NCBI GenBank assembly: GCA_944331805.1
Contig: CALVIS010000006.1
Coordinates: 1-37,719 of the forward strand
DNA: 37,719 nt
Reading direction: 5' to 3'
DNA from: an uncultured Bacilli bacterium
GTDB lineage: Bacteria; Bacillota_I; Bacilli_A; RF39; UBA660
Shown: piece after piece, positions 1 through 37,719 of the stretch
How the letters are laid out: each line of letters starts with the position of its first letter
How positions within the stretch are numbered: position 1 is the first letter of the stretch
The notes under the pieces: generated by a model
Told to the model about the DNA's origin: nothing
Seen by the model: the letters and a program-made list of their open reading frames with translations, nothing else
Databases searched by the model: none
Made by a program: the position numbers and the translations under genes

Positions 1-13
1 TTATTCTTATTTT

Positions 14-1033
14 CTATATAATATTGGTTATTTTATTTTTAAAATTGTTGGTTATTATAATGTTAAAATTAACAATTAGCATTGTTACTTGTTTTTTAGA
101 AAGTCCAGTCGCTTTAACTATATCTTTTATAGGCATACCTATATTAAGAAGATTCTTTGCAATAGATTTTTTTTCGTTATTAGCACCATCTTTTTTTCCT
201 TGCTCAATTCCTTGCTCAATTCCTTGTTCAATACCTTTTTCTCTAGCAATATTACTATGATACTCTATCTTTAAAGCTTCTTCTTCTTTTCTTCTTTTCT
301 CAGGATCATATAGTCCTATATTATCAATGTTATCTGTTAGTTCATATAATCTTTCTGCTACTTCCATAAGTTCCTCGTCTCCTTCCGCTATTTTTTTAAT
401 TTCTAGATAATCATCTAACATTAATATTACTAATTCTTTGTCTAATTTAGTTAATTCTTCTTCATTAAGATACTTATTATAACTTTTCATCATGTCTATA
501 TGTATCTTTTCACTTGTTTTAGTCTCTATTATATTTTCATTATTCTTCATATAAAATTTAGATATGTTCTCTTTTCCTAAACATTCTTCAAAGTTATCGA
601 AGATATCAAAGTTAATCTGTATTACTTTTATTTTCTTACTATACTCTTCACCTTTACTTAATAATTCGCCTTTTAATTTTCCAAAGTAAGCATCATTTCT
701 TTCTATCAGTCCATCCCAGTATCCACGATTACATTCTAAGTTAATAATAAATCCTGGTAATTTAAAGATAAAATCAGATACTTTCTTTCTTTCAAGAGCA
801 TTCGCTATTTTATGTTCAACATTCTGTTCTTTAAAGTTTTTAATAATAAAATCTTTATCAAGCCCAGTTAATTTAGATATTAAATCTCCTAAATATAAAA
901 GACATCCACCCATAATAGCTTTAAATACACCATCAAGTGTTCCTTCATAGACAAAGTTATTAGATATCATATATTCTCTAATCTTTTCATTAGAGACATT
1001 CTTTGGAATTTTTCTTTCACGAAATTTTTTCAT
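14..1033 (-). CDS. Rpn-type PD-(D/E)XK nuclease family protein (PDDEXK_2-like)
   Basis: This 339-residue protein resembles the Rpn/PDDEXK_2 'transposase-nuclease' family, whose members cut DNA and, in studied enterobacterial cases, promote recombination or act as toxic phage defence. The core is seen at INLECNRGYWDG followed by ERNDAYFG, the usual beta-strand with an acidic residue and then an R-x-x-Y type helix. Three GIEQ repeats form a charged linker, followed by the family's C-terminal helical module (AKNLLNIGMPIKDIVKATGLS). The ATG at 1033 is chosen because AAAGGAG sits just upstream; the TTG farther upstream overlaps that ribosome binding site. The last ~18 residues are almost all N, I, K, T and F and extend past the usual end of the module, so the original stop may have been lost. 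A paralogue lies at 9311-10162 with a related 5' flank. Nuclease activity is inference. Confidence 0.75.
   Translation of the reverse strand: MKKFRERKIPKNVSNEKIREYMISNNFVYEGTLDGVFKAIMGGCLLYLGDLISKLTGLDKDFIIKNFKEQNVEHKIANALERKKVSDFIFKLPGFIINLECNRGYWDGLIERNDAYFGKLKGELLSKGEEYSKKIKVIQINFDIFDNFEECLGKENISKFYMKNNENIIETKTSEKIHIDMMKSYNKYLNEEELTKLDKELVILMLDDYLEIKKIAEGDEELMEVAERLYELTDNIDNIGLYDPEKRRKEEEALKIEYHSNIAREKGIEQGIEQGIEQGKKDGANNEKKSIAKNLLNIGMPIKDIVKATGLSKKQVTMLIVNFNIIITNNFKNKITNII
198..233. repeat. Three 12-bp tandem repeats inside the Rpn-type gene
   Basis: Three consecutive 12-bp units (CCTTGCTCAATT, with the third diverged) encode the GIEQ-GIEQ-GIEQ linker on the minus strand. The unit is a multiple of three, so copy-number change would alter linker length without a frameshift. 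Confidence 0.8.
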
Positions 1034-1053
1034 ACTTTCTCCTTTCTGCAAGT

Positions 1054-1082
1054 GTTATAGCATAGTCTATAAATGATTGCAA
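1054..1082 (-). promoter_or_regulatory. Candidate sigma-A promoter of the Rpn-type gene
   Basis: On the minus strand TTGCAA (1082-1077) is followed after 17 bp by TATAAC (1059-1054), a 5/6 match to the -10 consensus. Transcription would start close to 1047, just before the AAAGGAG ribosome binding site. Confidence 0.45.
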
Positions 1083-1188
1083 AAAGGCAATTTTTAAAAT
1101 TCATAAAAAATCTGCTTTCAATTTAATATTTTCTCTAGGGAAATTTTAAATATTCACATCAAAAATCACTTCAATTTACAAAATTCAC
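1078..1188. repeat. Rpn 5'-flank repeat, copy A
   Basis: The 359-bp gap 1034-1392 contains no gene. It holds this ~111-bp AT-rich stretch, which aligns end to end with 10231-10343 upstream of the second Rpn-type gene. Both begin TGCAAAAAG, contain TCAATTTAATA and AGGGAAA in the same order, and end CAATTTACAAAATTCA. Inside the copy the motif (T)AAAATTCA recurs. It could be a mobile-element end, a regulatory region, or flank duplicated with the gene. The rest of the gap holds only the terminator at 1281-1320. Confidence 0.6.
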
Positions 1189-1280
1189 ATAAATTTAATT
1201 TTTTTCATCACTCCTTCTTTTTCCATCTTTTATGCATCGCCTCTTCTACTTATAAGGTATCATAATAGATAGATTTAGTC

Positions 1281-1320
1281 AAGAAAAAAAGAAGCAAACA
1301 TGATAAACTCATGAATGCTT
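1281..1320 (-). terminator. Rho-independent terminator downstream of the 1393-3183 gene
   Basis: Arms 1292-1303 and 1309-1320 pair (AAGCA and CATGA blocks with an A-A internal mismatch, 5-nt loop). On the minus strand they are followed by CTTTTTTTCTT. This fits termination of the surface-protein gene that ends at 1393. Confidence 0.65.
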
Positions 1321-1392
1321 ACTTTTAAAACATCTCAAAAAATTAATTACAAAAATTTAAACACTTTATGTCAAATTTTACTATAAGTATAT

Positions 1393-3183
1393 TTAATTAT
1401 TAATACTTAAAACAAGGCGAAAAGAATGATCTGTAAAACTTCCACCATTAACCGATGTTGTCATAATTGAAAATATTCCTGCAACATTATCATTATTAGT
1501 TCTACCACCTCTTAATAACCAAACATTAGGAAAATTATTTAATTCATTATCATTATACCAATTATTGCTTTCAAACCCATGTGATAAGCATAAGTTCCCA
1601 TTACAAGCATCACTCACTGTATCACTTGTATATTTATCATAATATTTTGACTCTGGCATAATTTCAAAACCACTACTTCCTACTTCATCATTATAATTAC
1701 CCATGACATATTCTACAGAACCACCACTCATATCATATACACCATAGATATTTCCTGTTGTACTTGCACCTGTTCCATTTATATCTATATCATAAGTATA
1801 TTGACAGCCATAATCTGTATTTCCATTACTTTGACTACCATAACTACAACCTGTTATATATTGATCCGATTTATTTTGATATATCTCTTTATTCGCACCA
1901 CTAAAATTAGTATTTCCTAACTTACCATATTTAGACTGGCTAAGGTAACTAACTACAGTCCACTCGCTATTCTTCATCATATGAGCATCAATATTTTCAG
2001 TAAAACCGTATCTATTTCCTTCATCATTCATTTTTAAACTTACATGGAAAGCATTACTTACATTTATATTCCTCCAACTTGTTACATTTGGTTTTATCAT
2101 TGGATCTAGACTAGTAGTATTGCCTCCACCACTACTAAGAGAAGGATTACTACTACTTGTTTCAAACTTTCCTACCCATATTCCAGAAAGCTCCACATCT
2201 CCAAAAGTAAAAGCATCTGGGGTATACCAACTGTTATCTTTTATTCCTTCACTTACTAGGTATTTTGCACTTCCTTTTTCTTTAGTATCAGTATCAATAA
2301 ACTTTATATCTATCTCACCTGGTGATAATCTAGTTGGTATATTATCTAAATACTCTCCTTGCTTTCCATAATAATTTGTTCCATCTTCACTTCCTATACT
2401 GTAACTATACCTAGGTATCCATACCCACATTGTCTCTATATCATCCATATTTATTACTGTTCCTATATCTGCACTTAAATAGTTTTTTCTTGTAGCACTA
2501 CTAACAGTTACAGCATTAGCCCATTTTAATTCATCATAATTATACCAATTATTATCTTTATCTGTTTTAACCCAGTTAGTACCATTATATGTAACAGCAA
2601 TCATATTATCATCTAGTTCTGGTTCGTTAGGTTTTACTCTTTCTTGACTCACTTCTACTCTTAACTTACCACTAAAGACTTGACCACTATAATTTCCATC
2701 CACTTCATCAGTTATCCATAGTTTTAAATTATATTTATTAGCAGAATCACCTTCTATGGTTCCACTGTCCAAGACTCTACTTGAATTACTTTTTATACTT
2801 GTTAATAGAGAGGCTCCATTACTTATATTATTTTTAGTTAAGTTATATTTTAAATACTTATCATCAATTCTAGTATCAGTATCATCAATAGTATTATCAT
2901 CTAAATAAATGGTATAATCTACAGCCTTATTACCATTATTTCTTAATTCAAAAGTAGAACCATCTAAAGATAAGCCTTCACTATCACTTATACCTACGGC
3001 ATTATCTAAACTTATCCCTTCACTTGTTTCATCCAGTACTAAATCTAATGTTCCTACTTTTACAATCTCTTCACTACCAAATAACTCTGTTCTAAAATAA
3101 GCATAAGTTAATGCTAATAATAATATTAAAACTAGTAGTATACTTATAATCATTACTGTTATTTTATTCTTATTTTTCATCAT
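1393..3183 (-). CDS. SipW/TasA-type signal protein with C-terminal FGE-like domain
   Basis: A 596-residue exported protein. The N-terminus has a basic start, a long hydrophobic segment (about residues 8-28) and then TYAYF...VKVGTLDLVLDE, the pattern of SipW-dependent TasA/camelysin-type matrix proteins. A beta-rich segment follows (FELRNNGNKAVDYTIYL). The C-terminal ~300 residues resemble the formylglycine-generating-enzyme/C-lectin-like fold (GIWVGKFE, YGVYDMSGGSVEYVMGNY, LLRGGR near the end, FRLVLSI), probably as a binding or structural module rather than an enzyme. The start is ATGATG behind AAAGGAG; the second ATG has the better spacing. It is expressed through the unusual leader at 3188-3388. 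A cell-surface or spore-surface matrix role is inference. A second SipW/TasA-type gene with the same leader is at 14065-15909. Confidence 0.7.
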   Translation of the reverse strand: MMKNKNKITVMIISILLVLILLLALTYAYFRTELFGSEEIVKVGTLDLVLDETSEGISLDNAVGISDSEGLSLDGSTFELRNNGNKAVDYTIYLDDNTIDDTDTRIDDKYLKYNLTKNNISNGASLLTSIKSNSSRVLDSGTIEGDSANKYNLKLWITDEVDGNYSGQVFSGKLRVEVSQERVKPNEPELDDNMIAVTYNGTNWVKTDKDNNWYNYDELKWANAVTVSSATRKNYLSADIGTVINMDDIETMWVWIPRYSYSIGSEDGTNYYGKQGEYLDNIPTRLSPGEIDIKFIDTDTKEKGSAKYLVSEGIKDNSWYTPDAFTFGDVELSGIWVGKFETSSSNPSLSSGGGNTTSLDPMIKPNVTSWRNINVSNAFHVSLKMNDEGNRYGFTENIDAHMMKNSEWTVVSYLSQSKYGKLGNTNFSGANKEIYQNKSDQYITGCSYGSQSNGNTDYGCQYTYDIDINGTGASTTGNIYGVYDMSGGSVEYVMGNYNDEVGSSGFEIMPESKYYDKYTSDTVSDACNGNLCLSHGFESNNWYNDNELNNFPNVWLLRGGRTNNDNVAGIFSIMTTSVNGGSFTDHSFRLVLSINN

Positions 3184-3187
3184 CTTA

Positions 3188-3258
3188 CTCCTTTCATTAT
3201 TACACTCAAAAAAGAATAGAATTATCCTCTATTCTTTTAAGCCATAACGGAAGAAAGT
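3188..3258 (-). promoter_or_regulatory. Nested leader hairpins covering the Shine-Dalgarno (copy 1)
   Basis: An inner hairpin pairs 3228-3238 with 3210-3220 (11 bp, 7-nt loop) and is followed on the minus strand by six T, so it reads as a terminator or attenuator. An outer stem pairs the 5' arm ACTTTCTTCCGTTAT (3258-3244) with ATAATGAAAGGAG (3200-3188): 12 of 13 positions pair if G-U is allowed. The 3' arm contains the AAAGGAG ribosome binding site of the 1393-3183 gene. The folded form would therefore block transcription, translation, or both. Confidence 0.6.
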
Positions 3259-3300
3259 ATTTACTAGATACTTACTAAACTGCCCCCCCCCAGGTAACAT
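3229..3300 (-). other. Alternative leader reading frame, conserved in both leaders (copy 1)
   Basis: This is a 23-codon open frame beginning ATG-TTA-CCT, passing through the G9 tract as GGG-GGG-GGG, then encoding QFSKYLVNTFFRYGLKE and ending at TAG in the 5' arm of the inner hairpin. The second leader encodes QFSSNLVTFFHYDLRE in the same frame and stops at the same hairpin position. The two differ in length by exactly one codon. No Shine-Dalgarno precedes the ATG, so this frame is more likely entered from the leader ORF at 3275-3370 by slippage or a G-tract length change. Confidence 0.5.
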
Positions 3301-3370
3301 TTAGTAAACGAGAGCTAGTTGTAGATTTACAAATTATTTTTCCTTCTTTCATCTTAATTCCTTCTTTCAT
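3275..3370 (-). CDS. Leader peptide ORF ending at the G9 tract (copy 1)
   Basis: A 31-codon ORF starts at ATG 3370, with an in-frame ATG at 3352. Both starts are preceded by AAGAAGG supplied by an 18-bp tandem repeat. It begins six codons that repeat (MKEGIK), continues to LLNVTWGGAV and stops at TAG. The TGG-GGG-GGG-GCA codons are the G9 tract. The second leader ends in the same VTWGGAV-stop. The stop lies 17 nt before the SD-covering arm, so a ribosome finishing here would leave the downstream stem intact. This is a proposed leader peptide; expression is not shown. Confidence 0.5.
   Translation of the reverse strand: MKEGIKMKEGKIICKSTTSSRLLNVTWGGAV
3283..3291 (-). repeat. Homopolymer of nine G (C9 on the plus strand)
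   Basis: Nine consecutive C on the plus strand, in an otherwise very AT-rich region. The only other tract of this kind in the window is at 16009-16017, at the equivalent place in the second leader and with the same length. Such tracts are prone to slipped-strand length change. Confidence 0.9.
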
Positions 3371-3385
3371 CTTAATTCCTTCTTT
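3341..3385. repeat. 18-bp tandem repeat, 2.5 copies
   Basis: The unit TCCTTCTTTCATCTTAAT repeats at 3341-3358, 3359-3376 and partly at 3377-3385, directly after the stop codon of the 3386-4156 gene. On the minus strand each unit reads AGAAGGA...ATG, so it duplicates a ribosome binding site plus start codon for the leader ORF. The length is a multiple of three and preserves frame. Confidence 0.85.
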
Positions 3386-4156
3386 CTATTGTTCATTTCT
3401 TTCGCATGTATAACCACTATTTTCTAGTTCTTGTTCAATAGTAGTCACACTTTGATTTAACTCATACTCTGGATAAAATCCTTCAAACTCTGTAATATTA
3501 TTAGTAATAAAATCCATATCAAGTTTTTCATAATTTATATTTTGGGTAGTAACTTGTACTGCTGCACTTACACTACAATCTGCTGTCATACCAATATCAT
3601 TTTCATCTAAAACAGTCTTAAGAAACTCACAAGAATTTTCTCTTTCTGTTAAAATACTATTATCAGTTGCAGTATCTGCTAATCTATTAGTTGTAGTCAT
3701 TCTACTACTCTTTAATCTATTCTTCTCATACTTAAAACTTAAATCATAAGTATAATCTAAATTATCAGTAGAATTTTTAAAAGTACAACTCATAGTTCCA
3801 CTCTTTAATTCATTAACACCATTTTTTTCATTCATATAATTAGTTACATATTCAGTAATATCAGGTAGAAAATAAACAAAAGCGAAAAGAAATAACATTA
3901 ATAAAACAAGAAATACAGGATGTCCTTTTTTCTTTTTACCAGTAGTGTTTTCTTCTAATTTTACAGAAGTTGGAACTGTGTTATCTTGATTATTACTTGT
4001 ATTTACAGTCTGTTGATTAACTTCATTGGTATTAGAAGCTTCTACTACTTTAGGTTCATTATTCACTGGAGTAGAATTTACAGTGTTATCAGTTCCAGGT
4101 GTTACCACTTTAGGAGTTTCTTCATTAATTTTATTATTATCATTTTTATTATCCAT
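3386..4156 (-). CDS. Membrane-anchored DUF1307-like protein
   Basis: A 256-residue protein of unknown function. The first ~80 residues are rich in Asn, Thr and Val and should be cytoplasmic. A KKKKGH stop-transfer precedes one membrane segment (about residues 82-102). The outer domain begins with GTMSCTFKN and ends with NSGYTCERNEQ. That layout (an early M-x-C and a late S/N-x-G-x-x-C pair) matches the lipoprotein at 31457-31930 and resembles DUF1307/YehR lipoproteins. The gene follows rpe after 57 bp and has its own candidate promoter inside the rpe 3' end. It ends directly before the leader of the SipW/TasA-type gene. A similar order (membrane protein, leader, SipW/TasA-type gene) recurs at 17252-14065. 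Confidence 0.55.
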   Translation of the reverse strand: MDNKNDNNKINEETPKVVTPGTDNTVNSTPVNNEPKVVEASNTNEVNQQTVNTSNNQDNTVPTSVKLEENTTGKKKKGHPVFLVLLMLFLFAFVYFLPDITEYVTNYMNEKNGVNELKSGTMSCTFKNSTDNLDYTYDLSFKYEKNRLKSSRMTTTNRLADTATDNSILTERENSCEFLKTVLDENDIGMTADCSVSAAVQVTTQNINYEKLDMDFITNNITEFEGFYPEYELNQSVTTIEQELENSGYTCERNEQ

Positions 4157-4197
4157 AGACTACACCCTTTCGTTATTCTTTATTTAAATCTAAATAA

Positions 4198-4226
4198 ATT
4201 ATAACATTTTACTTTAAAAACGTAAA
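4198..4226 (-). promoter_or_regulatory. Candidate sigma-A promoter before the DUF1307-like gene
   Basis: TTTACG (4226-4221) and TATAAT (4203-4198) are spaced by 17 bp on the minus strand. The -35 lies in the 3' end of rpe. An AT-only inverted repeat (TTTATTTA / TAAATAAA) follows in the untranslated region. Confidence 0.4.
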
Positions 4227-4846
4227 CTATTTATTTGTTTTTGATAATCATCACTACTTGTTATATAATTACCACTTACTATAATATCTGTTAAATTATA
4301 GATTTTTTTGGCAACTATATCATTAACTCCCCCATCTATACTTATTTTAAAATTAAAGTCTTTATATTCTTTTTTTAGGACTTTTAATTCTTTTAATTTG
4401 TCTATTGTTTTATCAATAAACTTTTGTCCACCTTTACCTGGTATAACTCCCATTACTAATATTAAATCTATATATGGTAAATAAGGTATTAATTTTTCTA
4501 CTTTATCATCTGGATTAAGAGCAAGTCCTGCTTTAATTCCATAACTTTTAATTAGTTTTAAATTACTTAAAGTATCTTCTAGAGTATCTAAATGTATTGT
4601 AATATACTCAGTATTTAAACTAGCATAGTCACCAATATAAATACTAGGGGCTGCAACCATTAGATGAACATCTAATCTTTTATCTGTAAACTTATAGATA
4701 TGTCTCATCTCTTTAAATGGTAATGATTTATTCTCTACATACTTACCATCCATAACATCTACATGAATTAAATCTACATCTGTATCATTTAATTTTGTTA
4801 AAGTAAGAGGTATATCTTTACTTGTTAAGAAAGATGCACTAATCAT
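4214..4846 (-). CDS. rpe: Ribulose-phosphate 3-epimerase
   Basis: Interconverts ribulose 5-phosphate and xylulose 5-phosphate in the pentose phosphate pathway. At 210 residues it has normal family length for this TIM-barrel. Visible family motifs in order: the first-strand SASF, HVDVMDG with the metal and catalytic residues, DVHLMV, MGVIPGKGGQKF (phosphate-binding loop; the family norm is M-x-V-x-P-G-F-G-G-Q) and SIDGGVN with the second catalytic Asp. The ATG overlaps the rsgA stop by 4 bp, and a GGAGG sits just upstream in the rsgA 3' end. The rsgA-rpe order is the one known from Bacillus. Confidence 0.9.
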   Translation of the reverse strand: MISASFLTSKDIPLTLTKLNDTDVDLIHVDVMDGKYVENKSLPFKEMRHIYKFTDKRLDVHLMVAAPSIYIGDYASLNTEYITIHLDTLEDTLSNLKLIKSYGIKAGLALNPDDKVEKLIPYLPYIDLILVMGVIPGKGGQKFIDKTIDKLKELKVLKKEYKDFNFKISIDGGVNDIVAKKIYNLTDIIVSGNYITSSDDYQKQINSLRF

Positions 4847-5676
4847 TTAATCGCCTCCTCATAGAACTTTAAATAACTTTCATATCTACTTTTAAGAATT
4901 TCACCATCTTTTACTGCTTTCTTAATCATACATTCAGCCTCTTTAGTATGAGAACAATCTCTAAAAGGACAGGAATAGTTAGAAAACTCTTTAAATGCAT
5001 ATTTTATATCTTCTTTTTTATAAATAGATAAGTCTAGGGCAGAAAAACCTGGAGTATCTAAGACTTTCCCATCTAAAAAGTCATATAATTCTACATTTCT
5101 TGTTGTATGTCTTCCTCTACCAAGGGCAAGAGAGACTTCTCCTGTCTTTAAATTCCAATCAGGATTTAATTTATTTAAAAGAGTACTCTTCCCTGCACCT
5201 GTTTGTCCTATAAAGACAACTGTTTTATCTTTAATTAATTCTTTTATTTTATCTAGTTCTAAATTAGTAAGAACAGTGTACCCTATATTAGTATAATATA
5301 CCATTATTTCTTTTATTTTATCATATGTTTCTTTATTAACTAAATCAGTCTTAGTTAAGCAGATAACAATATCTACATTATTAAGTTCCATATGAGCGAT
5401 AAATTTATCTAATAAACCTAAAGAAAAGTCAGGATTAACAAGACTTGTAATGATGAAAGCTCTATCTATATTACTTACCATAGGTCTATTAAAGGTATTT
5501 TTTCTAGGTAATATTTCTTCTATTACTAGGCTTTTCTCATTAAATCTAACATAATCCCCGACTTTAGGTATTAGTTTATCTTTTCTAAATTTACCTCTAG
5601 GTACTGTATTATAAGTTTTATTATTACTACTAACTACATGTCTATTACTACTTATTTTAATAATTTGTCCTTGCAT
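4843..5676 (-). CDS. rsgA: Ribosome small-subunit biogenesis GTPase RsgA
   Basis: A circularly permuted GTPase that helps late 30S maturation. The 277 residues show an N-terminal OB fold, then the G4 motif TKTD, then G1 GQTGAGKSTLLN, a G2 region (GRGRHTT) and G3 DTPGF, the permuted order typical of the family. The C-terminal zinc site is C-x5-C-x-H-x5-C (CPFRDCSHTKEAEC). The ATG at 5676 follows TAGGAGAAAAA. The gene lies 8 bp after prkC. RsgA (CpgA) is a known PrkC substrate in Bacillus, which suits the shared operon. Confidence 0.93.
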   Translation of the reverse strand: MQGQIIKISSNRHVVSSNNKTYNTVPRGKFRKDKLIPKVGDYVRFNEKSLVIEEILPRKNTFNRPMVSNIDRAFIITSLVNPDFSLGLLDKFIAHMELNNVDIVICLTKTDLVNKETYDKIKEIMVYYTNIGYTVLTNLELDKIKELIKDKTVVFIGQTGAGKSTLLNKLNPDWNLKTGEVSLALGRGRHTTRNVELYDFLDGKVLDTPGFSALDLSIYKKEDIKYAFKEFSNYSCPFRDCSHTKEAECMIKKAVKDGEILKSRYESYLKFYEEAIK

Positions 5677-5684
5677 TTTTTCTC

Positions 5685-7463
5685 CTAATCATCACTTTGA
5701 GAACTTGGATTTGATGAAGAACCTGAATTATTATCATTAGTATCATCACCATCTCCCTGTTCTGTTGGAGTAGTATCATCATTATTAGACTCTACTAATC
5801 TACCAATTGTAATAGTTACACTATCATTATTTCTAACAGTAGAACCATTAGGACGTGATTGCGTAATTATTTTATTTGCCATATTGCTATCTGTTACATC
5901 TTGATATTCTGTAGTTACGGTTACACAAGCATTATTTGCCCAACTTGTTACCACATCTGGTGTTTGTAAATACCAATCTGGGAAAGTAATATCTTGTAAG
6001 ACTGTTAGAGTTATTTCATCTCCTGATTTAACTTCACTACCTTCATCAAGTGATTGAGAAATAACAAGGTTTTGTCCTATTACAGAACAAGTTGTAGAAT
6101 CTGGCTCTATTTCTTGAATTTTTACCTCTAATCCCATATCTTCTAGAGTCTCTCTTACTTCATTAACATCCATATTAACATAGTTTTCTAATTCATAGGT
6201 TTTAACCCCTGTAGATTTATAAAGAGTTACTCTTGTTCCTTCTTTGACAGTACTACCACTTCTAGGATCTGTTCTAATAATTCTATTTTTCTTAACATCT
6301 TCACTACTTACTTCTTCAATTTTACTATTAACAGTAAGCCCTGCATCTTCTAGGGTATCTTCGGCTTTACTTACAGTCATACCACTAACATCTGGTACTT
6401 TAACATCTTTTTCAGCTGTTAGTGCTGGTATTATAAAGAATACTGCTAGTAGTGCTACTACAATAACACCGGCGATTATTGATAAAGCGATAATTAATTT
6501 ATTTGATTTTTTTACCTTATCATCAGTAATAGGAGTAGCGATACCTTCATTTTCATCACTAATTGGTTTCATTATTTTTGTAGTCTCATCTACTTCATTT
6601 TCAGGATATGGATAAACATAAGGTTCTTCATTTATTCTATCATCGTTTAAGGCAGTTAATAAGTCATTATGCATACTCTTAGCATCATCATATCTATTTT
6701 TAGGGTTTTTAGCAGTTGATTTTAAGATGATGTTTTCAATACTCTGAGGTATATCATTATTTAATTTATGAACATCAGGTAGTGGTTCTTTCATTTGTTT
6801 TAAAGCAATCTCAACAGCACTATCTCCTTTAAAAGGTAGTTCTCCTGTTAATAATTCATAGAAAATAATTCCCATCGAATAGATATCACTTTTAATAGTC
6901 GCCCCTTTACCAGCCGCTTGTTCAGGTGGTAAATAGTGAACTGATCCCATAACAGAATTAGTTTGTGTTAATTGCGTTGAATTTAAAGCCATCGCAATAC
7001 CAAAGTCTGTTATTTTAATCTGTCCATCATCTTGGATCATAATATTTTGTGGTTTTAAATCTCTATGAACGATATATGAGTCATGAGCATGAGCCATACC
7101 ATCTGTTAATTGTAACATGATATCTATCGCTTCTGATAGAGTTAGACTACCACGTTTTTTAAGTAGTTGTTTTAGTGTTTTACCTTCAACATACTCCATA
7201 ACGATATAATAAAGTCCATTATCTTCTCCTACATCATACATAGCGACAATATTAGGATGAGAAAGACTTGAGGCCGATAAAGCTTCACGCTGAAAACGTC
7301 TTACAAACTTCTCATCATTTGCAAGGTCACCCCTTAATACTTTTATCGCTACATTTCTATCAAGAATAGTATCATATGCAAGATAGACATTAGCCATACC
7401 ACCTTCGCCTATTGATTTAATTATCTCATAACGATCATTAATTTTTTGCCCCTTTGTAACCAT
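5685..7463 (-). CDS. prkC: PASTA-domain serine/threonine protein kinase PrkC
   Basis: A membrane kinase that senses muropeptides or lipid II and controls cell-wall metabolism and, in Bacillus, spore germination. The 592 residues contain a Hanks-type kinase domain (about 11-270) with GEGGMANVY, the AIKVL lysine, HRDLKPQN and DFG. One membrane segment follows (about 322-347), then three PASTA repeats. The acidic, Ser/Asn-rich tail ends SSSNPSSQSDD. The ATG overlaps the prpC stop by one base (TAATG), with GGAGAAGGTGAAG upstream. Kinase and phosphatase are therefore made together. Confidence 0.95.
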   Translation of the reverse strand: MVTKGQKINDRYEIIKSIGEGGMANVYLAYDTILDRNVAIKVLRGDLANDEKFVRRFQREALSASSLSHPNIVAMYDVGEDNGLYYIVMEYVEGKTLKQLLKKRGSLTLSEAIDIMLQLTDGMAHAHDSYIVHRDLKPQNIMIQDDGQIKITDFGIAMALNSTQLTQTNSVMGSVHYLPPEQAAGKGATIKSDIYSMGIIFYELLTGELPFKGDSAVEIALKQMKEPLPDVHKLNNDIPQSIENIILKSTAKNPKNRYDDAKSMHNDLLTALNDDRINEEPYVYPYPENEVDETTKIMKPISDENEGIATPITDDKVKKSNKLIIALSIIAGVIVVALLAVFFIIPALTAEKDVKVPDVSGMTVSKAEDTLEDAGLTVNSKIEEVSSEDVKKNRIIRTDPRSGSTVKEGTRVTLYKSTGVKTYELENYVNMDVNEVRETLEDMGLEVKIQEIEPDSTTCSVIGQNLVISQSLDEGSEVKSGDEITLTVLQDITFPDWYLQTPDVVTSWANNACVTVTTEYQDVTDSNMANKIITQSRPNGSTVRNNDSVTITIGRLVESNNDDTTPTEQGDGDDTNDNNSGSSSNPSSQSDD

Positions 7464-8203
7464 TATTCTTCACCTTCTCCTAAAATTAAGTATGCCACTG
7501 ATATATTATCAGTACCCCCTCGATTATTAGCTTTCCTAATTAGTTTTATAACTTTATCTTCAATATCTCCTTCACCAGTTAAGACTTTCTCAATAGATTC
7601 TTCATCTAACATATTAGTAAGTCCATCACTAGATAAAAGTATAGCATCTATTTCCATATCACAATCAAAGATATCTATATCGATAGGATCATTGGCCCCA
7701 AGTGCTTTCATCAAAACATTTTTCTTAGGATGATCCTTAGCTTCTTCTTCTGTTAACTCACCTGCTGACACTAACAAATTAACTAATGTATGATCATATG
7801 TTACTTTATGTAATTTATTATCTTTCATAACAAAACCTGAGGAGTCCCCAATATTACCAAATAATATATAGTCTTTAGTAATAATTGCCGTAACAAGTGT
7901 TGTTCCCATGCCTTTACTTTCAGGATGAGTTTTCTCATGTCTAAAGATACTATCATTTATTTCATTAACACTATCTCTTAAAAAGTTAACAGCGTCCATC
8001 TTACTCATATTATGGAAGTTTTCATTAAAGTCTTTAGCAAGATGGGTTATAGCAATAGAGGAAGCGACTTCACCTGCAGAATGTCCCCCCATACCATCTG
8101 CAATAGCCATAAGGGTATCGTTATCACTATTGTGTACTATTAGAACACTGTCTTCGTTATGGTCTCTAACCTTTCCTGCATCAGTTAAATAAAACGATTT
8201 CAT
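7463..8203 (-). CDS. prpC: PP2C-type protein phosphatase PrpC
   Basis: Metal-dependent phosphatase that reverses PrkC phosphorylation. At 246 residues it is full length. The PP2C motifs appear in order: DAGKVRDHNEDS, ADGMGGHSAGE (metal-binding Asp-Gly), GMGTTLV, GNIGDSSGF, SSDGLTNM and GGTDNISV. The ATG overlaps the rlmN TGA by 4 bp, with AAGGAGG upstream. It lies between rlmN and prkC, as in Bacillus. Confidence 0.95.
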   Translation of the reverse strand: MKSFYLTDAGKVRDHNEDSVLIVHNSDNDTLMAIADGMGGHSAGEVASSIAITHLAKDFNENFHNMSKMDAVNFLRDSVNEINDSIFRHEKTHPESKGMGTTLVTAIITKDYILFGNIGDSSGFVMKDNKLHKVTYDHTLVNLLVSAGELTEEEAKDHPKKNVLMKALGANDPIDIDIFDCDMEIDAILLSSDGLTNMLDEESIEKVLTGEGDIEDKVIKLIRKANNRGGTDNISVAYLILGEGEE

Positions 8204-9219
8204 ATTTCCTCCTTCTTACTTCTAAGCTGTCCACAAGCAGCACTAATAGTACCACCAAATTCTCGCCTAATTGTAACTGTAATATTGTTTTTCTTTAGTA
8301 TATCATAAAACTTAGCAATTGTTAAAGGTTTACTTCGCCTATACTGTAAAGCATCTGTTTCATTATATGGTATTAAATTAACATAGCAGTTTATTCCTTT
8401 AAGTAAATGAACAAGTTCTAAAGCATGTTCTTCTTTATCATTAACACCATCTAACATAATATATTCAAAGGTTACTCTTCTATTTGTTTTTTCTAAGTAT
8501 ACTTTAATGGCATTTATTAAATCTTTTAGAGGATATACTTTAGCGATAGGCATTATCTCTTTTCTTAATTTATCATTTGGAGCATGTAAGCTAATAGCAA
8601 GATTTACTTGATATGGGAAATTAGCAAACTCTAGTATTTTAGGAACAAGTCCACAAGTTGATACTGTTATATGTCTTGCCCCTATATTAAGACCTTTAGG
8701 ATGATTTATTATTCTAATAAAGTTACAAATATTATCATAGTTATCAAATGGCTCTCCTATTCCCATAATAACTACATGGCTTATTCTAAGGTTAGATTCA
8801 TCTTCTACTTTAAGTATTTGCTCTACCATTTCTCCTGTAGTTAAATTACGTACTTTCTTACGTCTACCTGACTCACAAAATTTACATCCCATATTACATC
8901 CTACTTGGCTAGAAATACAAAGACTATTACCATAATCATGGTTCATAAGTACCGCTTCTATATGTTCGTTATCATTAAGTTTAAATAAGTACTTTCTAAC
9001 ATCTTTCGCCTTCTCTACTGTAACTATCTCTATATTAGAAATAATAAAGTCTTTACTTAGCCTTTCTCTTGTTTCTTTCTTTATATTAGTCGCTTCACTA
9101 AAAGAAGTAATCCTCTTATTATAAAGCCAAGAGAAAAGTTCTGTGGCATAATATTTTTTCTCACCTATTTTTAGAAAGTATTCTGTTAATTCATCTATAG
9201 TTAAATCATATATACTCAT
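8200..9219 (-). CDS. rlmN: Dual-specificity 23S rRNA/tRNA adenine C2-methyltransferase RlmN
   Basis: Radical-SAM enzyme that methylates C2 of A2503 in 23S rRNA and A37 of some tRNAs. The radical-SAM cluster motif is C-x3-C-x2-C in QVGCNMGCKFCESG. The C-terminal methyl-carrying cysteine is in TISAACGQL. MGIGEPFDNYDN is the GGEPL-like family signature, and RRVTFEYIMLDGVND is also characteristic. The length of 339 residues is typical. The ATG follows AGAGGTGAG. The upstream gap contains no promoter clear enough to annotate. It is the first gene of the rlmN-prpC-prkC-rsgA-rpe unit. Confidence 0.95.
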   Translation of the reverse strand: MSIYDLTIDELTEYFLKIGEKKYYATELFSWLYNKRITSFSEATNIKKETRERLSKDFIISNIEIVTVEKAKDVRKYLFKLNDNEHIEAVLMNHDYGNSLCISSQVGCNMGCKFCESGRRKKVRNLTTGEMVEQILKVEDESNLRISHVVIMGIGEPFDNYDNICNFIRIINHPKGLNIGARHITVSTCGLVPKILEFANFPYQVNLAISLHAPNDKLRKEIMPIAKVYPLKDLINAIKVYLEKTNRRVTFEYIMLDGVNDKEEHALELVHLLKGINCYVNLIPYNETDALQYRRSKPLTIAKFYDILKKNNITVTIRREFGGTISAACGQLRSKKEEI

Positions 9220-9272
9220 AACTCACCTCTACAACTACATATATTATACATTAAAAGTTAAATAAATACATC

Positions 9273-9303
9273 AAAAAACTGATAAAATGTATCTATCAGT
9301 TTT
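9273..9303 (-). terminator. Terminator of the second Rpn-type gene
   Basis: The 10-bp perfect stem AAAACTGATA / TATCAGTTTT (9275-9284 with 9294-9303) is followed by a T run on the minus strand, 8 bp after the stop codon at 9311. Confidence 0.85.
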
Positions 9304-9310
9304 GTAATAT

Positions 9311-10162
9311 TTAATTAGTTAAGTTCTCTAACTCTTCTATACTTAACCCAGTAACCTTTATTATATCTTCTTTGGGTGTACCTATATTAAGAAGATTCTT
9401 AGCAATTTCTATTTTTTCTGCCTTAACACCAGCTTCCTTACCAGCATCATAACCATCATCATAGCCATCAAGTCTTGCTGAGTTTATTTCTTTTCTTCTC
9501 ATCTTTTCAGCATCATAAAGGACTCTAAACTCATCATTTTCACTTAATCTTTCTAGTTCTTCCACTACTTTCAAAGCCTCCTCATTACCATTAGCAATAT
9601 CTCTCATCTCTTCAAAAGACTCTGCTCTAAACATTGCTAAATATGTTTCTTTCTCGTTACTACCATTATAACGAACATTTTCAAGACTTGCAAGATATAT
9701 GTCATAAATTTTTATTTCATCTATTACATCATTATATTTTTCATTTATTAAATCATATCCAACACTAATCGCTTCTTTATCATTTTTATATTTAGAATTA
9801 TTAAAGTTAATAAGAATAGTACGCATTTTTTTAAAATCTTCTCCTTCTACTAGTCCTCCACCAGCTATACTAAAGAGATACATTCTGTTTTTAATCAAGA
9901 CTCTTTCTGATACATCTTTATTCATTTCTATTATAATAAAATCTCTATTTTTCTTTAATAAGATATCTAGTCTATAATCTCTTGCAATATTTCCACTATT
10001 TATCTCATTATCATATAATTCATACCCCTCTAAATCCAATTTAGAATAATATTTAATTACTTTTTCATAAAAGAATCTACTATCTTCATCTTTAAACATT
10101 CTTTTAAATGTTGTGTCAGATAAAAGTGTAAAGAACTCTTTTTTCTTTTCTTCTTTTTGCAT
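9311..10162 (-). CDS. Rpn-type PD-(D/E)XK nuclease family protein (PDDEXK_2)
   Basis: A 283-residue protein that is a clearer family member than the one at 14-1033. The N-terminal DTTFKRMFKD leads to the catalytic core YRLDILLKKNRDFIIIEMN (Asp, then E-x-N on the next strand), followed by RMYLFSIAGGG. A linker (LDGYDDGYDAGKEAG) and the C-terminal module AKNLLNIGTPKEDIIKVTGLS are shared with the first copy. The ATG at 10162 follows TTGGAGG; the upstream TTG lies inside that site. It separates the rlmN unit from the sigma/spoVA unit and has its own terminator and a conserved 5' flank, so it looks like a self-contained insertion. It may act in recombination or phage defence, by analogy with studied Rpn proteins. 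Confidence 0.8.
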   Translation of the reverse strand: MQKEEKKKEFFTLLSDTTFKRMFKDEDSRFFYEKVIKYYSKLDLEGYELYDNEINSGNIARDYRLDILLKKNRDFIIIEMNKDVSERVLIKNRMYLFSIAGGGLVEGEDFKKMRTILINFNNSKYKNDKEAISVGYDLINEKYNDVIDEIKIYDIYLASLENVRYNGSNEKETYLAMFRAESFEEMRDIANGNEEALKVVEELERLSENDEFRVLYDAEKMRRKEINSARLDGYDDGYDAGKEAGVKAEKIEIAKNLLNIGTPKEDIIKVTGLSIEELENLTN

Positions 10163-10230
10163 TAATACCTCCAATAATTTTTAATATTTCTACGTAGATG
10201 TTTACAACTCTAGCATGGAAGGAAAATTAA

Positions 10231-10343
10231 TGCAAAAAGAGGATTTTGCAAATTCACTACAAAAACAAGGGTCAATTTAATAAATTCACCAGGGAAAAAT
10301 GCAAAATTGGCCCTAGAAATTAGGACCAATTTACAAAATTCAT
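10231..10343. repeat. Rpn 5'-flank repeat, copy B
   Basis: This 113-bp stretch lies between the second Rpn-type start and the sigma-factor stop and aligns with 1078-1188. Shared blocks in order are TGCAAAAAG, AAATTCA, TCAATTTAATA, AGGGAAA and CAATTTACAAAATTCA. It also holds a short inverted repeat (TTGGCCCTAG / CTAATTTC region). It ends 7 bp before the sigma-factor stop codon at 10350. Confidence 0.6.
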
Positions 10344-10349
10344 ACTTTT

Positions 10350-10994
10350 TTAAGAAATTTTAGTTCTAATCTTTTCTAATATCTTACTCTCCTTTCTACT
10401 TACTTGAACTTGAGACATACCAAGAGACTCTGCTGTTTCTTTTTGGGTCATATCTTGATAGTATCTTGACATTATTAATTCTCTTTCACTTTCTTCAAGT
10501 CCATTAATCGCTTCTTTTAAGTCTAATACTCCTACATCATAACCTTTTTCAATAAGAGCGATTTTATTATATAAATTATAGTCATCATCTAAATAACTAT
10601 TATCTAGACTATAGGGAGTTGTAACAGCATTCATAACACTTACTATTTTTTCTTCAGGCTCTCCTAGCATATAAGAAATTTCAAAAGTAGTAGGTTCTCT
10701 TCCTAAGTTTTGAGATAAATATTCTCTTGTTTCTTTAATTTCTTTACTTAATTTATAAGTATCAGTTGAGACATGAATCCCATAATCATTATTTATGGCT
10801 TTTAAGACCTCTCCTTTTATCCACAAATAAGCATAATCTGTAAAGCTTGTCTCTCTTTTTGCATCATACTTTTGTAATGCTGTTTGTAATCCTAACATTC
10901 CTGCTTGAAATAAATCATCATAATCACTTCTAAAATTATACTTACTAGTAATATTCTTAACTAAACCAACATATCTTAAAGCTTCTTCTGTCAT
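10350..10994 (-). CDS. SigF/SigG-type RNA polymerase sigma factor
   Basis: A 214-residue sigma-70 family protein. Region 2 is seen in DDLFQAGMLGLQTALQKYD and FTDYAYLWIKGEVLKAI. Region 3 starts LSQNLGREPTTFEI. Region 4 ends with the helix-turn-helix MTQKETAESLGMSQVQVSR. The SQVQVSRKESKILEKI ending is closest to SigF in my memory, but SigG and SigB share it. The N-terminus is shorter than in Bacillus SigF. Next to spoVA genes, as sigF is in Bacillus, it probably directs forespore transcription. No anti-sigma gene (spoIIAB-like) is present in the window. A Spo0A box lies 57 bp before the ATG, which follows AAGGAT. Confidence 0.75.
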   Translation of the reverse strand: MTEEALRYVGLVKNITSKYNFRSDYDDLFQAGMLGLQTALQKYDAKRETSFTDYAYLWIKGEVLKAINNDYGIHVSTDTYKLSKEIKETREYLSQNLGREPTTFEISYMLGEPEEKIVSVMNAVTTPYSLDNSYLDDDYNLYNKIALIEKGYDVGVLDLKEAINGLEESERELIMSRYYQDMTQKETAESLGMSQVQVSRKESKILEKIRTKIS

Positions 10995-11050
10995 AGTATC
11001 TATCCTTTCTTGTCTTAAGAATAAATAAAATTTACTTAATTAACAAGGCT

Positions 11051-11057
11051 TTCGACA
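11051..11057 (-). promoter_or_regulatory. Spo0A box upstream of the sigma-factor gene
   Basis: Exact TGTCGAA on the minus strand, 57 bp before the sigma-factor ATG. It is followed by TTGTTA and, 17 bp later, TATTCT as a weak promoter. In Bacillus the spoIIA (sigF) operon is Spo0A-activated, so the placement makes sense. Confidence 0.5.
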
Positions 11058-11073
11058 GAAGTAGTTATTAATT

Positions 11074-12168
11074 TCAACCTACAAAATTCGCAAAGATTAA
11101 CGTTTTAAACAAAATACCAAATATTCCTCTTGTAAGAGACTTAGTTTTACCTTTATGTACTTTACTTTTAGGATAATCACTACAATCAAAAGTAATATCT
11201 ATATTTTCTTTAAAATCTTGATATTTAATAGTTAAAATAGTTTTAGAACAAGTATTAGAATAGTTAAACTCTAACTTACTAAGAGGAATAGTGCTTTCCT
11301 TTATTACCTTAGATAAATCTAAGTAATTAGAGAGTGTTATATCATCATATACTTCTATTGTCTCCTTTCTATATAGATAATACTTATTAATAGTATCTAT
11401 AACTTTATAACCATTATGAACTGAAGTATCAGTTATATTATCATCTTTATAACACTTATAATACTTCTTACGGTAACGATATAACTTTTCTTTAGAAATA
11501 ACTTTTATATAAAATTTATCTTCTATATTAGATTTACTTAAGACTTTTTCATCATAAAGAGTTTTTGTTAAATAATTTATTAACTTAAGTTTTATCTTAC
11601 TATAGCCTTTTTTAGTTATAGTTATTTTATCTTTAATATAATTAGAGTTTTCTATTATAAAGCTTCCTTTTCTATCTCCTTGATTTAAAAAGCATGTTAC
11701 TTCTAACTCTAGAAACTCAGGACTATATTTTTTAGATAATTTAATATTGTAGTTATTACCTTCATAAATAGTTTTATCTTTATACTTTAAAGTTATCTTT
11801 GTAATTAAGAGATTATCTATATTACTAATAGTTAAGTTATCTATTTTCTTTAATTCTTTATAATAATAGATAGTTTTAATATCTTCATCTAGTCTTTTAT
11901 CATTAAGTTTTTCTTTACTATAGTTAGTATATTCTCCATAAGTTACTTCATTACTTTTAAGAGGATATTCAAGATTACATTCTTCTAAATATTTAAACTC
12001 TTTATCTATCTTTTCCTGTTTATAGTAAGTAACTTTCTCTATTTTCTCATTATCCTTAGCTTGATAATTAGCATTAACTTCTCCTACCTTTAGATAAGGT
12101 GTAGTTATGGTTTGGGCAGAAACATTTGCCCAAGAAAAAAATAATAATAGTATTAAGAGTATCTTCAT
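11074..12168 (-). CDS. Secreted protein of unknown function between spoVAE and the sigma gene
   Basis: I do not recognise this 364-residue protein. It has a clear signal peptide (MKILLILLLFFSWANVSAQ, likely cleavage after VSA) and no later strong membrane segment, apart from a mildly hydrophobic end (GIFGILFKTLIFANFVG). The body is rich in Lys, Tyr, Ile and Asp and looks beta-strand rich; it has four or five scattered cysteines. It starts 34 bp after the spoVAE stop and probably belongs to the spoVA transcript, which would place it in the forespore with export across the inner forespore membrane. That location is inference from position only. Confidence 0.7.
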   Translation of the reverse strand: MKILLILLLFFSWANVSAQTITTPYLKVGEVNANYQAKDNEKIEKVTYYKQEKIDKEFKYLEECNLEYPLKSNEVTYGEYTNYSKEKLNDKRLDEDIKTIYYYKELKKIDNLTISNIDNLLITKITLKYKDKTIYEGNNYNIKLSKKYSPEFLELEVTCFLNQGDRKGSFIIENSNYIKDKITITKKGYSKIKLKLINYLTKTLYDEKVLSKSNIEDKFYIKVISKEKLYRYRKKYYKCYKDDNITDTSVHNGYKVIDTINKYYLYRKETIEVYDDITLSNYLDLSKVIKESTIPLSKLEFNYSNTCSKTILTIKYQDFKENIDITFDCSDYPKSKVHKGKTKSLTRGIFGILFKTLIFANFVG

Positions 12169-12202
12169 AATTAGTACCTCCTACTATTATTATTTACTAT
12201 TT

Positions 12203-12553
12203 CTAATCTTTTGCTTTAAAAATTAAAGTAAAGACAAAGGTAAAGATAATCGCTGCTGTTATTCCGGCGGCAGTAAGATCAAAGATGCCCATTAACAAAC
12301 CTATTATGCCATGAGATTCAGCGGCAAGTAAGGCTCCATGAATTAGAGAATGACCAAAGCTTGTAATAGGAAGTAAGGCTCCTCCTCCTACTTTTGCAAT
12401 AAAGAAGTCATAGATAGAAAAGGCATCAAGGGCTGAACCTACACATACAAAGATAGCGGTTATATGGCCTGGAGTTAGTTTAGTATTATCAAGTATTAAC
12501 TCTGCGATTAAACAAACTATTCCACAGAATAAAAATGAATTAATAAAATACAT
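12203..12553 (-). CDS. spoVAE: Stage V sporulation protein AE
   Basis: A 116-residue membrane protein of the SpoVA dipicolinic-acid channel in the inner spore membrane. It is highly hydrophobic with about four segments. Visible family signatures are LTPGHITAIFVCVGSALD and GGGALLPITSFGHSLIHGA. The PITSFGHSL block is also present in SpoVAC here as PITGFAHSM, showing that the two are related. The ATG at 12553 is preceded by TTTGGAGG and overlaps the spoVAD stop by one base; the ATG farther upstream overlaps the ribosome binding site. Confidence 0.92.
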   Translation of the reverse strand: MYFINSFLFCGIVCLIAELILDNTKLTPGHITAIFVCVGSALDAFSIYDFFIAKVGGGALLPITSFGHSLIHGALLAAESHGIIGLLMGIFDLTAAGITAAIIFTFVFTLIFKAKD

Positions 12554-13548
12554 TATATCGCCTCCAAACATATTAAATTGGCAATAGATAGAATATTTTC
12601 TTTTTGATAAAGCATTATTGGAGAAAATAAGGCTCCTGTTGCGATTAGTAAGACTTTCTTATATTTGTTATTCATAAGGTCTTTTAATATAGTACTATAA
12701 TTAACTAAAGCAGAACATACAGGACCACTTCCTCCTGCCATTACTTCTTTTTGTTCTTCTAAATCATAGAGCATTGTTCCACAGTCATTATAGTTTTTAG
12801 ATAAATCTATATTATATTCATTAAGCATTAAGTCTTTTAGTATTTCTTTACCATATTTACCTAAGTCTCCTGTTAATATTAAATCATAGTCACTTGCCTT
12901 AGTATTAGTTTCTGTTAAGTACTTATAAAGGGTATCTGCTGCTGCTCCTGCCATAGCGGCTCCCATATTAAAAGCATCTTTTTGATTAAAATCTACTATT
13001 GTTCCAATAAGTCCATTAACAACTCTTATTTTACTAGGTTTATTAGATAAAAGTGCACTAGCACCACCTGTGGCCGTAAAAGTAGCAGTTTCTGGTTTAG
13101 GAGAACCATATTCTGTAGGATTTCTAAATTGCTTTTCACTTGACATATTATGAGATGAACAAGATATTAAAGCATTATTTACTTTACCACTGTCGATAAA
13201 AGTTGCTCCTATTAATAAGCCTTCTATACTAGTAGCACATGCTGTATAAATACCAAGAAAAGGACTTTTTAGATTTAAGGCTCCATAGCATGATGATGTT
13301 ATTTGATTTAAGAGATCACCTGCAATTACTAAATCAATATCTTTAGAAGTTAGTTTAGTCTTTTTAAGTAATATTTTAATACTATCTTCAAGTAATCTAA
13401 TCTCGGCTTTTTCAAAAGACTTTTCTTTACAATATAAGTCATCAGTATATTTCTTATCAAAGTTTTTAGATAAAGGACCTTTCGCTTCATAAGGACCACA
13501 GACTGTACTAGCATTATCTAAATAAACATTTCTAAAATTTAATATCAT
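12553..13548 (-). CDS. spoVAD: Stage V sporulation protein AD
   Basis: SpoVAD has a thiolase-like fold and binds dipicolinic acid during its uptake into the developing spore. At 331 residues it is full length. Family features are NVYLDNASTVCGPYEAKGPL near the start, the thiolase-like YGALNLKSPFLGIYTACATSIEGL, GGASALLSNKP and VMAGGSGPVCSALVNYS. The ATG at 13548 follows GGGAGGTG and overlaps the spoVAC TGA by 4 bp. The spoVAC-D-E order is conserved across spore formers. Confidence 0.95.
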   Translation of the reverse strand: MILNFRNVYLDNASTVCGPYEAKGPLSKNFDKKYTDDLYCKEKSFEKAEIRLLEDSIKILLKKTKLTSKDIDLVIAGDLLNQITSSCYGALNLKSPFLGIYTACATSIEGLLIGATFIDSGKVNNALISCSSHNMSSEKQFRNPTEYGSPKPETATFTATGGASALLSNKPSKIRVVNGLIGTIVDFNQKDAFNMGAAMAGAAADTLYKYLTETNTKASDYDLILTGDLGKYGKEILKDLMLNEYNIDLSKNYNDCGTMLYDLEEQKEVMAGGSGPVCSALVNYSTILKDLMNNKYKKVLLIATGALFSPIMLYQKENILSIANLICLEAI

Positions 13549-13988
13549 GATAACACCTCCCATATATATCTAATAAGACCGAAGAACCATGCAGACACTA
13601 CTCCATAAAAGATAACAGAACCTGCAAGTTTAAAGACATTACTACCCACTCCATAGATAGGTCCTTCATTCTTATAATCTAGGGCAGCACTTGTCATAGA
13701 ATGAGCGAAACCTGTTATTGGTATTAAAAGCCCTGCTTTTGCTTTTGCAACTAACTTATCAAAGAAACCTAAGGCAGTGAAAAGTGATGCAAAGAAGATA
13801 AAAGTTATAATCATATAAGTAGAAGCATCATTTCTAGATACATCAAATAACATTATATAAATTCTTATTAAACTTTCTCCAAGTAAGCCCATTAGTCCTC
13901 CTACTATAAATGCTGTTAAAGCATATTTAACTTTATTTTCTTTAGGAGTATGTTTTTTTACTAAAGTTTCATATTTTTTATTAGTCAT
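13545..13988 (-). CDS. spoVAC: Stage V sporulation protein AC
   Basis: A 147-residue membrane protein, thought to form the mechanosensitive channel part of the SpoVA complex. A basic N-terminus (KKYETLVKKHTPKENK) precedes about four hydrophobic segments and the AKAGLLIPITGFAHSMTSAALDYKNEG signature. The ATG follows AGGTGAT. It is the first gene of the spoVA unit; spoVAA, AB and AF are not in this window, which fits the smaller spoVAC-D-E sets of many non-Bacillus spore formers. Confidence 0.95.
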   Translation of the reverse strand: MTNKKYETLVKKHTPKENKVKYALTAFIVGGLMGLLGESLIRIYIMLFDVSRNDASTYMIITFIFFASLFTALGFFDKLVAKAKAGLLIPITGFAHSMTSAALDYKNEGPIYGVGSNVFKLAGSVIFYGVVSAWFFGLIRYIWEVLS

Positions 13989-14006
13989 ATTATTATCACC
14001 TAATAA

Positions 14007-14035
14007 TATAGTGTTCTAAAAAAATATAATTATAC
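14007..14035 (-). promoter_or_regulatory. Candidate forespore (sigma-G/F type) promoter of the spoVA unit
   Basis: GTATA (14035-14031) and CACTATA (14013-14007) are separated by 17 bp on the minus strand. This is close to the Bacillus sigma-G pattern (G-Y-A-T-A, then C-A-T-N-H-T-A). The start point would fall almost on the AGGTGAT ribosome binding site, which leaves a very short leader and lowers confidence. Confidence 0.4.
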
Positions 14036-14064
14036 AAAAAAGAAGAGAAAGTTTAATCTCTTCC
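14036..14064 (-). terminator. Terminator of the 14065-15909 gene
   Basis: GAAGAGA (14042-14048) pairs with TCTCTTC (14057-14063) across an 8-nt loop. On the minus strand it is followed by six T. It starts directly after the stop codon and abuts the -35 of the spoVA promoter. Confidence 0.85.
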
Positions 14065-15909
14065 TTAGCTTGCAAGTTCAATTTCAAATGGATTTTGAAT
14101 GGTCCCATCACCCGAGGTTATGATAATATTTTGTTTTAGATTTACGGAAGGTAAAATAGAATTTTCCAAAAAAATTTCATTGTAAATTACATTACCGCTA
14201 GTATCTAAATTATATATCCCAAACAGACTAGCATAAGACAACAAAGAGTATTTAGTATTATTTCCATATCCATAAAATTGACCAGCCATTAATTCTCCAT
14301 ATCTTAGTAACCCTACTTTTGCTTCAGTACTTGTTGTATAATTTGACATATTTAAATCAGTATATTTTGCATATTTATATGAAGCGTTTTGTATTCTTCC
14401 TAAATACCAAATAGTACTATCTTCTATCATTTCTACTTGTTCACTAGTCAAATAAACATCACTATTTAAATATTCGCCATTTAGAAAACTTCCTATTGTA
14501 TTAGAACTAGAATAAGATGATGTGTCTCCAAAAGATATGGTTTTAAATGTACTATTCTCTTTTAACGGTTCAGAACTTATTATTTTAGTCAATCCTTCTG
14601 TTTCATGGCTTACTATCCTATATAGATTGTTTTCTCCTGTTCCAAAAGTTATATATTCCCCACTATATCTTGTATTTAATAGTGTTCCTTCTAGATTAAT
14701 ATCATTATCACCTTCTAATCTATAAGGATTTTCTGCACTTCCATCGCCATCTACTATCTTTATTGCTGGTTTTAAATTTATTGATGGTCTTATACCATGA
14801 GCAAAATATGAATTTACATCTGTATTAATATTTTCACTACTACTATTTATTTCATAATTACGAACAGTTGATGCTGTATATGGTGTCATCATCCACCAAC
14901 TAAGTCCATTATTTAAATAACTATTATAAATTGCTACACCACTACTACTCATTTTAAATTCATAAATATTTAAAAGTCCTACTGGATCCTCAACTATTGA
15001 CTCTTCATCAGCAGGTCTTGTTACTTCGCTTAAATTCCTATCATCTAACATTGCATTCCATCTACTATCCATCTTGATAAACTTATCTGGCTCTCTTAAA
15101 TTATATAGAAAACCATCTACTGTCGTATCATTTAACCAGGCTTCCATGTAACTTCCTTCAAAAGCACTACTATCATTATCATATGATATTGAACTTATAT
15201 TCCATTGTGTCACTAACTTTACACTATTATCACTAGGATCTATACTTACTACTCTCCATAATTTACCAGAATACCAAATGTAATTGTAAGGATTGCTTCC
15301 CGTTACAAAGGTCTGTTCAGAATCTTCATAATTTAATCTATTCATGATATCATCGTCTATTACTTCTTTAACTGTCCCTGTTGATGTTATCTTTCTTAGT
15401 AAATGTCCATCACTTGGTAAATCTAAGTCATTATAATCTAGTCCTACATTCACTCCTAATTCTATACTTATTTCACTTTCTGTAGTATTAGCAACTCTCA
15501 CTATATATGTATTACTACTTCCTGTTGTGTCTACTTTCTCTAAGTTTACTCCTGTACTAGATGGTGGAGTATTTACTCCTTCTTTTTCTATATATCCTAT
15601 ATCTACTCCATCTGCTAAGTCTCCTACATAATAAAAGTTAAATCTTCCTACTCTATTATTAGGGTTAGATAAAGTTACTATAAAGTCTTTTCTACTATTA
15701 GATGGTACTGTTAAAGTATTTGTTTCTTTATCATCCACTAATAACTTATAAGTTAAATTGCCTGTTACTATACTTATGGCATTTTCTTTTTCTTTTGTTA
15801 CTGTAAACATTGCATAAGAGAAATATCCTCCTAATATTAATAGAGTTATTATTATCATTATTATCATATATATCTTACTAAAACTTGTTTCTAATAATAA
15901 TCTTTTCAT
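14065..15909 (-). CDS. SipW/TasA-type signal protein with two DUF6273-like domains
   Basis: A 614-residue exported protein. A long N-terminal hydrophobic segment (IIMIIITLLILGGYFSYAMF) is followed by a TasA/camelysin-like stretch (SIVTGNLTYKLLVD, then KDFIVTLSNPNN). Two related modules follow, resembling DUF6273 domains. The first runs YIWYSGKLWRVV, WWMMTP, GIRPSINLKPAIKIVDGDGSAENPYRL. The second runs NLYRIVS, LPSVNLKQNIIITSGDGTIQNPFEI. The same ending occurs in the next gene (RPTVMLNNNVMIKSGNGSESNPYIL). ATG 15909 is chosen for its GAAAGGAAGG site; the upstream ATG at 15954 lies in the attenuator hairpin. The SipW-type head and the leader are shared with the 1393-3183 gene. A surface-matrix role is inference. 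Confidence 0.65.
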   Translation of the reverse strand: MKRLLLETSFSKIYMIIMIIITLLILGGYFSYAMFTVTKEKENAISIVTGNLTYKLLVDDKETNTLTVPSNSRKDFIVTLSNPNNRVGRFNFYYVGDLADGVDIGYIEKEGVNTPPSSTGVNLEKVDTTGSSNTYIVRVANTTESEISIELGVNVGLDYNDLDLPSDGHLLRKITSTGTVKEVIDDDIMNRLNYEDSEQTFVTGSNPYNYIWYSGKLWRVVSIDPSDNSVKLVTQWNISSISYDNDSSAFEGSYMEAWLNDTTVDGFLYNLREPDKFIKMDSRWNAMLDDRNLSEVTRPADEESIVEDPVGLLNIYEFKMSSSGVAIYNSYLNNGLSWWMMTPYTASTVRNYEINSSSENINTDVNSYFAHGIRPSINLKPAIKIVDGDGSAENPYRLEGDNDINLEGTLLNTRYSGEYITFGTGENNLYRIVSHETEGLTKIISSEPLKENSTFKTISFGDTSSYSSSNTIGSFLNGEYLNSDVYLTSEQVEMIEDSTIWYLGRIQNASYKYAKYTDLNMSNYTTSTEAKVGLLRYGELMAGQFYGYGNNTKYSLLSYASLFGIYNLDTSGNVIYNEIFLENSILPSVNLKQNIIITSGDGTIQNPFEIELAS

Positions 15910-15914
15910 ATTTA

Positions 15915-15987
15915 CCTTCCTTTCATTATTACATGCAAAAAAGAATAAAATCATCCTCTATTCTCTTAAGTCATAATGAAAGAAAGT
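15915..15987 (-). promoter_or_regulatory. Nested leader hairpins covering the Shine-Dalgarno (copy 2)
   Basis: The inner hairpin pairs AGAATAGA (15964-15957) with TTTATTCT (15949-15942) across a 7-nt loop and is followed by six T. The outer stem pairs CTTTCTTTCATTAT (15986-15973) with ATAATGAAAGGAAG (15929-15916): 14 consecutive positions with one G-U. It covers the GAAAGGAAGG ribosome binding site. Copy 1 folds the same way with several substitutions. Confidence 0.65.
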
Positions 15988-16026
15988 AACTAAATTACTA
16001 CTAAACTGCCCCCCCCCAAGTAACAT
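15958..16026 (-). other. Alternative leader reading frame, conserved in both leaders (copy 2)
   Basis: A 22-codon open frame from ATG-TTA-CTT through GGG-GGG-GGG, then QFSSNLVTFFHYDLRE and TAG in the inner-hairpin arm. Against copy 1 there is one codon deletion, three synonymous changes (CTA/TTA, GTA/GTT, TTC/TTT) and mostly modest replacements (R/H, K/R). It has no own ribosome binding site. Confidence 0.5.
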
Positions 16027-16048
16027 ATTGTAAACATAATTTTCTCAT
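16001..16048 (-). CDS. Leader peptide ORF ending at the G9 tract (copy 2)
   Basis: Fifteen codons encode MRKLCLQYVTWGGAV, ending at TAG directly after the nine-G tract. An AAGAAGG site lies 9 bp before the ATG. The last seven residues and the stop match copy 1 exactly, while the upstream codons differ. A one-base loss from the G tract would fuse it to the alternative frame at 15958-16026. Confidence 0.5.
   Translation of the reverse strand: MRKLCLQYVTWGGAV
16009..16017 (-). repeat. Homopolymer of nine G (C9 on the plus strand)
   Basis: The second nine-C tract of the window, in the same context as 3283-3291 (GTTAC-Y-T before and CAGTTTAGTA after, minus strand). Both copies have nine in this assembly. 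Confidence 0.9.
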
Positions 16049-16073
16049 GTTTTTTTACCTTCTTTCTTATTTT

Positions 16074-17252
16074 TTACTTCAATATGTATGGATTAGATTC
16101 ACTTCCATTACCAGATTTAATCATAACATTATTATTTAACATAACTGTTGGTCTTACCTTTTTATAACCAGCAGCATTAGTTTCATATAAATAGCCACTA
16201 CTTCTAACTGAATATACTTCATAACTATTTAGAGAACTTCCTGTTACTAACCACCAATCTGTTCCACTTAGTTTTAAATAATTATAATTTTGACAACTCT
16301 TATCTGTGGTTGCTCTACAATTAGCATCTAATGATGCATTTAAATAATCACTAGCAGTTAAAAGTCCAATCATTTGATTTTCTAAAACGTCAGTACACTC
16401 TATACTATTGTTATTAGTTGTATCAGCAGGATTTCTTTTACCAATACATAAATTAAATGTAGATAGTTTTTCTTTATCACTATTACTTAATAAACTATAA
16501 TCTTGTTTATTATTATATAAATCATCTAAGTACTGATACATTCTACTAATCCTATAATCATTAAAACCACTATTAGATAGTCTATCTTGATTATATCTAT
16601 CATCAAAGTAAGTAGACATATTAGATTCCATTTCATTTAATATTAAGAGAAGTTTATTATCAGAAGTTACTTTAACTATTCTAAATAAAGCATTATCTAA
16701 TTGTACATAGTTATTAACATTATCTCCTCTATATACTTTTTCCCCATTTAAATCATATAAGCCGTTACCACTTGTAACTATTCCTTGTTCTAATACGGCT
16801 TTATATAACTCTTTAGTAGTATAGTTATCTCCACAATCTAAGTATGGTGTATAAACTATATTATCTCCTACTTTAGTTACTTCTACTCTACCACTACAGC
16901 TTTCTCCTTCTCTTAGTTCACTTAAAGGGTCCATATAACCTGCTTCTGCTAAAGTACTCGCTCTTACAGTAATAGTTTCTCCTTCTTCTTGTGGTAAAAG
17001 ACCACTTTGTACTTCATAGTATTCTATAGCAGCATTTTTTAAATCTTCTTCTATTTCTTCATAAGTTTTATTACCACCAGTTACTAAAGAAAATATTAAA
17101 ATAATAATTAATAGTAAAACAAGAATTCCTACTACTATTAGCATTATTCTCATTAATTTCTTTTTCATTTCTCTATTATCTTTAACTGGCTTAGAATTTT
17201 GTTGATTGTTATTAGTATTACTAATTATTTCTTTACCTTTATTCTCATTCAT
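16074..17252 (-). CDS. Membrane-anchored protein with DUF6273-like domain
   Basis: A 392-residue protein. The N-terminal ~28 residues are Asn/Gln/Lys rich and cytoplasmic, followed by one membrane segment (about 31-55, LMRIMLIVVGILVLLLIIILIF). The outer part has a helical linker (TYEEIEEDLKNAAIEYYE), a small domain with paired cysteines, and a DUF6273-like module ending WWLVTGSS...RPTVMLNNNVMIKSGNGSESNPYIL. That ending recurs twice in the following gene at 14065-15909, so the two probably share a ligand or partner. The ATG follows GTGGTGAG. It lies 56 bp after yqeK. Function unknown. Confidence 0.6.
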   Translation of the reverse strand: MNENKGKEIISNTNNNQQNSKPVKDNREMKKKLMRIMLIVVGILVLLLIIILIFSLVTGGNKTYEEIEEDLKNAAIEYYEVQSGLLPQEEGETITVRASTLAEAGYMDPLSELREGESCSGRVEVTKVGDNIVYTPYLDCGDNYTTKELYKAVLEQGIVTSGNGLYDLNGEKVYRGDNVNNYVQLDNALFRIVKVTSDNKLLLILNEMESNMSTYFDDRYNQDRLSNSGFNDYRISRMYQYLDDLYNNKQDYSLLSNSDKEKLSTFNLCIGKRNPADTTNNNSIECTDVLENQMIGLLTASDYLNASLDANCRATTDKSCQNYNYLKLSGTDWWLVTGSSLNSYEVYSVRSSGYLYETNAAGYKKVRPTVMLNNNVMIKSGNGSESNPYILK

Positions 17253-17308
17253 AGTAACTCACCACTTCTTTCAAGTTAAGTAAATTGTAGCATTATTTTA
17301 AGAATATT

Positions 17309-17878
17309 TCAATTAGTAGTAGCATCTTCTAGTGATTTTAAAGTCTCATACCCCATTTTATTTATAACTTTATGCTTTTCTTTTAAGTGTTTTATTTGAT
17401 TATTTAGGCATAAAATAATCGCTTTATCAATATTTTGATATGCTAAGAGTCTTTCTTCTTCTATACCAGGATAATCTTTTCCTTTCTCTATTTTATCTGC
17501 TAAATACACTATCTTGGCTAGTAAATCCATATTAGGATAACCTGTTGTATGATATCTAATCGCTAAGACCATATCTTCTGTAAAGTTATATTTTTCTTTA
17601 ACTAGAATAGATGCAGTGTATCCATGAATAATATTCTTATTTTCAGGATTTAATAACTCTTTAGGTAGATTATATTTCTTTATAAACTCTTCATTTTCCT
17701 TATCTGTAAACTCTTTACACATATCATGAGTTAGACCACAAAGCATACATTTTTCTATATCTGCTTTATAGTGTTTAGCAAGTCTTTCAGCTTCTTCCAT
17801 TACTCTAAGAGAATGATTATATCTATAATCACTCAAATTATTTTTAACATCTTTTTTAATTTCTTCTATATTCCACAT
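17309..17878 (-). CDS. yqeK: YqeK-like HD-domain bis(5'-nucleosyl)-tetraphosphatase
   Basis: YqeK family enzymes hydrolyse Ap4A symmetrically to two ADP. The 189 residues carry the HD-domain metal ligands in order: HSLRV, the THD pair, HGYTAS and the family signature YHTTG, then LADKIEKGKDYPGIEEER. Length and motif order match Bacillus YqeK. In Bacillus yqeK sits with nadD; here it follows the sensor kinase by 18 bp and precedes a DUF6273-like membrane protein. The ATG follows AAGTGAT. Confidence 0.88.
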   Translation of the reverse strand: MWNIEEIKKDVKNNLSDYRYNHSLRVMEEAERLAKHYKADIEKCMLCGLTHDMCKEFTDKENEEFIKKYNLPKELLNPENKNIIHGYTASILVKEKYNFTEDMVLAIRYHTTGYPNMDLLAKIVYLADKIEKGKDYPGIEEERLLAYQNIDKAIILCLNNQIKHLKEKHKVINKMGYETLKSLEDATTN

Positions 17879-17896
17879 ACTATCACTTCAATAATA

Positions 17897-19153
17897 TTAT
17901 GCCACACTTATCTCTTTAGGTAAAGTAACTATTACTCTTGTTCCTTCTCCTTTTACTGAATTATACACAATAGTCCCTTTATGTTGTTCTATTATATCTT
18001 TAGAAAGACTAACACCTAGTCCACTACCTTTTTTCTTCGTCGTAAAAAACATTTCACTAACATTATTTAAAGTATCCTTATCCATACCTATTCCATTATC
18101 TTCAATTATTATTTTCATAAACTCATTATCACTTTCTAAACTTATTTTTATTTTATTTTCTTTTTTACTACTATCTTTCGCTTCAATAGCATTTTTTAAA
18201 AGATTAATAAAGACTTGTTTTAATCTATTATAATCTGCTTCTATATAGATATCTTCATCAGGAATATTAAATTCTGCTTTTATACCATTCTTCTTAAATA
18301 AGTCTTCTAAATAGTCCTCTAAATCTTCAAGTAACATAACTAGATCCATATCTTCTTTTTCTATTTTTATCTTAGTGTAGTCTAAGAAGTCATCCATTAA
18401 GACTAGAGTCCTTGTTATTTCATCTTTAATAATAGGAATATATTTTCTTACCTTTTTCTTATCATTAATATCTATCATATCTAAATAACCTTTACAAACA
18501 GCGATAGGATTTTTTATTTCATGAGTTACCTTAAATAAAGAACGTCTTAAATCTTTTTCTTTTTCTATATTTTGTAAATCATTATGTAACTCTACGATTT
18601 TTTCTCCTTTTGCGAATATAGATATGATTATGTTAGTTACAAAGTATAGAGTTATTATAATAGTAAAGATATAAAATAAATTAGATGAATAGCTTCGCTC
18701 TGGGCTAATAAACCAGAATACTGCTAAAGATAACATAAAACTCTTAATGATAATAAAATAATTAACTACATTAATAGGCTTTAGTTTCTTTTTTACAAAT
18801 AGAGAATATACTATTAAATAACTACTATATTCTAAGGCTAAGAATAAAGGATTAATACCTAAGAATAGAGTCTCATAAATAATTAGTATCAATGATATAA
18901 AGACTCCTAAAGATATTTTTCTTTTGTAATAACAAATAAGTAGTGGAATATCAAATAAAATAATAGGATAATCATTATAACAACAAGTCCCATATCTTAA
19001 GACAAAATATAGTGATGAAATAGTAGCGACTTCAAATCCTAAGTCCTTTTCATCACAAGATAAATTCTTTTTATAGATTGTATATAATAGGTATAATGCC
19101 AATGGACAAAGTAGTAAAATAATACTTTCAATTATAACTTCAATATACGACAT
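17897..19153 (-). CDS. KinB-like membrane sensor histidine kinase
   Basis: A 418-residue sensor kinase. The N-terminal half has about six hydrophobic segments and starts LLLCPLALYLLY, like Bacillus KinB. The HisKA box is FKVTHEIKNPIAVCKGYLDM with the phospho-accepting His. The HATPase part shows the N-box (FINLLKNAIEA), DNGIGMD, MFFTTKKKGSGLGVSLSK. There is no adjacent response regulator, which suits a phosphorelay kinase feeding Spo0F/Spo0A, and an exact Spo0A box lies upstream. The KinB assignment rests on topology and motif likeness; another orphan kinase is possible. The ATG follows AGAGGGAG. Confidence 0.75.
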   Translation of the reverse strand: MSYIEVIIESIILLLCPLALYLLYTIYKKNLSCDEKDLGFEVATISSLYFVLRYGTCCYNDYPIILFDIPLLICYYKRKISLGVFISLILIIYETLFLGINPLFLALEYSSYLIVYSLFVKKKLKPINVVNYFIIIKSFMLSLAVFWFISPERSYSSNLFYIFTIIITLYFVTNIIISIFAKGEKIVELHNDLQNIEKEKDLRRSLFKVTHEIKNPIAVCKGYLDMIDINDKKKVRKYIPIIKDEITRTLVLMDDFLDYTKIKIEKEDMDLVMLLEDLEDYLEDLFKKNGIKAEFNIPDEDIYIEADYNRLKQVFINLLKNAIEAKDSSKKENKIKISLESDNEFMKIIIEDNGIGMDKDTLNNVSEMFFTTKKKGSGLGVSLSKDIIEQHKGTIVYNSVKGEGTRVIVTLPKEISVA

Positions 19154-19202
19154 ATTTCTCCCTCTTTCTAAAATAAGTATATGTTATAGTTTTGTAGAAA
19201 TT

Positions 19203-19209
19203 TGTCGAA
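19203..19209 (+). promoter_or_regulatory. Spo0A box upstream of the KinB-like kinase
   Basis: Exact TGTCGAA (context TTTGTCGAAAAA) on the plus strand, 50 bp before the kinase start. On the minus strand it reads TTCGACA and may overlap a TCGACA -35, with TAACAT 16 bp downstream. This suggests Spo0A control of the kinase. Confidence 0.5.
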
Positions 19210-19221
19210 AAATGGAGAGAA

Positions 19222-19249
19222 AAAGAAAAAATAGAGAAAACTCTATTTT
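19222..19249 (-). terminator. Terminator of the repeat-protein gene
   Basis: AAAATAGAG (19228-19236) pairs with CTCTATTTT (19241-19249) across a 4-nt loop; the minus strand then reads TTCTTTTT. It overlaps the stop codon at 19248. The same sequence occurs at 20836-20863. Confidence 0.85.
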
Positions 19250-20786
19250 AATTATCAAACTTTTTTGTAAATTGTTGAATTTCATTATTAGAACTTTTTT
19301 CTAATTTATCCATAAATTTTAAATAATCATCTGCAGTAAAATCGCCATGATATAAATCAGCTAGGTCTTTATATTCAAATTCTCTTGGATCTCTTGATGA
19401 TAAAGCTAATAATAACCTTTCTCTATAATCATCACTTGCCAAAAACTCTTTATTTATTGCTGCATAATAGCCTTGTTCAACTTGATATTTTTGTTCTAAT
19501 ATATATTTCCCTTTAGGATTTAATATTAAATCTATTACCTCTCTATAATCTTCCCTTGCTAAAACATCTTTATTTGTTGCAACAAAATATCCATATCTAG
19601 CACCTAAATCACTTTTAGCATATGATATTGACTCTATTATTTCCTTACAATCTTCCTTTTTTAATAAATTTTCATTTGTTGCTAAATAATATGCAATTTC
19701 TGCTCTAAAAAAGTAGGGTTCTGCATTTGTTATTAAGCTTATTATTTCTTTTGCATCTTCCCTTGCTAAAACATTTTCATCTGTTGCTACCCTTCTTCCA
19801 TAAAATGCTTGTTCTTTAGCTTTTGCATTTACCACCAAACTTATTATTTCTTTTGCATCTTCTCTTGCCAAAATCTTTTTATCTATCGCAACCAAATATA
19901 CAGCTTCTGATTGAAAGTCATATTCTGCATTTACTACTAAGCTTATTATTTCCTTTGTATCTTCTCTTGCTAAAACGTCTTTATTTCTTGCTACAATACT
20001 TCCATAATTTGCTTGTTCAAACCACTTAGCATTTTTTATTAAATCTAATATTTCTCTATAATCTTCCCTTGCTAAAACATTTTCATCAGTTGCTACTAAA
20101 GCAAGATCTTTTTCATACATACTCTTTATTACCAAATCTAGTACTTCTCTATAATCATCTCTTGCTAAAATGCCTTTATTTCTTGCAACCATGCATTTAT
20201 ATTTTGCATGAAAAGACCTTCTATCACTCAATACTAAATTAAGTACTTCTCTATAATCATCTCTTGCTAAAATAATTGCATCTGTTGCAACATCTCTTCC
20301 ACATCGTGCTTGTTCTTCTTCACCAGTATGTATTACTGTATTTATTATTTCCTTAGCATCTTCTCTAGCCAAAACATTTTTATCTATTGCTACATCTTTT
20401 GCATATTTTATTGCATAATCATTCATACTCCATGCTTCTGCTATTAAACTTATTATACCTTTAGCATCTTCTCTTTTCAAAACATCTTCATTTGTTGCTA
20501 CTTCAATAGCATTTTTTAATCGAATATCCTTTAGTTCTGAAGATTTAAAATATTCAATTAAACCTTCTTTATGTTTATTTTCAGCACTCATAAAAGTTTC
20601 ATTTGAATATAAATATATTAAAGCAATTCTTCTGTTAGTATCTCTTACTTCTATAATATCGTTGAAAACTTTTTCTTCATTATTTAATAATAGATCAAAA
20701 TTAACTTTTTCAACATCAATAATTTTTTTCTCTACATATTTTTTAATAATCCTTAATAATTCTAACACATTCGATGACTCTACCAT
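19248..20786 (-). CDS. Protein of eleven ~37-residue helical repeats, unknown function
   Basis: I do not recognise the family of this 512-residue protein. After an N-terminal region of about 90 residues there are eleven repeats with the core A-T-D/N-x-x-V-L-A-R-E-D-x-x-E-I-I-x-L-I, for example ATDENVLAREDAKEII and ARNKDVLAREDTKEII. Repeats are usually 34-40 residues apart and probably form a helical solenoid for protein binding. The C-terminus has a short, charged tail. There is no signal peptide or membrane segment, so it is likely cytoplasmic. The ATG follows GAGGAGG. The gene lies between two identical terminators, as if inserted or duplicated into this place. DNA-level repeats (TTGCTAAAAC blocks) make it liable to copy-number change. 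Confidence 0.75.
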   Translation of the reverse strand: MVESSNVLELLRIIKKYVEKKIIDVEKVNFDLLLNNEEKVFNDIIEVRDTNRRIALIYLYSNETFMSAENKHKEGLIEYFKSSELKDIRLKNAIEVATNEDVLKREDAKGIISLIAEAWSMNDYAIKYAKDVAIDKNVLAREDAKEIINTVIHTGEEEQARCGRDVATDAIILARDDYREVLNLVLSDRRSFHAKYKCMVARNKGILARDDYREVLDLVIKSMYEKDLALVATDENVLAREDYREILDLIKNAKWFEQANYGSIVARNKDVLAREDTKEIISLVVNAEYDFQSEAVYLVAIDKKILAREDAKEIISLVVNAKAKEQAFYGRRVATDENVLAREDAKEIISLITNAEPYFFRAEIAYYLATNENLLKKEDCKEIIESISYAKSDLGARYGYFVATNKDVLAREDYREVIDLILNPKGKYILEQKYQVEQGYYAAINKEFLASDDYRERLLLALSSRDPREFEYKDLADLYHGDFTADDYLKFMDKLEKSSNNEIQQFTKKFDN

Positions 20787-20835
20787 AATTTCCTCCTCTT
20801 TTATTTATCTATTATAAAGTAAAAAATTTAAATGT

Positions 20836-20863
20836 AAAGAAAAAATAGAGAAAACTCTATTTT
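20836..20863 (-). terminator. Terminator of the EIIB-like gene
   Basis: Same hairpin as at 19228-19249: AAAATAGAG (20842-20850) with CTCTATTTT (20855-20863), followed on the minus strand by TTCTTT. It covers the stop codon at 20857. Confidence 0.85.
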
Positions 20864-21177
20864 AGTTCATCAATATATTTTTTTAATTGTTTAGATTCAG
20901 GTCCTAAGATAATCTTTAATTGATTATTAATCTCAACTATACCTTTAGCACCTAACTTTTGAATCGATTCTTTATCAACTTTAGTAGTATCTTTCAATGT
21001 AACAATAAATCTAGATAATTTAGATTCTGTACTGATAATATTATCCTTTCCTCCAAGATATTCTACTAGTTTATTTAAATCAATATTAGCATCTTTCTTA
21101 TTAGCTTTTAGTACTGCTAGTAATATTATTAATATTACGGCAATAATTATAATATACTGAATATCTAATAAATTCAT
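20857..21177 (-). CDS. Membrane-anchored PTS EIIB-like protein without the phospho-cysteine
   Basis: A 106-residue protein with one N-terminal membrane segment (about 5-23) and a domain that follows the glucose-family EIIB pattern: LVEYLGGKDNI, then RFIVTLKD, KVDKESIQKLGAKGIVEINNQLKIILG. EIIB proteins of this family carry a phosphorylated Cys in a C-x-T-R-L/F motif. Here the equivalent is ESKLSRF and the protein contains no Cys at all, so it cannot pass phosphate in the usual way. It may be a regulatory or binding relic. ATG 21177 is chosen for the AGGTGAT before it; the upstream GTG lies in that site. A TATAAT at 21201-21196 could be its -10. Confidence 0.65.
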   Translation of the reverse strand: MNLLDIQYIIIIAVILIILLAVLKANKKDANIDLNKLVEYLGGKDNIISTESKLSRFIVTLKDTTKVDKESIQKLGAKGIVEINNQLKIILGPESKQLKKYIDELK

Positions 21178-21267
21178 CTTTATCACCTATTAACAATTAT
21201 ACTCTATTAGTAAAAAAAATAAAAGTGGAAATTATCAAGAATAGTATCATAAACTAATAATAGAAGT

Positions 21268-21313
21268 TATAGGTTATTAACTACACAAAATAGAAATAGT
21301 CTCATAACCTATA
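21268..21313. repeat. 10-bp perfect inverted repeat around the coat-gene promoter
   Basis: TATAGGTTAT (21268-21277) and ATAACCTATA (21304-21313) are exact inverted copies 26 bp apart. The right arm overlaps the -10 at 21303-21311. This could be a dimeric regulator site or a looped RNA structure at the start of the transcript. Confidence 0.6.
21285..21311 (+). promoter_or_regulatory. Candidate sigma-K promoter of the coat-protein pair
   Basis: AC at 21285-21286, then 16 bp, then CATAACCTA at 21303-21311, an exact match to the Bacillus sigma-K pattern AC-N16-CATANNNTA. It lies 32 bp before the first coat gene, which fits late mother-cell expression. Confidence 0.5.
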
Positions 21314-21343
21314 TTAGATAATAGATAAGAGGTGGTGTAAACA

Positions 21344-21751
21344 GTGAAAGAAAAGAAAGATACTTGTTGTTTAGGTAAATTATTAAAGGTTATTGATATA
21401 TTACAAAGAAATGCCGGAGGTAGTGATTGTTTTGATGAGTCTTGTACTAGACCTTATTTAGGAAGTAGTCCTAATATTATTTGTTTTAATACAAGACCAG
21501 TTACTTTCTATACTAGAAATGGTAATATCTTTAGTACTACTTATACATTAAATGGAACTACTAATACTTCATCTGTTTTTAGAGTGGAGTCAGTAGATGA
21601 TTGCTGTGTTAAATGTCGTATCTTAAGACCTAATCCTGATACTACTGATATAAATAGAACATATCTTGCTACTAATGAGTTTATAACTATTAATTTAGAT
21701 TGTATCTGTGTTGTTAGTTGTTTAGATGATATTATTATTGATAATTTATAA
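21344..21751 (+). CDS. CotY/CotZ-type spore coat protein
   Basis: A 135-residue cysteine-rich protein like the CotY/CotZ crust proteins of Bacillus, which form disulphide-linked outer coat lattices. Family-like blocks: CCLGKLLKVIDILQ at the start, a PYLGSSPNIICFNTRP middle, SSVFRVESVDDCCVKCRIL, and the ending FITINLDCICVVSCLDD (CotZ: VDLDCFCAINCL). It starts with GTG behind AGAGGTGGTG. The next gene is a paralogue 14 bp downstream. Expression from the sigma-K-like site upstream is inferred. Confidence 0.8.
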   Translation: MKEKKDTCCLGKLLKVIDILQRNAGGSDCFDESCTRPYLGSSPNIICFNTRPVTFYTRNGNIFSTTYTLNGTTNTSSVFRVESVDDCCVKCRILRPNPDTTDINRTYLATNEFITINLDCICVVSCLDDIIIDNL

Positions 21752-21765
21752 AAGGAGGATAATTT

Positions 21766-22164
21766 ATGTGTGATGATAAAAGTTGCTTAACATCCATATT
21801 AGAGACTATTCTTTGCCTACAAAATGCTAAAGATGATGATTGCGAAACATTTGGATGTGATAAGCCTTATTTAGGTCCTACTCCTAGTTTAGTGTGCTAT
21901 AACACAAGACCAATAAACTTATATAATTGTACAACTGGGGAACTATGGTCTTTTCCTTATACTCTTGGAACAGTTAATTCAACTTCTTCTATCTTTAGAC
22001 TTGAAAACTTAGAAGGTAATTGTTGTACTTGTAGAGTTTTAGCACAGAACCCTGATACTAGTAGTAGTGAACCTTATGTTTTAACTAGTACATTCTTTAC
22101 TATTAATCTAGATTGCGTCTCTGCTATTAGATGTTTACCTGATGTCTTTATAAGTGGTGTTTAA
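21766..22164 (+). CDS. CotY/CotZ-type spore coat protein (paralogue)
   Basis: A 132-residue paralogue of the preceding gene, with the same order of blocks: CLTSILETILCLQN, PYLGPTPSLVCYNTRPINLY, SSIFRLENLEGNCCTCRVL and FFTINLDCVSAIRCLPD. Several cysteines are shifted relative to the first copy, which would let the two form different disulphides. The ATG has a strong AAGGAGG site. It is co-transcribed with the first copy and ends at a bidirectional terminator. Confidence 0.8.
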   Translation: MCDDKSCLTSILETILCLQNAKDDDCETFGCDKPYLGPTPSLVCYNTRPINLYNCTTGELWSFPYTLGTVNSTSSIFRLENLEGNCCTCRVLAQNPDTSSSEPYVLTSTFFTINLDCVSAIRCLPDVFISGV

Positions 22165-22173
22165 TAAAAAAAT

Positions 22174-22203
22174 AAGTCCATCTTTATTCTGATGGGCTTT
22201 TTA
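22174..22203. terminator. Bidirectional terminator between coat genes
   Basis: AAGTCCATC (22174-22182) pairs with GATGGGCTT (22191-22199) with one G-U. It has T5 on the plus side and a long T run on the minus side. It serves the CotZ-like pair and the convergent gene ending at 22184. Confidence 0.85.
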
Positions 22204-22510
22204 TTTCTAGTGAAGTAATTGTCGATATAGGAATTACTTCATTATCTAATGTTATGATAGAATTATTTCTTTTTAAGGCTAGATAGGTATTAACGGTTTT
22301 ATTAGAGAAAGTAATTTCGACAGGAATATTAAAAGCATAGCCTTTAGTCTTAAATATTTTATTTATTTTCTCTTCTATTGATAAGTTATTATCAATAGTT
22401 TTTTTAATTTCTTTAGGTTTTATTTTATTAGTTACTTTCTCATAGTAATATTTTTGATTAGTATCTTTTATATTATTACTCACTTTAAAAATTGGTGGTA
22501 ATTGTTTCAT
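22184..22510 (-). CDS. Small protein, possible CotO-like coat protein
   Basis: A 108-residue protein with no signal peptide. A basic, low-complexity N-terminal half (KIKPKEIKKTIDNN) leads to a compact C-terminal beta domain (FNIPVEITFSNKTVNTYLAL, then IPISTITSLEIK). That domain resembles the end of Bacillus CotO, a coat protein encoded next to cotZ, and here too the gene is beside two CotZ-type genes, convergent with them. The evidence is positional plus weak pattern likeness. The ATG follows AGGAGGG. Upstream on the minus strand CATAAAAT resembles a sigma-E -10 (7/8), which would fit mother-cell expression. Confidence 0.45.
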   Translation of the reverse strand: MKQLPPIFKVSNNIKDTNQKYYYEKVTNKIKPKEIKKTIDNNLSIEEKINKIFKTKGYAFNIPVEITFSNKTVNTYLALKRNNSIITLDNEVIPISTITSLEIKSPSE

Positions 22511-22607
22511 AGTTTTCCCTCCTGTTACATTTTATGTATTTTATATAATAAAATGTACTATTTTTTGATATAATAGTAATGACTTGATGCGAAAGGACGT
22601 GATAGAT

Positions 22608-23735
22608 TTGCGAAAAAGGCAGAAAATTGATTTAACTATTGTTATACCTATTGTCTTGTTTTTTATTATAAGTATTACTACTATATATAGTGCGATGACT
22701 TATCTTTCTCCTGATAATGGGAACTTGGCTTTAAAACAAGCGATATGGTATTTAGTAGGAGTTGTTATAATTGTAATACTTTTTAAGCTTAAAAATGATT
22801 ATCTTTATAGGAATGCTTGGTTTTTCTATATTATAGGAAATATTTTACTAGTATCTCTATTACTCTTTGCACCAGAGATAAATAATAGTAAGTGTTGGTT
22901 TGTTATTCCTTATATTGGTAGTTTCCAGCCAAGTGAGTTTATGAAGATTTTTATTATGCTAGTCCTTGCTGTGATGATATCTAATTTTAGAGAGACAACA
23001 GACCATCCTAGTATTAAAGAAGAGTTTATCTTTATTATAAAGACTTTAATAGTTGTGTTAATTCCTAGTGTTTTAACATTCTTAGAGCCTGATACTGGCT
23101 CTGTTATGATTTATTTTATAATTTATTTCTGTATGATGTTTACATCAGGAATTAGGCTTAGATGGTTTGTTATTTTAGGAGTTATAATTGCTATTATGCT
23201 AAGTTTAGTGTTAGGATGTTATTTCTTAAATGAGGATTTATTTGTAAGTATCTTTGGTACTGATTTATATTATAGATTTGATAGAATATTAGATTGGCAA
23301 AATGGTAGTGGATTACAACTTGAAAATGCCCTAGCGGCGATTGGTTCTGCAGGAGTGTTTGGACATGGATTTAACCAGACTCCAATATATTTCCCAGAGT
23401 CTGGTACTGACTTTATCTTTGCTGTTTATGCTTCTAACTTTGGACTTTTAGGAGCGATAGTTTTAATTGCAATTATCATTTTCTTTGATACAAGATTAAT
23501 TAATATGGCAACTAAAAAGATAGCTTCAAGGGATAAATTTGTTCTAGCAGGTATTATTGGAATGCTTGTATTTCAACAAGTACAAAATATAGGAATGACA
23601 GTTGGACTCTTACCTATTACAGGAATTACACTACCATTTATTAGTTATGGTGGTAGTAGTTTATTATCTTACTTAATATTAGTTGGTATTATTTTAAATA
23701 TAGGTAATGAAAAAGAAAGAGAATATAATATTTAA
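22608..23735 (+). CDS. RodA/FtsW/SpoVE-family peptidoglycan polymerase (RodA-like)
   Basis: A SEDS glycosyltransferase that polymerises lipid II with a partner class B PBP. About 375 residues and ten membrane segments. Family marks are SFQPSEFMKIF, EPDTGSVMIYF, AIGSAGVFGHGFNQTPIYFPESGTDFIFAVYASNFG (with the conserved Asp in TDFIF) and the ending GITLPFISYGGSSLLSYLILVGIILNI. The usual E-E after TDFIFA is A-S here, which is odd. The TTG at 22608 is chosen because AAAGGA lies 10 bp upstream; an ATG at 22587 has no ribosome binding site. RodA is more likely than FtsW from length; a sporulation SpoVE role is possible given the coat genes beside it. Confidence 0.85.
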   Translation: MRKRQKIDLTIVIPIVLFFIISITTIYSAMTYLSPDNGNLALKQAIWYLVGVVIIVILFKLKNDYLYRNAWFFYIIGNILLVSLLLFAPEINNSKCWFVIPYIGSFQPSEFMKIFIMLVLAVMISNFRETTDHPSIKEEFIFIIKTLIVVLIPSVLTFLEPDTGSVMIYFIIYFCMMFTSGIRLRWFVILGVIIAIMLSLVLGCYFLNEDLFVSIFGTDLYYRFDRILDWQNGSGLQLENALAAIGSAGVFGHGFNQTPIYFPESGTDFIFAVYASNFGLLGAIVLIAIIIFFDTRLINMATKKIASRDKFVLAGIIGMLVFQQVQNIGMTVGLLPITGITLPFISYGGSSLLSYLILVGIILNIGNEKEREYNI

Positions 23736-23768
23736 AAAAGAAGACCTATAGACTAGTCTTCTTTTTTT
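23734..23768. terminator. Bidirectional terminator after the RodA-like gene
   Basis: AAAAAGAAGAC pairs with GTCTTCTTTTT across a 10-nt loop, with T7 on the plus side and T6 on the minus side. It serves the RodA-like gene and the convergent Nudix gene. Confidence 0.9.
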
Positions 23769-23795
23769 GGGTTCAAATATATTTTTGTCATTTAT

Positions 23796-24347
23796 CTATG
23801 ATTTTAATTTTTTTATCATTCTTTTATTAGTAGGTCTTGTAAAATCAACAATATTATTACCATATGCTTCTTCTAAAGGAATCCATTTGACTCCCTTATT
23901 CTCATCTTCTTTAATTTTTAGTGGCTCTTTATCATTTCCTTCTAGGATGAAGACAACATCTAGATGAGTATGAGCGGAAACATATTTTCCTCTTTTTATA
24001 TGACCAATAGTTGGATAAGCTGCAATAGCATAAATAGAATTGTCTAGTACTTTTACTTTTAATCCTGTTTCTTCTAGAACTTCACGAACTGCTACTGATA
24101 GTAAATCTTCTTCTCCATCAGCGTGGCCACCTGGATAAATCCAATTATCATATATATTATGATATACTACTAGCATTTTTGTTTTGTCTTCATTAACTAC
24201 AAAAGCAGAAGCGGTAATATGACCAAACTCATTATTTCTAGTTAAAACATCTTCAAAAGTATTAATCCATTTTAAGAAATACTCTTTATCTTTAGCTTCT
24301 ATTTCATCATAAGGTACATATTCTTCTATTTTACTTTTTAAATTCAT
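23796..24347 (-). CDS. Nudix hydrolase
   Basis: A 183-residue hydrolase of nucleoside-diphosphate-linked compounds; the substrate is not evident. The Nudix box is complete: GGHADGEEDLLSVAVREVLEETG matches G-x5-E-x7-R-E-x2-E-E-x-G. The preceding IYDNWIYPGG is the usual lead-in. The ATG at 24347 follows GGAGGTGT; the longer frame would begin inside the upstream gene. It forms a tight minus-strand unit with the deoxyribosyltransferase-like gene and the glycosyltransferase. Confidence 0.88.
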   Translation of the reverse strand: MNLKSKIEEYVPYDEIEAKDKEYFLKWINTFEDVLTRNNEFGHITASAFVVNEDKTKMLVVYHNIYDNWIYPGGHADGEEDLLSVAVREVLEETGLKVKVLDNSIYAIAAYPTIGHIKRGKYVSAHTHLDVVFILEGNDKEPLKIKEDENKGVKWIPLEEAYGNNIVDFTRPTNKRMIKKLKS

Positions 24348-24349
24348 TT

Positions 24350-24745
24350 TTACACCTCCAATAATTTTATCCATCCAAGTTTTAACCATAAATTAATTTC
24401 TTCATAACTTTGTACATTAACACTTGGCATTCTTAATATTAATATTTGAATATTTTTATTATAAACTAACTTTTGCATTAAAGCAAAAGTTAATTCAGCA
24501 AAAGTTTCCGCACCTATATAACCATCTATTCCTTCTTTAGTTTCATTCATAACAAATAGCATATCTGCCCTTGTTATATTTTCAAAAAAATCTTTATGTA
24601 TTTTAGGATATAGTTCCATAAATTTTTCTTTTTCTATTGGTCTAGGATAGTCTAATATATTAAAGCCTTTATTTTCAAAATATTTTATCCAATAGTTTAT
24701 ACTATCTTGAAGTTTAGCACTTCCAGAAATAACTACTTTTTTCAT
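24350..24745 (-). CDS. Nucleoside 2-deoxyribosyltransferase-like protein
   Basis: A 131-residue single-domain protein with a Rossmann-like start (KKVVISGSAKL) and the motif YIGAETFAELTFALMQ, where the Glu of GAETFAE-type sequences is the usual catalytic residue of nucleoside 2-deoxyribosyltransferases. The ADMLFVMNE strand also fits. The family is broad (it includes 5'-nucleotide hydrolases and TIR-like relatives), so the substrate is unknown. The ATG overlaps the glycosyltransferase TGA by 4 bp. Its end lies 2 bp from the Nudix start. Together with the Nudix enzyme it suggests nucleotide clean-up. Confidence 0.65.
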   Translation of the reverse strand: MKKVVISGSAKLQDSINYWIKYFENKGFNILDYPRPIEKEKFMELYPKIHKDFFENITRADMLFVMNETKEGIDGYIGAETFAELTFALMQKLVYNKNIQILILRMPSVNVQSYEEINLWLKLGWIKLLEV

Positions 24746-25761
24746 TTGTTTTTTCCTTTAAATACTTCTTCATATACTTCTTTTAACTGTTTACCTACTG
24801 TCTTTATATCACAAGCTTCTGCTATCTTTCTAGCTCCTTTACTTACACTTTTTAACTCGCCATTTAAAAACATTTTTATTTTCTTTTCAAATTCATCTAC
24901 ATCTTTCGCTTTATAAACATTAACTCCATCTGTTAGATAATTAAAGATTGGGATATCTCTTATTATAGTATTAGTTTCCATAGCACATGCTTCAATAATA
25001 GGAATACCTTCAGTCTCTTCAAAAGTTGGGAATAAATATAAATCACATCCTCCTAGGGCTTCTCTTATCATTTCTTGTGGTACATGACCTGGAAACTTAA
25101 TATTAGGTAAGTCTTTGGCATCTTTTAAAGCTTTTTTAACATCACTAGTCGCGGCTGCGACTGGACTTGAACCAAACCAAATAAACTTATATTTAGGTAG
25201 ACGTTTGGCGAGTTCTACAAAGTCAACTATTCCTTTTCTTCTACTGTATATTCCTATACCTACTATTACCTTATCATCTTTTTTATAACCATATCTTTTA
25301 CGAAAAGAGTCTTTATAAGATTTATCAGGCTTAAAGAAGTCTAATTCTAAACCATTAGAGATAGCGACTATTTTCTTATCTTCTAGTCCTTTATAATGCT
25401 CTAAGATATTTTTAGAATATTCTGTAGGTGTTACAATAATATCTCCATAGCGATAACATTTTATTATCCACCACTTAAATAGTTTACTTGTTAGATGTCC
25501 AAAGATAAAACCATCACGATAATCTTCTTCTGTTGAATGGGCATGATAAACTATTTTTATGCCTTTCTTTTTTAGTTTTCTGGCAAGAAAATATGACTTA
25601 AAAAAATATGTATTAATATGAGCGATATCATAATTATCATTTATATCAGTAGTATAAGGAATATTCTCTAACTCTAAAGCTTTCATTTGATGCTGTATCG
25701 CTTTACCTAGACCACTTACTCCTATTACTTTTAATCCTTCTGCATATAATAAAACTTTCAT
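24742..25761 (-). CDS. GT4 glycosyltransferase, CpoA-like glycolipid synthase
   Basis: A 339-residue retaining glycosyltransferase with the GT-B fold. The N-terminus MKVLLYAEGLKVIGVSGLGKAI and the block DIAHINTYFFKS...YHAHSTEEDYRDGF closely resemble streptococcal CpoA, which adds the second sugar to glucosyl-diacylglycerol. The C-terminal donor site is GIGIYSRRKGI, then FPTFEETEGIPIIEACA, the E-x7-E motif. It probably makes a diglycosyl-diacylglycerol for the membrane or as lipoteichoic-acid anchor; the exact sugar cannot be read from sequence. The ATG follows AGGGAGTGA. Confidence 0.8.
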   Translation of the reverse strand: MKVLLYAEGLKVIGVSGLGKAIQHQMKALELENIPYTTDINDNYDIAHINTYFFKSYFLARKLKKKGIKIVYHAHSTEEDYRDGFIFGHLTSKLFKWWIIKCYRYGDIIVTPTEYSKNILEHYKGLEDKKIVAISNGLELDFFKPDKSYKDSFRKRYGYKKDDKVIVGIGIYSRRKGIVDFVELAKRLPKYKFIWFGSSPVAAATSDVKKALKDAKDLPNIKFPGHVPQEMIREALGGCDLYLFPTFEETEGIPIIEACAMETNTIIRDIPIFNYLTDGVNVYKAKDVDEFEKKIKMFLNGELKSVSKGARKIAEACDIKTVGKQLKEVYEEVFKGKNK

Positions 25762-25813
25762 CTACTTCACTCCCTGCTACAATAATAACATATTTTTTTT
25801 TGCAAATAAACTA

Positions 25814-25843
25814 TTGACAAGTGTTTTTTTACTATGATATAAT
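25814..25843 (+). promoter_or_regulatory. Sigma-A promoter of tRNA-Ala
   Basis: TTGACA (25814-25819) and TATAAT (25838-25843) are both perfect consensus, with an 18-bp spacer containing a T7 run. It is the strongest promoter in the window and lies 20 bp before the tRNA. Confidence 0.9.
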
Positions 25844-25862
25844 CGATTTGTTCTTAAGCGAT

Positions 25863-25938
25863 GGGGAATTAGCTCAGCTGGGAGAGCGTCACGTTTGCAC
25901 CGTGAAGGTCAGGAGTTCGATCCTCCTATTCTCCACCA
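25863..25938 (+). tRNA. tRNA-Ala (anticodon TGC)
   Basis: A 76-nt tRNA with encoded CCA. Acceptor GGGGAAT pairs with ATTCTCC, discriminator A. The anticodon loop is TTTGCAC (TGC), and the T loop TTCGATC is canonical. It stands alone rather than in the tRNA operon, with its own promoter and terminator. Confidence 0.97.
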
Positions 25939-25950
25939 TATAGAATTTAT

Positions 25951-25974
25951 CCTCTGTTTATCAGAGGTTTTATT
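25951..25974 (+). terminator. Terminator of tRNA-Ala
   Basis: CCTCTG (25951-25956) pairs with CAGAGG (25962-25967), followed by TTTTATT, 12 bp after the CCA end. Confidence 0.85.
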
Positions 25975-26020
25975 ATACATAAAAATTAAGTTAGGCTTGT
26001 TCTAGCTTTTTTTGTCATAA

Positions 26021-26704
<684 letters not shown>

Positions 26705-26758
26705 TATATTTTTCTCTAGTATAGATACTGCTACTTCTGCTGAAATTATAATTTATGC

Positions 26759-26792
26759 AAAAAGACCTAGAACTTGATTTCTAGGCCTTTTT
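26759..26792. terminator. Bidirectional terminator between the collagen-like gene and dedA
   Basis: CCTAGAA (26766-26772) pairs with TTCTAGG (26779-26785), flanked by A-rich and T5 sequences on both sides. The dedA stop codon (26781) lies in the right arm. Confidence 0.85.
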
Positions 26793-27407
26793 ACTTTGTT
26801 TCTTTTTTCTTATTACGAACCAGTAGTAAAGTGCTACTACAAATATTATTACTAATATTATTAAGATTATATTAGAGAAGTTATCTAAGTAACCAACTAT
26901 TGTTTCCCATTTATCCCCTACTATACTACCTACTATTATTAAAACTGTATTCCAGATTAGAGAACCTGATATAGTATAAAGTAAAAACTTTTGCATAGGC
27001 ATCTCACTCATACCTGCAGGAATAGATATTAAACTTCTTACAATTGGTATAAATCTACAGAAGAAAACTGTTTTATTACCTTTAGTATCAAACCACTTAT
27101 CAGCTTTTTCTATATCACTAGCTTTTAATCTTAATACTTTACCTATTTTACCATTTATTATTCTTTTTAATCTTTCTTTATTAAAGATTTTACCAATATA
27201 ATAAAGTACTATAGCTCCAACTAGTGAACCTAATGTCGCTGCAAGTATCATTATAGGTATATTTAAAGTGGTATAAGTAGTCATAAAACCACCAAATACT
27301 AATATTACCTCAGATGGTATTGGTGGGAAAATATTTTCTATTGCAATTAATAGAAAGACTCCTAAATAACCAACTTGTTCCATTATATTAATTATTATCT
27401 GTTCCAT
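26781..27407 (-). CDS. DedA family membrane protein
   Basis: A 208-residue polytopic membrane protein of the DedA/VTT superfamily, some members of which flip undecaprenyl phosphate or phospholipids. Family marks are FPPIPSEVILVFGGF in the N-terminal half and FFCRFIPIVRSLISIPAGMSEM in the middle (the F-x-x-R-F-x-P-x-x-R...P-A-G motif), then SGSLIWNTVLIIVGSIVG. The lysine-rich C-terminus is cytoplasmic. The ATG follows AAGGAG. It lies 61 bp after spoIVFB on the same strand. Confidence 0.9.
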   Translation of the reverse strand: MEQIIINIMEQVGYLGVFLLIAIENIFPPIPSEVILVFGGFMTTYTTLNIPIMILAATLGSLVGAIVLYYIGKIFNKERLKRIINGKIGKVLRLKASDIEKADKWFDTKGNKTVFFCRFIPIVRSLISIPAGMSEMPMQKFLLYTISGSLIWNTVLIIVGSIVGDKWETIVGYLDNFSNIILIILVIIFVVALYYWFVIRKKKQSKKA

Positions 27408-27468
27408 ATATTTCTCCTTCTACTTTCTTTGTCTTTTTAATTATAACATCTATAGTAGTAATATGTCA

Positions 27469-28236
27469 CTATAATTTATCTTTATATTTTCTTAATAAGT
27501 ACTCTTCTTCTAAAAAGTATTTATCATTAATCTTAATTAGGTGATGATAATCTCTTTTAAAGTCTTTAGTCCTCTTTACTATTTTACTTTTTTTAAACTT
27601 ATATTTATGTAAGTATCTTTCTAAAATAAACTTTTCTAAATAATAATTTATATTTCTTTTTTCAGTTATTAGTTTTACTACTAAAAGAATTATTATTAAT
27701 AAGATATTTATAGTAGGATTATAGAAAAAGATAAGGGCAATAAGACTAAGAAAGATGAATGATATAAAATAAATTATTTTAAAGCTTAACTGATAGGAGG
27801 TTAAATAACAGATAAGTATCTGCATTATTCTTCCTCCATCTAAAGGATATATTGGTAAAAGATTAAAGGTGAGAATGCTATAATTAATAGTAGTTATTAT
27901 TTCTTGATAGTTATAGAAATATGGTATTTTTAATAAAATGCTATAGCCTATTAATTGCATAACTGGTCCCATTAAGAGAACTATTAACTCTTCTTTTAAG
28001 GGGCAGTTCACTTCATGTGTAAACTTAGATACTCCTCCATAAGGATAGAAAACTATTTTATCTACTTCCCAATTAAAGATATAAGCGGTAAAAAAGTGCC
28101 CACTTTCATGGATTAAAAGAAGAAGAGTCGTTATAAATATTAAATTAAAATATCCAGATAGAAAAGATAAAACTATTAGAAAGTAGCAACTGGGATGAAT
28201 AGTTATTCTACTTAATATACTCTTTATAGTCGACAA
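27469..28236 (-). CDS. spoIVFB: Stage IV sporulation intramembrane metalloprotease SpoIVFB
   Basis: Site-2-type protease that cleaves pro-sigma-K in the outer forespore membrane. The 255 residues start with ILSRITIHPSCYFLIVLSFLSGYF, like Bacillus SpoIVFB (KIHVHP...). The zinc site is LLIHESGHFF (HExxH) and LLPIYPLDGGRI supplies the third ligand (the NPDG-type motif). There are about six membrane segments and a basic C-terminal domain. The start is TTG at 28236 behind AGAGGG, overlapping spoIVFA by 29 bp, so the two are translationally linked. No sigK gene is in the window. Confidence 0.9.
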   Translation of the reverse strand: MSTIKSILSRITIHPSCYFLIVLSFLSGYFNLIFITTLLLLIHESGHFFTAYIFNWEVDKIVFYPYGGVSKFTHEVNCPLKEELIVLLMGPVMQLIGYSILLKIPYFYNYQEIITTINYSILTFNLLPIYPLDGGRIMQILICYLTSYQLSFKIIYFISFIFLSLIALIFFYNPTINILLIIILLVVKLITEKRNINYYLEKFILERYLHKYKFKKSKIVKRTKDFKRDYHHLIKINDKYFLEEEYLLRKYKDKL

Positions 28237-28789
28237 AGTTACCCTCTTTTTGGAATGCTAGATAGAGATTTGTATCTATAACTTCTCCTATTAGAGAACC
28301 TTTTTCTACATAATCATACATATTGACACTACTATTAACATTACCATAAAAAACATCTACACCATTAACTTGTTGGACGATAACTGTTTTACCATACTTA
28401 TCTTTATTTCCTATAAAAACAACTATTCCACTATCTATGGCTTTTACTAAGTAATTTGATTTAACTGTTAATTTAACACCATCTTCATACATACTTTTAT
28501 CAGTATAGACTAAATCTTCATTAAAAACTTCTTTTGTCTCATTAGACTCTTCCTTTGTACCTAAGAAATATTTATCATAAAGCGTTTTAAAGTCAGTAAA
28601 TGGTAGTGATGTGTTATAAACATATTTATTAAAATTACTTTTAAATTTTAGATTAGTTTTAAATCCTATTAAAAGAATAAGAGTTACTATTATAGTTAGT
28701 AATACTTTTGTAATAAAGACTCTTATATGCTTTTTTAAATTGTTATTATGTTGTGGTTCTTTCTTCTTATAAAATTTAGATTCTACCAT
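28208..28789 (-). CDS. spoIVFA: Stage IV sporulation protein FA (SpoIVFA-like)
   Basis: Holds SpoIVFB in an inhibited complex until forespore signals arrive. The 193 residues have a basic cytoplasmic N-terminus, one membrane segment (about 27-44) and a C-terminal M23/LytM-like domain (VKAIDSGIVVFIGNKDKYGKTVIVQ, VDVFYGNVNSSVNMYDYVEKGSLIGEV). The domain lacks the HxH and HxxxD zinc ligands of active M23 peptidases, as is known for SpoIVFA. Identification relies on this domain layout and on the adjacent spoIVFB. The ATG follows GTGGTGAT. Confidence 0.85.
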   Translation of the reverse strand: MVESKFYKKKEPQHNNNLKKHIRVFITKVLLTIIVTLILLIGFKTNLKFKSNFNKYVYNTSLPFTDFKTLYDKYFLGTKEESNETKEVFNEDLVYTDKSMYEDGVKLTVKSNYLVKAIDSGIVVFIGNKDKYGKTVIVQQVNGVDVFYGNVNSSVNMYDYVEKGSLIGEVIDTNLYLAFQKEGNFVDYKEYIK

Positions 28790-28804
28790 TTATATCACCA
28801 CTTA

Positions 28805-28812
28805 ATTATATG
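28805..28812 (-). promoter_or_regulatory. Candidate sigma-E -10 site of spoIVFA-spoIVFB
   Basis: CATATAAT on the minus strand matches the sigma-E -10 CATACAMT in 7 of 8 positions and lies 15 bp before the spoIVFA start. In Bacillus spoIVF is sigma-E dependent. I see no good -35, so this is tentative. Confidence 0.35.
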
Positions 28813-28824
28813 TGTAAAACATAA

Positions 28825-28852
28825 GAAAAAGACATCAGTTTAAATGTCTTTT
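28825..28852 (-). terminator. Hairpin at the end of mreD
   Basis: AAAAGACAT (28827-28835) pairs with ATGTCTTTT (28844-28852) across 8 nt. On the minus strand it is followed by TC, so the U tract is TTTTTC. It would separate vegetative mreCD transcription from spoIVFAB. Confidence 0.7.
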
Positions 28853-29335
28853 ATGTGGCATATATTTACAAATTAAATATAATATTTCTCCATAGATAAT
28901 GTTTAGTATTAGACTATTGTATATTAAATAAAGAGTACTTTCTATAGAAACAGGTACGACATTAAAGATAAATAGACTAAGAGAGAAAATAGTTTGATAA
29001 ATTACTATTACTAGTATAGTTAAAAATAAATTTGTTAGAAGATTAAGTTCCATTTTCTTATAGATAAAGCTTACTATTAGTCCTATTAATAAAAAGAAAA
29101 TAGCATTGGTAAATAAGAGATTAGTATAGAATAAATCATAAAGGAAACCTGTTATACCTACTAAAATATAATAATCTTTATCTTTTTTCTTAAAGAAGGG
29201 ATAGATTATAACAATGCTTATTAAAGTAAAGTATGGAGTAAATAAAGATAAGTCTCCCATCATAAAGGGAAGAAAATTACTTAAGATACCATCTAAGAAT
29301 AAAGAGATGATAACTATTACTACTTGAAATATCAC
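28835..29335 (-). CDS. mreD: Rod shape-determining protein MreD
   Basis: A 166-residue membrane protein of the elongasome with about five or six membrane segments. Recognised by topology, length, the PFFKKKDKDYYILVGITGFLYDLFYT pattern (the family's G-x-x-x-D-x-x-Y/F) and its 4-bp ATGA overlap with mreC. It lies just before spoIVFA, as mreD does (with minCD between) in Bacillus. Confidence 0.88.
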   Translation of the reverse strand: MIFQVVIVIISLFLDGILSNFLPFMMGDLSLFTPYFTLISIVIIYPFFKKKDKDYYILVGITGFLYDLFYTNLLFTNAIFFLLIGLIVSFIYKKMELNLLTNLFLTILVIVIYQTIFSLSLFIFNVVPVSIESTLYLIYNSLILNIIYGEILYLICKYMPHKRHLN

Positions 29336-30129
29336 TGTTTTTCCTCCTTAAGAACAGTAACATAGTGAATATTATTAAAGTTTTGGGTAGTCTTTACTCC
29401 TAAAGTCTTACTTAGTCCATACTTATCATTAGTAACTTGTTCTACTTCTCCTATATATATACCTCTTGGAAACATTCCACCTAAACCACTAGTTGTTACT
29501 ACATCACCTTTGTTAATATCTACCCTGCTATCTACTCCACTGATTAATACTAAATTATTCTCTTTATCATAACCACTAAGTATGGCAGTCGTTTCTCCTG
29601 TTGTCGTAGCGATAGAAACAGATACTTTGTTATTTACATCATTAGCAGTTATTAGTTTTATCTCACTAGAATAATTAGTAACATTTTGAATTTTACCGAT
29701 GAGTCCATCTTTAGTAATGGCAACCATATTCTTCTTTAAGCCATCCTTACTACCTTTATCTATTGTTAGAGTCTGATACCAATAACTTCTATTTCTAGTA
29801 ATAACTGTAGCATTTACTACATCATAACCTGTTAATGTTTGGTTTAAATCTAAAGTATCACGAAGTTGTTCTATTTCTTCTTCTAAATGAACATTTAAAT
29901 TCTTCTGGATTACATAACTTTCTGTTAAGTCAGTATCTTTATCAGCATTAAGAGATGTAAAGGGTAACATTACTCCTTTCATAACAATAGTAGCGGCATC
30001 TTTAAAGAATGATTCTACTACTGTTAACTTTCTATTAGATGATAGAGAGTAAAATAAAACAAAAAAGGCTATGATTATAACGACAATGATAATAATAATT
30101 TTTCTTCTTTTTTTACTTTTTCTATACAT
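29332..30129 (-). CDS. mreC: Rod shape-determining protein MreC
   Basis: A 265-residue bitopic protein that links MreB/RodA to wall synthesis outside the membrane. One membrane segment follows a very basic start (YRKSKKRRK). A coiled coil follows (about 65-95, VIQKNLNVHLEEEIEQLRDTL). The MreC beta domains carry NATVITRNRSYWYQTLTIDKGSKDGLKKNM, GLIGKI and VVTTSGLGGMFPRGIYIGEV, all typical. ATG 30129 follows AAAGGA; the longer frame starts inside the intergenic region without support. mreB is not adjacent. Confidence 0.93.
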   Translation of the reverse strand: MYRKSKKRRKIIIIIVVIIIAFFVLFYSLSSNRKLTVVESFFKDAATIVMKGVMLPFTSLNADKDTDLTESYVIQKNLNVHLEEEIEQLRDTLDLNQTLTGYDVVNATVITRNRSYWYQTLTIDKGSKDGLKKNMVAITKDGLIGKIQNVTNYSSEIKLITANDVNNKVSVSIATTTGETTAILSGYDKENNLVLISGVDSRVDINKGDVVTTSGLGGMFPRGIYIGEVEQVTNDKYGLSKTLGVKTTQNFNNIHYVTVLKEEKQ

Positions 30130-30181
30130 AGTATCTATTCCTTTCAAAGTTTAGTATACTAATAACTTTTTATTTTTGCAA

Positions 30182-30859
30182 TTAATCTAGCAAATTATTT
30201 TCTAAAAAACTAAAATATTTACTTTCACTAACTATTAAATGGTCATAGATTAAAACACCATGGATTCTCCCTAATTCTATTAAATAATTAGTAAACTCTA
30301 TATCTTTAGGACTAGGATTAACACTTCCTGAAGGATGATTATGAATACATATTATATAACTGGCACTAACTTTATAAGCTTCTTTAAATATTTCTCTTGG
30401 ATGAACATTACTTTTAGTCATAGTACCTTTAAATAATAATTTACTACTAAGTACTTTTTTCTTACTATCTAGATAGATACAATAAAAGCATTCTTGTTTT
30501 AGTCCATAAAAAAATGATTTGCAGTAGTTATAAATATCTTTAGCATTAGTTAATTTTATATTGTTATTTTCTTCTTCTAGAAATATTCTTTTACCAAGTT
30601 CTACCATAGCAAGGATTTTAGTGGCTTTTACAGGCCCTATTCCTTTTATTTTAGTAAGTTCTTGATAATTTAGATTAACAAAGTTTTTCATGCTTCTAAC
30701 TTCCTTTAAAAGAACAAAAGCAAGTTCATTAGCATTAACATTCTTTACACCTTCTCCAAGAATAATGGCTAAGAGTTCACTACTAGATAGACTGTTAGCA
30801 CCTTTTTTAATTAATTTTTCTCTAGGTCTTTCACTTTTTGGTATTTCTTTTATTTTCAT
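30182..30859 (-). CDS. radC: RadC family JAB-domain protein
   Basis: A 225-residue protein of the RadC/UPF0758 family, role uncertain (once linked to DNA repair). The N-terminal helix-hairpin-helix region has LTKIKGIGPVKATKILA. The C-terminal JAB metal site is CIHNHPSGSVNPSPKDIEFT (H-x-H-P-S-G-x8-D), complete. The ATG follows AAGGGGGT. Its position between a SpoIIB-like gene and mreC is that of Bacillus radC (ysxA). Confidence 0.93.
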   Translation of the reverse strand: MKIKEIPKSERPREKLIKKGANSLSSSELLAIILGEGVKNVNANELAFVLLKEVRSMKNFVNLNYQELTKIKGIGPVKATKILAMVELGKRIFLEEENNNIKLTNAKDIYNYCKSFFYGLKQECFYCIYLDSKKKVLSSKLLFKGTMTKSNVHPREIFKEAYKVSASYIICIHNHPSGSVNPSPKDIEFTNYLIELGRIHGVLIYDHLIVSESKYFSFLENNLLD

Positions 30860-30901
30860 TTTTGACCCCCTTCATTTATATTTTATACAATAATTTAAAT
30901 T

Positions 30902-31354
30902 TTACTCTAAAACAAATTCTTGATAGTTAGCTAGTACTACTTCATTAATAGAAGTTATCTCATCATTTGATTTAGCTTTGTTAAGTAGGACATCCATTTG
31001 TTCAAGAGTTGCTAGGAATTCTTCATTTTCAATACTCATTTTCTTAATAGAAGCATTAATATCTTCTTCATTATACATTTTCTTTAACTTTTCTAAATTA
31101 TCATTAGATGATGTTATGGCAAGATAAACAATATAATTAGCATCTTCTTTAACTATTAGATAGGGATCTATATTAGAGACTGCCTTTTTAGCCTGTTCTT
31201 CTGTACTATATGATCCTTCCATTAAAAAATAAGTGCTATTAACTTCTTTAATAACAGTCTCTGATTCTAGTTTGTACTGTTCAAATAAAAAATTACCTAG
31301 TACTGCTCCTATTAATATTGCCACTAACATTGTTATAAAAAAACTCTTTGTCAT
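30902..31354 (-). CDS. SPOR-like membrane protein at the SpoIIB position
   Basis: A 150-residue protein with a short cytoplasmic start, one membrane segment (about 4-24, ITMLVAILIGAVLGNFLF) and an outer domain that looks like a SPOR domain (YFLMEGSYSTEEQAKKAVSNI, then VYLAITSSNDNLEKLKKMYNEEDINA), followed by helices. In Bacillus the order spoIIB-maf-radC-mreB-mreC-mreD-minCD-spoIVFA-spoIVFB is known; here this gene is exactly at the spoIIB end. SpoIIB is a SPOR protein that helps engulfment, so the assignment is reasonable but not proven. ATG 31354 follows GGTGAT; the longer frame runs into the Spo0A box region. Confidence 0.6.
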   Translation of the reverse strand: MTKSFFITMLVAILIGAVLGNFLFEQYKLESETVIKEVNSTYFLMEGSYSTEEQAKKAVSNIDPYLIVKEDANYIVYLAITSSNDNLEKLKKMYNEEDINASIKKMSIENEEFLATLEQMDVLLNKAKSNDEITSINEVVLANYQEFVLE

Positions 31355-31397
31355 TATTATCACCGTCTTTATATTATCAAAAGATATTTCACTATTT

Positions 31398-31404
31398 TGT
31401 CGAA
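31398..31404 (+). promoter_or_regulatory. Spo0A box in the divergent region before the SpoIIB-like gene
   Basis: Exact TGTCGAA (context TTTTGTCGAAAGT), 44 bp before the SPOR-like gene and 53 bp before the divergent lipoprotein gene. On the minus strand TCGACA could serve as -35, with GATAAT 19 bp downstream. Confidence 0.5.
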
Positions 31405-31456
31405 AGTTGTAGTAAAATTTTAAGAAAAGTGATAAATTAATAATAGGAGGAAACAT

Positions 31457-31930
31457 ATGAAAAAGAAATTTAAAATTTGGCAAGTAGTTTTAGGAGTATG
31501 CTCTTTATTATTAGTTACTGGTTGTGGTAATAGTAATAATATGGAATCTATGACTTGTACAAGAACAATGAATCAGAATGGAATTAAGACTAGCTTAAAA
31601 TATAATGTTGAGTATGAAGGAGATTATGTTTCAAGGATTAAAACTGTTGAGACAGTTGAAACTGATGATACTGATATACTTAATACTTACAAAGATCAGA
31701 TTGAATCTTTATATAGTCCTTATAAAGATGTAGAATACTATGAGTATAATGTTGATATTGCTGATAATAAATTGACTTCTACTGTTGATATTAATTATGC
31801 AAAAGTTGATACTGATAAATTACTTGAAATTGATTCTGCTAATGGACAATTAATTAAAGATGGTAAAATCAGTGTTGATGATATTAAAAGTGTCTACGAA
31901 AGTTTAGGTGCTACATGTAAAAACGACTAG
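31457..31930 (+). CDS. DUF1307-like lipoprotein
   Basis: A 157-residue lipoprotein with signal peptide and lipobox LVTG-C (Cys near residue 23). The mature part starts MESMTCTRTMNQNGIKTSLKYNVEYEG and ends DIKSVYESLGATCKND. It resembles DUF1307/YehR lipoproteins. The early M-x-C-T and the final G-x-x-C pattern, with a YDxxY/D-type middle, also occur in the outer domain of the 3386-4156 protein, so the two are likely paralogous domains with different membrane anchors. The ATG follows AGGAGG. It is divergent from the SpoIIB-like gene. Confidence 0.75.
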   Translation: MKKKFKIWQVVLGVCSLLLVTGCGNSNNMESMTCTRTMNQNGIKTSLKYNVEYEGDYVSRIKTVETVETDDTDILNTYKDQIESLYSPYKDVEYYEYNVDIADNKLTSTVDINYAKVDTDKLLEIDSANGQLIKDGKISVDDIKSVYESLGATCKND

Positions 31931-31950
31931 AATTTCTAGTCTTTTATTTT
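31925..31950. terminator. Convergent terminator containing both stop codons
   Basis: GACTAG (31925-31930) pairs with CTAGTC (31936-31941) across five bases, followed by TTTTATTTT on the plus strand. Both TAG stops, one per strand, are the CTAG cores of the arms. Confidence 0.75.
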
Positions 31951-32787
31951 GAGTGTTAATGTATGTACTGTTTCATCTTTAATGAAATTATAGCCATCTA
32001 TTACTAGGCCATCTGTTGTAGAAAGAGTTGCAAAACCTGGGGCATAAAATCCAAAAGAATAACTATTAGGTTGTAGATTACTGCAACTAGCTACTCTAAA
32101 GGCATTTCTATTTTCTTTAAACTTAAAGAAGTGAGAATGCCCTTTTAATATTAAATCATAATTATAGTGAGGTGGTACTAGGACTGAAGATGGGACATTA
32201 TGTTCTAGTAATAATTTATAATTAGAACATTTAATATAAGCACCTCCTGCTCCTAGAATAGTAAAAGTATCAGATGATAACTCTTTATATAAATTAATAC
32301 CTAATCTTTTAAACTTAGTATCATGGTTACCTAATATGGCATAAGTTATAATATTATTAGTTGGCCAAACATCATGAAATCTTACAATCTGTTTATAATG
32401 CAAGTTTATTAACTCATCTTGAGTAAGATCACATCTTTCATCATAACTATCTAATATGTCTCCTGTATGTAAAACCTTATTTATACCATTTTGTTCTAAA
32501 AGATTGAAACTTTTATTAATATAGTATGGACTATCCTTTTCGTTACCTATATGAGTATCACTTATTATCCCATATTTTGAATCTTTTAAGACTAAAGAAA
32601 ACTGATATTTGTATTTAAGTTTATTTAGGATTTTTCTTTTGTCTTCAAAAATATCTTTATCATGTAAACCATAATCTAATATTCCTAACATGACGTTATG
32701 ATTAAGTTTATATTCTTCTTTTAAGATATCAAAGTTTTCAAGTGTTAATCTTTTTACTATTTCTTTATATTTTAAATCTTTTCTCAT
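31936..32787 (-). CDS. Metallophosphoesterase
   Basis: A 283-residue calcineurin-like phosphoesterase. The metal motifs are complete and in order: SDTHIG (D-x-H), GDILD, GNHD and GHSHFF. About 65 residues of helical extension (LKYKEIVKRLTLENFDILKEEY) precede the core and could bind nucleic acid or a partner. No signal peptide, so it is cytoplasmic. The substrate is not evident; YfcE- and YmdB-like enzymes are candidates only at superfamily level. The stop codon lies in the shared terminator. Confidence 0.85.
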   Translation of the reverse strand: MRKDLKYKEIVKRLTLENFDILKEEYKLNHNVMLGILDYGLHDKDIFEDKRKILNKLKYKYQFSLVLKDSKYGIISDTHIGNEKDSPYYINKSFNLLEQNGINKVLHTGDILDSYDERCDLTQDELINLHYKQIVRFHDVWPTNNIITYAILGNHDTKFKRLGINLYKELSSDTFTILGAGGAYIKCSNYKLLLEHNVPSSVLVPPHYNYDLILKGHSHFFKFKENRNAFRVASCSNLQPNSYSFGFYAPGFATLSTTDGLVIDGYNFIKDETVHTLTLKIKD

Positions 32788-32797
32788 TATAATTATC

Positions 32798-33283
32798 CTA
32801 TATTTCTTTAATAATTTTATAGGTTCTTATGATGTACCCTTTTTTAAGGTAAAACTCTAAACCTGCTTTATTAGTACCAAAAACATCTATATCTATATAT
32901 TTACAATCTATATTTTTTAAATAGTCTTCAGCTTTTTCTAATAAAGCACTACCTATACTTTGTCCTCTTTCATTTTCTTTTATAATTAGTTTTAATATTC
33001 TACCTCTTTGGGGGAAAGTACTAACGTAGTTTTGTCCAAATGGTAAGTCATCAACGAGACAAGCGGTAAGTCCTAGTACTTTAGAATCTTTTAAAGCAAG
33101 AAAGATTTTACCTTCATTTTCTATAATCTCATTATGTACTAAATTAAAATATTCTTCTTTGTAATTATCTACATTAGTCATTATCTTTTGTTCATCTATA
33201 GTTGCATGATAGTCTTGTAACTCCACTAATAAGTCTTTTACATCTTCTTTATATTTATTATTATACTCTTTTATTTCTAACAT
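32798..33283 (-). CDS. GNAT family N-acetyltransferase
   Basis: A 161-residue acetyl-CoA-dependent N-acyltransferase. The acetyl-CoA loop is ENERGQSIGSALLEKAEDYLK (the R/Q-x-x-G-x-G/A form), preceded by strand LKLIIK and followed by CKYIDIDVFGTNKAGLEFYLKKGYI, the typical N-x-x-A-x-x-F-Y-x-K-x-G-F/Y. Substrate unknown. The ATG follows GGAAGTGGTG. It lies 10 bp upstream of the phosphoesterase on the same strand and is probably co-transcribed. Confidence 0.88.
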   Translation of the reverse strand: MLEIKEYNNKYKEDVKDLLVELQDYHATIDEQKIMTNVDNYKEEYFNLVHNEIIENEGKIFLALKDSKVLGLTACLVDDLPFGQNYVSTFPQRGRILKLIIKENERGQSIGSALLEKAEDYLKNIDCKYIDIDVFGTNKAGLEFYLKKGYIIRTYKIIKEI

Positions 33284-33373
33284 TTTACTACACCACTTCC
33301 ATATTAATTCTATAATTATATTATCATAGATTATAAGTTTTTAGTGTTATATTGTTGTTCATTTTGTAAATAT

Positions 33374-34096
33374 TTACTTTATAAAATAATCTATAGGTCT
33401 TTTTACATAACCTAATCTTTTAGAAAATTCATTTGTAATATTTGTGTTTTCTTCTATTTCAAAATTGGTTAAATCATTATCAATTTTCCTATTAATTAAT
33501 AGCCATTTTTTACTGTTTTCATTTTCCTTGGCACTATGTAATAATAAACTTTTAAAAATATATAACAATTCCTTTTTATTTCTTACCAATAAATCTTTTG
33601 GTGACTCTTTTGATATATAAAAAGCATCTGGATCTATTATTATTATTATTTCATTTTTGTTTAACACAGTATTTGTCCTTTTGACATCATCTGTAACAAT
33701 TCCATTATAAGAAAATATCTTAAATAATATTTCTAATTCATTAAGATTCTCTAGTAAATTATCAGTATGTTCATATAATACATTTATTGGTTCTTCTGGA
33801 TAGAACTTAGCAGTATATGCATCTACTATAAATGGTCTTTGCTTCAAAATATATTGAGCTAGCTCAAAAGTACTCATTTCACTGTAAATATCATATATTT
33901 TCATGAAATGACTATTATCTATATTTTTTAATATATCAAATATCTCAGGGGTTAATCTACATTCACTATCATGATAGTATTCTTTAAAAATAATCTCACT
34001 ATTATATCTAACTTTTGCACATTCTCCACTATTTAAAAATTCTAATTCATCTAATTTTAAGCTTAATTTTTCTTTATCTCTATTATAATAGGCCAT
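33374..34096 (-). CDS. Protein-kinase-like fold protein
   Basis: A 240-residue protein with the skeleton of a kinase: a glycine-containing first hairpin (FLNSGECAKVRY), a lysine strand (EIIFKEYY), HFMKIYDIY, a catalytic-loop-like DDVKRTNTVL (D-x-x-x-x-N) and IIIIDPDAFYI in place of DFG. The canonical HRD and APE motifs are absent. It may phosphorylate a small molecule or be a pseudokinase. It has its own candidate promoter (TTGCTT, 17 bp, TATAAT, about 34152-34124, minus) and an AAAGGGGGA ribosome binding site, so it need not share a transcript with the two genes before it. Function unknown. Confidence 0.55.
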   Translation of the reverse strand: MAYYNRDKEKLSLKLDELEFLNSGECAKVRYNSEIIFKEYYHDSECRLTPEIFDILKNIDNSHFMKIYDIYSEMSTFELAQYILKQRPFIVDAYTAKFYPEEPINVLYEHTDNLLENLNELEILFKIFSYNGIVTDDVKRTNTVLNKNEIIIIIDPDAFYISKESPKDLLVRNKKELLYIFKSLLLHSAKENENSKKWLLINRKIDNDLTNFEIEENTNITNEFSKRLGYVKRPIDYFIK

Positions 34097-34181
34097 AATG
34101 CTAATCCCCCTTTTTAATTATTGCATATTATACTACATGATACTAAAGAAAGCAAATATTTGATAGTATATAGTTTTCATA

Positions 34182-35114
34182 TTAATGTTTTCGATAAACT
34201 AATACAGAATCGTTCATGTTATTACTACTAAATTTCAAATCATTTATGCCAGTAAATGTTTCTAAATAAGGTTTATAGTCTTTTAATAATTCAAATGTCC
34301 TATCTAAATTGTATATAATACTCCAATCATCTTTATATTTTGTATTTTTGTCAGTTTCATACAAATAGCTTATTAAAATTAATCCATCCTTATTTAAAAA
34401 CTTGGTTAAGTTATCAGTTATATTTATTATCATTTCTTCTTTAGTTATAGAAGTTCCTATATTTGATAACCAAATATTATCATATTTTCTTTTTAAATCT
34501 ACATTAAATATATCACTATTTATAAAAGTAGGGCTTATTTTTTTCACTTTGTTTCTTGTCTCTTCATATAAATCTTTGCTTTTTAAGTAATTATTACAAC
34601 TAGATATTATATTAGTGTTACATTCATCTAAAGAAAACAATCTTTTTCTTGTTTTTATTGGATTAATGGTTTGAAAAAGTTCATCCCAAAATAAATAAGA
34701 TTCATAATCAATAAGTCGTAAAACTATTTTAACTTTATTCCATGTTTCTATATTAAAAACATTTTTATTATCTACAAATACTTCTGGATAGTCTTTATAT
34801 CTTAAAAAGGCCATAAATTCATCTAAATTTAAAGTTAATATGCTTGCTACTTTTAAATAATAATAAAACTTTGTATAAGGGTTAATATCTAATAAGGCTA
34901 TATCTTTACATCCCTTTAAAATAGCATTTATAACCTGATCTCCAGATGAGCCAACTGTTAATAATGATTTATCTTTTAAGTTAAATTTATCAATATAACC
35001 AGATATATTTTCGGTTGTAAAAGGATAAATACTTTGTAGCATTCCATCTTCTACTTTTATACAATTACATCGATTAATAGCATTGCTCATTATTACACTA
35101 AAACTTTCATTCAT
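34182..35114 (-). CDS. SAM-dependent enzyme, DUF3419/BtaA-like Rossmann protein
   Basis: A 310-residue protein. The SAM-binding motif I is SLLTVGSSGDQVINAIL, followed by ALLDINPYTKFYYYLKVASILTL. The SGDQ...DINP...LK pattern and YDNIWLSNIGTSI resemble DUF3419 proteins, which include the aminocarboxypropyl transferase BtaA. Transfer of a methyl or aminocarboxypropyl group is possible. ATG 35114 (MNESFSVI) is preferred, with a weak AAGTGAT upstream; the longer frame overlaps the upstream gene. A TATAAT at about 35169-35164 could be its own -10. Target unknown. Confidence 0.55.
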   Translation of the reverse strand: MNESFSVIMSNAINRCNCIKVEDGMLQSIYPFTTENISGYIDKFNLKDKSLLTVGSSGDQVINAILKGCKDIALLDINPYTKFYYYLKVASILTLNLDEFMAFLRYKDYPEVFVDNKNVFNIETWNKVKIVLRLIDYESYLFWDELFQTINPIKTRKRLFSLDECNTNIISSCNNYLKSKDLYEETRNKVKKISPTFINSDIFNVDLKRKYDNIWLSNIGTSITKEEMIINITDNLTKFLNKDGLILISYLYETDKNTKYKDDWSIIYNLDRTFELLKDYKPYLETFTGINDLKFSSNNMNDSVLVYRKH

Positions 35115-35202
35115 ATCATCACTTCTTATAATATATGTATTTCTAAAGATTAGAAATTGTTTTATATTATAGCAGATTTTAGAAAATAATAAAGCTAAAG
35201 AA

Positions 35203-36315
35203 TTATAACTGTAAATATTTCTTGTTGATAGCAAACATAAATACACTGGAATTAAAGAAATCATCACTCATTATAAAATAGCCATTTCTATTATTTTCCT
35301 CTCCAAATGTATTACAAACTTGCCATTTTCTATTTTCATTTTTATTATCATAGCCTGTAAATACCATTGCATGACTATAATCTAAGACATCATATTTTTC
35401 TGCTAAAGTTTTAGGTAATTTCTTTATGCCCATTTTATCGAACATATATAAATTATCTGCCAAAATTCCATCTTTATTTTTATATGAACCACTCATATAT
35501 CTAAAACTACAACCAAACCATACAGGTCTATTATCTTTTAAAGATTTTATTATGGATTTTTTTATAGAACTTAATTCTAAATTTAGATATTTCTCTTCAT
35601 CTATTTTCATATCTAAAAAACTTATATTGTAGTTTTTATTATATTCTAATGTATCTAAACAACATAAACTTATGTAGTTATCAACTATATTTTTTACATA
35701 TTTATCATAAAACTCTTTTACAGGAAGTTTCAAATCGTCAATAATAGTCTCTTTTGGTGGTTTCCCATATATTTTTTCTAAAATATTATAGTTTTCAGTC
35801 ATATATTTTTTCTTTAGGTCTAATAAATTATAACCTTTATTCTTTTTGTTAATTATCTCTTCAATATCAAAAACCATTTTTTGAGTTAGCAAATTATCAA
35901 TATCTTTAGGTTTATAACAATTATCATTCATAGGCATTTGATTATCGAATACTATACCATATTTATTAACTATATATTTAAAAGAGTTAAAATCTCCACA
36001 TGTATTAACATAATTAAATAATAGATATTTTATGTTAAATAAATCATAATCTTTAGTTATTATTTCATCATATATTTTATTTAGTTTTTCTATTCTATCA
36101 TAGAAAGATATATAATTAACGGAAAAATCAAGTTTAGATTCGTCTAAATTTAAAGATTTGGCAATATCTCTTTTTATAGTATTAAAAGCAGCATATATCC
36201 AACAAGTTAGACTGTTACCCTGATTATATACTTTATATTTATTTAATTCTATATCAAAATCATCATTTAAAGTTTCAATAAGCTCTTTATTTTTATATTT
36301 ATCATAAATATCCAT
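35203..36315 (-). CDS. Aminopeptidase C-like (C1B, PepC/bleomycin hydrolase) protein
   Basis: A 370-residue papain-fold peptidase. The catalytic Cys is in NQGNSLTCWIYAAFNTIK (PepC: Q-x-x-S-x-x-C-W-x-F-A-A), the His in DYSHAMVFTGYD and the Asn in WQVCNTFGEENNRNGYFIMSDDFF, so the triad is complete. SVNYISFYDRIEKLNKIYDE also matches PepC. It is about 70 residues shorter than typical PepC. No signal peptide, so it is cytoplasmic. ATG 36315 follows GGTGGTAG. A 12-bp perfect palindrome (AAGTAATTACTT, 36344-36355) lies in the promoter region. Confidence 0.8.
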   Translation of the reverse strand: MDIYDKYKNKELIETLNDDFDIELNKYKVYNQGNSLTCWIYAAFNTIKRDIAKSLNLDESKLDFSVNYISFYDRIEKLNKIYDEIITKDYDLFNIKYLLFNYVNTCGDFNSFKYIVNKYGIVFDNQMPMNDNCYKPKDIDNLLTQKMVFDIEEIINKKNKGYNLLDLKKKYMTENYNILEKIYGKPPKETIIDDLKLPVKEFYDKYVKNIVDNYISLCCLDTLEYNKNYNISFLDMKIDEEKYLNLELSSIKKSIIKSLKDNRPVWFGCSFRYMSGSYKNKDGILADNLYMFDKMGIKKLPKTLAEKYDVLDYSHAMVFTGYDNKNENRKWQVCNTFGEENNRNGYFIMSDDFFNSSVFMFAINKKYLQL

Positions 36316-36343
36316 TCTACCACCACTATTGTAAATTCTAACG

Positions 36344-36355
36344 AAGTAATTACTT
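36344..36355. promoter_or_regulatory. Palindrome in the PepC-like gene promoter region
   Basis: AAGTAATTACTT is a perfect 12-bp palindrome, 28 bp before the PepC-like ATG and between TTGCAT and TAGAAT on the minus strand. It may be an operator. Palindromes of this size also arise by chance in AT-rich DNA. Confidence 0.3.
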
Positions 36356-36397
36356 ATGCAAATTTTCTTCATTAAGGACATTGTAACATTTTTTTTA

Positions 36398-36431
36398 ATA
36401 TAATAAAACCCGAACTTATTAGTCCGAGTTT
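36398..36431 (-). terminator. Terminator of the 36465-37058 gene
   Basis: AAACCCGAAC (36406-36415) pairs with GTCCGAGTTT (36422-36431), ten positions with two G-U on the minus strand, six-base loop. The U-rich tail is interrupted (TATTATATT). Confidence 0.7.
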
Positions 36432-36464
36432 AATAACTTTAACTTGTATGAGTGGTGTAATTAT

Positions 36465-37058
36465 TTATAACTTTTTAATATCTTGTGAATCTATTAATAC
36501 TTTTTGCAGATGATTAATTTCAGATTCAATATATTCTTTATAATCCACTGAATCTACAACTTCCCTTTGTTGTAATAATTCATCTAGTTTGGCTTGCATT
36601 TTTTGCTTTGAAAAAAATTCTACTTGCCTTAATTTTTTTACTTTCTCTAAAAGTTGATAAGTTTTTTTATACTTAACTGAAGAAACATCTAAAAAGTTTA
36701 GTTTATCATTTAAAATTTGTTCTGCTAGCGGATTTAATAAAACATAGTAGTCAAGATTACCACTACGAGAAAAAAAACCTGCATTTTCTGCTACTTTCCT
36801 GCTATAATCACCAGATAGATTTATTAATTCTAAAAACAAAATATTATCATCATTAAACAAAACATCTTTTAACAAGTTTAGCCCTTTACTGGCATACCCT
36901 TTATTCCTAAATTTTTCTTGAGTTTCATAGCTGATTAGGGCAGTTTCTTTATCAATTTCTACATCAAAACTGACAATCTGACTACCAGTTAAATTGCACA
37001 ATTTAAATGTTTTAAAATCTAATTCATTTTCAGTTAGTATCAGTGTTAATTCTTCCAT
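36465..37058 (-). CDS. GNAT family acetyltransferase with C-terminal coiled coil
   Basis: A 197-residue protein. The N-terminal GNAT part shows ALISYETQEKFRNKGYASKGLNLLKDVL (acetyl-CoA loop R-N-K-G-Y-A) and FLELINLSGDYSRKVAENAGF (the N/S-x-x-S-x-x-V-A-E-x-A-G-F ending). After about residue 120 there is a charged, Leu/Lys/Gln-rich tail likely to form a coiled coil. ATG 37058 is chosen for its AAGGTGAG; the GTG upstream lies in that site. It stands between the tRNA operon and the PepC-like gene. Substrate unknown. Confidence 0.8.
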   Translation of the reverse strand: MEELTLILTENELDFKTFKLCNLTGSQIVSFDVEIDKETALISYETQEKFRNKGYASKGLNLLKDVLFNDDNILFLELINLSGDYSRKVAENAGFFSRSGNLDYYVLLNPLAEQILNDKLNFLDVSSVKYKKTYQLLEKVKKLRQVEFFSKQKMQAKLDELLQQREVVDSVDYKEYIESEINHLQKVLIDSQDIKKL

Positions 37059-37144
37059 AAATGTACTCACCTTTTTATAAGTTATATATAATTTTTGTTT
37101 AAAAAAAATTATTTAACTTCTTAGTAATTTTGTCAAATATAACA

Positions 37145-37172
37145 AAATAGCCAATCACATTGACTGGTATTT
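37145..37172 (-). terminator. Terminator of the tRNA operon
   Basis: CCAATCA (37151-37157) pairs with TGACTGG (37161-37167) with one G-U. It is extended by AAATA/TATTT around one bulged base, followed by T-rich sequence on the minus strand, 35 bp after tRNA-Phe. Confidence 0.65.
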
Positions 37173-37206
37173 ATTTATATATCCATGTTGGGAAAAAAAT
37201 CTAAAA

Positions 37207-37282
37207 TGGTGGCTCCAGCGGGAATCGAACCAGCGACACAGGGATTTTCAGTCCCTTGCTCTACCGACTGAGCTATGAAGCC
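37207..37282 (-). tRNA. tRNA-Phe (anticodon GAA)
   Basis: 76 nt with encoded CCA. Acceptor GGCTTCA pairs with TGGAGCC; the anticodon loop is CTGAAAA (GAA). Last gene of the tRNA operon. Confidence 0.97.
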
Positions 37283-37294
37283 AAAAATAAAAAA

Positions 37295-37371
37295 TGGCGG
37301 TTCCGACGGGGCTCGAACCCGCGATCTTCTGCGTGACAGGCAGACGTGTTAACCAGCTGCACCACGGAACC
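37295..37371 (-). tRNA. tRNA-Asp (anticodon GTC)
   Basis: 77 nt with encoded CCA. Acceptor GGTTCCG pairs with CGGAACC, discriminator G. The anticodon loop CTGTCAC gives GTC. Confidence 0.96.
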
Positions 37372-37372
37372 A

Positions 37373-37448
<76 letters not shown>

Positions 37449-37464
37449 ATATCAAATTTTTAAA

Positions 37465-37557
37465 TGGCGGAGGAAAAGGGATTCGAACCCCTGCGCCGCT
37501 TGCGCGACCTCCCGGTTTTCAAGACCGGTCCCTTCAACCAGACTTGGGTATTCCTCC
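37465..37557 (-). tRNA. tRNA-Ser (anticodon TGA)
   Basis: 93 nt with a long variable arm and encoded CCA. Acceptor GGAGGAA pairs with TTCCTCC; the anticodon loop CTTGAAA gives TGA. Confidence 0.96.
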
Positions 37558-37565
37558 AAAATAGA

Positions 37566-37654
37566 TGGTGCCTAAGGTCGGACTTGAACCGACACGAGGG
37601 GTGAACCTCCCAGGATTTTAAGTCCTGTGCGTCTACCAATTTCGCCACTCAGGC
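37566..37654 (-). tRNA. tRNA-Leu (anticodon TAA)
   Basis: 89 nt with a long variable arm and encoded CCA. Acceptor GCCTGAG pairs with CTTAGGC (one G-U), discriminator A. The anticodon loop CTTAAAA gives TAA. Confidence 0.96.
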
Positions 37655-37663
37655 ACATATAAA

Positions 37664-37719
37664 TGGTGACCCGCATGAGATTCGAACTCATGACCCTTTG
37701 ATTAAAAGTCAAATGCTCT
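37664..37719 (-). tRNA. tRNA-Lys (anticodon TTT), cut by the window edge
   Basis: The 3' 56 nt are present, with CCA, acceptor half, T arm (TTCGAAT) and anticodon loop CTTTTAA (TTT). The 5' part lies outside the window. Confidence 0.93.

Follow-up and report, generated by a model that had tools for sequence, protein, structure and literature searches.

In Campylobacter, poly-G contingency loci are hypermutable G tracts with typical lengths near 9–10. In erm-type attenuation, a Shine-Dalgarno (SD) sequence is hidden in a stem, which is opened when a leader open reading frame (ORF) is translated. Phase variation by a repeat within a leader peptide has one worked-out example in the literature that we found. 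In S. gallolyticus pil1, translation of the leader peptide stops either ahead of a terminator or within it, depending on the number of GCAGA repeats, as was shown with repeat variants, by deleting the terminator, and by mutating the start codon (PMC3894217). Here we compare with these systems a leader in a 37,719-nt stretch of DNA from an uncultured Bacilli bacterium (contig CALVIS010000006.1; hereafter, the window). An earlier interpretation made from the letters alone, the sequence-only reading, had proposed that a G9 tract in this leader could switch a surface-protein gene on and off by reading frame.

The leader and its second copy in the window

The leader lies on the minus strand, between two genes, and comprises the following features.

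3183-3388, minus strand: leader copy 1, flanked by genes of 256 aa (3386-4156) and 596 aa (1393-3183)
3379..3388, minus strand: SD-like AGAAAGAAGG of the leader ORF, overlapping the upstream gene (3386-4156) at its stop codon and conserved in other copies
3275..3370, minus strand: leader ORF in frame 0, 31 aa, MKEGIKMKEGKIICKSTTSSRLLNVTWGGAV, the short, predicted OFF form; second in-frame ATG at 3352-3350
3283..3291, minus strand: G9 tract, the proposed slippage site; length 5-12 in relatives
3229..3282, minus strand: distal reading frame, QFSKYLVNTFFRYGLKE-stop, which joins the leader ORF only when the tract has 8 or 11 (2 mod 3) G
3186..3259, minus strand: predicted outer stem, a CUUUC anti-SD arm (about 3259-3244) with the SD arm (about 3200-3186)
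3208..3238, minus strand: inner terminator-like hairpin (3238-3227/3221-3210), then a U run; the distal stop TAG, 3231-3229, is in the 5′ arm
3188..3194, minus strand: SD AAAGGAG of the surface-protein gene, identified by sequence
1393..3183, minus strand: putatively controlled gene, encoding 596 aa; N-terminal membrane helix of the TYAYF type, no confirmed family

A base-by-base check recovered every element described for the leader ORF: in-frame ATGs at 3370-3368 and 3352-3350, each preceded by AAGAAGG, then the G9 tract, with frame 0 running ...NVTWGGAV into a TAG at 3277-3275. The two starts arose from an exact 18-nt duplication. The claim that 8 or 11 G would join a distal frame ending at a TAG in the hairpin is likewise correct, since the +1 frame past the window tract reads QFSKYLVNTFFRYGLKE and its TAG (3231-3229) falls within the hairpin 5′ arm. 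In this copy the OFF stop ends at 3275, the hairpin starts at 3238, and the ON stop is at 3231-3229. Fold prediction gives −22.2 kcal/mol for the hairpin (z −4.1) and −10.9 for the inner terminator-like stem (z −3.3). The surface-gene SD falls within this hairpin with a mean predicted pairing of 0.92, in agreement with the proposal that the hairpin hides it; this is a structure prediction only.

The sequence-only reading overlooked a second copy of the leader in the window, as well as the genus-wide family to which both belong.

15909-16060, minus strand: leader copy 2, adjoining the preceding gene and standing before a 629-aa ORF; also G9
16001..16048, minus strand: leader ORF of copy 2, MRKLCLQYVTWGGAV-stop, the predicted OFF form
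16009..16017, minus strand: G9 tract of copy 2
15958..16008, minus strand: distal frame of copy 2, QFSSNLVTFFHYDLRE-stop
15937..15967, minus strand: terminator-like hairpin of copy 2 (15967-15956/15950-15939) plus U run; predicted outer stem involving the SD region of the gene
14065..15909, minus strand: second putatively controlled gene, MKRLLLETSFSKIY..., with an N-terminal membrane helix and a weak DUF6273 match below the curated cut-off

The true start of the second gene is probably the ATG at 15909. By frame arithmetic, both window copies, each with G9, are predicted to be OFF. Seven-G matches in the window were expected 0.19 times; the six overlapping matches present are the two G9 tracts, both within leader copies. 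Thus, the poly-G of these leaders is not a chance occurrence.

Reading frames around the tract

A first frame set comprised 80 leader copies with a CAGTTTA junction. Eight distances between the tract and the conserved CUUUCUU arm occur in this set, and each of them keeps the distal ORF open. The distal frame falls into two classes (65 vs 15 copies) and is in frame at G9 in none. An SD and ATG sit in the proximal frame in 64/80, whereas the other frames have them in 4 and 0; the ORFs are of 14 lengths. In the wider set of 155 distinct copies, no stop interrupts the distal frame between the tract and the terminator-like hairpin in any copy, whereas the other two frames are open in 2 and 0 (closed in 153 and 155); a leader start with its SD is found in the proximal frame in 140/155 when ATG, GTG, or TTG is allowed. 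When only unique segments are counted (94 segments of 21 lengths), the distal frame is open in 94/94 vs about 25 expected from shuffles, and the other two are open in 2 and 0 vs about 22 and 28. For this reason, selection appears to have kept the distal frame open and the other two closed, as far as can be judged from sequence comparison. The variation in segment length argues that the pattern is not one inherited accident. The copies are related rather than independent, so that these figures overstate independence.

Tract length and predicted state

Across the genus the tract ranges from 5 to 12 G with a mode of G9 (155 distinct copies), and an A or T interrupts the G run in some copies. Relatives all carrying G9 had been set beforehand as an outcome that would refute the switch; G9 is not fixed. 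ON and OFF states were assigned by frame arithmetic from the V-T codon frame, which predicts 17 copies to be joined (ON), 133 to be unjoined (OFF), and 5 to be stopped before the tract. G9 is found in 85 of the 150 ON or OFF copies, an excess which may mean that the tract mutates slowly or that it is held at OFF. An out-of-phase distal frame at G9 holds without exception in the 80 copies of the CAGTTTA subset, but as a generalization it was rejected: G9 gives the joined frame in three copies (L220, L223, L239). The claim that G9 is the OFF state is therefore right for both window copies but does not extend to these three.

Two pairs of leaders, each drawn from different genomes, differ only in G number. 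Copy L032, on contig 5 of the window genome (G11, joined), and L077 (G9, unjoined) are otherwise identical over 143/143 leader positions, and the next 700 nt downstream are 100% identical. L226 (G10) and L239 (G9) are otherwise identical over 144/144 positions, and the predicted state flips between them. Between the window genome and its close relative CAMMMH01, tract length differs at four of seven shared sites. All tract lengths are metagenome assembly consensus without a read check, and homopolymer consensus can be wrong.

Five leaders (L154, L156, L188, L208, L229) carry a stop codon ahead of the tract; such leaders would be locked OFF and unable to switch. L154, like L152, precedes a gene that has apparently decayed.

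Proposed mechanism

The range of tract lengths, the opposite predicted states of two otherwise identical leader pairs, and frame use that looks selected all support the phase-switch interpretation of the sequence-only reading. We consider it likely that the leader is a reading-frame phase-variation switch, in which the number of G decides whether the leader ribosome opens the attenuator hairpin; the effect on expression and the switching within populations are inferred. Slipped-strand mispairing during replication would alter G number. In the joined frame, a translating ribosome would end on the hairpin 5′ arm and block hairpin formation, so that RNA polymerase would pass, the surface-gene SD would be freed, or both (ON). 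In the other frames the ribosome would leave early, the hairpin would form, and the gene would stay low (OFF). This model is built without expression, ribosome, or read-level data. Because there are up to dozens of leaders per genome and about one in ten is joined, each lineage would display a small, changing subset of surface proteins.

The strong G9 mode, at which almost every copy has its distal frame out of phase, could instead reflect programmed slippage: the tract would be held at its length while ribosomes or RNA polymerase slip at a set rate, producing steady low read-through and no heritable switch. We find this improbable, since tract length varies, some tracts are broken by A or T, and identical leaders carry different G numbers. 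Moreover, two distal frame classes (65 and 15 of 80) behind the same tract would need opposite slip directions. The criterion for programmed frameshifting, a fixed slippery sequence and one shift direction, is not met by the leader copies.

Predicted hairpin formation and Shine-Dalgarno hiding

All 57 distinct hairpins tested are followed by a U run and are stabler than shuffles, each with z below −2 (mean z −4.5). RNAalifold applied to the full 53-row alignment proposed a pairing of the G tract with CUUUC that lacked covariation; it was rejected because hairpin subtypes misalign, and we therefore relied on single-sequence folds and an anchored pair count. By that count, one stem position alternates between C-G (23) and U-A (34), and covariation is limited to some compensated pairs. 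By position, the joined-frame stop lies 26–32 nt past the CUUUC arm, inside the hairpin 5′ arm, in 149/150 ON or OFF copies, whereas unjoined stops are almost always ahead of the CUUUC arm. The SD of the downstream gene is predicted to be paired in 118/139 tested copies and unpaired in 21. In one leader subtype (L101, L103, L111, L116, L258, L259), a second inverted repeat (TATAATGTCAAAAATATTGATATTTTTGACATTATA or similar) follows the first hairpin, and the gene SD sits further downstream.

The sequence-only reading had invoked erm-type control of the SD. The predicted SD hiding agrees with this in most copies, but the element common to the copies is the terminator-like hairpin, and transcription attenuation is therefore no less probable than erm-type translational control. 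Transcription attenuation is the predicted common denominator, termination itself being inferred, with SD hiding as a predicted second layer in most copies. A ribosome that reached the distal stop would be inferred to disrupt both.

A leader ORF followed by a hairpin is the classic arrangement of an ordinary leader-peptide attenuator, and the end of the leader peptide is conserved as LQxVTWGG, on which ribosomes might stall in a metabolite- or drug-dependent manner and so control the hairpin. Such an attenuator leaves unexplained both the variable tract length and an open distal frame that is kept out of phase with the leader, and the genes behind these leaders encode surface proteins rather than one pathway. 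We judge it very unlikely.

Distribution of the leader

A search model built from 53 copies found the leader in 34 of the 35 genomes of the genus, with up to 36 copies each. The same model did not find it in any other sampled genus of the family or order, and no copies were found in viral contigs. Candidatus Onthousia excrementipullorum and O. faecipullorum are named records carrying the leader, from which we infer that the window genus is apparently Candidatus Onthousia. An Rfam search of the window returned tRNAs only.

Fourteen leader sites could be parsed in the window genome (1.37 Mb, 69% complete). The tract is 9 long at ten sites (G6AGG in one case), and lengths 7, 10, 11, and 12 occur once each; two sites are predicted to be joined (C5, G11; C37, G12) and twelve to be unjoined. 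Runs of at least 8 G number 12 in the whole genome, all 12 inside leader copies and at places that the search model also matched. Intergenic leaders (for example L007, L073, and L106) have a recurring TGNTAATATTAAGTTAACA motif just 5′ of the leader SD, which resembles an extended −10 promoter. Both window copies, unlike these intergenic leaders, adjoin the preceding gene.

A length-variable poly-G in an mRNA leader could also be the target of a small RNA, in the style of RepG/tlpB, for which the available part of PMC8295292 provides a precedent; G number, not frame, would then tune expression. Such a model has no need of frame conservation and does not predict the frame pattern. Furthermore, no run of at least 8 C was present outside leader antisense in the incomplete window genome, with the proviso that pairing may be imperfect. 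The model is not excluded, but we give it very little weight.

The putatively controlled surface genes

Downstream genes encode an N-terminal membrane-anchor helix in 142 of the 144 cases with enough sequence. These helices are strongly hydrophobic and fall into a few recurring types (SFSKIY, SYAAF, TYAYF, and SYALL); the two genes without one are a single orthologous pair. Pfam and NCBIfam gave no firm family for the window surface proteins and, for the downstream gene, no match to a curated TasA or SipW profile. Thus, the SipW/TasA-type label given by the sequence-only reading could not be confirmed and remains a resemblance only, although the membrane-anchor helix is present. An FGE-sulfatase or C-type-lectin-like part is no more than a below-cut-off hint, and the structure model of the 596-aa protein (mean pLDDT 33.5) is too poor for a structure search. 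Elsewhere in the window, on the plus strand, 26060-26704 encodes a 214-aa collagen-like Gly-X-Thr repeat protein, and 21344-22164 holds two adjacent, clearly related cysteine-rich ORFs of 135 and 132 aa.

In three pairs of copies (L005/L034, L041/L075, L009/L121), upstream flanks are 97–99% identical between genomes and the surface gene only 68–79%, as though gene cassettes had been exchanged with the leader as the seam; this is inferred from sequence. Differing cassettes behind near-identical upstream flanks, in metagenome assemblies, might mean that the leader is merely a dispersed repeat serving as terminator and recombination seam, its tract variation being incidental or introduced in assembly. 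Against this, the pattern of a single open frame beside two closed ones recurs over 155 copies and 21 spacer lengths, and the leader SD and start lie in the matching frame; we find such an absence of regulation scarcely credible.

Returning to the reading-frame switch, a broader proposal is that it underlies surface display throughout the genus: a portable poly-G leader, its one open and two closed frames kept by selection, would stand before dozens of interchangeable membrane-anchored proteins, each lineage would express a small random subset of them, and the leader would also act as the cassette-swap seam. On this proposal, the evidence leaves us evenly divided.

Comparison with known systems

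If the switch is real, a homopolymer would serve as a general-purpose switch across the whole surface repertoire of uncultured gut Bacilli. Since its states are readable from sequence alone, metagenomes that already exist could reveal the surface proteins in the ON state in each host, and bet-hedging in uncultured commensals would become directly testable.

The sequence-only reading named no described system with a poly-G leader ORF ahead of a SipW/TasA-type gene. A term search of a 2025 phase-variation review (PMC11868660), which also lists work related to the Campylobacter poly-G loci, gave no mention of leaders or attenuation. We found no paper on a poly-G leader version or on switching in this genus, subscription literature being outside the search. 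To this extent the statement stands, but the class of mechanism is known from pil1.

The Campylobacter loci differ in that the coding gene usually carries its own tract, whereas here a separate leader ORF would control an intact gene. Erm-type attenuation depends on a drug-stalled ribosome; here the outcome would be set by tract length, and a terminator-like hairpin is also present. H. pylori RepG/tlpB shares a length-variable G tract in an mRNA leader but, according to the available part of the source, acts via a small RNA and not a reading frame, without conserved leader ORF frames (PMC8295292).

The closest likeness is to pil1 and pil3 of S. gallolyticus (PMC3894217), where a simple repeat also lies in a short leader ORF, a surface-structure gene is controlled, a minority is ON, and the OFF frame stops before the terminator hairpin while the ON frame stops in or at it. 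In sequence, the leader has the features of a pil1-type switch: a leader ORF with its own ribosome binding site, a variable repeat, a hairpin with a U run, and short- and long-frame stops. The two systems differ in that pil1 and pil3 use a GCAGA pentamer at two pilus operons, whereas here a G homopolymer stands ahead of as many as 36 genes in a genome, an outer stem that hides the SD is often predicted, and only one of three frames reaches the hairpin. Leader-peptide phase variation is thus known; what would be new here, on sequence evidence, is the homopolymer, the one open and two closed frames, and the dispersed repertoire.
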